Below, piece after piece: positions 1-64,000 of a stretch of 64,000 nt of DNA. Source of the DNA: Roseibacillus sp. (GTDB lineage: Bacteria; Verrucomicrobiota; Verrucomicrobiia; Verrucomicrobiales; Akkermansiaceae). The stretch covers positions 1 through 64,000 of the forward strand of contig NZAC01000038.1 of assembly GCA_002686085.1 (NCBI GenBank), read 5' to 3'. The notes beneath the pieces are model-generated. The model was not told where the DNA came from, made no database searches, and saw nothing but the letters and a program-made list of their open reading frames with translations. The translations under genes were made by a program, and so were the position numbers. Within the stretch, counting starts at the first letter, position 1; each line of letters starts with the position of its first letter.

Positions 1-33
1 GGGGGCAGTAACTGGTAAATCGATCCCTCCCCC

Positions 34-66
34 GAGGCTACCACCTCATGGCGCGGTGGGTGCCTC
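34..66. other. Imperfect inverted repeat downstream of the sigma factor gene
   Basis: The arms GAGGC-CCACC (34-38 and 41-45) pair with GGTGG-GCCTC (55-59 and 62-66) around a 9-base loop, with a 2-base internal mismatch on each side. It lies just past the stop of the minus-strand sigma factor gene and could mark the 3' end of that transcript. No T tract follows on the minus strand, so a classical intrinsic terminator is not shown. Confidence 0.3.
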
Positions 67-77
67 CTGCTCTCCCT

Positions 78-920
78 TCATACCGCCTTCGGCAAAGGCT
101 TTTCTTTCTTCCTGAGCGCAGCCCTCATCTTTTTCACCGCCAGGTTTTGAAGCTGTCGTATGCGCTCTCGAGTGACGCCTAACTCCCCTCCCACCTCTTC
201 CAAGGTCCTCGATTCAATACCGTCCAGGCCAAATCGCTCCTCAATGATTTGGCGCTCTCTCGGATCCAGCACCGCAAGAAGATCCTCCAGCTGGTGATGA
301 ATATTCTTGGCGACCAGAGTGTCCAGTGGATTCAGTGCCTTCTCATCTCCAATCACATCTCCAAGGCCGACGGTATCATCCTCATTAACAGGTGCGTCCA
401 GGGAGACCGGCCTCTGCGAGGCCCGTTTCAGCAGAGATAACTTTCGCCGCGGGAGACCTAGCTCTTCCGAGAGCTCTTCCTCGGAGGGCTCCCGGCCAAG
501 ACACTCCGACAGAAGCGCTGAGATCCTTCTCATCTTCGCTATTTTATCCACCATGTGGATGGGCAATCTGATGGTCTTACTCTGGTTGGCGAGGGCTCGC
601 TTGATAGACTGTTTGATCCACCACGAACCATAGGTGCTCAGCTTTCCTCCTTTCGCCGGGTCGAAACGCTCTACCGCTTTCATCAAACCTATGTTTCCCT
701 CCGAAATCAGGTCTGCGAGGGGCAACCCGTATCCAGAATAGTCCTGCGCAATTTTCACCACCAAGCGAAGGTTCGCCTTGATCATCGTGGCACGAGCTCG
801 CTCATCTCCAGCTTTGATTCGGGCCGCCAATGCGACCTCCTCGGCAGCGGTGAGAAGCTCTGTTTGGGTGATCTCACGTAAATACACTCGCAAGCTACTG
901 TCTGAGTCAATTCTGGCCAT
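78..920 (-). CDS. RNA polymerase sigma factor, sigma-70 family (RpoD/RpoS-like)
   Basis: A sigma-70 family factor that directs RNA polymerase to promoters. At about 280 residues it lacks region 1.1 and is much shorter than a primary RpoD. Region 1.2 opens with YLREI. Region 2 carries the ANLRLVVKIA and LISEGNIGLMKAVERFDP motifs and the STYGSWWIKQSI promoter-melting segment. Region 3 follows (RLPIHM onward). Region 4 has DPRERQIIEERFGLDG and a recognition helix around VTRERIRQLQ. The start at 920 (MARIDSDSS) is chosen because residues upstream to 977 do not look like the family, and a purine-rich stretch precedes this ATG. It is probably a group 2 or alternative primary-like sigma factor. Which regulon it serves cannot be read from the window. 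Confidence 0.93.
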   Translation of the reverse strand: MARIDSDSSLRVYLREITQTELLTAAEEVALAARIKAGDERARATMIKANLRLVVKIAQDYSGYGLPLADLISEGNIGLMKAVERFDPAKGGKLSTYGSWWIKQSIKRALANQSKTIRLPIHMVDKIAKMRRISALLSECLGREPSEEELSEELGLPRRKLSLLKRASQRPVSLDAPVNEDDTVGLGDVIGDEKALNPLDTLVAKNIHHQLEDLLAVLDPRERQIIEERFGLDGIESRTLEEVGGELGVTRERIRQLQNLAVKKMRAALRKKEKPLPKAV

Positions 921-1429
921 GGTTCTACTTTCTTGATGCTCGTTGACGGTCCAAAGCAGGAAGCGAGCCGCTGTCACTACTATGTAAACTTTTGATCCCT
1001 ACTACTACACAGCGCACACCCTCCCCAGTCCAGACCCCTCATCCAAAATCCCCTGCTGAAGTCAGAGAGAGATCGGATTTAGAAACAACCTGATCACTAG
1101 AAGGTTATGGGTTTCCTTGACCATCCAGAGGATGATTCCACAGGAAGTCCCCACTGCAGACGGGTTATTGATGAACCGCTCTGAGCCGTGACCACGCCCC
1201 GACCTATCCCCCTCCCCCCACAACCTGCTTCCTGCACATTTGCACCCTGTGCGTGCATCGGTATCAGTCTTTTCAACTTTGCGATTACAGTATTTGTGAG
1301 CTAGTTCGCCGGATTTGACGGTTGCTTCGTGCTGATTCCGGCCATTCCGGCACCAAAATGCCACGACGGCAGCCCGCTAGACTTAGTCAAAAGCTAGCCC
1401 CATGACTCGGGATTCTCGAGGGGACGGAT
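921..1429. other. Non-coding intergenic stretch with small hairpins
   Basis: No convincing gene is seen. One open frame here (1062-1364, minus) has a low-complexity, unlikely composition and is not called. Small dyads exist. The best is at 1233-1257, where TGCAC and GCAC pair with GTGC and GTGCA around a CCT loop with an ATTT bulge. The stretch presumably holds the divergent promoters of the sigma factor and phosphate transporter genes. Confidence 0.4.
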
Positions 1430-1475
1430 TTGTGACGGATTTGTCACCAAGCTCCCTTTGTGACATTCGCGTCAA
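1430..1475 (+). promoter_or_regulatory. Pho-box-like double direct repeat
   Basis: Two pairs of 7-base direct repeats each have the 4-base spacer typical of PhoB boxes. The first pair is TTGTGAC (1430-1436) and TTGTCAC (1441-1447). The second is TTGTGAC (1458-1464) and GCGTCAA (1469-1475). The known PhoB half-site is CTGTCAT-like with an 11-base period. The site ends 18 bases before the ATG of the Na/phosphate cotransporter gene, which is the kind of gene PhoB controls. Regulation by phosphate starvation is inferred. Confidence 0.5.
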
Positions 1476-1493
1476 CCATTAAACAACCTGCCC

Positions 1494-3281
1494 ATGGTTA
1501 CCTTCTTAGAGATCCTCGGGAGTCTTGGTGTTTTCTTGTTTGGCATGAAAGTCCTGAGTGAGGGCACTCAGAAGGTCGCCGGTCAACGCATGCGCCACGT
1601 CATGGCCACCATGACGAAGAATCGGGCGTCTGGAGTTGCTACCGGTTTCGGAGTCACCTGTCTCCTGCAGTCGTCGTCCGCCACCACTGTCATTGTGGTT
1701 TCTTTCGTGAACGTGGGCCTCCTCACGCTCATCGAGTCAATCGGTGTCATCATGGGTGCCAACCTTGGAACGACCGTTACCGCCTGGATCATCGCGGCGG
1801 TAGGTAAATTCAGCCTCGCAAAGATCGCCATTCCGATCATCGGAATTGGCCTTCCGTTCATTTTCATCAGCAAGGGCCGTGCCAAGGGCTGGGGCGAAGT
1901 GATGATCGGCTTCGGCCTTCTTTTCTTCGGTCTCGGCCTCCTTAAAGACAATGTTCCGGACGTGAAGGGGATGCTTGCGAGCGAGGACGCCGACGTGAAG
2001 GCCCAGGCAGAGGCCGTCCTCGAATTCATCAAGAGCCTCAGTGGCAAGGGCTATCTCTCCTACCTCCTTTTTCTGGTCCTCGGGGTGGTTCTCACCCTGA
2101 TGGTGCAATCATCGTCCGCCGCCATGGCGATCACCGTGACCCTCGCGATGAACGGGTGGATTGGATTCGAGGAATCAGCCTTTGTTGTGCTGGGCGAGAA
2201 CATTGGAACTACGGTCACGGCCTGGCTGGCCTCGCTCGGGGCCAATCATCATGCCAAGCGCGCGGCGCGAGCCCACTTCATGTTCAATGTTCTCGGCGTC
2301 ATCTGGATGCTGATCCTCTTCGTTCCCTTCAAGGAACTTGTGTTATGGATATCGGGGGGCCTTCCCGAGTCGTTCCGAATGGAGAAGCACAATACCGACG
2401 TTGGCTTCAATCTCGCCATCTTCCACACCCTTTTCAACTTCACCAATATCTGTCTTCTGATCGGGTTCGTTCCGTTCATTGAGAAGATCGTCACAAATTG
2501 GGTCAAGGAACCTGCCTCAACCGGCCGCCGCGAGCGCCTCACCTTCATCACTCAGGGCATGGTCAACACCGGGGAGCTCAATCTGCCGGAGGCGGAGAAA
2601 GCCACCGTCGAGCTGGCCAAGCTCACCCAGGACATGTTCGATGGCTTCGTTGAAGTCTTCAACAATCCCAAACAAGACCTCTCTGAAAAGGTAAACAGTC
2701 TCCATGAAATGGAGGACGAGGCCGACGAACGCACTGCTGACATCACCGAATATCTGGTGCGCTGTGCCTCGGCCGAGATCGGTCAATCAAACGCCACCGG
2801 GGTGGCTCAGATGATCCGGATCGTCTCTGAACTGGAGGAGATTTCAGACACGATCTACCGTCTCGTAAAACTCACGCAGCGTAAGTACAAGAAGGAGCGG
2901 GAATTCACCTCGGAAGCTACCGAGGGCCTGCGCGATTACGCACAACTCATTGCGCGGTTCATCACTGTCTACAATGAGAAGATGTTTCAACCAATTGACC
3001 GGAAGGAAATTGATGCAGCACGCACCCTCGAGAATGAGATCGGATCACGCGGCAAGTCTCTCAACAAGCTGGCCTTGGGTCGGATGGCAATGCCGGAACC
3101 TGACATCAAGGCTGAAATCCTTAATATGGAGCTCAACAACCACTGCGAGAAGATCGGGAACCACGGTTTCAACGTGATGCAATGCCTCTACACGATGGCT
3201 AACAAGGAGGAAGCTCCCGATAATATTGCGCAACCGATCGATCAGATTATCGATGATAAAAGAGACCAGCCCGAAGGGTAA
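1494..3281 (+). CDS. Na/phosphate cotransporter family protein with PhoU-like C-terminal domain
   Basis: A secondary transporter predicted to import inorganic phosphate with sodium across the inner membrane. It shows the two inverted QSSSA signatures of the Na/Pi cotransporter (PF02690) family, near residues 59-63 (QSSSATT) and about 205 (QSSSAAM). Each lies in a hydrophobic segment, within an eight-or-so-helix membrane domain to about residue 335. The remaining ~260 residues are a soluble helical region of PhoU type. The length of 595 fits the family's long form. The upstream Pho-box-like repeats suggest induction by phosphate limitation. No pst or phoB genes are in the window. The downstream sulfatase begins 34 bases later and may be cotranscribed. 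Confidence 0.93.
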   Translation: MVTFLEILGSLGVFLFGMKVLSEGTQKVAGQRMRHVMATMTKNRASGVATGFGVTCLLQSSSATTVIVVSFVNVGLLTLIESIGVIMGANLGTTVTAWIIAAVGKFSLAKIAIPIIGIGLPFIFISKGRAKGWGEVMIGFGLLFFGLGLLKDNVPDVKGMLASEDADVKAQAEAVLEFIKSLSGKGYLSYLLFLVLGVVLTLMVQSSSAAMAITVTLAMNGWIGFEESAFVVLGENIGTTVTAWLASLGANHHAKRAARAHFMFNVLGVIWMLILFVPFKELVLWISGGLPESFRMEKHNTDVGFNLAIFHTLFNFTNICLLIGFVPFIEKIVTNWVKEPASTGRRERLTFITQGMVNTGELNLPEAEKATVELAKLTQDMFDGFVEVFNNPKQDLSEKVNSLHEMEDEADERTADITEYLVRCASAEIGQSNATGVAQMIRIVSELEEISDTIYRLVKLTQRKYKKEREFTSEATEGLRDYAQLIARFITVYNEKMFQPIDRKEIDAARTLENEIGSRGKSLNKLALGRMAMPEPDIKAEILNMELNNHCEKIGNHGFNVMQCLYTMANKEEAPDNIAQPIDQIIDDKRDQPEG

Positions 3282-3315
3282 GCGCTTGGGCGATCTCCCA
3301 AGTCTATTTCCAGAG

Positions 3316-4716
3316 ATGACGCGATTCCTGGTTTGCCTCCTTCTCTTATCAACCCTGCCCGCCTCCGCCGGTCGGCCCAATATCCTCTGGATCTTTATCG
3401 AGGACATGTCCCCGCTTATCGGTTGCTACGGCGATCCGGTTAACACAGATAAGACACCCAATATAGACGCCCTCGCTAAGGGTGGGGTGCGATTTTCCCG
3501 GTGCTACGTCCCTGCCCCAGTATGCTCCCCTTGCAGGTCCGCAATGATTACCGGCACCTATCAGACAACCACTGGGCTGCACAACCACCGCTCCTCCAGA
3601 ACCAAGGCGGGAGCTATCAACCTTCCTGCCGGCATCACAACAATCCCCCAGCTCTTCAGAAAGCATGGCTACCTCACCTTCAATAGCGGGAAGGAGGACT
3701 ACAACTTCGTCTTTGAAAACTCTGACCTCTATTCCATCAAGGGCCCCAGAAGAGACTTTGGTGCCTGGCGCAATCTCCCAAAAGGCAAACCTTGGTTTGG
3801 TCAAATCCAGCTCGCAGGGGGTAAAAGCAATACCAAAAAGTGGAACGACAAGGTCAACCCTGACTCCGTCACTCCTCCTCCTTACCTGCCAAACACCGCC
3901 CTCTTTCGTAAGTGGCACGCCCACCACTATGACACCGTGCGCCAGACCGATGACGACACCCGAAAGATCCTCGCCAATCTCAAAGCGGATGGCCTCCTGG
4001 AAAACACCATCATCTTCTGGTTCACCGACCACGGAAATAACCATTCCCTGAGAGCCAAGCAGTTCTGCACCGAAGCGGGCACCCACGTGCCATTGATTAT
4101 CTCTGGAGCTGACAAACGCATCCGCGCAGGGAGCGTCCGCAACGAACTGACATCGACCCTCGACATCTCCGCGACTTCTCTCGCCCTTGCAGGCATCCAA
4201 ATACCCTCTCACTACGATGGCGTAGACCTCTTCTCTCCTTCTTTCACCCCCCGTGAATATGTGATCTCCGCCCGTGATCGTTGTGATTACACGATCGACT
4301 ACATACGCAGCGTCCGCAGCGACCGATATCGCTACATCCGCAATTTCCTTACCGACCGCCCATTCCTTCAGCCTCAATATCGTGACAACCGTGACTACGT
4401 CGTATTTCTCCGCCAAGGTCATGCAGCCGGAACTCTTCCAGCCTTGACGGACGAGATCTTTTTCGGCCCCCGCCCTCGAGAGGAACTCTATGATATCGAG
4501 CAGGATCCTCATGAGATTAAAAACCTCGCGTCTGATCCAGCCTTCGCAAAGATTCTGGAGCAGCATCGCTCTATTCTCGCCGAGTGGCAGCTGCGGACTG
4601 ACGACAAGGGTCAATACCCGGAATCAGACGCGGGCCTTCGTGAAGTTCTCAATCAGTGGAAGGATAAGTGTGTAAATCCCGAATATGACCGCGTTCGGAG
4701 ATCGGGGTCTCAGTGA
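3316..4716 (+). CDS. Secreted sulfatase (type I, formylglycine-dependent)
   Basis: Predicted to hydrolyse sulfate esters of polysaccharides outside the cytoplasm. The start at 3316 gives a clean signal peptide (MTRFLVCLLLL..ASA) directly before the sulfatase opening RPNILWIFIED. An earlier in-frame ATG at 3226 would add a non-secretory leader overlapping the previous gene. The catalytic motif is CSPCR with Cys70 as the expected formylglycine residue. Its fourth position is Cys instead of the usual Ser or Ala. The metal-binding TDHG motif is near residue 237. The C-terminal part contains the familiar EELYDIEQDPHE segment. It resembles heparan N-sulfatase/arylsulfatase-like proteins of Planctomycetes and Verrucomicrobia. 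The substrate is not determinable, but the adjacent glucuronate isomerase hints at a sulfated uronate-containing glycan. No maturase (FGE or anSME) gene is in the window. Confidence 0.9.
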   Translation: MTRFLVCLLLLSTLPASAGRPNILWIFIEDMSPLIGCYGDPVNTDKTPNIDALAKGGVRFSRCYVPAPVCSPCRSAMITGTYQTTTGLHNHRSSRTKAGAINLPAGITTIPQLFRKHGYLTFNSGKEDYNFVFENSDLYSIKGPRRDFGAWRNLPKGKPWFGQIQLAGGKSNTKKWNDKVNPDSVTPPPYLPNTALFRKWHAHHYDTVRQTDDDTRKILANLKADGLLENTIIFWFTDHGNNHSLRAKQFCTEAGTHVPLIISGADKRIRAGSVRNELTSTLDISATSLALAGIQIPSHYDGVDLFSPSFTPREYVISARDRCDYTIDYIRSVRSDRYRYIRNFLTDRPFLQPQYRDNRDYVVFLRQGHAAGTLPALTDEIFFGPRPREELYDIEQDPHEIKNLASDPAFAKILEQHRSILAEWQLRTDDKGQYPESDAGLREVLNQWKDKCVNPEYDRVRRSGSQ

Positions 4717-4771
4717 GAAGAATTCGACTCTTTTGCGCAGTATCTGTGCTCTATTCTGCGCGTTATCAAGA

Positions 4772-4794
4772 TGAGTGAGATTCCGATTCACTCA
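4772..4794. promoter_or_regulatory. Inverted repeat upstream of uxaC
   Basis: A perfect 7-base inverted repeat, TGAGTGA (4772-4778) and TCACTCA (4788-4794), with a 9-base spacer, ends 26 bases before the uxaC ATG. It could be a regulator binding site for the uronate genes or a weak hairpin. No T tract follows. Confidence 0.3.
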
Positions 4795-4820
4795 CCCGGC
4801 GCGCACCTCTACGATACGGC

Positions 4821-6236
4821 ATGGCCAGAGCCTTCCTGGATGACAACTTCCTTCTTCGCAGCAAAACTGCGGAGCGCCTTTTCCATGAAGTCGCTGCAAT
4901 CCAGCCGATCATAGATTATCACACTCACCTTCCTCCTGAGGAGGTCGCGGAAAACAAACGCTGGGATAATATCAGCAGTCTCTGGCTCGGTGAGGATCAT
5001 TACAAATGGCGGGCCATGCGAGCGAATGGCATACCGGAATCACACATTACCGGCGACGCCTCTCCCCGTGAAAAATTCGAAGCCTGGGCCCGGACGATCC
5101 CCTTCACGGTGGGCAACCCTCTCTTCCACTGGACTCATCTCGAACTTCGACGCTGCTTTGGAATCAGCACCCTCCTGAACCCGGACACTGCAGAGGAAAT
5201 CTGGAATGAGGCCAACGAACGCCTCCAAGATGATAACTTTTGTGCTCAGGGACTTCTTCAGAAATTCAATGTCGATACCGTTGGCACAACTGACGACCCG
5301 TCCGACAGCCTCTCCCACCATGAGGCATGCGCCTCTCTTGGGATCACCACCAAAGTTTACCCTACTTTCAGGCCGGACAAGGCCTTCATGGTCGATCGCC
5401 CCCACATCTTAAATCCGTTCTGCAAGGCTCTTGGCGAGCAGTGCGATATTGAGATTAAGAGCCTTGATCAACTTATCCAGGCCCTGCGGAGGCGTCATGA
5501 TGACTTTCACGCTGCCGGCTGTCGTCTCTCAGACCACGGGATGCCCTACTGCCCCATTCAACCGTGCCAAGAGGAGGAAGCTTCGCAAATCTTCCAACGT
5601 GCACTCACGGGATGCGCTGCCACCTCAAGTGAGACCGATGGATTTAGCTATTATCTCATGCAGCAATTGGGCAGATGGAACAATGAGCGGGATTGGACCA
5701 TGCAGCTCCATCTCGCACCGGTCAGAAACCCCAATACTCGTTTTTTCGAGAAGATCGGCCCTGACAGCGGGTTCGATACGATTGGAGACTGGCCACAGGG
5801 AGAGCGCTTACTTCAATTCCTCGACGGCCTCCATCAGAGAGACTCTCTTCCCAAAACCATCCTCTACAACCTGAATCCCAGAGATAACGCGCTTTTCGCC
5901 TCTGCATGTGGCTCGTTCCAGGAGGGACCAACCCCTTCGCGAATCCAATGGGGTTCCGCATGGTGGTATAATGACACTCTCAAGGGAATGACGGACCACC
6001 TGCAAACCCTTGCCTCAATAGGACTTCTCTCCCGCTTCGTCGGGATGCTGACTGACTCCCGATCGTTTCTCTCCTATCCACGTCACGAATACTTCCGCCG
6101 GCTTCTCTGTAATCTTATTGCTGAAGACGTCGAAAACGGAGAGATCCCCGACGATCAGGACTTCCTTGATTCCCTCATTCGTAACATCTGTTATGAAAAC
6201 GCCAGATCCTACCTCGCTCTTCCTCATCATGTATAG
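4821..6236 (+). CDS. uxaC: Glucuronate (uronate) isomerase
   Basis: Isomerises D-glucuronate to D-fructuronate and D-galacturonate to D-tagaturonate in the cytoplasm, the entry step of hexuronate catabolism. The 471-residue length and amidohydrolase-type fold match UxaC. Features include the early DYHTHLPPEEVAEN metal-binding stretch, VGTTDDPSDSL in the middle and the GMLTDSRSFLSYPRHEYFRR region near the C-terminus, all typical of the family. The gene is followed with an 8-base overlap by a second sulfatase and preceded by another, so it probably handles uronate released from a sulfated polysaccharide. The other genes of the pathway (uxaB/uxuB, uxuA, kdgK) are not nearby. Confidence 0.95.
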   Translation: MARAFLDDNFLLRSKTAERLFHEVAAIQPIIDYHTHLPPEEVAENKRWDNISSLWLGEDHYKWRAMRANGIPESHITGDASPREKFEAWARTIPFTVGNPLFHWTHLELRRCFGISTLLNPDTAEEIWNEANERLQDDNFCAQGLLQKFNVDTVGTTDDPSDSLSHHEACASLGITTKVYPTFRPDKAFMVDRPHILNPFCKALGEQCDIEIKSLDQLIQALRRRHDDFHAAGCRLSDHGMPYCPIQPCQEEEASQIFQRALTGCAATSSETDGFSYYLMQQLGRWNNERDWTMQLHLAPVRNPNTRFFEKIGPDSGFDTIGDWPQGERLLQFLDGLHQRDSLPKTILYNLNPRDNALFASACGSFQEGPTPSRIQWGSAWWYNDTLKGMTDHLQTLASIGLLSRFVGMLTDSRSFLSYPRHEYFRRLLCNLIAEDVENGEIPDDQDFLDSLIRNICYENARSYLALPHHV

Positions 6237-8130
6237 AATTAGAACCCACCTCCTGGCCATCCTGATCACCTTTGGCGGGCTGCTCCCTCTTCTGGCTCTC
6301 GACCGCCCTAATATTCTCTGGCTCTCTGCCGAGGACCATGGTCCGCATCTCGGCTGCTATGGAGACACCTACGCAGACACTCCCAATCTGGACGCATTTG
6401 CGAAGTCTTCTCTTCTCTACAAGAACGCCATTTCTACTGCACCTGTTTGCGCACCTGCCCGCACCACCATCATTTGCGGCATGTATGCTCCCTCGCTTGG
6501 CGCCCACCACATGCGCTCAGAGGCAGCAAAGCCTGAATGGTTGAAGTTTTATCCACAATACCTCCGGGAGGCCGGCTACTACTGCACCAACAACTCAAAG
6601 ACCGACTACAACATTCAACACAACATCAGGGACATCTGGGACGAGTCCTCTCGTAAAGCGCACTACGACAAGCGCAAAAAGGGACAACCCTTCTTCGCAA
6701 TTTTCAACCAGACCTGCACCCACGAAAGCCAGATCAGATCTCGCAACAGCAAAACGAAGCATGATCCATCCAAGGCACCTGTTCCTCCCTATCATCCGGA
6801 TGTGCCCGCGGTCAGGGATAACTGGGCTCAATATTACGACCGACTGAGTCAGATGGACGAATGGTTCGGAGCGCATCTCCGCGCTCTCAGGGAAAAAGGT
6901 CTGGCCGACGATACCATAGTCATTTTCTGGGCGGACCATGGATCGGGTATGCCCCGTGGCAAACGCTACGCCGGGTGGAGTGGCCTTCACGTTCCCATGA
7001 TCATGCACATCCCGGAAAAGTGGAAACACCTCCGGCCCCCGGAATACAACTCTGGTGACACCTCAAACAGACTGGTGGGCTTCGTCGACCTCGGAGCAAC
7101 GATGCTCTCTCTGGCTGGCATCCAACCTCCGGCGTTCTTGCAGGGAAAGCCTTTCGCCGGAAAACATGTCACCGCAAAACCAACTCACTCGTTTGGATTT
7201 CGGGGCCGAATGGACGAACGCCCCGATTGCTCACGGACCGTTACGGACGGCCGGTTTGTCTACATCCGCAATTTCATGCCCCACCTTCCGCACGGACAGG
7301 TTCTTCACTACCAGATGGAAACTCAGAGCACCCGGATCTGGCGTCGCCTCCACAAGCAGGGAAAACTCAACAAAGTCCAGTCAGCGTTCTGGGAACGAAA
7401 GGCACCCGAGGAGCTCTACGATATTTCCAAGGACCCCCACGAGACCCGCAATCTGGCGCAGGATGCCACCTTCGGAGATACTCTCAGATCAATGCGGGAG
7501 GCCCTCTATCAGAATCTTGAAAAGACTTTTGACGTCGCACTCCTTCCAGAGGGGCTACTCCACGACCTTGCCAGTCAGCACAACCTGACACCGGCTGATC
7601 TGGCCCGGGACAAATCTCTGTATTCGATCGAAAAAATTCGTGCGGCCTCGGACATTCTCCTCGACCCTAAGGGGGCCAGTGAACGGGTTGCTGATATGCT
7701 TCGTGCGGAACTCCCGGCCCAACGCTACTGGGCTGCTCTTGCCTGTGTTTACCTCGGCAAAGAAGTTACCCACAAACACAAGAGCACCCTGCAAGCTCTC
7801 CTCAAGGACCCTTCTCGCAGCGTGCAAATTGCCGCCGCGGAAGCCTTGGCGACCTTCCCGACAAACAAAAAGGGAGACAATGCTGCCATGGAGGTTCTTC
7901 TTGCGAATGCGGACCCCACAACGTCGAGCGCGTACCACGCTGTTGCGGCCCTCAACGCCCTGGACCACCAGCCGCAAAAGGTTCTTGAGCCATACAAACA
8001 ACGTATCAAAAGACTCCCTACAAACGATCCTGATGTTCCCGGACGGCCCAATGGCTATGCCGCCCGTATGCACAAGCACATAGCTTCCCCCATCCCAGAC
8101 TACTTCTCGTGGGAAAAAAACAACCGCTGA
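6229..8130 (+). CDS. Secreted sulfatase with C-terminal HEAT-like helical region
   Basis: A second formylglycine-dependent sulfatase, 633 residues. The start at 6229 overlaps the uxaC stop by 8 bases and gives a signal peptide (MYRIRTHLLAILITF..ALA) followed at once by the RPNILWLSAED opening. The catalytic motif is CAPAR with Cys74, followed by TTIICG. The second metal-binding motif is WADHGSGMPRG, typical of N-sulfoglucosamine sulfohydrolase-like enzymes. After the EELYDISKDPHE segment, roughly residues 470-600 are alanine/leucine-rich helices with HEAT-like repeats (SVQIAAAEAL). This extension occurs in some PVC sulfatases. Tight coupling to uxaC supports a shared role in degrading a sulfated uronic-acid glycan. 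The exact substrate is unknown. Confidence 0.9.
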   Translation: MYRIRTHLLAILITFGGLLPLLALDRPNILWLSAEDHGPHLGCYGDTYADTPNLDAFAKSSLLYKNAISTAPVCAPARTTIICGMYAPSLGAHHMRSEAAKPEWLKFYPQYLREAGYYCTNNSKTDYNIQHNIRDIWDESSRKAHYDKRKKGQPFFAIFNQTCTHESQIRSRNSKTKHDPSKAPVPPYHPDVPAVRDNWAQYYDRLSQMDEWFGAHLRALREKGLADDTIVIFWADHGSGMPRGKRYAGWSGLHVPMIMHIPEKWKHLRPPEYNSGDTSNRLVGFVDLGATMLSLAGIQPPAFLQGKPFAGKHVTAKPTHSFGFRGRMDERPDCSRTVTDGRFVYIRNFMPHLPHGQVLHYQMETQSTRIWRRLHKQGKLNKVQSAFWERKAPEELYDISKDPHETRNLAQDATFGDTLRSMREALYQNLEKTFDVALLPEGLLHDLASQHNLTPADLARDKSLYSIEKIRAASDILLDPKGASERVADMLRAELPAQRYWAALACVYLGKEVTHKHKSTLQALLKDPSRSVQIAAAEALATFPTNKKGDNAAMEVLLANADPTTSSAYHAVAALNALDHQPQKVLEPYKQRIKRLPTNDPDVPGRPNGYAARMHKHIASPIPDYFSWEKNNR

Positions 8131-8212
8131 TTCCGCCTCCTCTGGCAAGAAAAGGGGGGACAGCTTCCCTTGCGCCAATCTTAATACCCGCCTACACTCC
8201 TCCCATCCTCTC

Positions 8213-9439
8213 TTGAGCAAAGCTCCGCCACAGAAACGAAAGCGCGTCAATGTCCGCCGCCCAGACGTCATGGAAGATGTCCAGGCAGAGGTGGAGAAGC
8301 ATTATCGCTCACCCATCGTGGAGAAACTACGAAAGGGCGGAGGATCTCTCACTATCGGGACCACGACCCTGCGCCTCGCTCAGCAATTCGGTTTCTGCTA
8401 TGGAGTGGAACGGGCTATCGATCTGGCCTATGCGTCTCGTCGCGTTTTTCCCGAGAACCGTATTTTTCTGATCGGAGAAATCATCCACAACCCCGAGGTC
8501 AACCGTCAACTCGCGGACATGGGCATTGTCTCCCTCCCCTGGAAAAAGATGGACGATCAGTATGATTCCCTCACCGAGGATGACGTCGTCCTTGTCCCCG
8601 CTTTTGGCGCCCCGACTTCCTTCATGGACAAAATCGGGGAAGCTGGCTGCTACGTGATAGACACAACCTGTGGTGACGTCATGAAAGTTTGGAGACGCGT
8701 GCGCAACTACGCCAAGACCGGCGCCACCTCCATTATCCATGGAAAAAAGGGACACGAGGAAACCCGTGCTACCGCATCTCGGGCGGAAGGAGATGATGGC
8801 AAAGGCCACTACCTTGTTATTCTGACCCTTGATGAAGCAGACTACGTCTGTGACTACATCCGCAATGGCGGCGACAAGAGCGCTTTTCTGGAGAAGTTCG
8901 CCAAGGCCACCTCAGACAATTTTGATCCTGACCTTCACCTCAGGGATATTGGCGTAGCAAACCAGACTACGATGCTGAAAAGCGAAACTGAAGAAATACA
9001 GCGCCGGATCAGCGACGCCATCACCCAGCGGGACGGATCGAATGAACGCTTTCAGGTCTTTGATACAATCTGCGGCGCGACTCAAGAACGGCAGGATGCA
9101 CTTTTTGAGATGCTCAGAAACCCCTTGGACATCCTGCTGGTCGTAGGAGGCTACAACAGCTCCAATACCACACACTTGGTTGAGATAGGACAAGAGGAAC
9201 TTCCTACCTTCTTTATCCAGGATGCCGGCTGTCTGGCTTCTTTTGAAAAGATCGCTAATTACGACCTCGAGGCGCGACAGGAGATTGAGACAGACTACCC
9301 TTCCAAGCTGTTTGACGAAGGTCAGGTCATCGTCGGCGTCACAGCCGGCGCCTCTTGCCCTGCGAACCTGATCGAGGCTACCATCCTGCGAGTCTTTGAA
9401 CTCCGTGGTATCAGTGCTTCCGAGGTAGCAGCAGCCTGA
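8213..9439 (+). CDS. ispH: 4-hydroxy-3-methylbut-2-enyl diphosphate reductase (long IspH)
   Basis: The last enzyme of the MEP isoprenoid pathway, a 4Fe-4S protein making IPP and DMAPP. The three cluster cysteines are in GFCYGVERA (Cys62), DTTCGDV (about 153) and ICGATQERQ (about 287). At 408 residues it is much longer than E. coli IspH (~316) and resembles the cyanobacterial/plant long form. The start is a TTG at 8213. The next Met is at codon 20, and the basic stretch before it (VNVRRPDVM) looks like genuine family sequence, so the TTG is preferred. No other MEP gene is adjacent. uppS, a consumer of the products, lies 15 kb away. Confidence 0.93.
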   Translation: MSKAPPQKRKRVNVRRPDVMEDVQAEVEKHYRSPIVEKLRKGGGSLTIGTTTLRLAQQFGFCYGVERAIDLAYASRRVFPENRIFLIGEIIHNPEVNRQLADMGIVSLPWKKMDDQYDSLTEDDVVLVPAFGAPTSFMDKIGEAGCYVIDTTCGDVMKVWRRVRNYAKTGATSIIHGKKGHEETRATASRAEGDDGKGHYLVILTLDEADYVCDYIRNGGDKSAFLEKFAKATSDNFDPDLHLRDIGVANQTTMLKSETEEIQRRISDAITQRDGSNERFQVFDTICGATQERQDALFEMLRNPLDILLVVGGYNSSNTTHLVEIGQEELPTFFIQDAGCLASFEKIANYDLEARQEIETDYPSKLFDEGQVIVGVTAGASCPANLIEATILRVFELRGISASEVAAA

Positions 9440-9450
9440 AATCTATCGAA

Positions 9451-11217
9451 CTACTCCTTTACCGCTGAGATCACGGCCTCGACCTGCACAGCTTCCTTCT
9501 CTCTGCCGGATGCGCGGAGAGAGTCGCAGTAACCCAGCAACGACTGCAGATCATTGGGACGGCGCCTGATCGCAGATTGAAAACTTTCCACCGCCTTGTC
9601 ATTGTCTTCTGCCGCAAGGTAGTATTGCGCAAGCCGTAACTCCATCGGGGAAAGCACCACGGGAGGCATCAGGAGCGCTGGCCGCTGTTGCTTATCGACG
9701 GCGGTCTTAAACCAACTCCTTGCAATCTGTCGCTGCGAACCGGAAGTCGCTTGAGCAAGGGCTACCAAACCTCGGGCCTCCGCGGCGTAGACTTTGACTC
9801 CGGCAAGTGCACGCACATACTCAGAGATTGAGGCACTTTTCAGCGCCTGAGTCTTCAACCTCTCCATCCTCTCCTGTATACCGCTCAGAGCCAATGCTTT
9901 TTGCTGCGCGATGTCGGCCTCTCCCTTTTCCAGAGCCTGTCTGCACTCAAGATATTGCATCAGGCATTCAAGATAGAAAACCGACAGAGTGCGCTCCTTG
10001 ATCTCCTCCAGAAAGGGATCATTTTTCCCTGGCAAGCTGGCTATCGCTCTCGTGAAGTCGCCCTCCTGCCCCCTTGCCACGTAGAGCCTTGCAGGAAGAG
10101 TTTTAGCCTCCCATACCAACAGGCTCGCACCCTTGGAGCCCAGACGGGCGGAGTCAACTTCGAGTTCTGAGAGCTGGACCGCAATCGACATTGCCTCTTC
10201 AAATTTGCCTCGACTTTGCATGGCTGTCGCAAGGTAAAGCTGAGAACGGATCCATCCATCACACTCATGAACACTCAGGCCATGATTTTCCTTATGCTCT
10301 GCATAGAGACTCGTCGCTCTCTCAAGCGCGGCCTCCGCCAGAGCGTGATTTCCACAGCGCCATTCAAAATGCCCAAGAAGATGCTGGTAAGGCGGGAAGT
10401 TGGGAACCTTACGGGCAATTTTCCGCACCACCGGCAGAATCTGCTCTCTCAGCTTGGTGGTAGCCTCAGGGGCTTCCCCATGGAGCATTACCCAGAAACC
10501 AAGAACCGCCACATTGTCAGGATTCGCCTCCACGAGGTCCTCCATTTGCTCAATAGCCAAAGCCTGTTTAGCCCTCGGGCCAAACCGATCATAGCCATCC
10601 CGCTGCAAATAAATCGCGAGGCACTGCGACTGAAGATTACCCGGATATGTCTCGGATAATTTCTTGAAGGCCTCACCAACCTTTCCCCTCAGCCGAAATA
10701 ACTCGGCCAGCGCCAGTGCGTAATCCTGCTCCATTTTAGTAGCGATAGGCAACTGCCTTCCATTCACGTCCCTGGTAGCATCGATCAATTCTATCATTCG
10801 CAATACTGCCACCTGACGCTGCTGAGTGAATTCATTGTTTGGAGCCGCTAGGGATAATCCAATCCCCCAGTAGGCCATCAAGCAGTCAGGGTCCAACTTC
10901 AAGGCCTCACAAAAATGACGGTAGGCTTCAAAATCCCACGCCGCCTGAATGTGAGCGAGCCCCTGCAAGACATGCTTTGAGGCCAACGCGCTTGGAGAGG
11001 AAATCGCCATGGGAATCGAGACGATCTCCTCGACAAAATCCGGCGGAGGGAGCTTCGCGACGACGGGGTGAATCACCTTTTCGACGGAAAATGGGAAAAC
11101 AGTCCTAGCCTCGACCGGAGGGCCAACCAGCGGAATCGTTTCCCCACAGAGCCTCAAAATACCGAGACACAAAAACAGGAGAGCGATAAATAGAGCTCTG
11201 TTCCCGGAAGATTGCAT
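9451..11217 (-). CDS. Secreted tetratricopeptide-repeat protein
   Basis: A 588-residue protein with an N-terminal hydrophobic signal sequence (ALFIALLFLCLGILRLCG), so probably exported. Helical TPR-like units are visible through the chain: AYRHFCEALKLDPDCLMAYWGIGLSLA near residue 100, HALAEAALERATSLYAEH near 300, and DNDKAVESFQSAIRRRPNDLQSLLGYCDSL at the C-terminus. TPRs mediate protein-protein contacts, and no enzymatic motif is seen. It converges with ispH (11 bases apart) and is divergent from proC. The partner and role are unknown. Confidence 0.75.
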   Translation of the reverse strand: MQSSGNRALFIALLFLCLGILRLCGETIPLVGPPVEARTVFPFSVEKVIHPVVAKLPPPDFVEEIVSIPMAISSPSALASKHVLQGLAHIQAAWDFEAYRHFCEALKLDPDCLMAYWGIGLSLAAPNNEFTQQRQVAVLRMIELIDATRDVNGRQLPIATKMEQDYALALAELFRLRGKVGEAFKKLSETYPGNLQSQCLAIYLQRDGYDRFGPRAKQALAIEQMEDLVEANPDNVAVLGFWVMLHGEAPEATTKLREQILPVVRKIARKVPNFPPYQHLLGHFEWRCGNHALAEAALERATSLYAEHKENHGLSVHECDGWIRSQLYLATAMQSRGKFEEAMSIAVQLSELEVDSARLGSKGASLLVWEAKTLPARLYVARGQEGDFTRAIASLPGKNDPFLEEIKERTLSVFYLECLMQYLECRQALEKGEADIAQQKALALSGIQERMERLKTQALKSASISEYVRALAGVKVYAAEARGLVALAQATSGSQRQIARSWFKTAVDKQQRPALLMPPVVLSPMELRLAQYYLAAEDNDKAVESFQSAIRRRPNDLQSLLGYCDSLRASGREKEAVQVEAVISAVKE

Positions 11218-11338
11218 GGCGACAGTGTTCCCTGAGCGACCGAGTTCTCAAGGAAAAGCTGAAACATCCGAAACGATTCTGCATAAACAATAATTCAAGC
11301 ACTTGAACTTTCTCCTCGGAAACTTGAGACTTCGCCGC

Positions 11339-12148
11339 ATGAAACTTGGCCTGATCGGGTGTGGGAAAATGGGAAAAGCCCTCACTGTTGGAGCGATCGA
11401 CGCAGGAGCGGTCTCTGCGGAGGACGTGATGGTTCACGATAATGTAGCTGCTGCACAGAAAGGATTTCTCGCCGAGCGCAATGTCTCCGGAGCCGGATCG
11501 ATCGCAGAAGTCGCTCTTTACGCTGATGTTCTTCTCCTCGCTGTCAAACCCCATGATGTCCAAGCCGCCATGCACCAAATACGGGATTCTGGCACCTCTA
11601 CGGAGACGCTCCTCGTGATCTCGGTAGCAGCCGGACTGACCATCGAGCGCCTCGAAACTGAAATCGCCGGAGGGGGCCGGATCGTCCGCTCCATGCCTAA
11701 CACCCCCTCTCTGGTTGGACAAGGTGCGGCTGCTTACTCGCTAGGAAGCAGCGCTACCGCCGAAGATGCAAAAACCAGCCAGGAATTGCTGGGAGCAGTA
11801 GGGCTGGCCCTCGAAATAAAGGAATCTCTCATGGACGCGGTCACCGGGCTTTCCGGGAGCGGCCCGGCCTACGTCTACCTTTTTATTGAGGCCCTTGCTG
11901 ATGGCGCGGTTCAAAACGGATTACCTCGAGAACACGCTCGTCGAATGGCAGCTCAGACTGTCCTTGGCGCGGCTGAGATGGTCCAGTCGACGGGGGAGCA
12001 CCCTGCAGTTCTTAAGGACATGGTGACATCGCCAGGAGGCACCACAATCGCCGGCCTGGAAGCGCTTGAGGCTCACGCATTTCGAGCAGCCTGCATCGCA
12101 GCGGTCAATACTGCCACAGCTCGCGCACGAGAAATGGGGGCTGAATAA
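11339..12148 (+). CDS. proC: Pyrroline-5-carboxylate reductase
   Basis: Final step of proline biosynthesis, NAD(P)H-dependent reduction of 1-pyrroline-5-carboxylate. The start at 11339 places the Rossmann motif GCGKMGKA right at the N-terminus (MKLGLIGCGKMG). An upstream TTG at 11303 would add an unlikely leader. Family motifs include MPNTPSLVG, the GSGPAYVYLFIEALADGAV active-site helix and the C-terminal SPGGTTIAGLEAL. At 269 residues the length is normal. It is divergent from the TPR gene and followed by outer-membrane biogenesis lipoproteins. Confidence 0.95.
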   Translation: MKLGLIGCGKMGKALTVGAIDAGAVSAEDVMVHDNVAAAQKGFLAERNVSGAGSIAEVALYADVLLLAVKPHDVQAAMHQIRDSGTSTETLLVISVAAGLTIERLETEIAGGGRIVRSMPNTPSLVGQGAAAYSLGSSATAEDAKTSQELLGAVGLALEIKESLMDAVTGLSGSGPAYVYLFIEALADGAVQNGLPREHARRMAAQTVLGAAEMVQSTGEHPAVLKDMVTSPGGTTIAGLEALEAHAFRAACIAAVNTATARAREMGAE

Positions 12149-12269
12149 TACCTCAAAACATCGGCTCGCAAGTCCTGCGTGACTGCTACCTATCCACGTG
12201 GTTGATTTGTCTTTCTTAGGCGTCCAGAATCACATTGGTTTTTTGGGCAACGCCATTACGATCCTCCCC

Positions 12270-13217
12270 ATGACCGGTTTCCGCCGCTCCTTTCATCACG
12301 CAGGCTGGGGGGTATTACTCCTCGCGGGCTGCGCTACGGAACCCGAGCTGGATCTCCCCGTAGCTGGCACCCTGAACAACTCGGAAAATATCGCCAAAAA
12401 GACCTACCAGCGCGCAGAGTCCTTCGATACTGCTGGTCGGAAAAAGAAAGCACTGGGTCTCTACGGAGCGACGGCAGACCGGTTTCCCAATGCGAGCTTC
12501 GCACCTGCGGCAAGGTTCAGGCAGGCTCAACTTCTTGAGGAGGACGGAAAGATTGATGAGGCCTTTGACGCTTACCAAAGCTTGATCACTCGCTATCAAG
12601 GATCGGCGCTTTACACTAAGGCCCGGGACAATCAGTCAAAAGTCGCTCATGCGGCCGCAGAAGGCCAAGTGACCGGAAAACTCCTGTGGTTCAAGCCGGC
12701 TCTCGATATCAAAAAGGTCGTCTCGATGCTCGAGACTGTAAGGGACAATGCTCCCCGCTCGCCCTCAGCAGCCAAGGCGCAATATGCAATAGGGTCCGTC
12801 TACGAGAGAAAAAAATCTAAATTGAATGAGGCCGTGACCGCCTACCAGAGGGTAGTAGATGACTACCCGAGGTCATCTCAGGCTCCAAGTGCCCAACTGA
12901 AGATCGGGGAATTATTGCTGGCCGGGGCGAGCAAGGGGAATCGCGATAACTCCAACCTCGACCGCGCTCTCCACACTTTTGAGGACCTCCGTCAGGCTCA
13001 CCCAGAATCCAAGTCAGCTGCTACAGCGGGAAATCGAATCTCAGAGATTCGAAACCGCGATATTCAGCGCACCTTTGACATTGGAGAGTTCTACTACGGA
13101 AAGGGCGAAGTGAATTCAGCAATCCTCTACTATAAGGAGGTCCTTCGTCAATCTAGCCAAGGCGAGCTTCATAACCGCGCTAAGGCCCGCCTGCAAAGCC
13201 TCGAAGGAAGCGAGTAG
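12270..13217 (+). CDS. TPR lipoprotein, BamD-like outer-membrane assembly factor
   Basis: The start at 12270 (MTGFRRSFHHAG) gives a lipoprotein signal peptide with lipobox LLAGC (Cys21). An upstream GTG at 12198 would bury it. The mature protein is made of TPR units typical of BamD/YfiO: AESFDTAGRKKKALGLYGATADRFP, AFDAYQSLITRYQGS, AVTAYQRVVDDYPRSSQAPSAQLKIGELL and AILYYKEVLRQ. BamD anchors the BAM complex that inserts beta-barrel proteins. The 315-residue length is somewhat longer than E. coli BamD (245). The next gene encodes an LptE-like lipoprotein, so the pair looks like outer-membrane biogenesis. Assignment as the true BamD orthologue is inferred from architecture. Confidence 0.75.
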   Translation: MTGFRRSFHHAGWGVLLLAGCATEPELDLPVAGTLNNSENIAKKTYQRAESFDTAGRKKKALGLYGATADRFPNASFAPAARFRQAQLLEEDGKIDEAFDAYQSLITRYQGSALYTKARDNQSKVAHAAAEGQVTGKLLWFKPALDIKKVVSMLETVRDNAPRSPSAAKAQYAIGSVYERKKSKLNEAVTAYQRVVDDYPRSSQAPSAQLKIGELLLAGASKGNRDNSNLDRALHTFEDLRQAHPESKSAATAGNRISEIRNRDIQRTFDIGEFYYGKGEVNSAILYYKEVLRQSSQGELHNRAKARLQSLEGSE

Positions 13218-13227
13218 GAAGGCCGCC

Positions 13228-13776
13228 ATGTTCAACCCCAAAAGGACAGCCCCAGCGCATGCCTTCCTGCCGGTTCTAGGCGCACTTACAATACTCTCTC
13301 TCGCCCATATCGGATGCAGCGGTTACCGATGGGGAGGCGCGAAACCTGAGCACCTCGCCAGGATCAACTCCGTCTGCGTTGCGGTAGTCGAGAATAGCAC
13401 CCAGATCCCCCGTGCTGCAGCACTTGCCACAAATAGCATTGTTGACGCTCTTACAAGAGACGGCACCTATATGATCACGAATATTGATCGAGCGGATGCT
13501 CATCTCCGGGCCGAATTAAAGAAGATCGAGTATCTTCAAGTCCGCTCGACAAGGGAGGACGCTTTGCGATCGGAGGAGCTCGAGATGAAGGTGCACTTGA
13601 ACTGGTCGTTGGTGGACACGGATAATCCAACCGCAATTCTTGCCCGTGGAAGCACCACTGGAACCACGCGATTTTTTGTGGACCCAAATTTACAGACTGC
13701 GAGGCAAAGCGCTCTTGTTGATGCAATTAAGAGAGCCACCGACAGTATGGTAGCAAGATTTACCGAAGGATTTTAG
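13228..13776 (+). CDS. LptE-like outer-membrane lipoprotein (LPS assembly)
   Basis: A 182-residue lipoprotein with lipobox AHIGC (Cys30) followed by SGYRWGG. The Cys-x-Gly-Tyr opening is typical of the LptE/RlpB superfamily. The rest contains the alternating beta/alpha pattern seen in that family: SVCVAVVENSTQIPRAAALATNSIVDALTRDGTY, then a beta strand followed by the C-terminal helix DAIKRATDSMVARF. LptE plugs the LptD barrel and helps deliver LPS to the outer surface. It starts 10 bases after the BamD-like gene and is probably cotranscribed with it. No lptD is present in the window. Confidence 0.7.
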   Translation: MFNPKRTAPAHAFLPVLGALTILSLAHIGCSGYRWGGAKPEHLARINSVCVAVVENSTQIPRAAALATNSIVDALTRDGTYMITNIDRADAHLRAELKKIEYLQVRSTREDALRSEELEMKVHLNWSLVDTDNPTAILARGSTTGTTRFFVDPNLQTARQSALVDAIKRATDSMVARFTEGF

Positions 13777-13921
13777 GATCCTCCGGGCTTAGGGCCTACT
13801 CCCTCCAACCAAAACTTGTTTGCTGTCCCACAAGTCCCCACGGCGAAACAGGCAGAACAATAAGAGCGGATCGTTCCTTTCTGGCCTTCCGGCCCGGTGA
13901 TCACTCCTATATACCTCAACC

Positions 13922-14617
13922 ATGCCTGATGAGCCTGCCGCTCCCTCTATCTCCTTCGTCCCTACGCCGATCGGCAATCTGGCAGATATAACCCTGCGAG
14001 GCATCGAAACTCTGAACTCGGCTGACCTGATCGCCTGCGAAGACACCCGACATTCCCGCAAGCTACTGAAACACTACGAGATCGATAAAGCCCTGACGTC
14101 TCTTCACGATCATAACGAGTCTCGAAAAATTCCGGAAATTATTGCCAAAGCGCAGAGTGGCGACCGGATTGCAGTAATTTCGGACGCTGGGACGCCTTGC
14201 CTTTCGGACCCCGGATACCGGCTAATCTGCGCGTGCATTGAAAACAGCATCTCATACGAGGTGCTTCCGGGCCCAAGCGCAGTAACCACGGCACTCGTCG
14301 CATCCGGACTCCCCCCCCTACCCTTCACCTTCGGAGGGTTTCTTCCATACAAGAAGGGAAAGCGACGGCGAGAACTCGAGGCGGCGCTCCAGCGCGGCCA
14401 CACATCTCTTTACTTCGAATCCCCTCATCGACTTGTTTCAACCCTCGAAATATTATCGGAACTGGAACCTCAAGTGCACATTAGTATTCTTAAGGAATTA
14501 ACTAAAAAATTTGAAAACATGTATGGAGGGCAAACCGTGAAATTGCTAGGGACCTTTACTGATCGTGAGCCACGAGGAGAATTCGTGTTGGCTATCGATC
14601 CAACAAGTCTCAGTTGA
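13922..14617 (+). CDS. rsmI: 16S rRNA (cytidine1402-2'-O)-methyltransferase
   Basis: SAM-dependent methyltransferase of the tetrapyrrole-methylase fold that 2'-O-methylates C1402 of 16S rRNA. The N-terminal FVPTPIGNLADITLRGIE signature, ACEDTRHSRKLL, ISDAGTPCLSDPG and LPGPSAVTTAL are the defining motifs. The C-terminal part includes FESPHRLVSTL and the KELTKKFE segment. At 231 residues it is near the short end for RsmI, lacking the extra C-terminal domain of some homologues. Its stop codon overlaps the start of the next small membrane protein. Confidence 0.95.
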   Translation: MPDEPAAPSISFVPTPIGNLADITLRGIETLNSADLIACEDTRHSRKLLKHYEIDKALTSLHDHNESRKIPEIIAKAQSGDRIAVISDAGTPCLSDPGYRLICACIENSISYEVLPGPSAVTTALVASGLPPLPFTFGGFLPYKKGKRRRELEAALQRGHTSLYFESPHRLVSTLEILSELEPQVHISILKELTKKFENMYGGQTVKLLGTFTDREPRGEFVLAIDPTSLS

Positions 14618-15009
14618 TGAAACCCCCACCTACCACTCACCGCGGCGTTGCCGCCCCACGACGCACACGCCTCCCTCTCGTCCTGCTTACCAATCTTGGA
14701 GTTGCCCTCTGCCTCCTAGTTGCCGTTCCTATTATCTACAACGGCCAGCAAAAGTTCCTGCAACACTCCACCGCCGACCGCAATTACGTGGAGGCCGCAA
14801 TCGGAAGTGGCGAAGCTGACTTCATTCACAACGCCTTACGCACTACCGAGGTCGCCCGAGCAATGGCCCATGACGACCATGTTGCTACTATGGCCGTCAT
14901 GCAGTTAACCATTGCATTTCTGTCGGCCCTCTTCTTTTTCAACGGCCTGTACCTTTTGCGCCTCCACCGACGATCTCGGCAGGCGCCCATAGGTCCAGCC
15001 AAATGGTAA
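14617..15009 (+). CDS. Small membrane protein of unknown function
   Basis: A 130-residue protein whose ATG shares its A with the rsmI TGA stop, indicating translational coupling. Two hydrophobic segments are visible, about residues 21-42 (LPLVLLTNLGVALCLLVAVP) and 92-114 (MAVMQLTIAFLSALFFFNGLYLL). They flank a soluble loop of about 50 residues rich in Ala, His and acidic residues (TTEVARAMAHDDH). The tail is basic. This is probably a bitopic or hairpin inner-membrane protein with the loop outside. I do not recognise a family. Confidence 0.6.
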   Translation: MKPPPTTHRGVAAPRRTRLPLVLLTNLGVALCLLVAVPIIYNGQQKFLQHSTADRNYVEAAIGSGEADFIHNALRTTEVARAMAHDDHVATMAVMQLTIAFLSALFFFNGLYLLRLHRRSRQAPIGPAKW

Positions 15010-15044
15010 GTCCACTCCTCTCGGCATAGCCGTGGGAGACTGAG

Positions 15045-15081
15045 ATTACTCTTGAGCCATTACTCTTGAGAAGTGGCTCAA
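15045..15081. repeat. Tandem 14-bp direct repeat overlapping an inverted repeat
   Basis: ATTACTCTTGAG occurs at 15045-15056 and again at 15059-15070, a 14-base period. The arms TTGAGCCA (15052-15059) and TGGCTCAA (15074-15081) form a perfect 8-base inverted repeat across the second copy. The element sits between the small membrane protein gene and the next gene. No T tract follows on the + strand. It may be a regulator site or an RNA hairpin. Confidence 0.4.
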
Positions 15082-15139
15082 AACGGCATGGAATCAGCTT
15101 TCTGCCTGTCCTCGTAGCCACCGGCTCCCTGAGTCTCAA

Positions 15140-16075
15140 ATGCTTGCCTTTTCTACCTGCTGGAACAACTCCCGCCATTCGGACGGAGAAGCTATGATTG
15201 CCGAGATTCTCGAACTCGGCGTTCGTGATATCGAACTCAGTCACGGCATGACGATTGCCAAGTTGCCGGGCATCAGAAATGCGTTTAACGGAGGCGCTTT
15301 TCGGTGTTGTGGCGTTCACAATTATTTCCCCTCTCCTACCGAAGTAATGATCGACGCTCCTGATGCCTATGAATTTACTTCCCACCGCTCCTTTGATCGC
15401 GCACGTGCACTGAAGCTCACTCTAAAGTCTCTCGAGGTTGCCGCTGAGTTTAACGCCAAATATCTCGTTCTACATATGGGATCAGTGCCTCGGATGCCCC
15501 ACGAGAAATGGACTGGACGACTTACTGAGATGGTCCGGGAGCAACCCGACACCGACAAGAATCATGAAAAATTTCGGAAGAAGTGCATGAAAAAACGCAC
15601 CCGGGTTGGAAGACTCTACTTTCAACGCGCCCTCGAATCTCTTGAAGTTGTGGCCGAAAAAGCGGCTGAACTTAAGGTCAAACTGGCGATTGAATCACGG
15701 TCAAGGTATGAGGATGTCCCAACCGAGGATGAAATGGTCCTACTTCAGGAGCACTTCGCAGACAATGAGTGGGTAGGGTATTGGCACGATTTCGGCCATG
15801 TCCAGCTAAAGCATAATCTTGGACTACTGGATCACGAGACGTGGCTGAAAACCATGCAACCTTACCTCATCGGATCTCATGTCCACGATGTCGTCTGGCC
15901 CGATCGCGATCACCGTGTCCCTTTCACCGGCACGCTCGATTACGACTGCCTTTTAAAGACAATCGCTCCTCAGACGCCCCATGTATGGGAGCTTTCTCCG
16001 AGACGAAAAACCGACGAAATTCGTATGGCTCTACAATGCTGGAGGGAGAAATTCCCGGAAACAACAACGTCCTGA
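15140..16075 (+). CDS. Sugar phosphate isomerase/epimerase-like TIM-barrel protein
   Basis: A 311-residue protein of the xylose isomerase-like / AP endonuclease family 2 TIM-barrel superfamily. It opens with LAFSTCWNNSR, and continues with ELGVRDIELSHG, AKYLVLHMGSVPRM, VKLAIESRSRYEDVP (metal-ligand Glu), WVGYWHDFGHVQLKH (Asp/His) and SHVHDVVWPDRDH (His). These carboxylate and histidine positions match the divalent-metal site of the fold. The last strand, VWELSPRRKTDEI, has Glu in the usual place. The substrate is unknown. It could equally be an endonuclease-like or inositol/sugar epimerase. It precedes the DUF72 gene in the same direction. Confidence 0.8.
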   Translation: MLAFSTCWNNSRHSDGEAMIAEILELGVRDIELSHGMTIAKLPGIRNAFNGGAFRCCGVHNYFPSPTEVMIDAPDAYEFTSHRSFDRARALKLTLKSLEVAAEFNAKYLVLHMGSVPRMPHEKWTGRLTEMVREQPDTDKNHEKFRKKCMKKRTRVGRLYFQRALESLEVVAEKAAELKVKLAIESRSRYEDVPTEDEMVLLQEHFADNEWVGYWHDFGHVQLKHNLGLLDHETWLKTMQPYLIGSHVHDVVWPDRDHRVPFTGTLDYDCLLKTIAPQTPHVWELSPRRKTDEIRMALQCWREKFPETTTS

Positions 16076-16137
16076 AGCCGTCAACCCGAGGGGCCGGAAA
16101 GCATCACTGACTTCAGAGCAACCAGCCCGATGAGCCC

Positions 16138-17118
16138 ATGCTCAACCTCTCTTCCTTAAAAGTCTCTCTCGATCAACTCGCTCATCAGGACATCTTTGTA
16201 GGAACATCGTCCTGGAAGTATCCCGGCTGGATCGGCCAGCTCTACCAATCCAGCCGCTACGAACACCGGGGAAAGTTTTCCAAGTCTCGCTTTCAAGATT
16301 CCTGCCTCGAGGAATACTCCGAAATATTTTCTACTGTGTGCGTCGACGCGTCCTACTACCGGTTTCCATCAGAGAAACACCTCGCAACTTTGGCTGAAAA
16401 AGTTCCCTCCACCTTTCGTTTCGCTCATAAGGTAACCGACTCTATTACCATCAAGAATTTTCCTGCGCTCAAAAGGCACGGTAAATTTGCCGGACTTGCC
16501 AACCCGTGCTACCTCAATTCGGATATCTTCCTGAAATCTTTTCTCTCCCCACTTGCCCCACACCGGGAGCAAACAGGCCTGATCATATTCGAATTCTCTC
16601 ATTTTTACCCGAGGGATTATCGCTACGGGAGAGAGTTTGTTTCCGACTTGGACTCATTTCTCGCCACACTTCCAACTAAAGAATGGGACTTCGGCGTCGA
16701 GATACGTAACGCGTCTCTTCTTCAGAAGCCCTATTTCGACACTCTCGAGCGCCACTCCGTAGCTCACGTCTATAACCAATGGCAGCGCATGCCCGACCTC
16801 GCTGACCAGTTGAAGCTGCATTGGCCCAATCCAGAAAATTCACCCACGGGCTGCAGGTTGCTGCTGAAGCGTGGCCGGAATTACAACAGAGCCGTCGAAT
16901 CCTTTGCCCCATATGACCAAACTAAGGAGGTTCAGGAGAATGTTCGCCACGCATCGGCAAGCCTCATACGAGACCGGAAAGAAAAAGCCTCAGGCCGGAG
17001 AACCTACATTTATGCCAACAATCGACTCGAAGGAAATGCCTTAGCGACCATCGAGGCGATCCTTGCACTCGTAGATAATCAAGACCTAAGCACCCTGCCA
17101 CCGGAGGCCTCTCCTTGA
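16138..17118 (+). CDS. DUF72 domain protein (YecE-like)
   Basis: A 326-residue member of the DUF72 TIM-barrel family, of unknown biochemical function. The diagnostic N-terminal VGTSSWKYPGW motif is at residues 21-31. Other hallmarks are DASYYRFPSEKHL, FRFAHKVTDSITI, VEIRNASLL and the C-terminal YANNRLEGNALATIEAIL, which corresponds to the family's usual NN-x-EGNAP-type motif. The start codon is the ATG at 16138, 62 bases after the TIM-barrel gene. Its stop is three bases before a small ORF that could be an ilv leader peptide. Confidence 0.88.
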   Translation: MLNLSSLKVSLDQLAHQDIFVGTSSWKYPGWIGQLYQSSRYEHRGKFSKSRFQDSCLEEYSEIFSTVCVDASYYRFPSEKHLATLAEKVPSTFRFAHKVTDSITIKNFPALKRHGKFAGLANPCYLNSDIFLKSFLSPLAPHREQTGLIIFEFSHFYPRDYRYGREFVSDLDSFLATLPTKEWDFGVEIRNASLLQKPYFDTLERHSVAHVYNQWQRMPDLADQLKLHWPNPENSPTGCRLLLKRGRNYNRAVESFAPYDQTKEVQENVRHASASLIRDRKEKASGRRTYIYANNRLEGNALATIEAILALVDNQDLSTLPPEASP

Positions 17119-17121
17119 CTC

Positions 17122-17178
17122 ATGGTGATCGTGCCTGAAGTGCATTTAAGTCATGGAGCCCTCTTACGGCAACCATAA
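17122..17178 (+). CDS. Possible leader peptide upstream of ilvB
   Basis: An 18-codon ORF, ATG to TAA, lies in the 235-base gap before ilvB. Eight of its residues are Val, Ile or Leu (MVIVPEVHLSHGALLRQP). About 40 bases downstream a short hairpin (CCCTT at 17220-17224, AAGGG at 17236-17240) is followed by TTTTT. This is the general layout of branched-chain amino-acid attenuators. The hairpin is weak, and no clear ribosome-binding site is seen, so this is a hypothesis only. Confidence 0.3.
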   Translation: MVIVPEVHLSHGALLRQP

Positions 17179-17353
17179 GCCCCAGAAGGTCATTTTTGTG
17201 ATTTCAGCATCCTATTTTTCCCTTGTTTATGGAAAAAGGGCCACTTTTTAGTATTACTGTGAATAATTAATTCCAATTTAGCCTCTTTTTCGTCTGTTTT
17301 TGGTTCGACAACGACGCTCGTTTCATGCACTTAGCCTTTCAAAGGCAATTTTC

Positions 17354-19081
17354 ATGAAATCGAACCAAATGGATGGCGCTCAAGCGCTACTGCGGACGCT
17401 CGACGACCTTGGGGTCGAATATATTTTTGGCTACTCCGGTGGAGCAGCTCTCCCGATGTTTGACGCGCTGGAGACGGTCGAAACCAATATGAAGTTCGTT
17501 CTGGTAAGGCACGAACAGGGCGCAGTTCATATGGCGGACGGCTATGCCCGAGCGACCGGTAAACCGGCAGCCGTCCTGGTGACCTCGGGGCCAGGCGCAG
17601 GAAATACCGTCACTGGCTTGATGACAGCCCAGATGGACTCAGTTCCAATGATCGTACTGACAGGGCAGCAAGTTCTCTGGATGCTTGGCAAAGACGCTTT
17701 TCAGGAAGCTGATATTTTCAGCATCACCATGCCGGTCGTGAAGCACAACTATCTTGTGAAGGACACCAACGACCTTCCCCGAATTGCACGGGAAGCACAT
17801 CATATTGCCACCACTGGTCGACCTGGACCTGTTCTTATCGATATTCCGAAGAATGTTTCTCAGGATCCATTTGATGGTGACCTCGATCCACCCGTGAATT
17901 TGCCGGGGTACGAGCCCGAGAAGTCCACGGAAATTGACGATACTGCGATTGACGAGGCAGCTGGCCTCATTAGCCAATCTCAACGACCCGTTATTCTTGC
18001 CGGACAGGGCTGCATGATCGCGCGAGCGGGAGAAGAACTTTTCAAGTTATCCCGGACTCTTGGGTGCCCAGTAACAACGACGCTCTTGGGAAAAGGCGTT
18101 TTTCCGGAGACTGATGATTATTCACTAGGGATGCTGGGAATGCACGGAACGGCTTACGCTAATAAGGCGATCGTTGAAGCGGACCTTATTCTCAACATTG
18201 GCTCTCGATTTGACGATCGTATCATAGGGCAAGCCGACAAGTTTGGAGCTAACGCCAAGATCATCCATATGGATATCGATCCCTCTGAGATGAACAAAAT
18301 GATTCGCCCTGACGTTCAGGTCATCGGCGACGCAAAGGCCTCTCTGATTAAACTCAACAAGAAGGTCGAGCGCCTGGATACGGAGGATTGGTTGAAGCAC
18401 CTAAACTCTTACAAGAAGAAATTCCCGCTACAATACCGCAAGCAGGGAGGGCTGCGAATGCAGCAGGTGATTGACGAACTCTATCATCTGACCAAAGGGG
18501 AAGCTATTATCTCAACTGATGTTGGCCAGCATCAGATGTGGGCAGCTCAGTTTTACAAGAATGACGCTCCCTACAAGTGGCTCTCCTCGGGAGGAGCTGG
18601 CACCATGGGCTTTGGTTTCCCTGCGGCGATCGGAGCACAGTTTGCCTGCCCTGACGACTTGGTCGTCGCTATTGTAGGTGATGGAGGATTCCAGATGACC
18701 CTCTTTGAGCTGGCTACCGCAGCTCTTCACAAACTGCCGTTAAAGATTCTGGTATTGAACAACCACTATCTGGGAATGGTCCGCCAATGGCAGGAGCTGT
18801 TCTTCGAAGATCGCAAGAGCGGCGTAGATCTTGAGGGAAATCCAGATTTTGTGAAGCTCGCAGCTGCCTACGGAATACAAGGATTTAATATAAAGCGCCC
18901 GGCAGACACAGCTAGGATACTTCAAAAAGCGCTCGATTATAACGAGGGCCCATGCCTGATTCATGCCGAATGCTGTAAAACAGATAACGTGTTTCCCATG
19001 ATTCCTGCCGGTGCAGCTCTCGAAGACATGCTCACCGAGCCACCTAAGGCAAAAATGGCCAAGCCGGTGGGCTCCACCTAG
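17354..19081 (+). CDS. ilvB: Acetolactate synthase, large (catalytic) subunit
   Basis: TPP- and FAD-dependent enzyme joining pyruvate to pyruvate or 2-ketobutyrate, the first common step of valine, leucine and isoleucine synthesis. Start 17354 (MKSNQMDGAQALLRTL) is preferred to a TTG at 17300. The catalytic Glu is in VRHEQGAVHMADGYAR. The central FAD-binding region includes LGMLGMHGTAYANKA and IGSRFDDR. The TPP motif GDGGFQMT leads to LNNHYLGMVRQWQ. At 575 residues the length is standard. ilvN follows 67 bases later, as usual. Confidence 0.97.
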   Translation: MKSNQMDGAQALLRTLDDLGVEYIFGYSGGAALPMFDALETVETNMKFVLVRHEQGAVHMADGYARATGKPAAVLVTSGPGAGNTVTGLMTAQMDSVPMIVLTGQQVLWMLGKDAFQEADIFSITMPVVKHNYLVKDTNDLPRIAREAHHIATTGRPGPVLIDIPKNVSQDPFDGDLDPPVNLPGYEPEKSTEIDDTAIDEAAGLISQSQRPVILAGQGCMIARAGEELFKLSRTLGCPVTTTLLGKGVFPETDDYSLGMLGMHGTAYANKAIVEADLILNIGSRFDDRIIGQADKFGANAKIIHMDIDPSEMNKMIRPDVQVIGDAKASLIKLNKKVERLDTEDWLKHLNSYKKKFPLQYRKQGGLRMQQVIDELYHLTKGEAIISTDVGQHQMWAAQFYKNDAPYKWLSSGGAGTMGFGFPAAIGAQFACPDDLVVAIVGDGGFQMTLFELATAALHKLPLKILVLNNHYLGMVRQWQELFFEDRKSGVDLEGNPDFVKLAAAYGIQGFNIKRPADTARILQKALDYNEGPCLIHAECCKTDNVFPMIPAGAALEDMLTEPPKAKMAKPVGST

Positions 19082-19148
19082 GAACCGCTCACGCTCAAAA
19101 TTACGCAACAATCGAATCTGGTCTCCTTCGCCCAACCCACTAAGACTC

Positions 19149-19691
19149 ATGCCAAGGTCAATAGTTACCACTGACACCCCGACGTCAGCCAATCCCGATG
19201 AGGTCACCCATACCCTCTCTATTTTCGTAAACAACAAGGCCGGTGTTCTCATGCGGATCTGCCAGGTCTTTGCCCGGCGTGGCTATAACATTGAGTCTTT
19301 AGTCGTATCTCAGGGCCGTGATGCCCACTTCAGCCGTATGACTATCGGTCTCAAGGGAGCTCCGGAGGGCCTCGAGCAGATCGTGAAGCAGGTAACCAAG
19401 CTGATCGACGTCATGCATTGTTACGAGCACACTACTGCGGATGCTGTCGTGAAGGAGATGCTTCTAATCAAGTTTCTTGTCGGCAACGCCCAGCAACGCA
19501 CGGACGCCTTACAGATAATCGAGCACTTCAATGGGAAAACTGTCGATCTGACCCCCTCCTCCATGACAGCTATGATCACGGGAGACTCTCCAAAGGTTGA
19601 TGCCGCTGTTGGCATGCTGTCTCAGTTCGACATCATCGAGACCGTCCGAACTGGCAAGGTCGTCATGGCCCGGGGTGAGCACCCTACCTAA
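19149..19691 (+). CDS. ilvN: Acetolactate synthase, small (regulatory) subunit
   Basis: Regulatory subunit that binds valine and activates IlvB. The N-terminal ACT domain starts HTLSIFVNNKAGVLMRICQVFARRGYNIESL (residues about 20-50), with the SRMTIGL strand following. The C-terminal ALS_ss domain includes KEMLLIKFLVG and GKTVDLTPSSMTAMITGD. Length 180 residues. The start at 19149 is inferred because upstream codons in this frame do not resemble the family. It directly follows ilvB on the same strand. Confidence 0.96.
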   Translation: MPRSIVTTDTPTSANPDEVTHTLSIFVNNKAGVLMRICQVFARRGYNIESLVVSQGRDAHFSRMTIGLKGAPEGLEQIVKQVTKLIDVMHCYEHTTADAVVKEMLLIKFLVGNAQQRTDALQIIEHFNGKTVDLTPSSMTAMITGDSPKVDAAVGMLSQFDIIETVRTGKVVMARGEHPT

Positions 19692-19863
19692 GAAACATCA
19701 CCCGCCCGCGCTCATCCACCTTCACTTCTTCTACGAAGGAACCAGCCATAATTAGAGTTCCGCGCATCAATCGGGCTCTCTCTCGCGGCCCCTCGACTGG
19801 TCACTGCTTGACGGAATTGAGAGTCTCATTGCTTTTCCCGTTCCTTTCCGGTCCCCTCGCTCC

Positions 19864-21111
19864 ATGAGAATCCGCTCGGTAACTCTGTCCCTATTGACCC
19901 TTTGCTTTAGCGCTGAGGCCCGTGAAACGAAGGAATATGATAGCGATGTCAACTACGACGACGCCAAGACTCCTCATTATGACCTGCCTCCTCTACTTGT
20001 AACTTCTGACGGTCGAAAGATCACAACTGCTGATGAGTGGCATCATATTCGCCGACCAGAAATCCTTTCGCTCTTCAGCAATCTCATTTACGGCCGTGTT
20101 CCCAAACCATCATCCCCAGTCACTGTCGAATTTGAAGTGGCTCGCAGCGACCCGGAGTTCATGAACTCCACCGCAACACGAAAAGACATCAAGATTCATC
20201 TGAGCAATAAAATCGGAAGGATGGCAATGCACGTCGTCCTGTTCGTTCCCAACAAAGCCAGCAAACCTGTCCCCTGCTTTCTGAAGCATAGTTTTCAAAA
20301 TACCGCGAGTGGTGATTTTCGAGAAGCACTTCTCAGGCCGGGTAAACTCAAGAATGGGTGGCCACTTGGGAAATTTATCGAGCAGGGTTATGCCCTGTGC
20401 GCCGTCTATCACGAAGACCTCGTCGGACATAACGAGATTAATTTTCGGAACGGAATACACAAACTTTTCTACCCAAAGGGTCAGAGTTTTCCAAAAGCTC
20501 ACGAATGGGGAGTTATCTCCGCCTGTGCTTGGGGCGCCATGAGAGCCATGGACTATCTGGAGACCGATCAGGACATCGATCACACGAAAGTCGCCGTCAT
20601 GGGTCATTCCAAAATGGGCAAGACCGCACTCTGGACCGCAGCGCAAGACACGCGGTTTGCGCTCGCGATCTCCGCTCAGTCCGGTTGTGCCGGAGCAGCA
20701 CTATGGCGCCGGAAATCAGGAGAAACACTCAAGAAAATGGTAACCCGATTTCCCTACTGGCTTTGTCGCAACGCATGGAAATTTGTCGAACAGGAAGACG
20801 ACCTGCCTGTGGATCAGCACATGCTTCTGGCGTGTATAGCCCCACGGCCCGTCTACGTTCACAGTAGCACTAATGATACGTGGGCGGATCCGCGCGGAGA
20901 GTATCTTTCTGCATATCATGCAGGTGAAGCGTATCGCCTTCTGGGGGTGAAGTCTTCTCTGAGCAGCACGGAATCTCCGGCGATCGGTCAAGCTATCATC
21001 GAAAGCCACATCGGTTACCATTTACGGGAAGGTGGCCACTCAATTGAAGCCTACGACTGGGACCGGTTCCTCGAATTTGCTAACTTCCATCTCCAACCGG
21101 CAACTCGCTAG
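19864..21111 (+). CDS. Secreted alpha/beta hydrolase, glucuronoyl esterase-like (CE15)
   Basis: A 415-residue exported hydrolase with a short N-terminal signal sequence (VTLSLLTLCFSAEA). The nucleophile elbow GHSKMGKTALW (Ser near residue 248) matches the GxSRxGK-type motif of carbohydrate esterase family 15. It is followed by SAQSGCAGAALWRR, which resembles the family's SxSGCGG segment. APRPVYVHSSTNDTWADPRGE probably supplies the acid residue, and GGHS near residue 393 the catalytic His. Characterised CE15 enzymes cleave esters between lignin and glucuronoxylan. Marine or soil relatives may act on other uronate esters. It stands alone between ilvN and carA. Confidence 0.75.
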   Translation: MRIRSVTLSLLTLCFSAEARETKEYDSDVNYDDAKTPHYDLPPLLVTSDGRKITTADEWHHIRRPEILSLFSNLIYGRVPKPSSPVTVEFEVARSDPEFMNSTATRKDIKIHLSNKIGRMAMHVVLFVPNKASKPVPCFLKHSFQNTASGDFREALLRPGKLKNGWPLGKFIEQGYALCAVYHEDLVGHNEINFRNGIHKLFYPKGQSFPKAHEWGVISACAWGAMRAMDYLETDQDIDHTKVAVMGHSKMGKTALWTAAQDTRFALAISAQSGCAGAALWRRKSGETLKKMVTRFPYWLCRNAWKFVEQEDDLPVDQHMLLACIAPRPVYVHSSTNDTWADPRGEYLSAYHAGEAYRLLGVKSSLSSTESPAIGQAIIESHIGYHLREGGHSIEAYDWDRFLEFANFHLQPATR

Positions 21112-21306
21112 CTCCCCTCCTTACGGAAAAGAGCTCCTTGCAGCCCAAGCCCCGGTTTTTTACCACTTCGCACCGACCCAGTTATTCACAATCCGGAGCA
21201 AGTTCCGGCCAACCCATTACAGGAGGACAAAACGCGCTAAATCGCTACCTCTCTCTCCAAATAAACCTTGCTATTACCGAGCATTTCTCGAGGATCCGGG
21301 CGCCGA

Positions 21307-22446
21307 ATGGACGCTATTTTGGCTTTAGAAGACGGTCGCATTTTTCGCGGCGACGGTTTTGGGTATTGTGGCACCTCGACAGGGGAAGTCTGCTTCAACA
21401 CCTCTATGACCGGGTATCAGGAGGTTCTCACGGATCCAAGTTACCGGGGCCAGATCGTGACCATGACCTATCCGCTGATTGGGAATTATGGGATCACCCC
21501 GGAAGACTCGGAATCGAGTCAGGCGCACGTCAGAGGATTTGTTGTTGGAGAGCTCTGTCATACTCCATCGAATTTCAGGTCACAGCAAAGCCTCCAGGAC
21601 TACCTGACAGAACAGAGAATCATTGGCATACAGGAGGTAGACACCAGAGCTCTCACCAAGCACCTCCGGTCGGCGGGAGCGATGAGGGCGTGCCTGACAA
21701 CTGAACTTGAAGAGAGCGCCGCAATCGATGCCGCCGTCTCCTCGGCACCGATGACGGGTTCCGATTTTGTAAAGGAGGTGACCACCCAAAAACCTTTTGA
21801 GTGGCAGGAGGAATCTCGCCAGTGGACCATCCCTAACCCCTCTTCAAATCAGGAAGGCTACTACATGGATCTTCCTGAGCCACGACACCGGATCGTCGCA
21901 TACGACTTTGGTGTGAAATACAATATCTTACGTCAACTCCGTCAGCATGGATTCGAAGTTCATGTGGTAGGAGCCTCCACAAGCGCTGCTGACGTCTTGG
22001 CACTCAATCCAGATGGCGTCTTCCTCTCAAACGGACCCGGAGACCCGGACGCACTCGGTTACATTCATTCCGAAATTCAACACCTTATCGGAGAAAAACC
22101 CATTTTCGGGATCTGCCTGGGACACCAAGTACTCACCCATGCTTTTGGAGGAAAAACATTCAAGCTGAAGTTCGGTCACCGCGGAGGAAATCAACCGGTT
22201 AAGGACCTTCGCTCGGGAACCGTCTCCATTACCTCACAGAATCATGGCTTTGCAACTGATCCTGACTCCTTGCCTGGCCATGTTGAGGTCACTCATGTCA
22301 ACCTCAACGACCAGACCGTCGAGGGTATCCGATCCACATCGGATCCAGTCTTCTCCGTCCAATATCACCCCGAAGCAGCTCCGGGCCCACACGATGCCTC
22401 CTACTTCTTTAAGGAGTTTGCGGATCTTATTGACGCTACAAGGTAG
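21307..22446 (+). CDS. carA: Carbamoyl-phosphate synthase, small (glutaminase) subunit
   Basis: Releases ammonia from glutamine for carbamoyl phosphate synthesis (pyrimidine and arginine pathways). The start at 21307 (MDAILALEDGRIF) is the usual CarA opening. An earlier ATG at 21268 adds an unlikely leader. The N-terminal domain contains EVCFNTSMTGYQEVLTDPSY. The class I amidotransferase domain has GICLGHQVLTHAFGG with the nucleophile Cys near residue 270, and QYHPEAAPGPHD with the His/Glu pair. Length 379. carB is not in the window, so the subunits are not encoded adjacently on this side. Confidence 0.97.
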   Translation: MDAILALEDGRIFRGDGFGYCGTSTGEVCFNTSMTGYQEVLTDPSYRGQIVTMTYPLIGNYGITPEDSESSQAHVRGFVVGELCHTPSNFRSQQSLQDYLTEQRIIGIQEVDTRALTKHLRSAGAMRACLTTELEESAAIDAAVSSAPMTGSDFVKEVTTQKPFEWQEESRQWTIPNPSSNQEGYYMDLPEPRHRIVAYDFGVKYNILRQLRQHGFEVHVVGASTSAADVLALNPDGVFLSNGPGDPDALGYIHSEIQHLIGEKPIFGICLGHQVLTHAFGGKTFKLKFGHRGGNQPVKDLRSGTVSITSQNHGFATDPDSLPGHVEVTHVNLNDQTVEGIRSTSDPVFSVQYHPEAAPGPHDASYFFKEFADLIDATR

Positions 22447-22512
22447 CATTTCAAACGACGCAGCGCCTTATTTAGTGCGGGTAACCCATAGCTGTGAAGC
22501 GACCAGCGCCTC

Positions 22513-23781
22513 ATGAACACAATAGTTAACGGCCTCCAATGGGGTGATGAAGGAAAAGGCAAGATCGTTGACTACCTCACCGAAGACGCCGACGTCGTGG
22601 TAAGAGGACAAGGCGGCAACAATGCAGGCCATACTGTCATCGTCGGAACCAGCAAATACATCCTTCATCTCGTTCCCTCAGGAATACTTTGGGAGGGAAA
22701 GCAAAACGTTATCGGCAATGGCGTAGTCCTTGATCCGATAGGCTTAGTCAAAGAAATTGAAACCCTCGAGGATCAGGGGGTCACTATCACTCCCGAAAAC
22801 CTGCTCATCTCGGACCGGGCTCATGTAGTGCTACCTTATCATTGCGACCTTGATGCCGCTCAGGAACAGGCGAGAGGAAAATTCTCCATCGGCACAACTC
22901 GTCGCGGTATCGGCCCTGCATATTCTGACAAGGCAACTCGGAATGGGCTCCGAATGGCAGACCTCCTTAACCCTGAACTGGCAAGAGACCTGATATCGGT
23001 GCGACTTGAAGACGCCAACTTCACTCTGAAACGCCATGGGATGAAGAGCCATGAGACCGCCGTAGTTATCGACTCTATTGAAGGTGCTCTTGACCGTCTC
23101 AGACCTCATGTGACGAATACTATTCCCACCTTGCATAAAGCTTGGAGAGGCGGAAAGAGCATTGTGTTTGAAGGAGCGCAGGGAACCTTCCTTGATATTG
23201 ACTTTGGGACCTACCCATTCGTGACTTCTTCCAATACGACCTCTGGAGGTGCGTGCACCGGAAGCGGCCTTCCCCCAATCGCAATCGACCGTGTTATTGG
23301 TGTCTGCAAGGCTTATACCACCAGGGTCGGCGAAGGTGCCCACATCACAGAGAGCCAGGAGTTTTCAGACTATCTGCACGGCATGGGTCGGGAATTTGGA
23401 GCAACCACAGGACGAAAAAGACGGTGTGGGTGGTTGGATTGCGTGCTCCTCCGCTTTGCCTCGATGGTCAATGGGGTGACAGATCTGGCCGTGACAAATC
23501 TGGACGGATTAGATCAGCGCGACAACATTAGGATCTGCACCGCCTACGAGATCGATGGAGTTCACCACTCATTTCCTCCAGCTCAACGTGATGCATGGAA
23601 TCATGCTGTTCCCGTTTATGAAACGCTTCCCGGATGGAACTCGGACACATCTGGTTGTCGGTCTTGGGATGATCTTCCACCTGAGGCACAGGCCTACCTG
23701 ACAAGGCTTTCTGAATTGGCAGAGGCCCCGGTAAAGTATGTAGGTATCGGCCCTGACAGGGAGCAGACAATTCTTCTTTAG
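22513..23781 (+). CDS. purA: Adenylosuccinate synthetase
   Basis: GTP-dependent conversion of IMP and aspartate to adenylosuccinate in AMP synthesis. The N-terminal GLQWGDEGKGKIVDYL loop, GGNNAGHTV, the IGTTRRGIGPAYSDKATR stretch and VVCKAY-like/TRVGEG region are all present. The C-terminal base-binding part includes LDGLDQRDNIRIC. Length 422, normal. It lies 66 bases after carA in the same direction, a nucleotide-synthesis grouping, and 47 bases before uppS. Confidence 0.97.
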   Translation: MNTIVNGLQWGDEGKGKIVDYLTEDADVVVRGQGGNNAGHTVIVGTSKYILHLVPSGILWEGKQNVIGNGVVLDPIGLVKEIETLEDQGVTITPENLLISDRAHVVLPYHCDLDAAQEQARGKFSIGTTRRGIGPAYSDKATRNGLRMADLLNPELARDLISVRLEDANFTLKRHGMKSHETAVVIDSIEGALDRLRPHVTNTIPTLHKAWRGGKSIVFEGAQGTFLDIDFGTYPFVTSSNTTSGGACTGSGLPPIAIDRVIGVCKAYTTRVGEGAHITESQEFSDYLHGMGREFGATTGRKRRCGWLDCVLLRFASMVNGVTDLAVTNLDGLDQRDNIRICTAYEIDGVHHSFPPAQRDAWNHAVPVYETLPGWNSDTSGCRSWDDLPPEAQAYLTRLSELAEAPVKYVGIGPDREQTILL

Positions 23782-23828
23782 GAAATTCTCCCTTTTCCAC
23801 GAGATTCCGGTAGGATCATTAGCGGCGT

Positions 23829-24566
23829 GTGCCGCCTCATTTAAAAGCGAATATACCGGTGAGCGATACCCATATCCCACAACATGTTGCCATCATCATG
23901 GATGGAAATGGACGGTGGGCCCGGGAGAAAGGTCTTCCCCGCCGGGAGGGCCACCGGGCAGGGGCTGAATCTGTCCGCGAGGTAGTAGAGGTCTGTAAAA
24001 AGCTTGGAGTAAGTTTTCTCACTCTCTATGCGTTCTCATCCGAAAACTGGAAGCGGCCTAAGTCAGAAATCCGCGCCCTGATGGCCTTACTCAAGGAATT
24101 CCTGAGAGTTAAAACTCCAGAAATGAAAAGCCAAGGCGTCAGACTACACGCTATCGGACGCCTCGAAGATCTTCCCTCGGATTGCCAGAGGGAACTTTAT
24201 TCCGCCATAGACCAGACCTCATCAAACAGTGATTTAGATCTCATACTGGCTCTTTCCTACGGATCAAGGGAGGAAATCGTAGACGCAGCCCGACAACTTG
24301 CAAGTGAGGCAGCGAATGGAATCCTTAATCCTGAGGACATCGATAGTGACTTGATGAGCCAAAAGCTTTACACAAAAAACATTCCTGATCCTGACCTATT
24401 GATCCGCACTTCGGGCGAACGACGCCTTTCCAACTTCCTCCTCTGGCAGATCAGTTATGCCGAAATCGTGATCAGTGAAAAATTCTGGCCAGACTTTCGG
24501 GAGCCTGACCTGAAGGCGGCGATCGCCGAATATGGAGAGCGCAACCGTCGATTCGGCTCGATTTAG
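23829..24566 (+). CDS. uppS: Isoprenyl transferase (undecaprenyl diphosphate synthase family)
   Basis: cis-Prenyltransferase that builds the C55 lipid carrier for peptidoglycan and O-antigen. Motifs: VAIIMDGNGRWA with the catalytic Asp, YAFSSENWKRP, and RTSGERRLSNFLLWQISYAEI. Length 245. The start is a GTG at 23829, with AGGA 12 bases upstream. A second GTG at 23859 (VSDTHIPQHV) is an alternative and would give the more usual short N-terminus. The following response-regulator gene begins either inside its end or 25 bases after its stop. Confidence 0.95.
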   Translation: MPPHLKANIPVSDTHIPQHVAIIMDGNGRWAREKGLPRREGHRAGAESVREVVEVCKKLGVSFLTLYAFSSENWKRPKSEIRALMALLKEFLRVKTPEMKSQGVRLHAIGRLEDLPSDCQRELYSAIDQTSSNSDLDLILALSYGSREEIVDAARQLASEAANGILNPEDIDSDLMSQKLYTKNIPDPDLLIRTSGERRLSNFLLWQISYAEIVISEKFWPDFREPDLKAAIAEYGERNRRFGSI

Positions 24567-24591
24567 CGTCGAATGCTTGGACAATATCCCC

Positions 24592-25974
24592 ATGCCTCCA
24601 GGCACCATCGAGCAGACCATCCTTCTTGTAGACGAGGACTTAGATTTCCTTAACTGGGCAACTAAACACCTCGAGGCAGAGGGCTTACGAATTCTGCGAT
24701 GTGACAACGGAGAGAGCGCAATCAAGGTTGTGGGCAAGACTTCGATCGACCTCGTAATAGCCGACATTCAATTACGACCTTTTGATGGCCTTGAGCTTCT
24801 TTCCCGGCTACGCGCAAAAAACACGAATGCGGTGGTCGTCCTGACAGCTGGATTCCCCTCCACCTCACAAATTATCGAGGCGACACGACGCGGCGCCCTC
24901 GACGTCCTCCGCAAGGAGTCGCTCTCATTCGAGCTGCGCCCGGTGGTCGAGGCCGCCCTTCAGAATATTGAGCAGCGGAAGCAGGCGAATGACAGCATGC
25001 CCTCCTTACCAGACGCTGAAGGCCCGGTGCCGATGATCGGGGTTTCTAGGCCCCTTCAGGAAGTTTTCAAAATCGTGGGGCGCGTATCCCAGACTGATGC
25101 CCCCGCTTTAATTACTGGTGAGAGCGGGACCGGAAAAGAGCTGGTTGCGCGAGCTCTCCACGAATACAGCCCAAGGCGTAAATCTGAAATGGTTGCCATC
25201 AATTGTGGCGCGATTCCTGAAAATCTCCTCGAGAGCGAACTCTTTGGTCATGAAAAGGGCTCTTTTACGGGAGCATTCGCTCGTCGCGCAGGCCGCTTCG
25301 AGCAGTGCGACGGGGGCACCCTGTTCCTCGATGAAATTGGAGATATGCCCGGAGCAGTACAAGTCAAACTTCTGAGAGTACTTCAAGAAGGCACATTCTC
25401 AAGAGTAGGCAGCAACGAAACCCTGAAAAGCGATGTTAGAATTGTTGCCGCCACCAACAAGGACCTTGCGGCAGAGGTTTCCAAGGGGGAGTTCAGGGAA
25501 GACCTCTACTACCGGCTCAATGTCGTTGAGATTTCGCTTCCCCCCCTTCGCGAACGCCCTGAAGACATTCCCCTCCTTGCCGAGTTCTTCTTGCAGCGTC
25601 TGGCCCTAAAGCAGGGCATGGCTCGTATGCGCCTGACGGGAGAGGCCATAGAAACTCTGCAGCAGCACCATTGGCCCGGCAACGTCCGAGAGCTTGAGAA
25701 CACTATTGCCCGGGCGTGCGCGCTATGCACTACCGACCTCCTTCTCCCCGAGGATATTCCATTTGCTCGCAGCCCATTTTCTCTGCCTCAGAAGATTAGT
25801 TCTGCACTTGAAACCCTTCTACTGTCCACGCCTGAATCGGACGAGAGCCTCCTCCAGCATCTCGTTAGCGAAATATGCAGGAAGGTCTTCGATCAAAGCG
25901 GAAACAACCTGAAAGAAACCGCGCAACAGCTGGGAATCACACAAGCTGAATTACGGGAACATCTCGGAAACTGA
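24592..25974 (+). CDS. Sigma-54-dependent response regulator (NtrC family)
   Basis: A two-component transcription activator acting on sigma-54 promoters. The N-terminal receiver domain (residues about 8-120) has the acidic pair in LLVDED and the phospho-acceptor Asp58 in DLVIADIQ. The AAA+ domain has Walker A GESGTGKE (about 176-183), the sigma-54 contact loop GSFTGA (about 223-228, Ser in place of the usual Ala) and Walker [12 protein letters not shown]. The C-terminal Fis-type helix-turn-helix is around [20 protein letters not shown]. The start 24592 is chosen to avoid overlap with uppS. ATG 24532 is an alternative. No histidine kinase is adjacent, so it is an orphan regulator here. Confidence 0.92.
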
Positions 25975-26001
25975 AACGCTGCTGCGTCCCACAGGACTAG
26001 A

Positions 26002-26619
26002 ATGACCACCTTGAAACATCCTCTGATCGCAGACCGGCTGACACACCTCCGGAGCAAGGATTCAAGCTCTCAAGAGTTTCGAACCACTCTTCATAACATT
26101 GCCACCCTGATGGTGCCGGAAGTAACCGCCAGCCTAGCAACCACCCCGTGTTTGGTAGAAACTCCCTTGGAAGAGACTGACGGCCAGCGCATCACAATGC
26201 CGATAGTCCTTTCCCCGATACTACGGGCAGGACTCGCTCTCGCTGAGGGGTTTCTCACCGCAATCCCTGATGCAACCGTCGCTCACATAGGCATACGCAG
26301 GGACCATTCTACGCTGAAACCCGAAGTATATTACCCAAATCCATCGGTGGATTTCGCTAATTCCAATACCATCGTTCTGGATCCGATGCTTGCGACCGGC
26401 GGCACCGCAATTGAGGCCATTCGAATTCTAAAGAAGCAGGGCGCGAAGCAGCTGTCCTTTGCCTGTGTCATAGCAGCCCCGGAGGGACTTGAGGCCCTAC
26501 AGTCAGCACACCCGGGCCTTGCTATCACTGCCGCAGCCATAGATCGTTGTTTAGACGAAAATGGATATATCTGCCCGGGCCTTGGAGACGCCGGAGACCG
26601 ATCGTTTGGAACAACGTGA
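26002..26619 (+). CDS. upp: Uracil phosphoribosyltransferase
   Basis: Pyrimidine salvage enzyme converting uracil and PRPP to UMP. Family features: VLSPILRAGLALAEGFL, AHIGIRRDHSTLKPEVYY, the PRPP loop VLDPMLATGGTA and the C-terminal uracil-binding GYICPGLGDAGDRSFGT. At 205 residues the length is typical. It lies 27 bases after the response-regulator gene. The following TPR gene begins 41 bases beyond its stop. Confidence 0.97.
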   Translation: MTTLKHPLIADRLTHLRSKDSSSQEFRTTLHNIATLMVPEVTASLATTPCLVETPLEETDGQRITMPIVLSPILRAGLALAEGFLTAIPDATVAHIGIRRDHSTLKPEVYYPNPSVDFANSNTIVLDPMLATGGTAIEAIRILKKQGAKQLSFACVIAAPEGLEALQSAHPGLAITAAAIDRCLDENGYICPGLGDAGDRSFGTT

Positions 26620-26660
26620 TCCAATCTGGCATTTGGCCTCCAACCTGCTATCGTTCATCT

Positions 26661-29240
26661 GTGTTCCGTGTATTGATTCCTTTTATTGGATTAGCAGTGT
26701 TAGCTCCCTCGCTGCCCGGTCAGGAGCGTAATACCCCAGAAAAGAGCACTCTGTTCATCAAGGGGATCACGGCCCTTGGGAAGCATCTTCCCGATCTAGC
26801 GATCGCTCCTCTTGAGTCCTCATTATTGGAATTCAAGGATGATCCTCTGGCCCAGACGAGGATTAAAATCAAGCTGGCTGAGGCTCTTGTTCGAACCGGG
26901 CGGCTACAGCAACATCACAGTGCGAGAGAAGATCACGCAAATTCGGCTTTGAACTACCTGGAAGAGCCTCTCTCCCAAAAAGATCCATCGGCCACTTTCT
27001 GGTCAGCGCACGCCTATATCCTTCTGGGAAAACTCACCGAGGCCATAACACTCTTCGAACAACTGGAAGACACCGACGATAAAAAGCTTCGAGATCAAAG
27101 CTCTCTTTCGCGAGCGCATATCCTATCAGCTCTTGGCCATTCCGACCGGGCTAACGCTCTTCTGGAAAAAGTCTTTGACAAGGAGAATGAGACTCAACTG
27201 TCGAAGGATGCTGCTCTCTTGCGTGCCACGATTCTTATAGAAAACAAAAGGACATCTGAGGCAGAGAAAACGCTTGATAACATCCAACCCTCCAACCCCC
27301 AGCAGCAAGTGCATGTCAGTTACCTGCGGGCACGACTTGCCGCTCTGGACAATAAGCTGGACGCCATTGCGCCTCTGCGCAGGATTATCGAGGATACTAA
27401 TCCCATTCAACCGTTATTACGACATAGTGCTCAGGTATTTCTAGCCGAGTGCTTAAGCTCAACCGGAAAGCCGGCAGAAGCCTTCACTACCCTTGTTCAC
27501 CTCATCGACACACAGCCTAGAAGCCCGCTTCTGGAGATCTCTTTCCACCGGCTTCATGGAGAGGCCTCAACCACCCCCCTCAGGAAGAGCTTAACGGAAC
27601 AATTAAGCAGATGGGCTGATTTCACACCGAGTTCCCAGCCCGATCCATCCAATGTTGGAGGCGAAGTTATAATCTCGCCAGGCACCGAAACCAGAACCGG
27701 GTATGCTCTCTTCTACCACGCTATCTCTCTCGCACAGAGAAACACCAGTGACTCCAACGAAGAGGCTAAGAAGAGGCTTAGCTGGATGGTAGCGAACATG
27801 CCCCTCCATCCTTTTTGGGATCGCGCCATCCTTGAAATGGCCAAACTTCAAATCGCCGACCGAAAGAAAGAGAATGCGATCAGTACCCTCAAAAAAATTG
27901 AAGCATCATCCGGGGCGCCCGCCATACGTCAAGAATCGGCACGCCTGCTAGCGCTGCTCTATTTCGAAGGCGAGGATTTTAACTCGGCAGCATCCGCATT
28001 CCTGCGGGCCCATCGATCCCTACCGGCAGGAGAGGGTGACATCTTAGCAGTAAATGCTGGGGTGAGTCTGCTGCGGGCGGGTGACAAGACAAGTTTCCGT
28101 GGCCTTCTTGAATCCATCGACTCTTCAGAGGCTCGGGTCACGCTTCTTCTGGAAAGAGCTCTACATGAAGCATCTCTTGAGTCGGATAATGCTGAAGCTC
28201 TCCTCCAGGCCTTTCTCGATCGCCACCCCGACCATCGCCGAAGCTCAGAAGCTCGCCTCGCTCTACTCGAAGCAGCCGTGCGTGCTGGGCCAGCTGAAGC
28301 TCCCGCTCTGAAGAAGATAGCTGTTCAGATCGCTTCGCTTGATGCAGCTAACCTGAGTCCGAGGGAGAGATTGCGACACCTTAACCTTCATCTCACAGTC
28401 GCCGGCCTCACAAGGCACTGGGAACCAGCTATAAAGGCCTCAAAGCAATTTCTCAAAACTGATCCAGCAAGTCGGATGACACCTTTCATTCGCTTTAAAA
28501 TCGCTGAGGCACACTTTCATAATGGTGACATGCTAGAGGCTCAAACCCGTTTTCAGGATATTGCCTCCTCCACTAAAAACCCTGAAATTTCTGAGACTGC
28601 CCTCTTCTATGCCGCAAGGTCAGCCCTCAAGGTTGGGGGAGAGAATTCGGACGCTGATGCTGAAGTCTTTCTGAATACGATTATCGAAAAAGAGGGCTCC
28701 TTTTATAGAGATGCCAAACTCCTTCTCGCTCGAAGCCAGATCAACCGGCATCCAGAAAAAGCCCTGGATACCCTAACTAGCCTTCTCAATCCTGAGACTT
28801 CATTCCTCCTAGACGCTCACATGCTCGCCGCCGAAGCCCACCGTGAACTCGGCGAGCCCAGCAACCTTGTTGCGGCTCTTAAGATCTACGACCGCATTCT
28901 TACACGGCCCGATACGGCTTATAGCTTAAGCAACCGTCTATTCTTTCTCAAGGGTCAGATTTTCGAGGACCTGAAGAAATCACGGGAAGCGCTTGAAGCC
29001 TACTACCATGTCGTGCAGAGAGACAACCTCGCTGAGGGGAAGGCCCCCAGCGAATGGTTTTATTTTTCTCGGTGTGCTTTTGCTGCCGTCGAGCTTCTTT
29101 CCAAGGGCTCCCTGCCCCGTTGGGCAGCTTCCGTTGAAATCCTGCGGCTCGTCGAGAACAGCGCCAGCCCCTGGAAGGATGAGGCGGGGCAACGACGCCT
29201 TGAAATAGAGCTCGAACACCAGCTCTTTGACGGTGAGTGA
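26661..29240 (+). CDS. Large secreted tetratricopeptide-repeat protein
   Basis: An 859-residue protein composed almost entirely of helical TPR-like repeats. The GTG at 26661 is chosen because it begins a signal peptide (FRVLIPFIGLAVLAPSLPGQ). The open frame upstream runs inside upp and lacks a plausible start. Repeat-like segments include HAYILLGKLTEAITLFEQLED, GEDFNSAASAFLRAHRSLP, HNGDMLEAQTRFQDIASS and KSREALEAYYHVVQRDN. The pattern, with many evenly spaced units, resembles the YbgF/CpoB- or BamD-like periplasmic scaffolds found in PVC bacteria. No catalytic motif is visible and the function is unknown. It ends 67 bases before the aminotransferase start. Confidence 0.75.
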   Translation: MFRVLIPFIGLAVLAPSLPGQERNTPEKSTLFIKGITALGKHLPDLAIAPLESSLLEFKDDPLAQTRIKIKLAEALVRTGRLQQHHSAREDHANSALNYLEEPLSQKDPSATFWSAHAYILLGKLTEAITLFEQLEDTDDKKLRDQSSLSRAHILSALGHSDRANALLEKVFDKENETQLSKDAALLRATILIENKRTSEAEKTLDNIQPSNPQQQVHVSYLRARLAALDNKLDAIAPLRRIIEDTNPIQPLLRHSAQVFLAECLSSTGKPAEAFTTLVHLIDTQPRSPLLEISFHRLHGEASTTPLRKSLTEQLSRWADFTPSSQPDPSNVGGEVIISPGTETRTGYALFYHAISLAQRNTSDSNEEAKKRLSWMVANMPLHPFWDRAILEMAKLQIADRKKENAISTLKKIEASSGAPAIRQESARLLALLYFEGEDFNSAASAFLRAHRSLPAGEGDILAVNAGVSLLRAGDKTSFRGLLESIDSSEARVTLLLERALHEASLESDNAEALLQAFLDRHPDHRRSSEARLALLEAAVRAGPAEAPALKKIAVQIASLDAANLSPRERLRHLNLHLTVAGLTRHWEPAIKASKQFLKTDPASRMTPFIRFKIAEAHFHNGDMLEAQTRFQDIASSTKNPEISETALFYAARSALKVGGENSDADAEVFLNTIIEKEGSFYRDAKLLLARSQINRHPEKALDTLTSLLNPETSFLLDAHMLAAEAHRELGEPSNLVAALKIYDRILTRPDTAYSLSNRLFFLKGQIFEDLKKSREALEAYYHVVQRDNLAEGKAPSEWFYFSRCAFAAVELLSKGSLPRWAASVEILRLVENSASPWKDEAGQRRLEIELEHQLFDGE

Positions 29241-29307
29241 ACCTGCGTCCACAAATTCGCAGAAACACGCTCGACAGCTCAGAAATCCAGAGCAAAGTTT
29301 CGTCGCA

Positions 29308-30387
29308 ATGCCGAAGCCAAAGCTCTTTATTCCCGGACCTGTAGACATCTCTCCCACCACCTATGAAGCGATGTGCTCCCCCATGATTGGGCATCGAGGC
29401 AAAGATTTTGAGACTCTTTACGCATCCATGCAGCCTGGCCTGCAAGAAATAGCAGGCACCAAACGGCCTGTCTTCCTCTCAACCTCATCTGCTTGGGGTG
29501 TCATGGAAGGGGCAATTCGTAACCTCGTTCAGAACAAAGTCTTAAACCTGTGTTGTGGTGCATTCTCTGACAAATGGTTCGATGTATCCCTGCGCTGTGG
29601 AAAAGAAGCCGAAAAGATTCAAGCCGAGTGGGGCCAGCCTATCGATCCTGAGCTAGTGAGAGCAAAGCTCGCAGAAGGTGGATTCGACACTGTTACTCTT
29701 GTTCACAATGAAACTTCCACCGGGGTCCTGAATCCACTTTCTGACATCGCGGCGGTTGTGAATGAATTTGACGATGTTTTGCTGGTAGTCGATACCGTCA
29801 GCTCCTTCAGCGCCCTCCCCATTCCAACTGACGAGATTGGGGTCGATGTCTTGCTCGCAGGGGTCCAGAAGGCAATGGCTCTTCCTCCTGGCCTCTCTGT
29901 CTTTGTCGTCTCTGAGAAAGCCCTGGAAAGAGCAGAGACAACCAACGACCGTGGTTATTATTTCGACTTTCTCGAATTCGAGAAAAATCATCAGAAGAAC
30001 AATACGCCTTCAACTCCATCAATCAGCCTGCTTTATGCGCTCGATTCAATGGTGTCATCCATCATGGAGGAGGGGCTTGAGAACAGATTCCGGCGTCACT
30101 CCGAAACCAACGCTCAAGTACACAAATGGGTTGAGGAGAGCGGTTTCGAATTATTTGCCCCGGATGGATTCCGCTCTAAAACGCTTACTGCGGTAGAGAA
30201 CAATCGCGGCATCGATGTCCCGGCATTCATCAAAGCTGTACGCGAACGTCACAACTTACTCATCAATGGCGGTTACGGGAAAATAAAAGGCAAAACATTC
30301 CGCATCAGCAATATGGGCAACGAGACTCTTTCAACGATGGACGAGCTCCTTCGCGCACTGAGCGAGGTCCTTCCTGAGTTCACCTAG
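29308..30387 (+). CDS. Class V aminotransferase (alanine-glyoxylate/serine-glyoxylate type)
   Basis: A PLP enzyme of fold type I class V. The start at 29308 (MPKPKLFIPGPVDISPTTYEAM) gives the family's usual opening with the IPGP motif and PMIGHRGKDF. Further motifs are FLSTSSAWGVMEGAIRNL, LVHNETSTGVLNPL, DTVSSFSALPI (PLP-ring Asp) and LLAGVQKAMALPPGLS with Schiff-base Lys188. Length 359. Such enzymes transaminate alanine or serine with glyoxylate. Some homologues act as the SerC substitute or as part of a hydrogenase complex. No photorespiratory or serine genes are adjacent, so the exact substrate is undecided. It converges with pepP. Confidence 0.88.
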   Translation: MPKPKLFIPGPVDISPTTYEAMCSPMIGHRGKDFETLYASMQPGLQEIAGTKRPVFLSTSSAWGVMEGAIRNLVQNKVLNLCCGAFSDKWFDVSLRCGKEAEKIQAEWGQPIDPELVRAKLAEGGFDTVTLVHNETSTGVLNPLSDIAAVVNEFDDVLLVVDTVSSFSALPIPTDEIGVDVLLAGVQKAMALPPGLSVFVVSEKALERAETTNDRGYYFDFLEFEKNHQKNNTPSTPSISLLYALDSMVSSIMEEGLENRFRRHSETNAQVHKWVEESGFELFAPDGFRSKTLTAVENNRGIDVPAFIKAVRERHNLLINGGYGKIKGKTFRISNMGNETLSTMDELLRALSEVLPEFT

Positions 30388-30439
30388 GCAAAGGTCACAA
30401 GAGAGCTCCACCCTTCTCAGCAACCGACTCCGGGAGGAT

Positions 30440-31732
30440 TTATGAGTTCATTGCATCCTCGATCTCCTCCACCTCAATGGGGAACTTGGAGAACATATTT
30501 ATATTTTTGTCCTTTCCGATCAGGATATCGTCCTCGAGACGGACACCGAGGTTTTCTTCCCTGATGTAAATTCCCGGCTCTACCGTAAACACCATTCCCT
30601 CCTTCACGGGTTCGTAGGCATTTCCGACGTCATGGACATCTAGGCCCAAGTGGTGACCGATCCCGTGCATATAGTATTTCTTCACGAGAGGACGGTCGCG
30701 GGAGTCTTGCTTCTTAGCCTCTTCGGCATCAATGAGGCCCAGCTTGATCAACTCAATCTCCATTAAGTCGATAGTATGATCTCGCCATTCCTGCTGGGTA
30801 ACCCCGGGTCGAAGAAAATCCATGGATCCACGCTGCACGGAGAGGACTGAGTTATAGACATCACGCTGACGATCGGTGAATCGACCATTCACCGGGACAG
30901 TTCGAGTCATGTCGGCATTCCAATTTGCCCACTCGGCACCAACGTCCATGAGGACCATTTCCCCATCTTCACACACGGCATTATTCTCGAGATAGTGAAG
31001 AACGCATGCATTTTTTCCCGCACCAATAATGGGTGGATAAGCAAACCCCCTTGAGCGTTTTCGAACAAACTCATGGAGATACTCAGCCTCAATCTCCCAC
31101 TCTCCTACTCCTGGTTCGATAAACTCAAGAACCCGACGGAATCCGCTTTCCGTCAGGTCGATCGCCTTCTGCAACTGGACTAATTCTACTTCATCCTTAA
31201 TGACCCGCAGTTGATCCATGAGCGGAGCAAGTCTCTTATAGTCATGCAAAGGGTAACGCTCTCTACACTCTTTGATAAACCGGGCATTACGCGTCTCAAC
31301 TACAATCTCCGCGCGCAAGTGCTCGTTGGTGGATAAATATACTGCTTTGGCCTGAGGCATCAGGCGATGGAAGTGAGCATCAAAACTACTGACCCAATTC
31401 ACTTGCTTGACCCCGGAAACTTCGGTCGCCTGCGCCTTTGTCAATTTCTCACCCTCCCAGATCGAAATCAGCTCACTTGTTTCCCTTACGAACAGCATCT
31501 CACGATCTCTCTCCTCGGCCGCATCTGGAAACAGAATAATCACTGACTCCTCCTGATCGACTCCCGAGAGATAGTACAGGTCACGATTTTGAACGAAAGG
31601 CAGCACCCCATCTGCATTGGTCGGCAGAATGTCATTGGCATGAATTATTGCCATCGCTCCGGGCTCCATCAACTCAGACAACCGCGCTCTGTTCTGCGCG
31701 AAAAGACTACTCTCAATCTGCTCGTATCTCAT
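30440..31732 (-). CDS. pepP: Xaa-Pro aminopeptidase (M24B family)
   Basis: Metallo-aminopeptidase removing N-terminal residues ahead of proline. The start at 31732 (MRYEQIESSLF) is set by a well-placed AGGAG two bases upstream of the ATG region. The longer ATG at 31786 is less likely. The N-terminal non-catalytic domain covers residues 1-170. The pita-bread catalytic domain carries all five ligands: MDVGAEWANWNADMTRTVP (two Asp), HGIGHHLGLDVHD (His), FTVEPGIYI (Glu) and GVRLEDDILI (Glu). Length 430, normal for PepP. It follows nadK in the same operon with a 34-base gap. Confidence 0.94.
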   Translation of the reverse strand: MRYEQIESSLFAQNRARLSELMEPGAMAIIHANDILPTNADGVLPFVQNRDLYYLSGVDQEESVIILFPDAAEERDREMLFVRETSELISIWEGEKLTKAQATEVSGVKQVNWVSSFDAHFHRLMPQAKAVYLSTNEHLRAEIVVETRNARFIKECRERYPLHDYKRLAPLMDQLRVIKDEVELVQLQKAIDLTESGFRRVLEFIEPGVGEWEIEAEYLHEFVRKRSRGFAYPPIIGAGKNACVLHYLENNAVCEDGEMVLMDVGAEWANWNADMTRTVPVNGRFTDRQRDVYNSVLSVQRGSMDFLRPGVTQQEWRDHTIDLMEIELIKLGLIDAEEAKKQDSRDRPLVKKYYMHGIGHHLGLDVHDVGNAYEPVKEGMVFTVEPGIYIREENLGVRLEDDILIGKDKNINMFSKFPIEVEEIEDAMNS

Positions 31733-31766
31733 CTTCTCCTCTTCTACTCGGAAGCAGGCCCGCTGT

Positions 31767-32612
31767 CTAGCCGCCTGACCAACCAAGCTTCCCTCGTAAA
31801 GTCTCGTAAAAACTATGCTGAGGGAGCCTCACAATCTTTAGTGGTGAAGACGCTCTCTCGACCCGCACTACACTCGATTTTCCTAATTGAAGAACATCTC
31901 GCCCATCGACAGTAAACAGTATCGAATCAGAATGGGGCTGAATTGCCTCTAGTTCGATCACCGAGCTATCGCCAAGAACAAGAGAGCGATCACTCAGACT
32001 GTGGGGGCATATCGGAGTGATTACCAAAACTCCTGCCTGCTCATCGATGAGCGGCCCCCCAGCAGCGAGAGAGTAGGCCGTCGAACCGGTAGGGGTCGCG
32101 ACAATGAGCCCATCGGCACGATAGCGATTAAGGAGCTCTCCATTCACCCGAGCCTCCAGCGATATCAATCGCCCGGTTCCGCCGCGCATCAGCACCACTT
32201 CGTTGAGAGCCATGAACACATGGTCCTTCCCCGTTTCATCCGTCATGGAAACCTGCAACACGGCTCGCATTACAACCGCGTGCTTCCGCTTTGCTATCAC
32301 AGCAGCAAACTCTTCAACGTCAGCAGCCGTGCAGGCAGTGAGGAAACCCAGTGTCCCTATATTTACGCCCGCGACAGGGACATCGCAGTTCCCCATCTTA
32401 TGCACCGTATTGAGAAAAGTGCCATCCCCCCCGAGCGATATGACCATTTCCGCCCCTTCCCATGCTCGCTCGAGGCCAGGCTTCCCAATGAGTTCTCCGC
32501 TCTCCTTTTCAAGCACCGGCTCAATGCCCCTTGCAACCAGCGCATCGCAAATGCTCGTTAGCACAGGGGGGGCCTGCGCGTTTAGGGGATTGGCGACAAC
32601 CGCAACTTTCAC
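31767..32612 (-). CDS. nadK: NAD kinase
   Basis: Phosphorylates NAD to NADP. The GGDGTFL motif (about residues 61-67) and the NVGTLGF-type stretch (NIGTLGFLTA) lie in the N-terminal domain. The beta-sandwich domain includes LNEVVLMRGGTGRLI, RADGLIVATPTGSTAYSLAAGGPL and ITPICPHSLSDRSLVL, all family signatures. Length 281. This is the first gene of a minus-strand pair with pepP. Its upstream region abuts the divergent 5' region of the RNA-binding protein gene. Confidence 0.96.
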   Translation of the reverse strand: MKVAVVANPLNAQAPPVLTSICDALVARGIEPVLEKESGELIGKPGLERAWEGAEMVISLGGDGTFLNTVHKMGNCDVPVAGVNIGTLGFLTACTAADVEEFAAVIAKRKHAVVMRAVLQVSMTDETGKDHVFMALNEVVLMRGGTGRLISLEARVNGELLNRYRADGLIVATPTGSTAYSLAAGGPLIDEQAGVLVITPICPHSLSDRSLVLGDSSVIELEAIQPHSDSILFTVDGRDVLQLGKSSVVRVERASSPLKIVRLPQHSFYETLRGKLGWSGG

Positions 32613-32999
32613 CTCCCCCCTTTAGCCTCCACCACAGGTTCTCGCAATCCTTTGAATTTTTCCGTCATTTGCGCAATAACCCCGCTTGGATAAAGTGCTA
32701 GAATCGAACCCGCCGACAAACCGGTCAAAGCGCAGCCAGAGCCTCTGAAAAAACCATACAGAAGCAACTCAATAGGGCCGAACACGCCCCTACCCGCGCC
32801 TAATTCCTGAGCCTTTTTTCTAATGGTTCGTTCTCTAGTTTTAATTCTTCCTCAATTCTTGTCGATTTCTCTCGCACTGTGGCGGGTTTACCATTAGGTC
32901 ACTCCCCGCCAACCCTGTTAGCAGGACTTGGAAGTACGGATAGCCTAGTTAGTTCGTATACCCATCTACCAGCAGGATCCGGTCTACACTATAGCAACG
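32613..32999. promoter_or_regulatory. Intergenic region with inverted repeat before the RRM gene
   Basis: 387 bases without a gene, between divergent nadK and the RNA-binding protein gene. It is relatively T-rich around 32815-32870. A perfect 7-base inverted repeat, TGGCGGG (32880-32886) and CCCGCCA (32905-32911), lies about 90 bases before the RRM start and could form a 5'-UTR hairpin. The promoters of both genes must lie here, but no convincing -35/-10 pair was found. Confidence 0.35.
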
Positions 33000-33416
33000 A
33001 TGAAACTCTACGTGGGCAATTTGCCCTTCTCCGCAACTGAAGACGAAATCCGCTCCCTGTTTGAAGACTTTGGAGGGACGGTTGATCTCCATATTCCCTT
33101 GGACCGCGAAACAGGCCGTCCTCGTGGCTTTGCATTTGTTACTCTTAGCAGTAAAGAGCAAGGCGAGGCCGCAATTGGCAGTCTTGACGGACAAGATATG
33201 GGCGGGAGAGCCCTCCGTATCAGCGAAGCTCAGGAACGCGCTCCCCGCGGTGGCGGTGGCGGCGGCGGCGGAAATTGGGGTGGCGGCGGTGGAGACCGAC
33301 GTGGCGGTGGAGACCGACGCGGCGGTGGAGACCGACGTGGCGGTGGAGACCGACGCGGCGGTGGAGGTAGTCGTCGGGGCCGCAGCAAGCAAGATGGCTT
33401 TGGCGACGGATTTTAG
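33000..33416 (+). CDS. RRM RNA-binding protein with glycine/arginine-rich tail
   Basis: A 138-residue protein with one RNA-recognition motif (residues 1-80). RNP2 is KLYVGNLPF at the extreme N-terminus and RNP1 is RGFAFVTL (about 43-50). The C-terminal ~55 residues are a low-complexity tail of poly-Gly followed by four GDRRGG units and a basic end. This architecture is that of the cyanobacterial Rbp and plant glycine-rich proteins, which bind RNA and often respond to cold. It is likely a general cytoplasmic RNA-binding or chaperone protein. A long upstream region may contain regulatory RNA structure. Confidence 0.92.
   Translation: MKLYVGNLPFSATEDEIRSLFEDFGGTVDLHIPLDRETGRPRGFAFVTLSSKEQGEAAIGSLDGQDMGGRALRISEAQERAPRGGGGGGGGNWGGGGGDRRGGGDRRGGGDRRGGGDRRGGGGSRRGRSKQDGFGDGF
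33291..33362 (+). repeat. Four 18-bp tandem repeats coding for GDRRGG
   Basis: Four units of GGAGACCGACGYGGCGGT at 33291, 33309, 33327 and 33345. Units 1 and 3 have CGT as the fourth codon while units 2 and 4 have CGC, so the array looks like a duplication of a 36-base dimer. It lies inside the glycine/arginine-rich tail and could vary in copy number by slippage. Confidence 0.85.
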
Positions 33417-33511
33417 CCGCTCTTCCAAAATAGCCCGGAGCCTCAAAGACTCCCCTTCGAACGCGATTTGGCGTTGCAAGCTTGTGCCTTGTACACGTTG
33501 ATGTAGCGGTC

Positions 33512-34510
33512 ATGGACGACGGTGCGACTGATCCCAAGCAGCTTTCTGAGCGAATTGCTCACTCGAGTGCTTGGGTGAGATCCGTTAAGGAGGAGATATC
33601 CAGAGTTCTCGTAGGCCAGCACAATCTGGTCGACCGCCTGCTCATAGGCTTGCTGTGCAACGGCCATATCCTTCTGGAGGGTATGCCGGGGCTTGCCAAA
33701 ACCCTATCGGTCAAGGCGCTCGCAGGCACCTTGAACCTGGGTTTCGCGCGCCTGCAATTTACTCCCGACCTGCTTCCTGCAGACCTTGTCGGGACCATGA
33801 TCTACAACCCGAATGAGCAGACCTTCGCCCCTAAGTTAGGACCCGTTTTTGCAAACGTTATCCTGGCTGACGAGATAAATCGGGCACCCGCCAAGGTTCA
33901 AAGCGCCCTTCTTGAGGCCATGCAGGAACGGCAGGTGACCCTCGGTGAAACCAGCTATCCCCTACCAACCCCATTTCTGGTTCTTGCAACTCAAAATCCG
34001 ATTGATCAGGAGGGCACATACCAGCTGCCAGAAGCTCAGCTGGATCGCTTCCTCCTGAAGGTTGCGGTCAGCTATCCAGAAAAAGACGAAGAACTACTTA
34101 TACTAGACCGCATGGCATCCACTGCTCCTCCCGAGGAAACCAAGCAGGTTGTAAATGCCGAATCGATACACGCTTCTCGGCGCCTCCTCGATGAGATCTA
34201 TATCGATCACGCTCTCCGTGAGTATATTGTCGATATCGTCAATGCTACTCGCTACCCAGCCAAGGTGGACACCCGGCTAAAAACTCTTCTGCGCTCAGGT
34301 GCCTCGCCGCGGGCATCAATCAATCTCGCTCTTACCGCCCGCGCTCGGGCCTTCATGGATGGACGCTCATTCGTGACACCGCAGGACATTAAAATCCTCG
34401 CTCGCGACGTTCTCAGACATCGCATACTCCTTTCCTACGAAGCCGAGGCAGAAGATATGAATCCCGAAATGATCATCGAACGGATTCTGTCCAAGGTCCC
34501 AGTGCCATGA
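33512..34510 (+). CDS. MoxR-type AAA+ ATPase
   Basis: A 332-residue MoxR family chaperone-like ATPase. Start 33512 (MDDGATDPKQ) replaces an upstream TTG. Walker A is in LEGMPGLAKTLSVKALA, followed by RLQFTPDLLPADLVGT, the MoxR signature. Walker B is NVILADEINRAPAKVQSALLEAMQE, and sensor 1 is ATQNPIDQEGTYQLPEAQLDRF. MoxR proteins work with VWA-domain proteins encoded next to them, here DUF58 and the Bat proteins. This is the first gene of a seven-gene-domain locus running to 41456. Confidence 0.94.
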   Translation: MDDGATDPKQLSERIAHSSAWVRSVKEEISRVLVGQHNLVDRLLIGLLCNGHILLEGMPGLAKTLSVKALAGTLNLGFARLQFTPDLLPADLVGTMIYNPNEQTFAPKLGPVFANVILADEINRAPAKVQSALLEAMQERQVTLGETSYPLPTPFLVLATQNPIDQEGTYQLPEAQLDRFLLKVAVSYPEKDEELLILDRMASTAPPEETKQVVNAESIHASRRLLDEIYIDHALREYIVDIVNATRYPAKVDTRLKTLLRSGASPRASINLALTARARAFMDGRSFVTPQDIKILARDVLRHRILLSYEAEAEDMNPEMIIERILSKVPVP

Positions 34511-34592
34511 TTTCCTCAACACCTTTGTTTCCCTTCCTCCAGGAGAGCGCCGATCCGTCGCGGCGTTAAACAGCATTACAACTTCCCGTCCA

Positions 34593-35483
34593 ATGTCTGA
34601 TTCTGCCGCTGTTGAGGCCACCATGAAAAAGGTGAGGCACCTCGAAATTCGCGCAAAGAAATTGGTAACGGAGACATTCGCCGGTGATTACTATTCCTCC
34701 TTCAAGGGGCAGGGCCTCGACTTCAACGAGTTCCGCGAATACCAGCACGGAGACGATGTTCGCTTCCTTGACTGGAACGTTACTGCCCGGACAGGGACTC
34801 CCTACATCAGGACTTTCCGGGAGGAGCGAGAGCTCTCAATGGTTATCGCGGTAGACGTCTCAGGCTCCACTCACTTCGGCAGCCGAGACCTAAGTAAGAT
34901 CGAGCTTGCTGCTGAGCTGGCAGCTGTTCTGGGCTTCAGCGCTCACAAAAACGGAGATAAGACCGGGCTTCTCCTGTTTGCCAGTGAACCTGTTCTTTAT
35001 CTTCCTCCTGCAAAAGGCAGCAAACAGATCTTACGAAGCATAAGGGAGATTCTTACCTCGAAGCCACACACTCCCACGACGAACCTCCCGGCAGCCTGTA
35101 AGTTTCTTGTCCGCTCAGTTCGTCGCAGAGCTCTGGTATTCCTCATCTCTGATTTTATGGATACTGATCTGGGCCAGCCTCTGGCCACGCTAGCTCACAA
35201 ACACGAGACGATCGCCCTTCACTTGAGCGACCCCTTGGAAAAGGAACTTCCTGCCGTAGGGAAAGTTAATTTCCGTGGAAGTGAAACCGGACATCTTACA
35301 ATGGTGAACACCTCCAACTCTAACGTTAGAATGGCCTACATGAAACTATCACGCCGCTATCGGGAGGGCATGCGTCGCCAATTTCGCCGGTATGGGATAG
35401 ACCATGTCAGTCTTTCCACAACGGAGAACTATCTTCCCTCTTTGCAGCACCTGCTAAAGACGCGGGCTCCTGCCGCTTCATGA
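34593..35483 (+). CDS. DUF58 / VWA-like protein
   Basis: A 296-residue DUF58 protein, always found with MoxR. The diagnostic motif GQGLDFNEFREYQHGDDVRFLDWNVTAR is at residues 40-67. A VWA-like fold follows with the MIDAS motif AVDVSGST (DxSxS) near residue 91, and LVFLISDFMD later. No membrane segment is seen, so it is cytoplasmic. Its last codons overlap the next gene by 4 bases (ATGA). The inferred role is as a MoxR partner in a metal-dependent chaperone or assembly system. Confidence 0.92.
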   Translation: MSDSAAVEATMKKVRHLEIRAKKLVTETFAGDYYSSFKGQGLDFNEFREYQHGDDVRFLDWNVTARTGTPYIRTFREERELSMVIAVDVSGSTHFGSRDLSKIELAAELAAVLGFSAHKNGDKTGLLLFASEPVLYLPPAKGSKQILRSIREILTSKPHTPTTNLPAACKFLVRSVRRRALVFLISDFMDTDLGQPLATLAHKHETIALHLSDPLEKELPAVGKVNFRGSETGHLTMVNTSNSNVRMAYMKLSRRYREGMRRQFRRYGIDHVSLSTTENYLPSLQHLLKTRAPAAS

Positions 35484-36073
35484 ATTACGGCTTCTCTAGC
35501 CATCACCTGCTTCCCTTCACTACCCTTTCCGAGCCTTCCAAACTCAATACATGGCAAAAGACCGTGACCGCACTCCATGACATCCCCGACCCTGACAATC
35601 TGCTTCCGGGCATCAGGATCGCGTGGTGGATCTGGGCATTTACGACGATTGTGATCATCGCTCTTGCGTGGCTGATAAAAACCAAACGCAAACAGGATTC
35701 ACGAGTCAGCCATGTCCATGATAATTCCTATCAGTCGTGCAGGGAGGAATTAATTGTATTTAGAGAACAGCTGACGGGTTTACCTTTAGCTGACGTTGCA
35801 ACTCGTTGCTCTCTTACTCTGCGCGCCTATATGCGCATTCATATCGATGACCGGGCACTGTATGAGACGCATGACGAATTTCTCCTTCGCCCTGAAGCTC
35901 TTGAACATCTGCCCAGAGGAGCACGGGACAAACTCGCACCCTTTCTCTCAAAACTCGCGCTCTGTAAATACGGACCAAGCAAAGCAAACCAAGCCGCGAG
36001 TGAGGAAATCATCGAAGAGTCCCTTCAGATCCTGCAAGGACTGGAATCTACCAGAAAACATGACATTGTATGA
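35480..36073 (+). CDS. DUF4381-type membrane protein of the Bat locus
   Basis: A 197-residue protein with one transmembrane helix (about residues 50-66, AFTTIVIIALAWLI) preceded by LHDIPDPDNLLPGIRIAWW, which matches the DIxxP...PG..WW signature of DUF4381 proteins. The C-terminal cytoplasmic helical region follows a basic stop-transfer (KTKRKQ). It overlaps both neighbours by 4 bases, indicating translational coupling in the moxR-bat operon. DUF4381 proteins occur in this position in many bacteria, but their function is unknown. Confidence 0.75.
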   Translation: MNYGFSSHHLLPFTTLSEPSKLNTWQKTVTALHDIPDPDNLLPGIRIAWWIWAFTTIVIIALAWLIKTKRKQDSRVSHVHDNSYQSCREELIVFREQLTGLPLADVATRCSLTLRAYMRIHIDDRALYETHDEFLLRPEALEHLPRGARDKLAPFLSKLALCKYGPSKANQAASEEIIEESLQILQGLESTRKHDIV

Positions 36074-37086
36074 ACGCGTTTCTCGAGCACTTCGGCTTTG
36101 AGGACCCGTGGTGGCTTCTCTCTCTGTTATTTGTCCCGCCCCTTTACTTTCTCAGGAATGTTCCGGGCGCAGATTCAGGCTTCTGCTTTTCCTCTCTGGG
36201 GATTCTCTCCTCCATCGGCAAACGTGTTCGATCCCGCCATGGCGCCTTTACACCGGCCCTGCTTACTTTCACGGTTGTCTGTTGTTGCATCGCTATGGCA
36301 CGCCCCCAATGGCGAAATATCCGCGTGGATCGATCAGCCAGCGGCATTGATATTATAATTGCTCTCGATGTCTCAGAATCCATGAAGACCGAGGATTACT
36401 TCGAAAAAAATTCGACAGGCACGTTCCGCCAGAAGAAGCAGCGGATCCAAGCTGCAAAGGAAGTGATCAGGCAATTTATCCAACGTCGCGAGGAAGACCG
36501 GATTGGCCTGATTGCTTTTGGGGCCAAGCCCTACTCGGTCTGCCCTCTGACCCTCGACCATGGATGGCTTTCGGAAAGACTCGAAGAACTTCGGATTGGA
36601 GACATAGATTCCAATGGGACAGCTATAGGATCTGCAGTCGCTGCCTCGACCACTCGACTTGATTCTCGAAAGTCTAAGAGTAAGATTGTTCTTCTGGTAA
36701 CGGATGGGGAGAGCAACTCAGGACCACTTTCCCCCATTCAGGCAGCAGATGCTGCAGCCTCTCTGAAGACCCGGATCTACACCGTGGCGATCGGAGCCGA
36801 AAACCGAGACCGCTCCGGGAACGACCCCATCCAGACCCGGGAAGAATTTGATACTAAAACTCTCAAAGAAATCGCCACAACTAGCGGAGGGCAGTTCTTT
36901 CAAGCTTATGACATGAGTCTTTTACGCAGAACCTTCTCAGACATCGATTCTTTGGAGAAATCCGAAGCAAAGAAAGCCTCTATCATTGATTCCAAAGAGC
37001 TCTATCCTTGGTTACTCGGAGCGTCAGTAACCTTAGCCCTTCTCTCCGTAGGATCCCTCGCCCTCACCCGTCCCATCCTGTCGTAA
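36070..37086 (+). CDS. BatA-like VWA membrane protein
   Basis: A 338-residue aerotolerance-type protein. N-terminal hydrophobic segments (WLLSLLFVPPLYFL and ALLTFTVVCCCIAMA) anchor it. The VWA domain has MIDAS ALDVSESM (DxSxS) near residue 98, DRIGLIAFGAKPYSVCPLTLD, LLVTDGESNSG and a C-terminal transmembrane segment around LLGASVTLALLSVGSLAL. This is the BatA layout known from Bacteroides. It starts by overlapping the DUF4381 gene and is followed 4 bases later by the BatB-like gene. Confidence 0.9.
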   Translation: MNAFLEHFGFEDPWWLLSLLFVPPLYFLRNVPGADSGFCFSSLGILSSIGKRVRSRHGAFTPALLTFTVVCCCIAMARPQWRNIRVDRSASGIDIIIALDVSESMKTEDYFEKNSTGTFRQKKQRIQAAKEVIRQFIQRREEDRIGLIAFGAKPYSVCPLTLDHGWLSERLEELRIGDIDSNGTAIGSAVAASTTRLDSRKSKSKIVLLVTDGESNSGPLSPIQAADAAASLKTRIYTVAIGAENRDRSGNDPIQTREEFDTKTLKEIATTSGGQFFQAYDMSLLRRTFSDIDSLEKSEAKKASIIDSKELYPWLLGASVTLALLSVGSLALTRPILS

Positions 37087-37090
37087 TCCT

Positions 37091-38980
37091 GTGAGATTCA
37101 TCTTTCCAGAGTATCTACTTCTTCTCTTGGCGCTTCCTCTGTTTATCTTAGGAGCAATAATCTGCAGGAGAGGAGTCGTGGATCGAGTAAGACTCCTCGT
37201 CGGAAAACGTCTACAACCTTTGCTTTATCACCCCCGCGGCGTCATGCGAGCTTGGGCTGGTCTATCCTCTCTGATTCTTGCGCTCCTTTTGCTTATCGTA
37301 TCCTTGGCATCTCCGAGCGGAGCCAGCCGGGAGGAGCCGGAAAAGATCGCGGCCCGCAGTATAATGATCGCTATTGATGTCTCTCGGTCAATGTTCGCTA
37401 CAGATCTCCAGCCGAATCGCTTTCATGCTGCAAAAGCCTCGGCGCTTGAGTTACTCGATCGCTTTTCATCAGAAAGAATTGGCCTTATTGCCTTCTCGGG
37501 CACGGCATGGGTTCAAGCACCCCTTACCCTCGACCACCAAGCCCTACGCGATACTCTGGAGCAACTAGACACCCCAAGAAGTGAAAGCCCCGACTGGATC
37601 CCTCGGGATGGCTCCGATCTTCCATCCGCGGTAAGACTGGCCGTGCGGACACTCCAGAAACATGCTCCACCGTCGACATCCCTTATTATCCTGAGCGATG
37701 GAGAAAACCATCACCTTGGCGTCCCAGAGGCCGCTTCTGAAGCCGCTGCTGCAAAGGTAACTATTTATTCCGTAGGGTTTGGAACCACTGAAGGCTCCAC
37801 CATTCCGGATCCCTCTTCCACAGACGGCAACTTTTATGACCGTGATGGATCACTGGTGATAAGCTCTCTCAAGAGTGATCCCCTTGAACTTCTTTGCAGA
37901 ATCACCGGAGGAACTTACTCCGAGGGGGCCGACAGAGCCTTTCTTTCTCAAGTGGAGACCGAGATCGAAGGCATGGCATCTGTCGAGCTTGAGGGATCCA
38001 ACAGGCGAATCGAGAGCCCACTGTTTCAATGGTTTCTGGCTCCCGCTATTTTGTTTTTCGCCACAGGCATGGTCCTTATTTCTGAATACCCACTTGGCCG
38101 CAGTAAAGAAAAGCGGAGTTCGGAAGCTTCTGTGTCACCGGTGCTTAGCAGTCTCCTCATCTTTGCGTTTTTCTTTTCCTTTGCTTTTCCTTCTCAGGCC
38201 GCACCTCTATTACCAACCCCCGCAGCACGCGCCCTTACTAATGGGGAACCCGAAAAGGCCCTCCTTCTATTTGAGAGAGAAATAAGGACTTCAAGGGGGG
38301 AGCGGAAGGCCAAACTCAACCTTGGAGCAGCCGCAGCAGCTTACAGAATCAGTGACTATTCTGCCGCTCAGCATTATTACTCAGGAGCTCTTCTCTCGAC
38401 AGATCCGGCAGTTCAGGCGCAAGCACATTTTGGACTCGGAAATGCCTCCTTCTACCGCGGCTTAAAGAGCCTCACCGTCTCTCCAGAGCCCACCAGCACT
38501 CTCTGCCATTGGGGCGATTCGATTTCACATTTTAGCGAGGTCCTGAAGATAGAACCGTCAAATAAAAAGGCCGCCGAAAACCTAGCATACGTTCAACGGA
38601 GATTTGGGGAACACTCTGCACAGCTACCTAATCCAACGAATCCGGTAGAAGACAGCAACGAGAACCCAACACCTCCAGAACCCAAAAATAAGACGCCTGA
38701 GGGAGAACCGCAAACCAATGACCCGGAGCAAACGAACCCGTCACCCCCTCCCAGCTCCGCTTTAGATAAATATCCACCAACTACCGACCCCATCCCACAA
38801 CCGGATGAGCCTGAAAACACAGATCGCGAGACTAATCCTCCTGTACAATCGAAAGATCCTGCACCCGGAGAAACCTCCGAGGAATTTGCCCGCCGTATCC
38901 TTCGTGATAATGCAGATTTCGAGACAAAGCTAATCCCCAGGAAGCTTTCCAAAGGCAAACGCTCAAGGAAGGATTGGTGA
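37091..38980 (+). CDS. BatB-like VWA protein fused to a TPR domain (BatB+BatC)
   Basis: A 629-residue protein starting at a GTG 4 bases after batA. Two N-terminal transmembrane helices are followed by a VWA domain with MIDAS AIDVSRSM, GLIAFSGTAWVQAPLTLD and ILSDGENH. A transmembrane helix (WFLAPAILFFATGMVLI) near residue 320 is followed by a second hydrophobic stretch (LLIFAFFFSFAFPSQA). Then come TPR-like repeats (LNLGAAAAAYRISDYSAAQHYYSGALL and HFGLGNASFYRG). The last ~110 residues are a proline/asparagine/acidic low-complexity linker with a short conserved end (EEFARRILRDNADFE). In Bacteroidetes BatB and BatC are separate proteins, and here the TPR part is fused. Confidence 0.88.
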   Translation: MRFIFPEYLLLLLALPLFILGAIICRRGVVDRVRLLVGKRLQPLLYHPRGVMRAWAGLSSLILALLLLIVSLASPSGASREEPEKIAARSIMIAIDVSRSMFATDLQPNRFHAAKASALELLDRFSSERIGLIAFSGTAWVQAPLTLDHQALRDTLEQLDTPRSESPDWIPRDGSDLPSAVRLAVRTLQKHAPPSTSLIILSDGENHHLGVPEAASEAAAAKVTIYSVGFGTTEGSTIPDPSSTDGNFYDRDGSLVISSLKSDPLELLCRITGGTYSEGADRAFLSQVETEIEGMASVELEGSNRRIESPLFQWFLAPAILFFATGMVLISEYPLGRSKEKRSSEASVSPVLSSLLIFAFFFSFAFPSQAAPLLPTPAARALTNGEPEKALLLFEREIRTSRGERKAKLNLGAAAAAYRISDYSAAQHYYSGALLSTDPAVQAQAHFGLGNASFYRGLKSLTVSPEPTSTLCHWGDSISHFSEVLKIEPSNKKAAENLAYVQRRFGEHSAQLPNPTNPVEDSNENPTPPEPKNKTPEGEPQTNDPEQTNPSPPPSSALDKYPPTTDPIPQPDEPENTDRETNPPVQSKDPAPGETSEEFARRILRDNADFETKLIPRKLSKGKRSRKDW

Positions 38981-38984
38981 GAAG

Positions 38985-41456
38985 ATGAGATCCCTTCACC
39001 TCACCTTTATACTATCGCTAATACTGCTCAACAGCGCAGGGCTCGCCCCTGCAGACCAACGCTTGAGTGCGTGGCTAGGATCCAGCTACGTTCTGCCAGG
39101 AGAGGAGAGCGAATTCTGGCTTACCCTGACTTCTGAAACCCGACCCCTTGAGAAACCAAAAACCCCGGACTCCAAGAGCATATCTTTCAAATTTCTTGGC
39201 GAAACAGTTCTCCCTTATTCAACCAGTAAGCGAATCTACGCCTATCGATATGTAGCTTTGTCCTACCAGGAGGGAATTCACTTCATTCCGCCCTTCTCTC
39301 TCAACCATGAGGGAACCCTGCTGGAGTCTCCGTCTCTGCAGTTCCACGTGCAGCCTCTTCCTGAGACCGCGTGGTTCACCTCCGAAGTAGGAGGCGAGCT
39401 TCGGTTTTTTGCCAGCACAACCCGCCTGCCGCCCCGAATACCTTTTGAAGGAGAACCTATCCACGTCGAGGCAAAGCTCTACTTCCCCTCCCAGTTTAAG
39501 GTCGAAAAAGCCTCCATCGCTAAACTAGCTCGCGAAGGGGTTGCCGCAGGACGCTTTGATGTCTCTTCGGTCATACCGGGAGGCAAGATGCTGATCTCAA
39601 ACGTCCGACTAAAACAAAAAAATTATACAGGACTCACCTACCGAAGCAGCGTTACACCGCTCACTAGCGGTGAGATTTCTGTTGGGCCAGGCAGGGCGCA
39701 AGTGACTTTCCTCGCTCGCATATCGCGCCGCGGGCTGACTGAAACCGTACCCATACCAATCGAACTACCACTTCCTCTGGCTACCTCAACCGCTCGAGGT
39801 CTCCCCCTTCCCCAGCCCGAGGGCTTCAACAATGCGGTCGGAACATTTTCCTTTAAGACCCGAGTAAACTCCGGTCGTATGCGCGAGCAAGATCCAATCT
39901 CTGTTCAACTCACGATCCAGGGCACGGGAAACCTGAATACGCTTGCTCCGCCATCCTTTGGCGGAAACACAGAATCCTGGAAATCCTACCCTCCACATCG
40001 CCTCCCTCTTCAGAGAAACGGCAACGGGCTAACAGGATCCGTAACCTTCAGCCAGACTATCCGACCCAAAGGTTATCAGCCCACCATTCCACCATTCCGA
40101 TTTGTCTCTTTTAATCCAGAAACAGAGCAGTACCTCACGGACTATTCAGCCCCTATGCCACTGGAGACCACCACTGGATGGACAAACCCTGGACCAGCAA
40201 GGAGCCTAACCACCGCTGATGACCGCTTCTTCACCGGGGTGGAGAACATTCTTGGAGTCAAAAACTCCACCCTCTTTGAGGACAGTCCGCGAGACCCAAT
40301 CTCCCGCGGGTGGCACATTATCCCTGGAATCCTCTCTTTTCTGCTTCTTCTGCAAATTATCCGATCTCGCATTCTGCCTCTTCTGGCTGCATCCAAGGGT
40401 GATCCAGACATCCTTCAGGCGATCGACATGCTCGAGAAGAAAGAGGCAGACTCGACCACGTTTCTACGAAAAGCCGGCTCTCTCATCGAGGAATCCATTC
40501 CCGAGGACTCCCGAGATGAAGCAATCCGCCAAATAATCGCGAGCAGAGATGAGCATTGCTTTCGCCCTGACAAGAGCGCCCCCGACATTACAGATGTCCA
40601 ACGTCAGGAAATCATTCGACATCTCAGACAACGACTAATCAAAAACGCCTCTGCACTCATCCTCTTGACCTCTCTTGTCATCAGCAACGTCGAGGCCTCG
40701 CCTCCTCCTGAACCAGAGCGAAACGTGCTCCTGCAAGCCGAGGCAGCCTGGAATACTAAGGCCTATCGCCTCGCACTCGAGCTGTATCAGACTGCCCATG
40801 AGAATCGCCCCTCTTCTTCCGATATCCTCTACAACATCGGCAATTGCCACTTTAAGCTCGGAGAGAGCGGATTAGCCTCCCTCTACTACCATCGCGCTCT
40901 ACAGATCGATCCCACGCACCCAGAGGCTCTCCAGAACCTTCAGTTCATACAGAAGGAAACGGGCGCGATTCTCCCTACGGCAACTGGTTACCAGAACTGG
41001 ATCAGCTTAGTCAGCCGCGACACGTACTCAACCGCTCTCGCTGCCGGCTTCTGGCTGATCCTTCTCGCTGTTCTATCTCTGCTGCAGACTCATCGATTCC
41101 GTAGATTCCATCGCGCCTGCCTCTGGGTGGGCTCTGTCACTGCAATAGCCTCAGGAACCGTCCTGATATCCTATCCGACCTTGAGCGGCTTTGCCGCACA
41201 CCACGAGCACGTTGTGATGATACACTCTGCCCCGGTGATGGCTGGAAGCAGTGCGACAACCCCCGAAAAGAACCGGGACGGTAGTGCAATGAACTCACAG
41301 AGCCTCTTCCCCATTGCTCCCGGAACCCTCTGCCGTTTGATCGCCAACCGAGGCGAATGGACCTATATCGAGCTCGCCAACGGGCTCAGGGCTTGGGTCC
41401 CCCGCAATACGACCTGTCCAGTCCTACCCGTCAGCGCTATCCCTGAACGGTTCTAG
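38985..41456 (+). CDS. BatD-like protein fused to TPR and SH3 regions (BatD+BatE)
   Basis: An 823-residue protein with signal sequence (LTFILSLILLNSAGLAPA). Residues ~25-410 form a BatD-type (oxygen tolerance) beta-rich region (AWLGSSYVLPGEESEFWLTL, FEGEPIHVEAKLYFPSQF, QDPISVQLTIQGTGNLNTL). A transmembrane helix (IIPGILSFLLLLQII) follows near 445, then a helical segment and a second hydrophobic stretch. A TPR region starts around 575 (ILYNIGNCHFKLGESGLASLYYHRALQIDPTHPEAL), then two transmembrane helices, and a C-terminal bacterial SH3-like domain (GTLCRLIANRGEWTYIELANGLRAWVP). The last modules resemble BatE. It is probably the final gene of the moxR-bat operon. Confidence 0.87.
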   Translation: MRSLHLTFILSLILLNSAGLAPADQRLSAWLGSSYVLPGEESEFWLTLTSETRPLEKPKTPDSKSISFKFLGETVLPYSTSKRIYAYRYVALSYQEGIHFIPPFSLNHEGTLLESPSLQFHVQPLPETAWFTSEVGGELRFFASTTRLPPRIPFEGEPIHVEAKLYFPSQFKVEKASIAKLAREGVAAGRFDVSSVIPGGKMLISNVRLKQKNYTGLTYRSSVTPLTSGEISVGPGRAQVTFLARISRRGLTETVPIPIELPLPLATSTARGLPLPQPEGFNNAVGTFSFKTRVNSGRMREQDPISVQLTIQGTGNLNTLAPPSFGGNTESWKSYPPHRLPLQRNGNGLTGSVTFSQTIRPKGYQPTIPPFRFVSFNPETEQYLTDYSAPMPLETTTGWTNPGPARSLTTADDRFFTGVENILGVKNSTLFEDSPRDPISRGWHIIPGILSFLLLLQIIRSRILPLLAASKGDPDILQAIDMLEKKEADSTTFLRKAGSLIEESIPEDSRDEAIRQIIASRDEHCFRPDKSAPDITDVQRQEIIRHLRQRLIKNASALILLTSLVISNVEASPPPEPERNVLLQAEAAWNTKAYRLALELYQTAHENRPSSSDILYNIGNCHFKLGESGLASLYYHRALQIDPTHPEALQNLQFIQKETGAILPTATGYQNWISLVSRDTYSTALAAGFWLILLAVLSLLQTHRFRRFHRACLWVGSVTAIASGTVLISYPTLSGFAAHHEHVVMIHSAPVMAGSSATTPEKNRDGSAMNSQSLFPIAPGTLCRLIANRGEWTYIELANGLRAWVPRNTTCPVLPVSAIPERF

Positions 41457-41582
41457 AATGGAGATCAGCTGCTCAAACCGCATAAATTTTTATACCATAC
41501 TCGAAATTAACCTTGAATATTTCGTAAATATTAAAATTTTGTTTGACTGTTCTATTAATGTTGCAAAATAATAGGACTTACC
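41457..41582 (+). promoter_or_regulatory. AT-rich promoter-like region before the LysM gene
   Basis: About 100 bases (41480-41575) are strikingly AT-rich compared with the coding flanks. TTGACT (41543-41548) and AATAAT (41567-41572) are 18 bases apart, which fits sigma-70 spacing. A start from that pair would leave almost no leader before the ATG at 41583 and would exclude the AGGA at 41573-41576. A different -35/-10 further upstream may therefore be the real one. The region strongly suggests that the LysM gene has its own promoter. Confidence 0.4.
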
Positions 41583-42623
41583 ATGAGAGCGTTTGCATTC
41601 ACCCTGAGCCTTCTCTGTGCCCTTCCTCTTCACGCTGAAACCAAGGACCAGCTAGACATCCTCCGAGCTCGTAGTAACGAACAGGAGAGACAAATTCGCA
41701 CCTTGGAGAATGAAATCGAGAGTTTATATGGTCAACTCGCTCTCGAGCGCCGTCGATCCAAGGTGACGATCCCCTCCTCATCCTCGGCCGTCAGGTCTGG
41801 AGCAGCTAAGACCAAAAGCTACGTCGTCACTACTGGGGACACCCTCTCGTCGATTGCCCGCGAGCACCGTTGCTCGGTGGTCAGCCTGATGAGAGCAAAT
41901 AGTATTGAGGATCCAACCCGCTTGCGAGCAGGACAGCAGATTAGCCTGCCATCTGATTCGATTACTCCCTCTTCTACCCACTTCTTTAAAAAGACCCCTC
42001 CTAAAGCCGTCCCAGTAGCTGAGGAAGAGACAAAGATCCCATCAACGGTTAGTTCCGATCGCGCCGATCCGACCCAACACGGAGTAAAAAATTACAAGGT
42101 TCAACGCGGTGACACTCTATACGGAATCGCTCGACGCCATGGGCTCAGCATGGACAGCCTTCGTGCCCTCAATCCTGATATAGAGGACCGCATTCTGGTG
42201 GGACAACACATCGCACTCGGGCAACGAGCCGGTCGCAAACCACGAGAAAACACCCCTCAATCCACCCCCGTAACTGTAAAAAAGAGCACGTCGTCACCGA
42301 AAACTATTACTTACAAACCTGTTCAAACTAATCCCCAGACGACCAAGAAGCTCCCCGCAATGAACAAAACGAAAATTGTGGAGAGAGCTAAAGCTCCAAC
42401 AAAGCCTGACGTTTCCAGTGTTGATCTGAGGTCAGGAAAGACGAAGCCCATGATGGCTCCCAAGAGAATTTCTTCCGTCTTTGTCTCGGAAGAAGTCACC
42501 TTTGGTGACTTTGCAAGACGCCACGGCACTACGCCAGAGCAGCTCAATGCTCTCAATGGTTGGGATTTCAGAGGTAGCCTACTGCTGGCTAAAGGCTCTG
42601 AAATTTATGTCCCAGGAAGCTGA
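41583..42623 (+). CDS. Secreted protein with coiled coil and three LysM domains
   Basis: A 346-residue exported protein with a signal peptide (MRAFAFTLSLLCALPLHA) followed by a short coiled coil (ILRARSNEQERQIRTLENEIESLYGQL, about 22-52). There are two clear LysM peptidoglycan-binding domains, SYVVTTGDTLSSIAREHRCS...IEDPTRLRAGQQISLP (79-125) and NYKVQRGDTLYGIARRHGLS...ILVGQHIAL (168-213). A third, degenerate one is at the C-terminus (VFVSEEVTFGDFARRHGTTPEQLNALNGW, about 297-344). The linkers are rich in Thr, Lys and Pro. No catalytic domain is visible, so it is probably a cell-wall-binding or envelope-organising protein. It ends before a strong terminator. Confidence 0.9.
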   Translation: MRAFAFTLSLLCALPLHAETKDQLDILRARSNEQERQIRTLENEIESLYGQLALERRRSKVTIPSSSSAVRSGAAKTKSYVVTTGDTLSSIAREHRCSVVSLMRANSIEDPTRLRAGQQISLPSDSITPSSTHFFKKTPPKAVPVAEEETKIPSTVSSDRADPTQHGVKNYKVQRGDTLYGIARRHGLSMDSLRALNPDIEDRILVGQHIALGQRAGRKPRENTPQSTPVTVKKSTSSPKTITYKPVQTNPQTTKKLPAMNKTKIVERAKAPTKPDVSSVDLRSGKTKPMMAPKRISSVFVSEEVTFGDFARRHGTTPEQLNALNGWDFRGSLLLAKGSEIYVPGS

Positions 42624-42684
42624 GGACCAAGGCGTCGGCTTTTCCCCTTACCCTTTTATCTAGTCCCAACGGCAAGGCAGGGCG

Positions 42685-42726
42685 GCGCCCGGCAGGTGCT
42701 TCGGCGCTGCCGGGCGCTATTCTTTC
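42685..42726 (+). terminator. Strong intrinsic terminator with UUCG-type loop
   Basis: The 11-base arms GCGCCCGGCAG (42685-42695) and CTGCCGGGCGC (42707-42717) pair perfectly. Inside, the stem continues to a C(TTCG)G tetraloop. The sequence then runs TATTCTTTCC. It lies between the stop of the LysM gene and the stop of the convergent RND gene and can serve the + strand. Its efficiency on the minus strand is less likely, as no T tract follows there. Confidence 0.85.
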
Positions 42727-42749
42727 CGGTCGAGCACTTAGGCCCGCCG

Positions 42750-45700
42750 TTACAGGCGGTTTACCAAGTCGTCCGAGGAGACTGTAGATATCGTAACCTC
42801 CTCGACACTCTGAATGGACGGATCTTGCCTTCGACCAGTCAGCCAGCGCCCCACCATTCGTAGATCCTCTAGGATTACGTAAGTAGAAGGCACCAACAGT
42901 AAGGTAATGGTAGTGGCAAAAAGAATTCCAAATCCGAGCGAAATCGCCATTGGGATTATGAAGCGGGCCTGCATGTCCGTTTCCATTAACATTGGAGTGA
43001 GGCCTACGAAGGTCGTCAGGGAAGTCAATAGGATCGCGCGAAAACGAACCGCCCCGGCACTTACTGCTGCTTCCAGGATATTCGACGAGGTCCTCCTCTT
43101 TCGATTAACATAGTCCACCATCAAGAGACTGTCATTAACCACAACACCAGCGAGAGCAACAAATCCACACATCGACATGATACTCAGTTCCGTCCGCATG
43201 AAGACATGCCCGAGTACCGCACCTACGATCCCGAAAGGAATCACTGACATGATAATCAATGGCTGAAGGTAGGACTTCAGAGGAATCGCCATCAGAACAT
43301 ACATCACGATCAGAGCGAAAACAAACCCCAGACCAATCTCGCGGACGCTTTCGGCTTGGTCAGACTGCTCACCCTCAAACCGATAATTCACACTGGGGAA
43401 CTTCAACTCCAACTGGGATAAGGCCTCTTCTTTGAAACGCCTTACAACCTCGTTCGCATTACCTCTCGTATAATCGACATCTGCCGTGATCCGAATTGCA
43501 CGGTTTCGGTCAGCGCGGCGGATCGTATCGGGCCCTCTCCGCTCCTTCACTCTTACCACTTGAGTCAGAGGTATACTTCCGTGAGTGGTCCGCAGTTTCA
43601 TCCTCTCGAAATTTTCTACCGACTCTCGCTCTGCTTCGGGGTAACGCACCATGACCTTGACCTCATTGTCGCCTCTCTGCAGTCGCAGAACCTCATCTCC
43701 ATAAAACGCCTTTCGCACCTGGTTCGCAACTTCACCCAGTCGGAGACCTGCCGCTTTTCCCTCCGGCGTAAGCTCCTCAAAAACGAGCTCTCTCTTACCT
43801 GGGCGATCCGTATCAGCGATGTCGATGACTCCAGAATAACCCTCAAGTTTATTTCGCAGATAGTCCGCAGCAGCTCTGAGGTCCTTCTGGTTTGCCCCTG
43901 TCAAAAGGAGGTCTATAGCATTTCCTCCCCCAGCAGCCTGGGCGACAAAAGTCAGTTCAACCGCGCTGGGAATACTCCCAACCTGCTTCCGCCATTGCCG
44001 CACAATGTCATCAGAGGAAATATCTCTTTCTGCCGAAGGGGCAAGCTCCATGGTCACTTCTCCGAGGTGCACACCTGATCTCGCTCCCCCCGCTGAGAAA
44101 TCTGTGATGAAGGGCTGGACTCCTGCGCTGGCTAGAATGTGCCGCACCACCGGACCACCGTCTTTCGTGACAAACTCACGGGACTCTGCAATTTTCAAGG
44201 CCTCCTTCTCGATCTTCTCTGTTGCAGCCTGAGCAGCACTAAATGCGACTCCCCTTGGTAATTCGTATCGCGCGATAACCAGGTCAGCCTCTACCTCTGG
44301 AAAAAACATGCTCCTGATCCACTTGCCCTTGACGAGACCAAACGTCACGCACAGCACTGCGAGAAAAATTGAAAGAACCACATAACGCCTTCTCAGACAC
44401 AACTTCAGAAAAGGGCTGTATATCCCACTAACAAATCGCTCCAGCCCGAGTGCAATAGAGCGCTGGATTCTACCAAGGAGCCATGGTCGGCGATGAGGGT
44501 CGCTCCGACGAAGAAGCGCAAGATGAGCCGGGAGAACTAACTTTGACTGAACCAGAGAAAACATCAGGGTTGGAATGACGACCAACGGGATATTCGGCCA
44601 GATTTTGCCACTCACACCGCTCAATCCCAACATAGGAGTAAAGGCGACCATCGTAGTGAGGATACCAAAGATAACTACCATTCCAACCTCGTGAGTACCC
44701 CTCCATGCGGCCTCACGAGGGTCCTCTCCATTACGCATGCGCCGATAGACATTTTCGCCCACAATAATCGCATCATCCACCACAATCCCAAGCACGAGAA
44801 TAAACGCAAACAGCGAGATCATATTGATCGAAATCTCCATCTGCGGCATGAGCCATATGCCTCCAGCAAACGAGACTGGAATGCCAAGAGCCACAAGAAG
44901 TGCGAGGCTCGGCCGCAGGAAAAGAGCCAGAACAAGAAATACCAGCAAGAGCCCCCACATCCCGTTTCGCTTCAACAGAGATAGTCGCCCTTCGAGAAAA
45001 ACGCTTGTATCATTCCAGACCTCAAGATGGATTCCCTCTGGAATTTCAGCCCTGGCACTCGCAAGAAACTCCGTGATTGCCTCCCTGATCCGCAGGGTAT
45101 CCTGCTGACCGGTTCGATAGACGTTTACCAGAATCGTCTTTCTATCATCAAAGGAGTTTGTCATCTCCAGATCCTCAAACCCGTCTTTGATGGCCGCAAT
45201 CTGCTTGAGCTTGACTACTGACCCATCCTCTCTGGTGACCACCGCGACTTCTCCAAACTCCCATGTATTGTCGGGCTTACCCAGAGCCCGTATTACAACT
45301 TCTCCTGCAGCGGTCTGAACTGACCCCCCCGGAAGATCCTGTGAAGCTCTTCTGACCGCATTAGCAACATCACCAATAGTCAACGCATACTGGCGCAACT
45401 TTTCCTCTGATACTTCAATCGAAATTTCATAGGGCACGGCTCCTGCCAGCTCGACTTTCGTAATTCTACTTTCCTTCCTAATTTTTGACAAAAACCAAGG
45501 AACCGGATCCCGAATATCAAATTTCGGTATGGCGGGCCTGAAATCCAGCAGGCCTCTTCGCACCTGCTCCGCAATTGTTCGTAAGCTCCGCTCATCAACA
45601 TCTCCAGCAACTGAGATGCTCAGGACTTGAGAACTCAGGAGCACCTCCTCAAGAACTGGTCGCTCTGCCTCCTCCGCAAAGTTGTCAATGGCATCAACCC

Positions 45701-46034
45701 GCGCCCTGATCTCATCCATAACCTCCCTCAATTCATACCCATTTTCTACCATCACAGTAACCACCCCCATATTTTCTGCGGCTAACGAGTTGATCTCACG
45801 AATTCCATCCGTATCCGCAATCGCCTCCTCCACCGGAATGACAACCCCTTCCTCGACATCCTCGGGACTGGCATTCGGGTAAGGTATCCCAATTGATATC
45901 GCGTCGACAGACACCTCCGGGAACATTTCTTTCCGGAGCTGGAACCACGTGTAGAAGCCTGCAAGAAGAACCGCAAGCATCAGCGAGTTGGCCGCTACGT
46001 GATTACGGCTAAACCACTTGATAACACCTTTCAT
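42750..46034 (-). CDS. RND family efflux transporter permease
   Basis: Inner-membrane proton antiporter of the resistance-nodulation-division superfamily, 1094 residues, in the AcrB size range. The N-terminus has one transmembrane helix (SLMLAVLLAGFYTWFQL), then a large periplasmic porter domain. The TM4 motif IVVDDAIIVGENVYRRM carries the paired Asp needed for proton relay. The second half repeats this architecture, ending with FVALAGVVVNDSLLMVDYVNRK. It is of the AcrB/MexB-like drug type rather than the heavy-metal CusA type, because it lacks the metal-binding Met motifs, though this is uncertain. It is translationally coupled to the MFP gene (ATGA overlap) and is the last gene of the operon. 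Confidence 0.94.
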   Translation of the reverse strand: MKGVIKWFSRNHVAANSLMLAVLLAGFYTWFQLRKEMFPEVSVDAISIGIPYPNASPEDVEEGVVIPVEEAIADTDGIREINSLAAENMGVVTVMVENGYELREVMDEIRARVDAIDNFAEEAERPVLEEVLLSSQVLSISVAGDVDERSLRTIAEQVRRGLLDFRPAIPKFDIRDPVPWFLSKIRKESRITKVELAGAVPYEISIEVSEEKLRQYALTIGDVANAVRRASQDLPGGSVQTAAGEVVIRALGKPDNTWEFGEVAVVTREDGSVVKLKQIAAIKDGFEDLEMTNSFDDRKTILVNVYRTGQQDTLRIREAITEFLASARAEIPEGIHLEVWNDTSVFLEGRLSLLKRNGMWGLLLVFLVLALFLRPSLALLVALGIPVSFAGGIWLMPQMEISINMISLFAFILVLGIVVDDAIIVGENVYRRMRNGEDPREAAWRGTHEVGMVVIFGILTTMVAFTPMLGLSGVSGKIWPNIPLVVIPTLMFSLVQSKLVLPAHLALLRRSDPHRRPWLLGRIQRSIALGLERFVSGIYSPFLKLCLRRRYVVLSIFLAVLCVTFGLVKGKWIRSMFFPEVEADLVIARYELPRGVAFSAAQAATEKIEKEALKIAESREFVTKDGGPVVRHILASAGVQPFITDFSAGGARSGVHLGEVTMELAPSAERDISSDDIVRQWRKQVGSIPSAVELTFVAQAAGGGNAIDLLLTGANQKDLRAAADYLRNKLEGYSGVIDIADTDRPGKRELVFEELTPEGKAAGLRLGEVANQVRKAFYGDEVLRLQRGDNEVKVMVRYPEAERESVENFERMKLRTTHGSIPLTQVVRVKERRGPDTIRRADRNRAIRITADVDYTRGNANEVVRRFKEEALSQLELKFPSVNYRFEGEQSDQAESVREIGLGFVFALIVMYVLMAIPLKSYLQPLIIMSVIPFGIVGAVLGHVFMRTELSIMSMCGFVALAGVVVNDSLLMVDYVNRKRRTSSNILEAAVSAGAVRFRAILLTSLTTFVGLTPMLMETDMQARFIIPMAISLGFGILFATTITLLLVPSTYVILEDLRMVGRWLTGRRQDPSIQSVEEVTISTVSSDDLVNRL

Positions 46035-47266
46035 TCCGCACTCTCCCCTCCCACGGCTGAATCACCTTCGCTGCTAATCGCCGCGGGTTCCTCATCGACA
46101 CGAGTATTCTGAATCAGAGGACTAGGCGGCGTGGTAACCACTGTCGAACCCTCTGGAATCTCTCCTTCTTCATCGCCACCACGAACAATCACATGAGAGG
46201 CTTCGGTCCGTAGAATCGTCGCCGGGCGAATATCCAGACGGCCATTTTTGACGAGTAACACCTTATCCCCATCAACCACCCCTGATCGAGGGATTCTTAC
46301 GGCATCGGGAATCGTTTTCCCCATAATGGAAGCTTGGACAAACATTCCAAGGGGGGGGACACGCTTGCCATTCTTACCAAACTCCGCCACCACATTTATG
46401 GAGCGAGTCGACCTCTCTACGATTTCTTCGGATCGGATAATCTCACCAGCCCACTTGGCCGTTTCACCCCCAATTTCTCCAGTGATTACCACACTACCCC
46501 TCGGCGTTCCTTTCTCTCTCTCCAGATAACCATAATCCTCTAGAGAAAGTGGAAGGCGAATTTCCACAGGGCCAAGCGACACCAGTTCAACAATTAGTGC
46601 CCCCGGACTCACTGTAGCACCAACATCAACATAAGCCCTCTCAATCCGGCAGTCATAAGGCACTCTAATCTCTGTTCTCTTTAGATCCTGAAGAGCAGTC
46701 TCAACCCCCGCCTCTGCAGCCTTGATTTTAGCTTCCGCACTCCTGATCTGCGGAACCCGTCTCACAAGCTCGGTAGGTTCCTGTCCCTTCCGGATCTTGT
46801 CCCAGTCGCGCATACCCTGAGTCCGCTTTACCTCTTCCATTGTAAGGGCCAGCTTGGCCTCAGCCAGAGTAGCCCGGGCGGCCGCGACTGCGGCTTCGTA
46901 ATCTCCCTTCTCTATCTGCAGAATGAGTTCTCCCTCCTTTTCGCCAGTCGGACCTTCGAAGGTGTTACCAGCACGGAACCGGTCACTCACATAGGCCAGT
47001 TTGCCTCCTACTTCGGCCACCAGCTTAGTCCGGTGGCGCGGCCTGACCTCCCCCTGCGATTTCAACTGAATTTGGATGCCAGCAACTACTGCAGCCTCTG
47101 TGACCACTGTCACAATCTTCTCCTCTGGCTCCGCTGTAGATGCCTTTGGCCCATTCATGATAAGAAATCTCATCACACCAACACCACTTGCGAGTATAGC
47201 GATGCATAGCACTCCCCAGACACAACTTCGGAGCAACTGCGAATTGGACTTAACGATTTTGTTCAT
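46031..47266 (-). CDS. RND periplasmic adaptor (membrane fusion protein)
   Basis: A 411-residue adaptor linking the RND pump to an outer-membrane channel. Start 47266 (MNKIVKSNSQLLRS) is chosen because the longer ATG at 47305 overlaps the upstream OMF gene. A single N-terminal transmembrane anchor (VWGVLCIAILASGVGVMRFLI) is followed by a barrel-sandwich/lipoyl-like region (LKSQGEVRPRHRTKLVAEVGGKLAYV), an alpha-hairpin (about 120-180) and beta-barrel domains (FVQASIMGKTIPDAVRIPRSGVVDGDKVLLVKNG). The C-terminal tail is acidic. It overlaps the RND gene by 4 bases. Confidence 0.93.
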   Translation of the reverse strand: MNKIVKSNSQLLRSCVWGVLCIAILASGVGVMRFLIMNGPKASTAEPEEKIVTVVTEAAVVAGIQIQLKSQGEVRPRHRTKLVAEVGGKLAYVSDRFRAGNTFEGPTGEKEGELILQIEKGDYEAAVAAARATLAEAKLALTMEEVKRTQGMRDWDKIRKGQEPTELVRRVPQIRSAEAKIKAAEAGVETALQDLKRTEIRVPYDCRIERAYVDVGATVSPGALIVELVSLGPVEIRLPLSLEDYGYLEREKGTPRGSVVITGEIGGETAKWAGEIIRSEEIVERSTRSINVVAEFGKNGKRVPPLGMFVQASIMGKTIPDAVRIPRSGVVDGDKVLLVKNGRLDIRPATILRTEASHVIVRGGDEEGEIPEGSTVVTTPPSPLIQNTRVDEEPAAISSEGDSAVGGESAE

Positions 47267-47270
47267 TGTT

Positions 47271-48692
47271 TTATCGTGCAGCACGGCGCTGAAAGTCTCC
47301 CCCAAGGGCGAGGTGGAGGTTAATCCGGTTTTCCAGCCTTAATCTCCGTAAAGTCACCAGCTGAAAAGCCGTTTGCACCTGCCGATCCTGTGCTGCAAGA
47401 AGAGTCAGGGCGTCGACAGCTCCATCCGCGAAATCAAGGATGGAAGCTTCAGCTGCCTGCCTCGCGGAGCGAGCCGAACTCCTAACCGCCAGCTCTCTTG
47501 CTGCATAAAACTGCTCTGCCACCAGCGCTTGTTCAACCTCGGCGAATGCTCTCAGAATAGTGCCTTGTAACTCCCGCAAAGCGATCGTTTCGTCATGACC
47601 CGCGATCTTCTCCTCCTCCCTCAGCCGCCCTCCGGCTACCAGAGGCTGAACCACCCTGCCCGCGACAGACCAAATTCCAAAACCACTATCAAGAACATCC
47701 TCCAGCGCGCCAGTGCTCGTTCCCGCGCGGCCTGTTAGCGAGAAACTCGGAAAGCGCGCAGCCCTGGCCGCACTTCTCCGACTTCCTGCAGCGACGTATC
47801 TCTGCTCAGCTGCAACGATATCCGGCCGACGCTCAAGAAGCTCAGAAGGCAATCCAGGCGGAGGGAGAGCTGGCGCCACAGGGAGCCCTGCAGGCTCAAC
47901 CACCATGCCGTCCGGAAAACGACCAACAAGAAGCTCTATCTGCCTCCGGGCACGAGCTCTATCTGCCTGCCATCGGGCCAGCGATGCGCGAGCACTGGCC
48001 AGATCTGTTTCGGCGAGGCGCAACTGAGAAGCGAGCCCACCCTCCAATGCTGCCGCGAAACGTTCCTGAATCGAAGCCACCGTTTTCACCCGCACGTCGA
48101 TCGCGGCCTCCGCGAGCACAATTTGTTCCCCCGCTTCTCCTAAGGCGAACCAAGCCTTTGCCAACTGCCCCGCAAGAGAGGCTCGTGCCGCCCTGTAATC
48201 CTGGACCTGTGCGAGACTCTCCACGACCGCAGCACGCTGCGAAGCCCGCACCCTTCCCCACAAGTCTGGCTCCCATGTAACATCCAGAGAGGCGCCGTAG
48301 GACTCAGCTGTGTTACTTCCAAGTTTGATTGGAAAACCCGGAAACCTTTGCTTCTGCTGAAGAGTATTAATTTGACCGGACAACTGGGGCTTTTTCCCTG
48401 CCCCTGCAAGTCTGGCTACAGCCTCAGCCCTGCGCACCCTCTCAGCTGTGGCCTTTAAATCAGGGTTTTGATTCATAGCCTCCTCCACAAGTCTAATGAG
48501 CTGAGGATCCTTGAATCTGGCGATCCACTCCTGATCTACACCAAGACTTGGGGCCTGATCAGTAGACCACGTGGAAGGGAGCCCATTGGCTAGCGGGCCT
48601 GTGGAACGACTCGCGGTCCACGGGGAGCACCCGCTTACCACGAGAACCCATCCAACCAAAACCCCCGTAGTTTTGCCAACGCGGACCCTCAT
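47271..48692 (-). CDS. Outer-membrane efflux lipoprotein (NodT/OprM-like)
   Basis: TolC-like channel, 473 residues, of the NodT/OprM family. The lipobox VVSGC (Cys22) shows a lipid-anchored form. The N-terminal part (LIRLVEEAMNQNPDLKATAERVRRAEA) and LERRPDIVAAEQRYVAA are the family's repeated helical barrel signatures. It lies between the tetR and adaptor genes: its GTG/ATG start overlaps tetR's stop by 4 bases, and its stop is 4 bases from the adaptor start. It completes the tripartite pump. Confidence 0.94.
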   Translation of the reverse strand: MRVRVGKTTGVLVGWVLVVSGCSPWTASRSTGPLANGLPSTWSTDQAPSLGVDQEWIARFKDPQLIRLVEEAMNQNPDLKATAERVRRAEAVARLAGAGKKPQLSGQINTLQQKQRFPGFPIKLGSNTAESYGASLDVTWEPDLWGRVRASQRAAVVESLAQVQDYRAARASLAGQLAKAWFALGEAGEQIVLAEAAIDVRVKTVASIQERFAAALEGGLASQLRLAETDLASARASLARWQADRARARRQIELLVGRFPDGMVVEPAGLPVAPALPPPGLPSELLERRPDIVAAEQRYVAAGSRRSAARAARFPSFSLTGRAGTSTGALEDVLDSGFGIWSVAGRVVQPLVAGGRLREEEKIAGHDETIALRELQGTILRAFAEVEQALVAEQFYAARELAVRSSARSARQAAEASILDFADGAVDALTLLAAQDRQVQTAFQLVTLRRLRLENRINLHLALGGDFQRRAAR

Positions 48693-49357
48693 AGCTCTCG
48701 ACCCTCGAATTCGATTCCTGCCCTGCAGAAATCAATGATGTTACCCAAAAGAGTTTCAGTTGAAGGGTTTCCGGATCTTCCGTCCGACAACTGACGAAGA
48801 GTTTCGCCGTTGGTGAGTGTATGCGCCATCACTCCAAAGGAAAAATGCATCCTCCATAGGGCCGACTCCTCATCGAGTTGTGGAACTGCCCTTTGGAAAG
48901 CTGCCGCAAATCGACCTGCCATCACTGCAAAAAGTGAACGAGTTCCGATTGGAAGAGAATAGCCGCGCTCTCCTATCAATCGCCCCATAAATTTCTTGAA
49001 CAGGTCCTCCGACATTTCGCCACTCGCTATGTGCTGCAGCACAGGAGACAAGAATGCCTTGAGAATTTCTTCGACCGGAATCGGTGCCCCAGAAAACTGC
49101 TTCTCCAGTTTATCCAATTGACTTAGACGCTCCTCATTGACCGGAACTAGATGCCTTGTAACAACCGCATCAATCAGCTTCTCCTTCGAGCCAAAATGGT
49201 AATTTACCGCTGCCACATTGACCCCCGCTGCCCCAGTAATCTCCCGGAGCGAAACAACCTCAAAGCCTCGCTCGGCAAATAGAGCCTCTGCAGAGACCAG
49301 AATTCTCGCGCGCGTGGTGTGTTTCTCCTCGGCAAGGACCCTCATCGATTCAATCAT
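48689..49357 (-). CDS. TetR family transcriptional regulator (CecR/YbiH-like)
   Basis: A 222-residue repressor probably controlling the efflux operon it heads. The N-terminal HTH spans TRARILVSAEALFAERGFEVVSLREITGAAGVNVAAVNYHFGSKEKLIDAVV, the TetR signature. The C-terminal ligand domain has a YbiH-like arrangement (FKKFMGRLIGERGY). Its stop overlaps the OMF start by 4 bases. A palindrome immediately upstream, at 49363-49378, is a good operator candidate for autoregulation. The inducer is unknown. Confidence 0.92.
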   Translation of the reverse strand: MIESMRVLAEEKHTTRARILVSAEALFAERGFEVVSLREITGAAGVNVAAVNYHFGSKEKLIDAVVTRHLVPVNEERLSQLDKLEKQFSGAPIPVEEILKAFLSPVLQHIASGEMSEDLFKKFMGRLIGERGYSLPIGTRSLFAVMAGRFAAAFQRAVPQLDEESALWRMHFSFGVMAHTLTNGETLRQLSDGRSGNPSTETLLGNIIDFCRAGIEFEGREL

Positions 49358-49362
49358 ATGCT

Positions 49363-49378
49363 TAAAACGGGAGTTTTA
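49363..49378. promoter_or_regulatory. Palindromic operator candidate for the TetR regulator
   Basis: TAAAAC GGGA GTTTTA, a perfect 6-base inverted repeat with a 4-base centre, ends 6 bases upstream of the tetR start codon. TetR-family repressors commonly bind such 15-17 base palindromes. The position between the promoter region and start fits autorepression of the tetR-OMF-MFP-RND operon. Confidence 0.5.
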
Positions 49379-49554
49379 CCGGTCAACCTAAATTTATCCG
49401 GGAAGTTCTTGGAATATACAACACACTGATTGCGTGATTGTTAGAATCATCAATAAACGCGGACTTGCCGTCTCTCATTACTCCCCACAGGCTTTAAGAA
49501 TCCCCTCCCCCTAGAACAATCGCCACCTCATTCCAACTTCGTCACGGTGACTGC

Positions 49555-50391
49555 TTGGCAGGGATGCGAGAACTTGAGAGCGAAAGTGTAGATCTCGTAG
49601 TCACGTCTCCGCCGTATAATCTTGGCCTCAATTATCGTAGCTATGCCGATGATACCCCTCGTGATGCGTTCCTCGAATGGTGCACTAGCTGGTCCGTTGA
49701 AGTTCTGAGGATCCTACGCCCAACAGGATCGTTTTTTCTCAACCTCGGCGGATCCCCCAGCAATCCTCTTTTGCCTCATCAACTCCTTCTTGCCTTAACC
49801 CATCCGGACCTCTTCAAGCTACAGAACACCTTCCATTGGATCAAATCAATCTCGCTTGAAACCCGTGACAAGAAAACCATCAGCGCAGGTCACTTTAAAC
49901 CAATTAACTCAAAAAGGTATGTCAATGACTGCCATGAATTCGTATTCCACCTGACCAAAAGCGGCTCGACCCCTATCGACCGTCGCTCAGCCGGAGTTCC
50001 CTATGCCGACAAATCGAATATCAAGCGCTGGAAGCACACCGGAGGATCCGACAGAAGATGTCGGGGAAACACATGGTTTATTCCATACGACACAATTCGC
50101 TCACGGAAAGATCAACGCCCACACCCTGCATCCTACCCGCCCGCACTCGTCGAGCAATGCATCCGACTACACGGAAAAGGCACGAGCACGGTCCTTCTGG
50201 ACCCGTTTCTCGGCATTGGATCCTCAGCGGTCGCAGCAAAAACCATGGAGATCCGGACCTGTATCGGTTTTGAGGTAGATGAAGAATACCTCAAGATCGC
50301 CAAGGAACGAATCGAAACCGCCAAAGCCAAGGAGTCTACCGACAACACTGTGGATAGCCCACCACTTGCCGACCCCGAACTCCCTCTTTAA
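49555..50391 (+). CDS. DNA methyltransferase (beta-class, probably m4C or m6A), orphan
   Basis: A SAM-dependent amino-methyltransferase with motif order IV then I, i.e. the beta class. The N-terminal catalytic motif is TSPPYNLG and the C-terminal SAM site is DPFLGIGSS. SPPY is common in N4-cytosine enzymes but also in some N6-adenine ones, so the base is undecided. The target-recognition region is the middle (about 100-200). Family-like sequence (LRHGDCLAGM) begins before the first usual start codon, a TTG at 49555. The frame is open upstream to a TAA at 49495 with no ATG, GTG or TTG. ATG 49564 is the other option. No restriction enzyme gene is adjacent. Confidence 0.8.
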   Translation: MAGMRELESESVDLVVTSPPYNLGLNYRSYADDTPRDAFLEWCTSWSVEVLRILRPTGSFFLNLGGSPSNPLLPHQLLLALTHPDLFKLQNTFHWIKSISLETRDKKTISAGHFKPINSKRYVNDCHEFVFHLTKSGSTPIDRRSAGVPYADKSNIKRWKHTGGSDRRCRGNTWFIPYDTIRSRKDQRPHPASYPPALVEQCIRLHGKGTSTVLLDPFLGIGSSAVAAKTMEIRTCIGFEVDEEYLKIAKERIETAKAKESTDNTVDSPPLADPELPL

Positions 50392-50408
50392 CTATCGAAG
50401 TAACTTCC

Positions 50409-51173
50409 ATGAACCAGAAAATTACAGAGGAATTCGTCAAGGTTGAGTCAATTTTCGTACGACATCGAAATACTCTTATGATCAAGGGGTGCTTCACCTC
50501 GATTTACACCGACTATTACCTTCACCTGATGCAGCACGCCTTACGATATACTGAGGAACTGGATAGTAAGTTGAAGGATGCCATGGCGATGCTCATCCTT
50601 CATCTCGTAGCTCGTCCTTGGGCTGAAACGATAGCCTGGACCGCGAGCATACGCGCCCCTCGGGTGAATCTTTTTGTCACAGGGTCATCGATTAACGAGC
50701 AAATCACCGGAAGGTGCTTCACCGAAGATGTAAAAGAACCCCCTCATAATATTTTCTACTCACAAACAACCGTAGCAAACAAGGAGCCCCGCATGAGCTC
50801 TCTCGAAGTGGAGACCAGTGATCCCCTTGAGTGGGTCGAAAAGCTCTATGAACGCTCGGAGCAAAGGCCGGGGAGAATTTTTCGATTACCTGACGAGAAC
50901 TATATACTCCTGGCAGCACAACCAGATTTCGACGAAGACTGGTTTCATTCCCTTGACGCTCAGGATGCAGCAAATATCGAGCAGGCAGAGGAGACGAAGA
51001 CTCTTGAGACAAGAAGGTTCCGCTGGAACTGCGGATGTAATCTTGATCGAATCCTACCGATTCTTGGAGGTTGGCGAGAAAAACCAGACGACCTATTCAA
51101 GGGTGAAACCGCGATCTCCATTCAATGCCCGCGATGCGGAGCAAAATTTTCGGTTACGCGGGACATGATTTGA
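50409..51173 (+). CDS. hslO: Hsp33-like redox-regulated chaperone
   Basis: A 254-residue protein recognised as Hsp33-like by its C-terminal zinc motif CGC-x29-CPRC (Cys208, 210, 240, 243). This fits the Hsp33 pattern CxC-x27-32-CxxC. The pattern in RFRWNCGCNLDRIL and GETAISIQCPRCGAKF is like the family. The N-terminal region (WAETIAWTASIRAPRVNLFVTG, then GRCFTEDV) fits the chaperone domain. Hsp33 is activated by oxidation of these cysteines. Sequence outside the zinc site is divergent, so the assignment rests mainly on the cysteine spacing. It starts 17 bases after the methyltransferase gene. Confidence 0.75.
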   Translation: MNQKITEEFVKVESIFVRHRNTLMIKGCFTSIYTDYYLHLMQHALRYTEELDSKLKDAMAMLILHLVARPWAETIAWTASIRAPRVNLFVTGSSINEQITGRCFTEDVKEPPHNIFYSQTTVANKEPRMSSLEVETSDPLEWVEKLYERSEQRPGRIFRLPDENYILLAAQPDFDEDWFHSLDAQDAANIEQAEETKTLETRRFRWNCGCNLDRILPILGGWREKPDDLFKGETAISIQCPRCGAKFSVTRDMI

Positions 51174-51204
51174 CTTCCGACTCTACTGACCTTTCGATCA
51201 GCGA

Positions 51205-52350
51205 ATGTCTATGTTTGACGTCATGCCCGCACGAAGGGGTAGCGGCTCTCTGAAGTGGGACCAGCGGCCAGAACTTCGTCCCTTTTGGGTGGCCGACATG
51301 GATTTTCATTCGCCTCCAGAAGTCATTGAGGCACTTAAGAAACGCGTCGAACATGGAGTTTTTGGTTATGCGGTGCCCCATGATGGACTTATTGAGTCGA
51401 TTCTCGATTACCTGCGAAAGCGACATGAAGTATCAAGCTCACCTGACGAAATAGTACACCTTGGAGGCCTCGTGCCTGCATTATCCTTAGCGTGTAGGGC
51501 ATTTGCAGGAGAAGACGAATCCGTCCTCACTTGTACCCCCATCTACCCTCCATTTCTACACGTTCACCGAGACGCAAACCTCAGCTTGACTACTGTTCCA
51601 TACATCATGTCTGAGGGGACATGGACATTCGACTGGGCAGGTCTTGAACAAGCTGTAACCCCAAGCACTAAGATCTTTCTCCTCAGTAACCCTCAGAATC
51701 CCCTCGCCCGAGTCTTCTTAGAAGAAGAAATACGCCAACTGGCAGCATTTTGTGAGCGTCACAACCTGATCCTTGTTTCAGACGAAATCCATTGTGATCT
51801 CATCCTCGACGAGGCCCGGACGCCCCACTTTACCGCTTTGCGCCTGCCTGAATCCTATACGGATAGAACCATAACCCTTCTGTCGCCAAGTAAAACCTTC
51901 AACATCGCAGGAATGGGCTACGCCTACGCGGTCATCCCAGACCAAAAACTCAGGAAGCGGTTTCTTGCAGCACAGGGCCACACGCTTGCTGAAATTAACT
52001 GCCTTGGTTACTACTCGGCAGAGGCTGCCTACCGCTATGGGGAACCGTGGCGACTGGAGCTCCTTTCTTACCTTCGTAGCAATCGCGATCTTGTCACCGA
52101 ATTTTGTCGCGAAGAAATAGGATCAATCACTATCCCAGATATTGAGGCCACCTACCTGGCGTGGTTGAACTTTCAACAAACTACCATTTCTCATCCGGCT
52201 TCTTTCCTCGAAAAAGAAGCCCAGATCTTTCTCTCGGACGGCCGTTATTTCGGCGCAGAGGGACATGTCAGACTCAACTTCGGATGCAGTCGATCCCACT
52301 TGGAAGAGGCGATCTCAGGAATCAGGCAAGCAATAGAGAAAGGGGCCTAG
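51205..52350 (+). CDS. PatB/MalY-type PLP enzyme (cystathionine beta-lyase-like)
   Basis: A fold-type I aminotransferase-like enzyme of the MalY/PatB subfamily, probably a C-S lyase. The start MSMFDVMPARRGSGSLKWD and FWVADMDFHSPPEVIEAL are characteristic. PLP-binding residues are in LSNPQNPLARVF and VSDEIHCDLIL. The Schiff-base Lys is in SPSKTFNIAG. The C-terminal domain ends HVRLNFGCSRSHLEEAI. Length 381, normal. It could alternatively serve as an aminotransferase. It converges with the GNAT gene with only 4 bases between the stops. Confidence 0.9.
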   Translation: MSMFDVMPARRGSGSLKWDQRPELRPFWVADMDFHSPPEVIEALKKRVEHGVFGYAVPHDGLIESILDYLRKRHEVSSSPDEIVHLGGLVPALSLACRAFAGEDESVLTCTPIYPPFLHVHRDANLSLTTVPYIMSEGTWTFDWAGLEQAVTPSTKIFLLSNPQNPLARVFLEEEIRQLAAFCERHNLILVSDEIHCDLILDEARTPHFTALRLPESYTDRTITLLSPSKTFNIAGMGYAYAVIPDQKLRKRFLAAQGHTLAEINCLGYYSAEAAYRYGEPWRLELLSYLRSNRDLVTEFCREEIGSITIPDIEATYLAWLNFQQTTISHPASFLEKEAQIFLSDGRYFGAEGHVRLNFGCSRSHLEEAISGIRQAIEKGA

Positions 52351-52354
52351 GGCC

Positions 52355-52789
52355 TCACTCATCCCCATTATTTTTAAAGCACTTTGACATTCGTAAATGC
52401 TTGATCCCCGCCTCAACAAATGGGGACCCCGCAACCTCAAACCCCTTTCCCTCGTAAAACCCTACCGCATTGACCTGAGCGTGCAAAAACACCTCTGGCA
52501 ACTGCGACGCTCTAGCGACGGCAAGCAACCGCGTGAGTAACTTACCCCCCACTCCTCTGCCGCGAAACTTCTTCAGCACGGATAGTCTGCCGATTTTTCC
52601 ACAAGGAGCGAGTCGCCCAGTCCCAATCACCTTGCCATCTCCGGCTCGGACAACGACGTGCTGACACCGCTCGTCAAGTCCATCCCAATTGATATTATTT
52701 GGGACTCCCTGCTCTTCGCCAAAAACCCGGTCCCGAACTGACCGAATTTCGTCCTCTTCTTCAGCGAAATCTACGAGACTTACTTTCAC
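52355..52789 (-). CDS. GNAT family N-acetyltransferase
   Basis: A 144-residue GNAT protein starting at GTG 52789, with GGAG a few bases upstream. It resembles the ElaA/YjcF type: VRDRVFGEEQGVPNNINWDGLDE (residues ~18-40), VIGTGRLAPCGKIGRLSVLKKFRGRGVGGKLL with the acetyl-CoA pyrophosphate loop R/Q-x-x-G-x-G/A, and LHAQVNAVGFYEGKGFEVAGSPFVEAGIKHLRM. The substrate is unknown. It is convergent with the PatB-type gene. Confidence 0.88.
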   Translation of the reverse strand: MKVSLVDFAEEEDEIRSVRDRVFGEEQGVPNNINWDGLDERCQHVVVRAGDGKVIGTGRLAPCGKIGRLSVLKKFRGRGVGGKLLTRLLAVARASQLPEVFLHAQVNAVGFYEGKGFEVAGSPFVEAGIKHLRMSKCFKNNGDE

Positions 52790-52922
52790 TCACTCCACCC
52801 TTGCCGGGGACGCTCTACTCGTCAATCGATGACTCGTGGTTTCCGCCCCACGTCGCCTCATAGAGCAAACTTGCCAGCACTCCCTTCTTGCCCCGTGCGG
52901 GCGCCTGACTCATTCTTGGGGC

Positions 52923-53606
52923 GTGAGATTAATTCTCCTCCTCGCTTGTATTCTACCTGGGACCGCCTTTGTTGCGAGGGCTGATGACCATGTGGTCCTG
53001 TGTGGAGGGCCAGCGCTCCGTCAATGGGAGGACCTGAGAAGGGAACATGAGCAACACGACCGCTGGTGGGCCAATTTCATCAGGGCCTCAACCCTGCGCA
53101 TGTCCCAGATTCGTCTCGAACATGGAGAAGGTGCCACCCTGGTTTGGATTGTCTACCGCCGCGGCTACCTGAACCGCGGTAATGCCGACAATAAACCCTA
53201 CTTGGATTGGATTGAGGCCCTCGCTAAAAAAAGGAACTGTGAGTTAATCTGGATTGAGAATGGAGAGCAGGCAATCAAAGCCATTAACGCGCGCTCACCG
53301 CGATCCATTCGGACATTTGATTTCTTTGGACACTCTAATCGCCATGCTTTCCTCTTGGATTACGGAAGTGATATAATGGCAATTTCAAAGGCGTGGATTC
53401 ACGAGAAGGATCTCGCCAAAATAAAAAGAAACGTATTTCACCGCGAGGCACGATGCCAGAGCTACGGGTGTCACACCGGGGAAAGCATGAGCCGCTCATG
53501 GCGGCTTCAGATTGGAAACACCCTGATCGGGGCAATCGGAAAAACCGACTATAGCGGGATTGGCCAAGGCATAATGCCCACAGTGTCTGGGTCATGGATT
53601 CGTTGA
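52923..53606 (+). CDS. Secreted protein with caspase-like His/Cys pattern, unknown function
   Basis: A 227-residue protein starting at GTG 52923, which gives a clear signal peptide (VRLILLLACILPGTAFVARA, then DD). An alternative GTG lies at 52836. The mature protein shows a hydrophobic beta strand followed by FDFFGHSNRHAFLLDYGS and later CQSYGCHTGESMSRSW. A His after one strand and a Cys after the next (GHSN..., YGCHTG) is the arrangement of clan CD (caspase-like) proteases. This is pattern-based inference, and no family match is claimed. The gene lies between the GNAT (minus) and bioB. Confidence 0.55.
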   Translation: MRLILLLACILPGTAFVARADDHVVLCGGPALRQWEDLRREHEQHDRWWANFIRASTLRMSQIRLEHGEGATLVWIVYRRGYLNRGNADNKPYLDWIEALAKKRNCELIWIENGEQAIKAINARSPRSIRTFDFFGHSNRHAFLLDYGSDIMAISKAWIHEKDLAKIKRNVFHREARCQSYGCHTGESMSRSWRLQIGNTLIGAIGKTDYSGIGQGIMPTVSGSWIR

Positions 53607-53624
53607 ACGACTATTGAGATTCAC

Positions 53625-54620
53625 ATGCTCTACTCTGAATTAGAAAAACTCTATAATCTGCCTTTTTTCGAACTCCTCCAGAAAGCAAGGAGGATTCACG
53701 AAGAGCACTGGACCGATTCAAGTGTACAGCTGTGCACGCTTCTCTCGATTAAAACAGGCGGTTGTTCTGAGGACTGCTCATACTGTGCTCAATCAGCCCG
53801 ATACAGCTCCGGCGTAGCTGCAGAGCGGCTCATGGAGAAGAACGATGTCCTCGATCGAGCCCGTGCTGCTAAATCTCACGGCTCCACTCGATTTTGCATG
53901 GGCGCGGCGTGGCGCGGAGTCCGCTCTGGCACGAAACGCTTTGAGTCCGTGCTGGAAATTGTTCGTGAAGTAGCTGCGCTCAATATGGAGGTATGCGTTA
54001 CTCTCGGAGAATTGGGAGCAGAAGAGGCCTCAGCCCTGAAAGAAGCAGGAGTAACAGCCTACAACCATAATATTGATACCTCCCCAGAACATTATCCCAA
54101 CGTTGTAAGCACACATACATTTCAGGACCGCCTTAAGACGATTCGAAATGTACAAGATGCTGGGATGTCAGTCTGCTGTGGAGGCATTTTGGGTCTGGGA
54201 GAGACCGTAAAGGATCGGCTCAAAATGCTAGAAGTCATATCTGAATTCAATCCACCACCTGAGAGCATACCCATCAATTCTCTCATGCCAATGCCCGGCA
54301 CTCCGCTTTCAGACAACAAGTCCGTAGATGCTTTCGACGTTGCTCGCCTCATAGCATTAGCACGCATCTCGGTCCCAGTGGCGCGAGTCAGATTGTCCGC
54401 AGGGCGCACTCGCCTTTCCGATGAAGCGCAAGCGTTATGCTTCTTCGCTGGCGCCAATTCTATATTCTATGGAGACAAACTTCTCACCGCTGCTAACCCC
54501 GCCGTGGAGAATGATCTAGCACTTCTCGGAAAGTTGGGATTGGAAGCAAAGGCCTCTGATCGTACCAGCCCTCCCCCATGCTCCAGCCCGGAGCGGCCTC
54601 TTTCTCCTTCGGCCGAATAA
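53625..54620 (+). CDS. bioB: Biotin synthase
   Basis: Radical-SAM enzyme inserting sulfur into dethiobiotin. The 4Fe-4S cysteines are in GGCSEDCSYCAQS (Cys47, 51, 54). Other motifs: RFCMGAAWRG, VCVTLGELG, AYNHNIDTSPEHY, GGILGLGE, NSLMPMPGTPL and GRTRL...CFFAGANSIFYGDKLLT, which match BioB and its 2Fe-2S site. Length 331. It stands without the other biotin genes (bioA, bioD, bioF), so biotin synthesis must be encoded partly elsewhere. Confidence 0.96.
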   Translation: MLYSELEKLYNLPFFELLQKARRIHEEHWTDSSVQLCTLLSIKTGGCSEDCSYCAQSARYSSGVAAERLMEKNDVLDRARAAKSHGSTRFCMGAAWRGVRSGTKRFESVLEIVREVAALNMEVCVTLGELGAEEASALKEAGVTAYNHNIDTSPEHYPNVVSTHTFQDRLKTIRNVQDAGMSVCCGGILGLGETVKDRLKMLEVISEFNPPPESIPINSLMPMPGTPLSDNKSVDAFDVARLIALARISVPVARVRLSAGRTRLSDEAQALCFFAGANSIFYGDKLLTAANPAVENDLALLGKLGLEAKASDRTSPPPCSSPERPLSPSAE

Positions 54621-54634
54621 TACGGCATGCGTTC

Positions 54635-55141
54635 ATGGAGCCACACGTTCTTAGAGTCTATATTGAGGACCAGCTCCTAGAGGTCCGACAGCGCGGCGAA
54701 TTGGTCAACTCTTATCCCGTGTCTACCTCGATGTTCGGAACTGGTAACGACGAGGGTAGCAACAAAACCCCACTAGGAACCTTCGAGATTTCTGAAAAAT
54801 ATGGGGAAGGCCATCCATGGAATACTATTTTTAAGGGCCGTAAACCTGCAGGCAATTGGACTGATGAGGGGTCTTTACAGGAGGACGATCTGATTCTTGG
54901 CCGCATTCTACGACTCAGCGGCCTGGAGCCCGATAATAAGAACACCTTCCAACGCTTCATCTACATCCACGGGACCAACCACGAGAATACGATCGGAAGC
55001 GCGACCTCTCACGGATGTATCCGCATGAGGCGAGGGGATGTTGCTGCTCTCTACGAAATCATTCCGATCGGCACTCGAGTATACATAAGCGCTACACGCC
55101 CATCGTCCTCACCCGGGAACGCGCAGACGGTATCCCATTAA
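54635..55141 (+). CDS. L,D-transpeptidase (YkuD domain)
   Basis: A 168-residue YkuD-fold enzyme that forms or remodels peptidoglycan 3-3 cross-links or anchors proteins. The start at 54635 (MEPHVLRVYIED) puts the beta strand LRVYIEDQLLEVR at the N-terminus. An ATG at 54578 would overlap bioB. The catalytic motif is IHGTNH...SHGCIRM with Cys128 and His112/His126. No signal peptide is seen with this start, which would leave it cytoplasmic, unlike most L,D-transpeptidases. It might depend on another export route or have a different start. Confidence 0.85.
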   Translation: MEPHVLRVYIEDQLLEVRQRGELVNSYPVSTSMFGTGNDEGSNKTPLGTFEISEKYGEGHPWNTIFKGRKPAGNWTDEGSLQEDDLILGRILRLSGLEPDNKNTFQRFIYIHGTNHENTIGSATSHGCIRMRRGDVAALYEIIPIGTRVYISATRPSSSPGNAQTVSH

Positions 55142-55181
55142 GCTCCTAACTCCCTATCGGGAGAAGAGGTTGTCACCGGAT

Positions 55182-55214
55182 AAAAAAACGCCCTCCCTGA
55201 GAAGGGAGAGCGTT
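55182..55214 (-). terminator. Intrinsic terminator of the rpoA-rplQ operon
   Basis: On the minus strand the arms AACGC+CTCCCT (55187-55191 and 55193-55198) pair with AGGGAG+GCGTT (55203-55208 and 55210-55214), with a one-base mismatch. The hairpin is followed on that strand by TTTTTTT (55182-55188). It lies 30 bases past the rplQ stop, the expected place for operon termination. Confidence 0.75.
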
Positions 55215-55243
55215 TGAAAATTATCGATTCTCGACCAGACGAC

Positions 55244-55669
55244 CTAGGAATCAGAACCGGTAGTCTCAGCCACTTCCTCGAGCTCCTCGTCTTCCTCTGC
55301 ACCAGCTTCAACAGCGAGATCAACCCACTCTATAAGAGCCATGGGAGCAGCGTCCGAAAATCGAGGTCCTAACTTGGTAATCCGACAGTAGCCCCCTTGA
55401 CGATCCGCACTCGCAGGAGCTACATCCTCGAACAGAGTCTTCACTATCTCTTTATGACGCAGGAAGGCTATCGCCTGCCTCCGCGCATGCACGTCTCCCC
55501 GCTTACCGAGGGTTACAAGCTTTTCGGCTACAGGGCGTAGAGCTTTCGCCTTCGCAAGAGTAGTTCTAATTTTTCGCTCTCGGATCAAAGCGCACGCCAA
55601 CCCCGAGAGGAGAGCCTTTCTCTGGCTCGCATTACGCTGGAGCTTTCCGGTTTTTTTACGATGCCTCAT
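55244..55669 (-). CDS. rplQ: 50S ribosomal protein L17
   Basis: Large-subunit ribosomal protein L17. The start at 55669 ([21 protein letters not shown]) matches the universal L17 N-terminus. AAAGAAG upstream is the likely ribosome-binding site. Core motifs [27 protein letters not shown] are present as [31 protein letters not shown]. The 141 residues include a C-terminal acidic tail ([12 protein letters not shown]) beyond the core. It follows rpoA by 19 bases. Confidence 0.97.
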
Positions 55670-55688
55670 GGCTTCTTTAGTCTGGTGG

Positions 55689-56807
55689 TTATTCGTCGAT
55701 GTTCTGCGCGATGAGGTCTGCCAATCCGACAGGAGCCTCATCTTCGACACCCAGGCGCGGCGCTGCAACCGATGGCATTGGCCCGCTGAGGAGCGATGGA
55801 TCGAATGTCATCCCAAGGCTGAGCCCCAGCTCTGACAGCTTGTCCTTGATCTCATTGAGAGACTTCTTGCCGAAGTTGCGGTACTTAAGCATTTCTGCTT
55901 CCGTTTTCATTGCGAGCTGTCCGACTGAAGTAATGTTGGCATTGTTCAGGCAGTTCGCAGCCCTCACCGAGAGTTCGATCTCGTTGACGCTCATATTCAG
56001 AAGCTTCTTGAGCGCAGCGTTCTCTTCACTCTGCTCGGCCGGAGCCTCCTCGAACTCGACAGCGTCATCATCGTAGTTCACAAACACATCGAGATGGTGT
56101 CGCAAGATAGCCGAAGCATGCAGCAGTGCCTCATGAGGCTCAATGCGCCCATCAGTCCACACGTCGAAGATGATTTTATCAAAGTCTGTCATCTGTCCAA
56201 CACGAGTGTCTTCCACCGCGTATTTGACCCGGGTGACTGGAGAGAAAATCGAATCAATCGCGATTACCCCTATTGGCATTTCCTCCCTCTTGTTTTCGTC
56301 ACCCGTTCGAAAACCCCTTCCGACCTGCACTTCAAACTCGCAATCAAATTTCACTGAGCGGTCCAGAGTGCAAATCACCTGATCCTTGTTGATAACTTCG
56401 TAGATATTATCATCATCAATATCTCCCGCTGTCACCACTCCCGCTTTCTCAACCTTGATTGAAAGAACACGGGGCTCCTTATCATGGTGACGAAACTTCA
56501 CCTTCTTGAGATTCAGCACGATATCCGTGACGTCTTCAACAACTCCGGGCAGGGTAGAGAATTCATGCTGGACTCCTGCAATCCTTACCGAGGTAATTGC
56601 AGCCCCCTCCAAGGAGGAAAGAAGCACTCGCCGTATCGAGTTCCCCACCGTGTGTCCAAAGCCGCGCTCAAATGGCTCGGCCACAAACTGTGCGTAAGAA
56701 TCAGTGGCGGTATCTTCGTTCTTGATTAGACGGTTTGGAACTTCAAACCGATCGAGCCTGATCGGCTCGTTTTCAACTTCGTTTTCAGCAAGAGGTGCTT
56801 CGGACAT
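55689..56807 (-). CDS. rpoA: DNA-directed RNA polymerase subunit alpha
   Basis: RNA polymerase alpha subunit, 372 residues. Start 56807 ([15 protein letters not shown]) is selected, because upstream codons to 56948 are not family-like. The N-terminal dimerisation domain includes [32 protein letters not shown]. The C-terminal domain, which binds UP elements and activators, has [44 protein letters not shown]. Unlike many bacteria, rpsM, rpsK and rpsD do not precede it. A divergent small gene lies upstream instead. Confidence 0.97.
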
Positions 56808-56987
56808 TATTTTATGGGGCTGCCGGGTTTCCCTCTGGCGAGATGGCCACCAAACCTTTTGGCTGCCCAGAGGACCTACGGCGATTCTAGAGTCTCGCGA
56901 GCCGGGACTAAAGGTGATCTCCCCTGCCAATGCAACCCTAAATTGCAACCCTTACCCACTCGAAAAACTCTTCGCGTCCACCTAACA

Positions 56988-57012
56988 AATCCAATTACTT
57001 TTGTATTGGATT
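56988..57012. promoter_or_regulatory. Inverted repeat in the divergent rpoA region
   Basis: AATCCAAT (56988-56995) and ATTGGATT (57005-57012) are perfect 8-base arms. An inner AC/GT pair closes a TTTT loop, with one bulged T. It lies 41 bases before the small AP2-like gene start and about 180 bases from rpoA, so it could be an operator or an RNA hairpin for either transcript. Confidence 0.35.
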
Positions 57013-57052
57013 GTCTCTTACTTAAAGGCATATCGTCCCGCCCGCCAGCAAC

Positions 57053-57313
57053 ATGAAATCGAAACGCAACCTCACCCGCTTCACTTATGAGACTACTGCT
57101 TTTCAAGGTTGGCGTCTCTGCCTGAGCCGAGCAGGCACTACATTCACAAAATATTTCAGCGACAAAAAATACGGCAGCTCCAAAAAGTCGCTCGCAGCAG
57201 CCGAAACCAGTCTCGCGGAGCTGATTCAGCTTGTCGACAATTCCCGTCGGGTAGACAACAAATTGAGTCAGGCTACGACGCGCAAGGCTCGGAAGCTTCT
57301 AGCAAAGTCCTGA
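57053..57313 (+). CDS. Small basic protein, AP2/integrase-N-terminal-like beta fold
   Basis: An 86-residue basic protein. The core FQGWRLCLSRAGTTFTKYFSDKKYGSSKKSLAAAETSLAELIQL resembles the short AP2-like DNA-binding module in which a three-strand sheet with GWR and YFSD/YG motifs is followed by a helix. Such modules occur in some integrases and as solo proteins. Lys and Arg are abundant, fitting nucleic-acid binding. It is divergent from rpoA and convergent with the HtrA-like gene downstream. I do not recognise a named family with confidence. Confidence 0.6.
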   Translation: MKSKRNLTRFTYETTAFQGWRLCLSRAGTTFTKYFSDKKYGSSKKSLAAAETSLAELIQLVDNSRRVDNKLSQATTRKARKLLAKS

Positions 57314-57392
57314 ATCTCCAAAGGAGATCCAGAGACAATAATTTCGCGCCTCGATCAACACCGATGGCTTCTGAGCATCGGCCAGCCACAGC

Positions 57393-58421
57393 CTACTCCG
57401 CAGCGCTCCCGGCTTTCTCCTTGCCAATAAGGTTGTCTACTATTGCTCGAAGTTCCTTGGCGGGAATCGCATAAGTCTCACATCGGTTGGCGCGCGCGAT
57501 ATTCATCCCGACGCAATGCCCTTCCAGATTGAGAAGGGGCCCACCAACACTTCGGACAGAAAGCGGCAAGTCCGTTTGCAGCACCCTCGGAAAATCACTC
57601 CTCCTTTTGGAGACCCGCCCACTCATTGCATCATTTCTGGTCTTCCTCTCCTCGAAGACGCTCTCTCGCCTCTTCAATTCTACTTCCAAATCTAAACCTT
57701 CTCCGTCTCGTCTCAACCTTACCTGAATTCTGTCGCCCGGCTCCTTGCTGCCGAGCAACTCCTGTAAATCCTCCATACTCCTTACAGGACGACCCTCCAT
57801 CTCCAGAATGACATCACCACTTTCCAGACCCGCCTCACTGGCACCGGAATCCTTTTGCACCTCCTTGACCGGAAGCCCTTCCTCCTCTCCGCTGGTGTCG
57901 AGCGTTACCCCGAGAACTACCGGAGCTCTTCCCTCTCCCACCTTCCGAGCATTCGCACTAATGATCCCTACGCGGAGTCTCCGGTCCCGTCGAGTTGTCG
58001 ATCCGTTACTAATTACCCATGTCCCATGAGCCGGCTCAGGCTCCGCCCATTTAATTACGGGCAGGCCCTGCCCCTCTACCTTGAGCAGGGCCACATCCCA
58101 TTCCACCGTAGAGGAAACTACCCTCACCTTCTTGAAGTGCTCTCGGTTGACTCTGACACTGAGCTCCTCCACGCCTTCAATCTCGCTGGCTTTTGTGACC
58201 AAATACCCATCGGAACTCACGATGACTCCATAGGCAATGGACTTCCATCCATCGTAGACCACCGCGCTACTCTCTTGCAGCACTTCTCGAACTGGATCGA
58301 ACGCCTTCCATGTCTCTTTCCCGTTGAGACGAAATTCTCCCTCGAGCTGCCCGACCTGCTGCTGCGCGGAAGCCGCAGAGACAACTAGTGACAGGAGAAT
58401 CGGGATACCCCTACTTCTCAC
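57393..58421 (-). CDS. Degenerate HtrA-like protein with internal PDZ domain (pseudo-protease)
   Basis: A 342-residue exported protein with signal peptide (VRSRGIPILLSLVVSAASAQ) from GTG 58421. ATG 58454 is the alternative and overlaps the neighbouring gene by 44 bases. The fold follows HtrA: GVIVSSDGYLVTKASEI corresponds to the His segment, DVALLKVE keeps Asp109, and LQTDLPLSVRSVGGPLLNLEG corresponds to the Ser segment. At the catalytic positions His is replaced by Ser79 and Ser by Val292, so it should be inactive. A PDZ domain (about 165-255) is inserted before the Ser segment instead of following the protease domain. It overlaps the upstream intact HtrA gene by 11 bases, suggesting a paired function. 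Confidence 0.8.
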   Translation of the reverse strand: MRSRGIPILLSLVVSAASAQQQVGQLEGEFRLNGKETWKAFDPVREVLQESSAVVYDGWKSIAYGVIVSSDGYLVTKASEIEGVEELSVRVNREHFKKVRVVSSTVEWDVALLKVEGQGLPVIKWAEPEPAHGTWVISNGSTTRRDRRLRVGIISANARKVGEGRAPVVLGVTLDTSGEEEGLPVKEVQKDSGASEAGLESGDVILEMEGRPVRSMEDLQELLGSKEPGDRIQVRLRRDGEGLDLEVELKRRESVFEERKTRNDAMSGRVSKRRSDFPRVLQTDLPLSVRSVGGPLLNLEGHCVGMNIARANRCETYAIPAKELRAIVDNLIGKEKAGSAAE

Positions 58422-59415
58422 CCAACTCAACTTCCACTTCCTGCTCTTTATCATCTCTAAGGATTTTAAGTTTAACTTTTTGCCCGGGCTTAAAGCCTTT
58501 CAGCGATGCTGAGAACTGCTCTGCGCCGTCCAGTTCATTTCCGTTCAACATCAGAATGACATCGCCCTCCTGCAAGCCTGCATCAGCAGCAGGAGTCTTG
58601 TCGCCTACCTCTTTAATTACGACACCACCTTCTTCCCGGTCTTCAGTAGAGACTCCCAGAAAAGCCACTGCTTCTTGAGCGAATGGTCCCTTTCCTACGA
58701 ACTCCTTGGCCAACATCGCATCCCAGTTCTTAAGAAATTCGCGCAAGGGCACATGCATATTCTGCTCCAAGCTCGCCCCTACCCTGCTATGAATTCCGAT
58801 CAGTTGACCCTTCATATTAAAAAGCGGACCTCCCGAATCACCACCGATCAAATTGCAGTCAGAGTTAATGGTTTGCTCCGCCATTCTTACAAGTCGCCCA
58901 ATCCGGACCCCTACCCCTCTCTCCTTCTCAAAGCCCCCAGAGTGACCCAAGGCGTAGACCCAATCACCAAGTGAAGCTGAATCCCCTCGATCGAGTTCTA
59001 CATAGGGAAAAACCCCTTCCTCCATAATTTGAACCATGGCCGCATCCGTTGAGGCTACCAGACCAAGAGAGACCGCCTTATATTTCGTTCCGTCTTCCAT
59101 GATCACCGTCATTTCCTTCCCGACACCCGCGCTCACATGGGCAGCTGTAAGAACCAACCCTTTACCAGACACAATTACACCACTACCCGATCCACCTCCC
59201 AGATCAATAGACACCGTCGCAGCCCGTGCCTGAGGAAGAGTTTCTTGCAGTGCCTTTTGAATGTTGCGGAGATCACGGAGATCCTCTGGCACTTCTTTCT
59301 CGTTGAAATACTGCCGATCCTCTCCGACCTCCTCAGCGGCAGAGATCAGGCAGCAGCCCACCGACCATACCGAGAAACAAAACAACCAAAGACCTGTGAG
59401 ACGATGCTTTTTCAT
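58411..59415 (-). CDS. HtrA-like trypsin-type serine protease with PDZ domain
   Basis: A 334-residue exported protease with signal sequence (LTGLWLFCFSVWSVGCCLISA). The catalytic triad is visible: TAAHVSAG (His93), STDAAMVQI (Asp124) and GGDSGGPLFN (Ser194). A C-terminal PDZ domain (about 250-330) has FLGVSTED and the GLQEGDVILMLNG turn. This is the usual DegP/HtrA order. It precedes and overlaps the degenerate homologue, so the two are likely translated together. The substrate is unknown, and envelope protein quality control is the family role. Confidence 0.9.
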   Translation of the reverse strand: MKKHRLTGLWLFCFSVWSVGCCLISAAEEVGEDRQYFNEKEVPEDLRDLRNIQKALQETLPQARAATVSIDLGGGSGSGVIVSGKGLVLTAAHVSAGVGKEMTVIMEDGTKYKAVSLGLVASTDAAMVQIMEEGVFPYVELDRGDSASLGDWVYALGHSGGFEKERGVGVRIGRLVRMAEQTINSDCNLIGGDSGGPLFNMKGQLIGIHSRVGASLEQNMHVPLREFLKNWDAMLAKEFVGKGPFAQEAVAFLGVSTEDREEGGVVIKEVGDKTPAADAGLQEGDVILMLNGNELDGAEQFSASLKGFKPGQKVKLKILRDDKEQEVEVELGEK

Positions 59416-59520
59416 ACCGCTCCGACAATCTAGGCATCACCGTTTAGCACTTCAACGACCAAGCCGAAAAAAGACAACCCAACGGCGTAAAACTGGCCCA
59501 GGAAACCCCCTAACCTGTAG

Positions 59521-59544
59521 CCAACGCCTGTTGGGCTGTCCAAC
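59521..59544. repeat. Overlapping complementary repeats CCAAC/GTTGG/CCAAC
   Basis: CCAAC (59521-59525), GTTGG (59530-59534) and CCAAC (59540-59544) can form two mutually exclusive 5-base hairpins. The element is about 110 bases upstream of the htrA start on the minus strand. It may be an operator or chance. Confidence 0.2.
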
Positions 59545-59626
59545 CCCCACAAGGAGGATCCTAAGTTGATTTACAATCGCTCCCGCATTGGCAAGCACAA
59601 TTCCAATCGGTCTGATTCACTGAAGG

Positions 59627-60226
59627 TCAGGTGTTTCTGACCATCTCGATTATCACCTCGCGCCCTAATCGATCAGGATGACTACGATCAGGTGACCGCT
59701 CTCTTGTGATCGTGAAGCTCTCTCCGAACAAACCGTGCAGCTCGTCCAGACTTACGCCAAACGGAGGTCCAGACGCACCATCCTCTCGTGAGGGAGGGTC
59801 CGTAAAAAAGACACCCAGCAAAAAGCCTCCAGGAGCAAGCCAGTCCTTAGCTGACTTCACATAGTCACTCCGCTGCTCGGGCTGGATCGCACAAAAGCAA
59901 GTATGTTCGAAAATCATATCGACAGAGTGCTCTGGCACTATCGTGGCATCTAAAAAATCACCTTCCAGCCATCTAACAGCATCACCATAACGCTCCTCGG
60001 CGGACTTCAGCGCAGTAGGCGCCAGGTCCAAGCCCGTGACCTGTAGACCAACTCTCCTTAACGCCTCTGCATCATGTCCATAGCCACAACCTGGAACCAA
60101 GGCGGTTTGACCCTTCAGAAAATCCGTCCCTTCCTTCTTCAGAAGCGAAGTTAAAGGAGGAGCGGCCCCTCCAAGATCCCAAGGGGTATCCTTCTCCCTG
60201 TATGACTGTTCCCAGTTCACCGCCAT
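59627..60226 (-). CDS. TPMT-superfamily SAM-dependent methyltransferase
   Basis: A 199-residue methyltransferase of the thiopurine/thiol methyltransferase superfamily. The N-terminal WEQSYREKDTPWDLGGAAPPL motif (residues 5-25) is the family hallmark. The SAM motif TALVPGCGYGHDAEAL is followed by VTGLDLAPTAL and DFLDA. EHTCFCAIQPEQR and PGGFLLGVFF are also typical. Homologues methylate thiols, selenium or halides. A hairpin (GGTCAG/CTGACC, 59625-59642) covers its stop codon. It lies 19 bases after the TPM-partner gene on the minus strand. Confidence 0.87.
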   Translation of the reverse strand: MAVNWEQSYREKDTPWDLGGAAPPLTSLLKKEGTDFLKGQTALVPGCGYGHDAEALRRVGLQVTGLDLAPTALKSAEERYGDAVRWLEGDFLDATIVPEHSVDMIFEHTCFCAIQPEQRSDYVKSAKDWLAPGGFLLGVFFTDPPSREDGASGPPFGVSLDELHGLFGESFTITRERSPDRSHPDRLGREVIIEMVRNT

Positions 60227-60245
60227 TCGCTTTTAAACATCCGCA

Positions 60246-61376
60246 TCACGAATCAGACCAACGCTCTAATTCGGCTTCCTGATGCCGCTGTCTCGAAGGA
60301 GGCAGGTGCGGATCCACAAATGTCACCACTGCACCAGCTCCTGCAGCATGAGGAGCTCCAAAGACGCGCTCATCATCAACTTCAGGAAAATGGTATTTTC
60401 TTTGTCTTAAGCTCCAGCGCCATGCAAACACCCCGACAACCAATCCACCCAAGCCAACCAAAAGGATAAGACCGGCGCGCGCAGCGCCCCATAAGTTATC
60501 TGCCTCCAGGCTACCTTCAGGAACCTCAAAATCTTCAACAGGCTGAACCCCTGCTGTCTTTTCCTGAAGACCTGCAATTTCCAGTTCCCTCTCGATCCAA
60601 TAGAGTCGCGTTGATAGCTCACCCAGAAAACTGTCCAACTGAAGAGCTTCATCAGTTTTCTCAAATGCCTCAACTATCGCAGCTCGAAGCGCTCTCTCCT
60701 GCTCATCCTGAGGAATAACGGCACGTATTTCGGAGCTCATCATAAGTTGGGCTCGATTAGGGGCCCCTAGATGGAAATAGACGGAGACTACCGGACCAGA
60801 GTCCTTGAAGAGTCCCCCGTATAACTGATGAACCTTTTCGATATTGTATTCCTCAGGGATCTCTTGCCGCTCATCAAAAAGGTATAGAACGATATTTATC
60901 TCAGATTCTTTGGAGTGGTAACTCAGGAAACTTGCACAGTCGCGAAATTCCTGCTGAGAGAGTAGATCCTGAGGATCTTTAAGGAAGACGACCTCTCCCA
61001 GGGGGTCCTCAGGCGCCGAATGAAAATAGCCTGCCATCTGCTCGGAGGACAACACCAGCTCGTTCGGATCCAGCCGCTCAGGCTGCGGCTCCACATCCTC
61101 CGGCAGATCCACAACCGAGGGCTCAATAGTAGCCTCTGGATCAACGGTTGCCTGCCCAAAGAAATTCTCTCCTGCCACGATCTCTCCCTTTTTTACTCCT
61201 TCATAATCGCTGGGACTCCACACAGGAAGCTCCGGCAATCCTGAGCTCAGCTTCTCTCTGGACGCCCCGGGTTGACCACTATCGGGATTCGTACCGTCGA
61301 AAGGCCCCGCACTTTGGGCTCCAAGAGGAGACTGAACAACAAGCGGAAAAAGAAAAAGACAGAACCCGAGCCTCAT
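60246..61376 (-). CDS. Membrane-anchored secreted protein coupled to a TPM-domain protein
   Basis: A 376-residue protein with a signal sequence (LGFCLFLFPLVVQSPLGA) and a C-terminal transmembrane helix (AGLILLVGLGGLVVGVFAW) near residue 305, followed by a short basic cytoplasmic tail. The soluble part includes NIVLYLFDERQEIPEEYNIEKVH and VVSVYFHLGAPNRAQLMM, an alpha/beta pattern like TPM domains. It overlaps the preceding TPM-domain gene by 4 bases (ATGA) and presumably works with it. No named family is recognised. Confidence 0.65.
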   Translation of the reverse strand: MRLGFCLFLFPLVVQSPLGAQSAGPFDGTNPDSGQPGASREKLSSGLPELPVWSPSDYEGVKKGEIVAGENFFGQATVDPEATIEPSVVDLPEDVEPQPERLDPNELVLSSEQMAGYFHSAPEDPLGEVVFLKDPQDLLSQQEFRDCASFLSYHSKESEINIVLYLFDERQEIPEEYNIEKVHQLYGGLFKDSGPVVSVYFHLGAPNRAQLMMSSEIRAVIPQDEQERALRAAIVEAFEKTDEALQLDSFLGELSTRLYWIERELEIAGLQEKTAGVQPVEDFEVPEGSLEADNLWGAARAGLILLVGLGGLVVGVFAWRWSLRQRKYHFPEVDDERVFGAPHAAGAGAVVTFVDPHLPPSRQRHQEAELERWSDS

Positions 61377-62017
61377 GCCTCACTTTTCTTCCGCCCTCCT
61401 TTGTGGTGCTCCCTTAGTCCACGCAGCCCCCCGTCAGAACTCCCCGTATTCTCGCGGTGCGCTCTTAGTTCATTGGCTTCCCTCTCAGCCCGGCGCGACT
61501 GCTTTGCCAACACTTTCGTAACCCTACTCAAGACCGACTCACTGGCCCTTAACCACTGCCCCTCGAGAAAGTATGGGTGCGCACCTGAAAGCGCCCCAAA
61601 AGTTGCGTCCTCTGAAAGAAAGGGTCCCAGCGCATAACCAGAAGTGATTCCCGCAGACTTTCCTCCGACATCAACACTAAGGAGTATCCCTCCCTCATTC
61701 GGCCGGGAGACATCAACGTCCTCAAAAGCGCCACGATTCAGCAACCAGAAGCCAAACTGCCGAAGACTGGGAGTTTCCCTGAAACTACCAAAATAGATCC
61801 CAAAAAAGAGCTGAGGAAAATTCTGCTGGAATTGATCAAGGCGCCCTCGGAGAGCAATCCGTTCTTTCCGGCGTAAGACTCCTGCAGCATCTGTCAAGGT
61901 TCGCAACCTTACATCATCCTGCCCGAAGACCCGGTCTACATCCCTGATACTGAAAGCACAATGAGGGCACTCCCGGGCCATGCTATGAACTCTCTGAACA
62001 CATCGGGGACACTTCAT
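61373..62017 (-). CDS. Zinc-ribbon protein with TPM-like domain
   Basis: A 214-residue protein starting at ATG 62017 (a GTG at 62020 is an alternative). The N-terminus is a zinc ribbon, CPRC...CPHC (residues 3-6 and 17-20). The centre (FPQLFFGIYFGSF...GAFEDVDVSRPNEGGILLSVDVGGKSAGITSGYAL) resembles the TPM (YgcG/Psb32/YdiL-type) domain. The C-terminal 60 residues are basic and charged. No signal peptide is seen, so it may be cytoplasmic, while its partner is anchored in the membrane. Annotation as TPM-like is inferred from the pattern. Confidence 0.6.
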   Translation of the reverse strand: MKCPRCVQRVHSMARECPHCAFSIRDVDRVFGQDDVRLRTLTDAAGVLRRKERIALRGRLDQFQQNFPQLFFGIYFGSFRETPSLRQFGFWLLNRGAFEDVDVSRPNEGGILLSVDVGGKSAGITSGYALGPFLSEDATFGALSGAHPYFLEGQWLRASESVLSRVTKVLAKQSRRAEREANELRAHRENTGSSDGGLRGLREHHKGGRKKSEA

Positions 62018-62053
62018 CACCTTAAATTCTCCCTGGCAGTCTATGGCAGATAG

Positions 62054-63169
62054 TCACCATTCTGTTCCCAATCCATGACGCCCCGCAAGCTCCAATAACT
62101 CCGGACGCATTGGCCACTCGTCGGGACGTTCACTCTTCTCGTGCCTGCGACTGGCGCCTTTTAACTTCATACACCCCGTATTGTCACCGGCTGCCATGAT
62201 TTCCGCCACCTCAGCGGCAGTAAACTCAATATCAGGCATCCTCCCAAACTCCTCAATCTTCGATTCTATGCTCCGGGCCGACTCTCCGGCCTCCTGAATA
62301 AATGTTGGCACAACGCTCTTAACCGGAGCCTGAGAGAGATTCCACAGACAGGCGAAGTGAAGAAGATCCATTTCATGCCGGTCAATCACTCCCGCCATCT
62401 TTTCAATTCGGTCGTGCCCTGCCTCAACCCATCCTTTCGGCCGATATGCACGGTGATCCCCGGGCTTGAACTCGTGCCCCCTCTTCATATCACCATGGAA
62501 AAGCCCGCCGTAGTCAACTACCCTGGTCAAAATCTCCACACCGTGCTTCTGGGCGGCAGGAAGAACGAAATGCCCGGGCCAAGGCTCCAACGGATTGAGA
62601 ATGATCATCGCCCAATCGATCACCTCGCCGAAGCGCTCAAAGCAATGAATCAGATCAAGAGTAAACCCATTAGCCGGCCCCGGAGCAATTCCCAGCCTCG
62701 TGGCCATCCCCTCTTCCTTCAGCTCCACCATTCCCTTCCAAACATCCTCGCTGGTGTATCCCGTCTCATCTGGGTTGTGGAGCATCAACAGGTCAAAGTA
62801 ATCAGTTCCACAGTTGGAGAGGGACTTACTGCAAGCCATTCGTAAAAAATCTACATACTGATCGGGTCCCCGAAGCTCAGGGTCAGTGAATCGCGGGAAG
62901 CCTCCTGATCCGGCGCGAACGCCTTTATAGAAGTCGTGACCAATGGTGCCAACAAGGCAGTAGGATTCACGCGGATAGTCTGCGAGGGCCTTACCGAGGA
63001 CGATATCGGCCTCTCCCTGCCCATAAACATCGGCCGTGACAAAAGTTCGAACGCCACGGGCATATGCGAGCTGGATACATTGAATGTAACGATCTTCTTC
63101 AAGGGCTTCCCCAAAATGCATGTAGCGCCCTCCGCTCCATGTCCCATAAGCAGTTTTCGTCAGGTTCAT
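62054..63169 (-). CDS. Aldo/keto reductase family protein, atypical
   Basis: A 371-residue TIM-barrel protein of the aldo/keto reductase superfamily. TADVYGQGEADIVLGKAL carries the Asp and Tyr of the catalytic tetrad, and DYFDLLMLHNPDETG carries the His. Where the catalytic Lys is expected, the sequence is SYCLVGTIGHDF, so the Lys appears to be missing. Later segments GIAPGPANGFTLDLIHCF and VVPTFIQEAGESARS correspond to the cofactor-binding side. Homologues of this long form occur in other bacteria, so it may be a coherent subfamily with a different activity. The substrate is unknown. Confidence 0.75.
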   Translation of the reverse strand: MNLTKTAYGTWSGGRYMHFGEALEEDRYIQCIQLAYARGVRTFVTADVYGQGEADIVLGKALADYPRESYCLVGTIGHDFYKGVRAGSGGFPRFTDPELRGPDQYVDFLRMACSKSLSNCGTDYFDLLMLHNPDETGYTSEDVWKGMVELKEEGMATRLGIAPGPANGFTLDLIHCFERFGEVIDWAMIILNPLEPWPGHFVLPAAQKHGVEILTRVVDYGGLFHGDMKRGHEFKPGDHRAYRPKGWVEAGHDRIEKMAGVIDRHEMDLLHFACLWNLSQAPVKSVVPTFIQEAGESARSIESKIEEFGRMPDIEFTAAEVAEIMAAGDNTGCMKLKGASRRHEKSERPDEWPMRPELLELAGRHGLGTEW

Positions 63170-63399
63170 CTATACGCGCACCACCTAAAGACAGCAGGCC
63201 GAGCCGTCAACGCTAAGCGCTTACAATGCTCAGTCAGGATTGAGCCAATGTTCTCTGGAATCTCTCTACCATTCGGCCTTTCAGTGAATTAGATGCCAAG
63301 ACGCAACAGATCACCCCTATTCACAATTTATTAACAATCTCAACGCGATCACGCCTTGCCCCCGCTTGACATGTCCTGCGCTCTTCCCATCGTGCCCAA

Positions 63400-64000
63400 G
63401 TGATCACGTCGTGGGATGAACGAACCTTGGCAAACGGCCGATGGTTCCACTCAAACTTGGGGCCTTTGTCGATTACCCTGCTGAGGCGCTACGACGAGTG
63501 GCGCGTGAGCACATCGTGCGCGAAAGAGCACGGCATCCACGGTGACGAGGGCAAGTCTGAGGACCTCCCCGACACTCTAGAATGGCAACGCTGGGATTGC
63601 CACGATGATGATTCGCGTATCTGCCTCACGCCGGCGCTCCCCAACCTTCCGGTAATAGCCAAGCCAAACACCTCCCTTTCTATTGCGCCTGGGGGCAATG
63701 CTCTATTCTATATCGGAATCCCCATGGATCTGGAGATCCACGGAGAATGCGGGGGAAACCTCCGCAAGCTCATCAGCATTCCCTCCGAAACACTTAGCAA
63801 GACTTGGCATGGGGACCGCTCGGCGGGCGAGGTATGCTACTCTCTAAAAACACGCGCGCGCCGCAATTTTGATCCCAGCGAATGGCTCGATCATGACATC
63901 ATCATCAGTGTAGATCTGCACAATGAGAGTCAGGATACTTTTGAATTCGAACGGCTGTTTCTCGACTTAGGTCACTTCTCTATTTTCAGTCATGAAAAGC
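63400..64000 (+). CDS. DUF432 protein, partial at the window end
   Basis: An open frame from GTG 63400 runs off the right edge. Visible are WFHSNLGPLSITLLRRYDEWRV at the N-terminus, LFYIGIPMDLEIHG, a middle LSKTWHGDRSAGEVCYSLKTRARR motif and IIISVDLHNESQDTFEFERLFLDL. The LSxTWxGdxxxGExCY pattern is typical of DUF432 proteins. These are often encoded beside mechanosensitive (MscS) channels, but that neighbour would lie outside this window. Function is unknown. The stretch from 63170 to 63399 holds no recognisable gene. Confidence 0.75.
   Translation, partial: MITSWDERTLANGRWFHSNLGPLSITLLRRYDEWRVSTSCAKEHGIHGDEGKSEDLPDTLEWQRWDCHDDDSRICLTPALPNLPVIAKPNTSLSIAPGGNALFYIGIPMDLEIHGECGGNLRKLISIPSETLSKTWHGDRSAGEVCYSLKTRARRNFDPSEWLDHDIIISVDLHNESQDTFEFERLFLDLGHFSIFSHEK

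Follow-up and report, generated by a model that had tools for sequence, protein, structure and literature searches.

The window, a 64,000-nucleotide stretch of Roseibacillus sp. DNA (contig NZAC01000038.1), carries near its start a forward-strand gene (1494..3281) for a 595-amino-acid Na/Pi symporter with a C-terminal PhoU domain. The protein contains Na_Pi_cotrans repeats, scores 229.3 bits against TIGR00704 (cut-off 210.1) and exceeds the cut-offs of PF02690 and PF01895, which places it among the NptA-like transporters and bears out the phosphate-related role that a preliminary description of this DNA had given the gene. Transport is presumably directed inward. The gene is patchily distributed, being present in 6 of 14 sampled congeners, some of them incomplete drafts. 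Upstream of the symporter, a divergent gene (78-920) encodes a short RpoD/RpoS-like sigma factor of 280 amino acids.

Two paired motifs precede the symporter gene, exactly where they had been described. Box 1 (1430-1447) consists of TTGTGAC (1430-1436), GGAT (1437-1440) and TTGTCAC (1441-1447); its core, GTGAC-N6-GTCAC (1432-1447), forms a perfect dyad whose half-sites are spaced by 11 bp. Box 2 (1458-1475), 28 bp downstream of box 1, consists of TTGTGAC (1458-1464), ATTC (1465-1468) and GCGTCAA (1469-1475), and is separated from the ATG at 1494 by 18 bases (1476-1493), as previously noted. With a matrix trained on phoB upstream regions, box 1 scored 24.2 bits and box 2 11.5 bits, the latter deviating from the box 1 pattern at three positions and from GTGAC-N6-GTCAC at one. 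Box 1 is kept in congeners and in distant orthologues. In the congener G003 (L006), whose symporter is 95% identical, both half-sites of box 1 are intact and box 2 has decayed, so that box 2 is possibly accessory or a chance match; the proposed double site thus holds for the strong box 1, and we do not retain "double" as a firm feature. In another relative, G011 (L005), the box before the Na/Pi gene has a partly repeated copy that is interrupted by a scaffold gap (a run of N).

Counting the motif within the genome itself had no power as a test and was abandoned. The window holds 6 matches to a TTGTSAC-type pair at up to 3 mismatches, compared with 3.9 expected, and box 1 is the one place in the 3.95-Mb genome where TTGTSAC-N4-TTGTSAC occurs exactly. 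With as many as two mismatches allowed, this pattern was not in excess genome-wide (55 matches versus 50 for the reversed pattern), nor was TGTGAC-N6-GTCACA at two mismatches (60 versus 67). Sequence alone therefore provides no evidence here, and the claim is carried by comparative data.

Unsupervised expectation-maximization (EM) on the phoB upstream regions of relatives returned TGTGACGAATTCGTCACA, of the form TGTGAC-N6-GTCACA, with a log-likelihood of 184 compared to 56-60 in six shuffled sets. It was assigned in 22 of the 24 regions, marginally in two of these (L099, 9.8; L111, 8.3); the 24 were drawn from 30 loci after near-duplicates (L086-L090, L107) were left out. The resulting matrix, which had no Na/Pi gene in its training set, reached at least 12 bits upstream of 44 of 75 Na/Pi-symporter genes, compared to 0/523 coding windows, 6/1500 Markov shuffles and 0/75 for the reversed matrix. 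These 75 came from 80 loci, five of which were left out for a gene start near a contig end (L171, L173, L191, L194, L211). The 31/75 regions lacking a site of at least 12 bits, which count against a general association, include, with the exception of L150, every region labelled Opitutia or Opitutales. Upstream of PstS-family genes (400 bp), 21 of 30 regions scored at least 9 bits and 16 of 30 at least 14 bits. The EM model also served for the PstS scoring, the column comparison below and the scores of sites in the genome of the window; because it was trained on phoB regions, the phoB scores are not independent, whereas those for Na/Pi and PstS genes are.

The enrichment at other phosphate genes, whose absence had been named as a refutation, was sought in relatives and found, favouring a link to phosphate. 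Across 93 genomes of the order Verrucomicrobiales, exact TGTGAC-N6-GTCACA occurs at 79 sites in 49 genomes, while a reversed control pattern gave 14 sites, 10 of them in a single genome, and the same half-sites with an N7 spacer gave 12 sites in 11 genomes. The reversed control in question, ACACTG-N6-CAGTGT, was counted 10 times in G034 and almost nowhere else, and there is probably a repeated element. A phosphate gene lies within 260 bp downstream of 26 of 71 distinct N6 sites, compared to 0 of 12 N7 sites, of which 3 have any open reading frame (ORF) within that distance. The 71 are the distinct sites examined among the 79; outside them fell four other listed sites, three of which had already been recognised at pstS or Na/Pi genes, and the few that the listing did not give. 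By Pfam name, the genes behind N6 sites include Na_Pi_cotrans, PBP_like_2 (PstS), PHO4 (PiT), PhoU, PhoU_div and phosphate-selective porin O/P, and phoB is also among the phosphate genes behind the 26; the BLAST references used for neighbouring genes include Pfam-named proteins first met beside such sites, and self-matches occur. That the motif precedes phoB-phoR in the genome of the window and phoB, pstS, PiT, PhoU and porin genes in relatives upholds the earlier description of a Pho-type site.

Counting against this, 45 of the 71 sites adjoin no recognised phosphate gene; some of these may be chance occurrences and some new regulon members. Perfect boxes in relatives lie near genes for ShlB/FhaC two-partner secretion (L258, L294, L315), DUF3450 proteins (L257, L295), PycTM (Pycsar-effector domain) proteins (L299, L302) and FG-GAP-repeat proteins (L273, L288, L289), which are candidates for additional regulon members or for chance neighbours. 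Within the same family, genus g3 has a variant such as TGTGAACAAATCGTCACA at 5 of 7 phoB loci (present at L225-L229, absent at L110 and L232). No conserved counterpart was found at 11 phoB-like loci belonging to the class's other orders, where L248 (15.1 bits) and L238 (11.9 bits) have matches at other distances, nor at 8 loci from other classes.

GTGAC and GTCAC are reverse complements, so box 1 can be read as a near-direct repeat as well as a perfect inverted one. A pattern that leaves the centre base open (GTSAC-N6-GTSAC) matched 43 inverted, 7 direct (5 CC and 2 GG) and 0 everted sites in 124 upstream regions, counts that include related loci and so are not all independent. The spacing expected of a Pho box was confirmed, with 50 pairs at a gap of 6 and 0 to 4 pairs for every one of the 15 remaining gaps in the range 0-15. 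Direct pairing of the two half-sites gave column divergences of 0.16, 0.66 and 0.18 at columns 1, 4 and 7, compared to at most 0.02 under inverted pairing, for sites chosen by a symmetrised matrix that itself favours symmetry. The orientation count and the column comparison used 74 Na/Pi loci (the near-duplicate L146 was also left out), together with 26 and 25, respectively, of the 30 PstS loci, all 30 of which had entered the scoring. Given 43 inverted versus 7 direct sites, the conserved unit is YGTCACA in inverted orientation, with 11 bp, or one helical turn, between half-site centres. The direct repeat of the preliminary description is therefore probably wrong, and we rejected the canonical reading on this count. 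The box shares with canonical Pho boxes the phosphate genes and phoB downstream and the 11-bp (7-4-7) spacing, but it is not a direct repeat and is accordingly filed as a dyad-symmetric variant.

The best PhoB-like regulator of the genome is encoded at C10:20792-21499 and followed by a PhoR-like kinase frame; a box, TTGTGACAATTTCGTTAC (C10:21522-21539; 22.2 bits), lies 22 bases before its start codon. The protein combines receiver and winged-helix domains, has the PhoR-like kinase as its neighbour and is linked to phosphate genes in relatives, and on these grounds we class it as PhoB; it matches two-domain regulators over its full length and PhoB structures domain by domain. Counting against this, it scores 222.3 bits against TIGR02154, below the cut-off of 296.2, which is passed in 2 of 14 control genomes. 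A single in-frame stop codon interrupts the phoR frame (L073:5546-6790 on C10, minus strand); it likewise counts against the operator reading and is either an assembly error or a real nonsense change, and the frame is open in five congeners (L086, L087, L088, L090, L091). The Na/Pi gene of the relative G023 immediately precedes phoB.

The proposed motif search of the genome thus recovered the phoB site, while PstS and PstB were themselves not found in this 96% complete assembly: no PstS-family protein was detected and no PstB over the cut-off, a match that all 14 control genomes give. The Na/Pi symporter may therefore be the main phosphate importer of the genome, as far as these two components were searched. 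Judged by site sequence, phoBR and the symporter gene appear to be its two clear box targets. Among the matches listed, which were inspected in about 245 kb of selected and partly overlapping loci, no other site of at least 11 bits was both strong and next to a phosphate gene, and the next best lay inside an ORF (17.6 bits) and in an intergenic region with no ORF near (16.2 bits).

Conserved in sequence, spacing and symmetry and associated with phosphate genes, the box is well supported as an element of phosphate control. We take it, with a probability of roughly 80%, to be an order-specific, dyad-symmetric Pho box, that is, a Verrucomicrobiales phosphate-starvation operator that is bound by PhoB and activates the Na/Pi symporter gene. 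When phosphate is scarce, PhoR would phosphorylate PhoB, which would then bind TGTGAC-N6-GTCACA as a symmetric dimer and switch on the symporter gene. PhoB would also act on its own phoBR operon in autoregulation and, in relatives, on the genes for pstS, PiT, PhoU and phosphate porins. PhoB is the most economical candidate for the binder, since the box stands before phoB, the half-site is PhoB-like and the Na/Pi gene directly precedes phoB in G023; the box would accordingly be expected to respond to phosphate. The proposal of activation rather than repression draws on two parallels, the PhoPR-dependent NptA of S. aureus and the known Pho regulons. Two further results count against the proposed operator: a search of 1280-1520 found no sigma-70-like promoter, and no constant distance between box and -10 element was seen over 100 sites. 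It is also rather more likely than not that the PhoB of Verrucomicrobiales has one half-site turned, binding as a head-to-head dimer to an inverted repeat of TGTCA-type half-sites at the usual 11 bp, with an order-wide regulon in which phosphate-selective porins stand beside Na/Pi and PiT transporters and, possibly, proteins of two-partner secretion.

PhoB might instead bind as in a classical Pho box, as a head-to-tail dimer on a 7-4-7 direct repeat, with the dyad reflecting tolerance at one base. The 11-bp distance known from Pho boxes and the 7 direct-type sites among 50 would fit, as would the published members of the family, mostly on direct repeats in the excerpts available (PMC3960148, PMC3333781). 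We nevertheless consider it unlikely, as in 43 of the 50 sites the first half-site carries G and the second C, and columns 1, 4 and 7 of sites chosen by the symmetrised matrix differ under direct pairing but hardly under inverted pairing. A different regulator that binds dyads, such as one of CRP/FNR or GntR type, could control the phosphate genes including phoBR. Such a protein would account for the near-perfect dyad and for two relatives, G008 and G017, that have boxes at pstS (20.3 and 24.4 bits) and in which searches and a tree found no PhoB orthologue, a result that counts against PhoB as the binder and comes from drafts (G008, 290 contigs, 96% complete; G017, 69% complete). However, the box precedes phoB in most relatives and is lost before the phoB-like genes of the class's other orders, YGTCAC at 11-bp spacing resembles PhoB half-sites including, in the portion of the source available, the D. 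vulgaris box (PMC3333781), and no rival regulator has so far been linked to it; we regard this explanation as quite improbable. A functionless chance resemblance would agree with the lack of a genome-wide motif excess, but is contradicted by conservation across species and by prediction from one gene to another, and we give it hardly any weight.

For an abundant, little-studied order to which relatives of Akkermansia belong, a dyad-symmetric Pho box provides a candidate operator of phosphate control, and its matrix can be used to find the regulon of the order. If PhoB is the binder, this would be a natural case of a PhoB-family regulator that exchanged tandem for dyad recognition while keeping its half-site spacing, and would bear on how dimers of the OmpR/PhoB family choose DNA geometry. 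Among the titles and opening parts of abstracts listed for open-access PMC articles that pair Verrucomicrobia or Akkermansia with PhoB, Pho regulon or Pho box, none describes such a box.

The closest published relative that we found, in the excerpt of its source available, is the box of D. vulgaris PhoB (DVU1083), which likewise stands before pst genes and has (c/t)GT(n)AC half-sites with a short spacer; as presented there it is a direct repeat with an open centre base, whereas here, in another phylum, the centre and flanking bases form a dyad (PMC3333781). The same excerpt gives CTGTCAT-N4-CTGTCAT as the E. coli-type consensus, with which the Verrucomicrobiales box shares the 7-4-7 arrangement, the 11-bp distance, TGTCA-like half-sites and a position upstream of phosphate genes, but the E. 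coli box is direct and this one inverted (PMC3333781). OmpR-family regulators on inverted repeats are known and, in the portions of the sources available, described as a minority: HP1043 (PMC3960148) and AgrR, CopR and PcoR (PMC7380067). In the AgrR box (ATKACANNNNTGTMAT) the spacer measures 4 bp, and an additional direct half-site sometimes lies close by; according to the same partial account the AgrR, CopR and PcoR sites resemble the Pho variant in being inverted repeats for OmpR-family regulators, but differ in serving metal regulation, in the half-site ATTACA and in lineage (PMC7380067). For the transporter, the available part of one report describes S. aureus NptA as a Na/Pi importer with a PhoU domain that depends on PhoPR and rises as phosphate falls, a likeness from another phylum that covers the transporter and its control but not the regulatory site (PMC13170248). 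In the same part, the NptA-like YjbB is insufficient for import in E. coli (PMC13170248), so import by the symporter described here is putative.

Follow-up and report, generated by a model that had tools for sequence, protein, structure and literature searches.

An HtrA pseudoprotease with a PDZ domain in loop L3, paired and often fused with an active HtrA in Planctomycetes and Verrucomicrobia

In a stretch of Roseibacillus DNA, a pair of HtrA-type proteins is encoded by genes that overlap on the minus strand. The upstream gene, here called A, looks like a working protease. The downstream one, B, has lost catalytic residues, and its PDZ domain sits in the middle of the protease fold. What is a dead protease doing next to a live one, and why is it built this way? 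The window (the whole stretch of DNA that was analysed) is 64,000 nucleotides long. Its initial annotation described this pair and proposed that B could regulate or scaffold A. Going by the sequences, B may indeed do one or the other. This reading is strengthened by natural fusions of the two genes, by partner proteases that have no PDZ domain of their own, and by the residues for signalling to a neighbour that B has kept.

The intact triad claimed for A (His93, Asp124, Ser194) is found in its open reading frame, which is laid out as follows.

58411..59415, minus strand: gene A, HtrA-type serine protease, predicted to be exported, triad intact, C-terminal PDZ domain, 334 aa
59137..59139, minus strand: codon of catalytic His93 (TAAHV); His in 154 of 156 aligned A sequences
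59044..59046, minus strand: codon of catalytic Asp124 (TDAAM); Asp in 156 of 156
58834..58836, minus strand: codon of catalytic Ser194 (GGDSGGP); Ser in 156 of 156, the catalytic Ser itself being the criterion by which A is recognised
58423..58662, minus strand: C-terminal PDZ domain, residues 252-331 (Pfam PDZ_2)

Pfam places Trypsin_2 at residues 77-208, followed by PDZ_2 at 252-331. Members of the HtrA/Deg family (S1C) have a His-Asp-Ser triad in a trypsin-like domain and a PDZ domain after it; A has both, and judged by its sequence it is an ordinary HtrA. Both A and B start with N-terminal signal-like segments, so both are probably exported.

Gene B is less ordinary. Residues are counted here from the ATG at 58454.

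57393..58454, minus strand: gene B, HtrA pseudoprotease whose PDZ domain interrupts loop L3; length 353 aa if read from ATG 58454, 342 aa if read from GTG 58421
57939..58277, minus strand: protease fold, first part, residues 60-172 (Pfam, AlphaFold2)
57675..57914, minus strand: PDZ domain, residues 181-260, in loop L3 (Pfam PDZ_2, AlphaFold2, excision test)
57435..57599, minus strand: protease fold, second part (Ser segment), residues 286-340 (MucD alignment, AlphaFold2, excision test)
58191..58193, minus strand: Lys88 of TKASE, which replaces TAAHV; Lys in 155 of 157 B sequences
58185..58187, minus strand: Ser90 at the catalytic His position; Ser in 152 of 157, His in none
58095..58097, minus strand: Asp120 at the catalytic Asp position; Asp in 155 of 157
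57546..57548, minus strand: Val303 at the catalytic Ser position (SVGGP replaces GDSGGP); Ser in none of 157
58411..58454, minus strand: bases common to the tail of A and the beginning of B; 44 bases from ATG 58454, 11 bases from GTG 58421

The initial annotation had B with Ser for His, Asp kept and Val for Ser, and this is what the gene contains. Its numbers (Ser79, Asp109 and Val292) fit a start at GTG 58421; from ATG 58454 they go up by 11, to Ser90, Asp120 and Val303. Translation may begin at either codon. The ATG is kept in close relatives, but this does not fix the start of B, since the same stretch encodes the end of A. The overlap of 11 bases that had been reported therefore holds for the GTG start and fails for the ATG, from which it is 44 bases.

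Besides the catalytic His and Ser, the oxyanion-hole sequence is gone from B. The fold is present; the triad and the C-terminal PDZ domain of the HtrA/Deg family (S1C) are not. The Trypsin_2 match to B is split into two halves with PDZ_2 (181-260) between them. When residues 173-285 are taken out, the halves join into one continuous match that covers positions 3-144 of the 144 in the profile, and the score is 61.0 bits, versus 54.3 when split. This means that the internal PDZ domain is real, as had been claimed. The AlphaFold2 model of B has a mean pLDDT of 85.7 and a pTM of 0.77. Among the matches listed by Foldseek for this model (against the PDB) and for a model of a fused pair (described below) there are canonical HtrAs only, at query-normalised TM-scores of at most 0.38, and none with the architecture of B. 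Such low scores are expected if the HtrA parts come in a different order.

Across the 157 distinct complete B sequences, the catalytic Ser position holds Cys in 79, Val in 33, Met in 27, Ile in 7 and Gln in 4, with Ala and Thr among the others. Cys being the commonest, a cysteine protease was considered, and rejected: the position also takes the other residues just listed, and the His is absent. Residues 88, 90, 91, 321 and 324 of B (in TKASE and IARxxR) are strongly conserved and differ from those of the active partner. They may form salt bridges that occupy the inactivated catalytic centre, or they may make up a site for a ligand.

A gene like this could be a frameshift, an assembly error or a pseudogene, and the initial annotation had named frameshift and assembly error as outcomes that would undo its claim. 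In more than 10 independent genomes from the genus the reading frame is the same (identity 54-94%), and dN/dS is 0.05-0.10 for B against 0.07-0.14 for A, which rules these out. Purifying selection on B is at least as strong as on A. The idea that B is a functionless, degenerating duplicate of A does account for the loss of two triad residues. It is refuted by the same selection data and by the distribution of the family, which is conserved across phyla without a restored triad ever being seen, and we give it virtually no chance.

The B family is found in Planctomycetota, Verrucomicrobiota and one metagenome-assembled genome of Kiritimatiellota. Matches occur in 31 of 39 related genomes. For a wider search, the C-terminal motif GGPxxDLxG...NIAR was turned into a DNA pattern that places no constraint on the three catalytic positions. 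It found at least 118 stretches, at least 73 of them in Planctomycetota, at least 42 in Verrucomicrobiota and at least 1 in Kiritimatiellota. The conservation of the GGP...NIAR residues in B is partly built in by this pattern. In the window's own phylum at least 31 of 289 genomes have B, and in a planctomycete set at least 16 of 149; these counts are lower bounds, as 7 or 14 candidates were scored per genome. The initial annotation had called the domain insertion unusual, and this applies across two phyla rather than to one genome. It had also named homologues with the usual domain order and triad as an outcome that would refute it. No homologue with the architecture of B and an intact triad was found: 0 of 157 sequences have the catalytic His or Ser.

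The conserved adjacency with an active HtrA that the initial annotation had asked about is borne out by 160 distinct pairs. In 133 of these, an A gene with GDSGG lies upstream on the same strand, and in the remaining 27 A and B share one open reading frame. A first count left 15 B genes with too little upstream DNA to tell, and 23 apparently unpaired; 15 of these were read, and in nearly all A is present. One B gene in Verrucomicrobiales (L066, 1426-2485, minus strand) has no HtrA within the 1.5 kb read upstream, and possibly works with an A elsewhere.

Not every A has a PDZ domain. None is detectable in 22 of the 160 pairs, so the one in B is the only one found there. PDZ-less A genes are present at 11 separate loci (L055-L065) of an Akkermansia-type genus within Akkermansiaceae, presumably Akkermansia itself, and in several fusions, for example L067, L152, L160 and L179. 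In the Akkermansia-type genus (L055-L065 separate, L067 fused) A is short, and there are two B genes per genome.

The natural fusion L067 (530 residues) was modelled with AlphaFold2 from 16 fused sequences, which gave a pTM of 0.74 with low confidence for linker and tail. By our estimate, halves in no fixed arrangement would be expected to reach some 0.5-0.6. The model contains some packing of A against B, which within a single chain hints weakly at contact, and the two halves may be packed non-natively.

To see what a PDZ domain in this place might do, it helps to look at HtrAs that have been studied. In DegS, loop L3 (residues 176-189) takes up the signal from the PDZ domain, and Arg178 in this loop then makes contact with the next subunit's LD loop (PMC11642142). 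In DegP, the side chains of the activation cluster are Thr176, Ser183, Arg187 and Gln200 (PMC11642142). B has residues corresponding to three of these.

57957..57959, minus strand: Ser166, equivalent to DegP Ser183 (MucD alignment); kept in 167 of 174
57945..57947, minus strand: Arg170 in loop L3, equivalent to DegP Arg187 and DegS Arg178 (MucD alignment); kept in 162 of 174
57576..57578, minus strand: Gln293, equivalent to DegP Gln200 (MucD alignment); kept in 164 of 174

That makes 96, 93 and 94% for Ser166, Arg170 and Gln293, which rank 19, 27 and 20 among 336 positions. Among 71 B sequences found without the motif pattern, Arg170 is present in all 71 and Gln293 in 70. The spacings agree between B and DegP: 4 from Ser to Arg, and 10 from Gln to the catalytic Ser position, which in DegP we take to be Ser210. 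Together with the MucD alignment, this places the PDZ domain of B immediately after the arginine of the relay, within L3.

In A, the equivalent of Ser183 is Ser in only 2 of 156; Val, Leu or Ala stand there instead. The equivalent of Gln200 is mixed (Gln in 62 of 156). A keeps the L3 arginine (147 of 156), and an aromatic residue in the LD loop is common (118 of 156). From this conservation we infer a division of labour, with B as the sender and A as the receiver. The Ser166, Arg170 and Gln293 residues could also be conserved for the sake of B's own fold alone.

The conserved pairing in Planctomycetes and Verrucomicrobia, often as a fusion, suggests one enzyme in which sensing and cutting are split over two proteins. 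A and B would form a single envelope quality-control protease in two parts, with A as the catalytic subunit. B would be its obligate non-catalytic partner, joining A in a mixed oligomer of the HtrA type. A peptide or misfolded protein that binds the PDZ domain of B would move L3, as the domain is built in behind Arg170. The moved loop would then switch the LD loop and the active site of an adjacent A. Probably, then, B is a non-catalytic regulatory subunit in a mixed oligomer, with activation of A gated by its PDZ domain. The complex, the mixing and gating of subunits, and activation rather than inhibition are all expectations drawn from the above. A bolder version is that the split is general: in Planctomycetota and Verrucomicrobiota, including Akkermansia, a dead subunit with a PDZ domain wired into L3 acts in trans on the LD loop and the active site of a separate active subunit, in an obligatory mixed oligomer. 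This is possible, and put forward tentatively. An L3 arginine and a PDZ domain of their own are present in most A proteins, which could work as homotrimers.

B might instead be a substrate adaptor or chaperone, whose PDZ domain and empty cleft catch misfolded proteins for A, from outside A's oligomer and with no relay from L3 to LD. The PDZ domain of B does have a conserved carboxylate loop of the Leu-Gly-Val type, the protease cleft is retained though dead, and A by itself possesses the whole triad and, in many cases, a PDZ domain as well. However, this leaves unexplained why a dead enzyme conserves Ser166, Arg170 and Gln293, and why the PDZ domain was inserted precisely in L3. Several fusions with short linkers also speak against it, and we regard an adaptor as unlikely. 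The anatomy fits equally well with B as a brake, a dead subunit that keeps A at rest until a ligand frees it: this is the activation reading with the opposite sign. In DegS the PDZ domain is inhibitory, with L3 holding autoinhibitory contacts (PMC11642142). That B retains the Arg of the active state slightly favours activation, and we regard a brake as unlikely.

Finally, Lys88, Ser90, Glu91 and Asp120 (plus Cys303 where present) might be a repurposed site, for example one that binds a metal or ligand. These residues and Arg321 and Arg324 are conserved, mostly nearly invariant, and there is a parallel in MamO, which binds metal via a surface motif (PMC4794232). Yet the nucleophile position varies freely between Cys, Val, Met, Ile, Gln, Ala and Thr, so there is no shared covalent chemistry, and the conserved cluster may merely fill the empty catalytic pocket. 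A new activity is very unlikely, and the regulatory subunit stays the preferred reading.

Dead HtrAs are not new. The closest precedent is MamE and MamO (PMC4794232), also an active and a dead HtrA in one gene cluster. The dead MamO is required for proteolysis by MamE, and physical interaction was not detected (PMC4794232). Unlike A and B, this pair is confined to magnetotactic bacteria. MamO also has a metal-binding motif, and its protease domain is followed by a TauE-like transporter domain; a PDZ domain within the fold is not described. Pfam finds no such C-terminal membrane domain in B. Against the NCBIfam model for MamO, B scores 42.6 bits, or 53.7 without its PDZ domain, below the cut-off of 800.

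The flagellar motor of Campylobacter contains PflC (PMC12222027), which like B is a dead HtrA of the periplasm that has taken on a different job. According to the accessible part of that source it is a structural scaffold with the order protease-PDZ-PDZ, and a partnership with an active HtrA is not described there. B has one PDZ domain, inside the fold. Arabidopsis Deg5/Deg8 (PMC4877387) resembles what is proposed here in that two different HtrA/Deg proteins make up one hetero-oligomeric complex, but these are described as proteases built from homotrimers, and a PDZ domain within the fold is not described. DegS, DegP and MucD share with B the protease fold, a PDZ domain and Ser183, Arg187 and Gln200; in contrast to B they have the triad, and their PDZ domain comes after the protease domain instead of in L3. 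A is a plain member of this group.

B resembles a regulatory pseudoprotease, and on its sequence lacks defining features of an HtrA protease, of MamO and of PflC. Published surveys that cover prokaryotic serine proteases or PDZ proteins report homologues that are inactive, as well as numerous PDZ proteins in planctomycetes, and in their accessible parts do not describe the architecture of B. No description of a pseudoprotease with its PDZ domain in L3 turned up in the searchable open literature.

According to a review, all characterised HtrAs are homo-oligomers (PMC11642142). Each subunit of a homotrimer both sends and receives, which makes the signalling between HtrA subunits hard to dissect. 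If the roles are separated in A and B, the direction of the signal would become testable through mutations in one gene at a time. Akkermansia and the planctomycetes would then also have a distinct envelope-stress protease.

The window's own genome has three A-B pairs, one of them fused. The fusion (L009, contig C11, 3261-5624, minus strand) is 787 aa long. Its linker is acidic, its B half has Cys in place of the catalytic Ser, and the genus retains this type in fused form. The other pair (L010, contig C24, 2472-4652, plus strand) is separate, and its B has TKWSE, EDCGAP and a charged C-terminal tail. In a tree of A and a tree of B, the genus's three types of pair separate into corresponding clades, which means that the pairs diverged as units. 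Beyond A and B, no common neighbour turned up in the few loci that were read. In the genus the A-B pair lies near rpoA, which is probably merely positional. The planctomycete fusions L160 and L179, which lack the PDZ domain of A, carry a long, repetitive, coiled-coil-like tail C-terminal to B.
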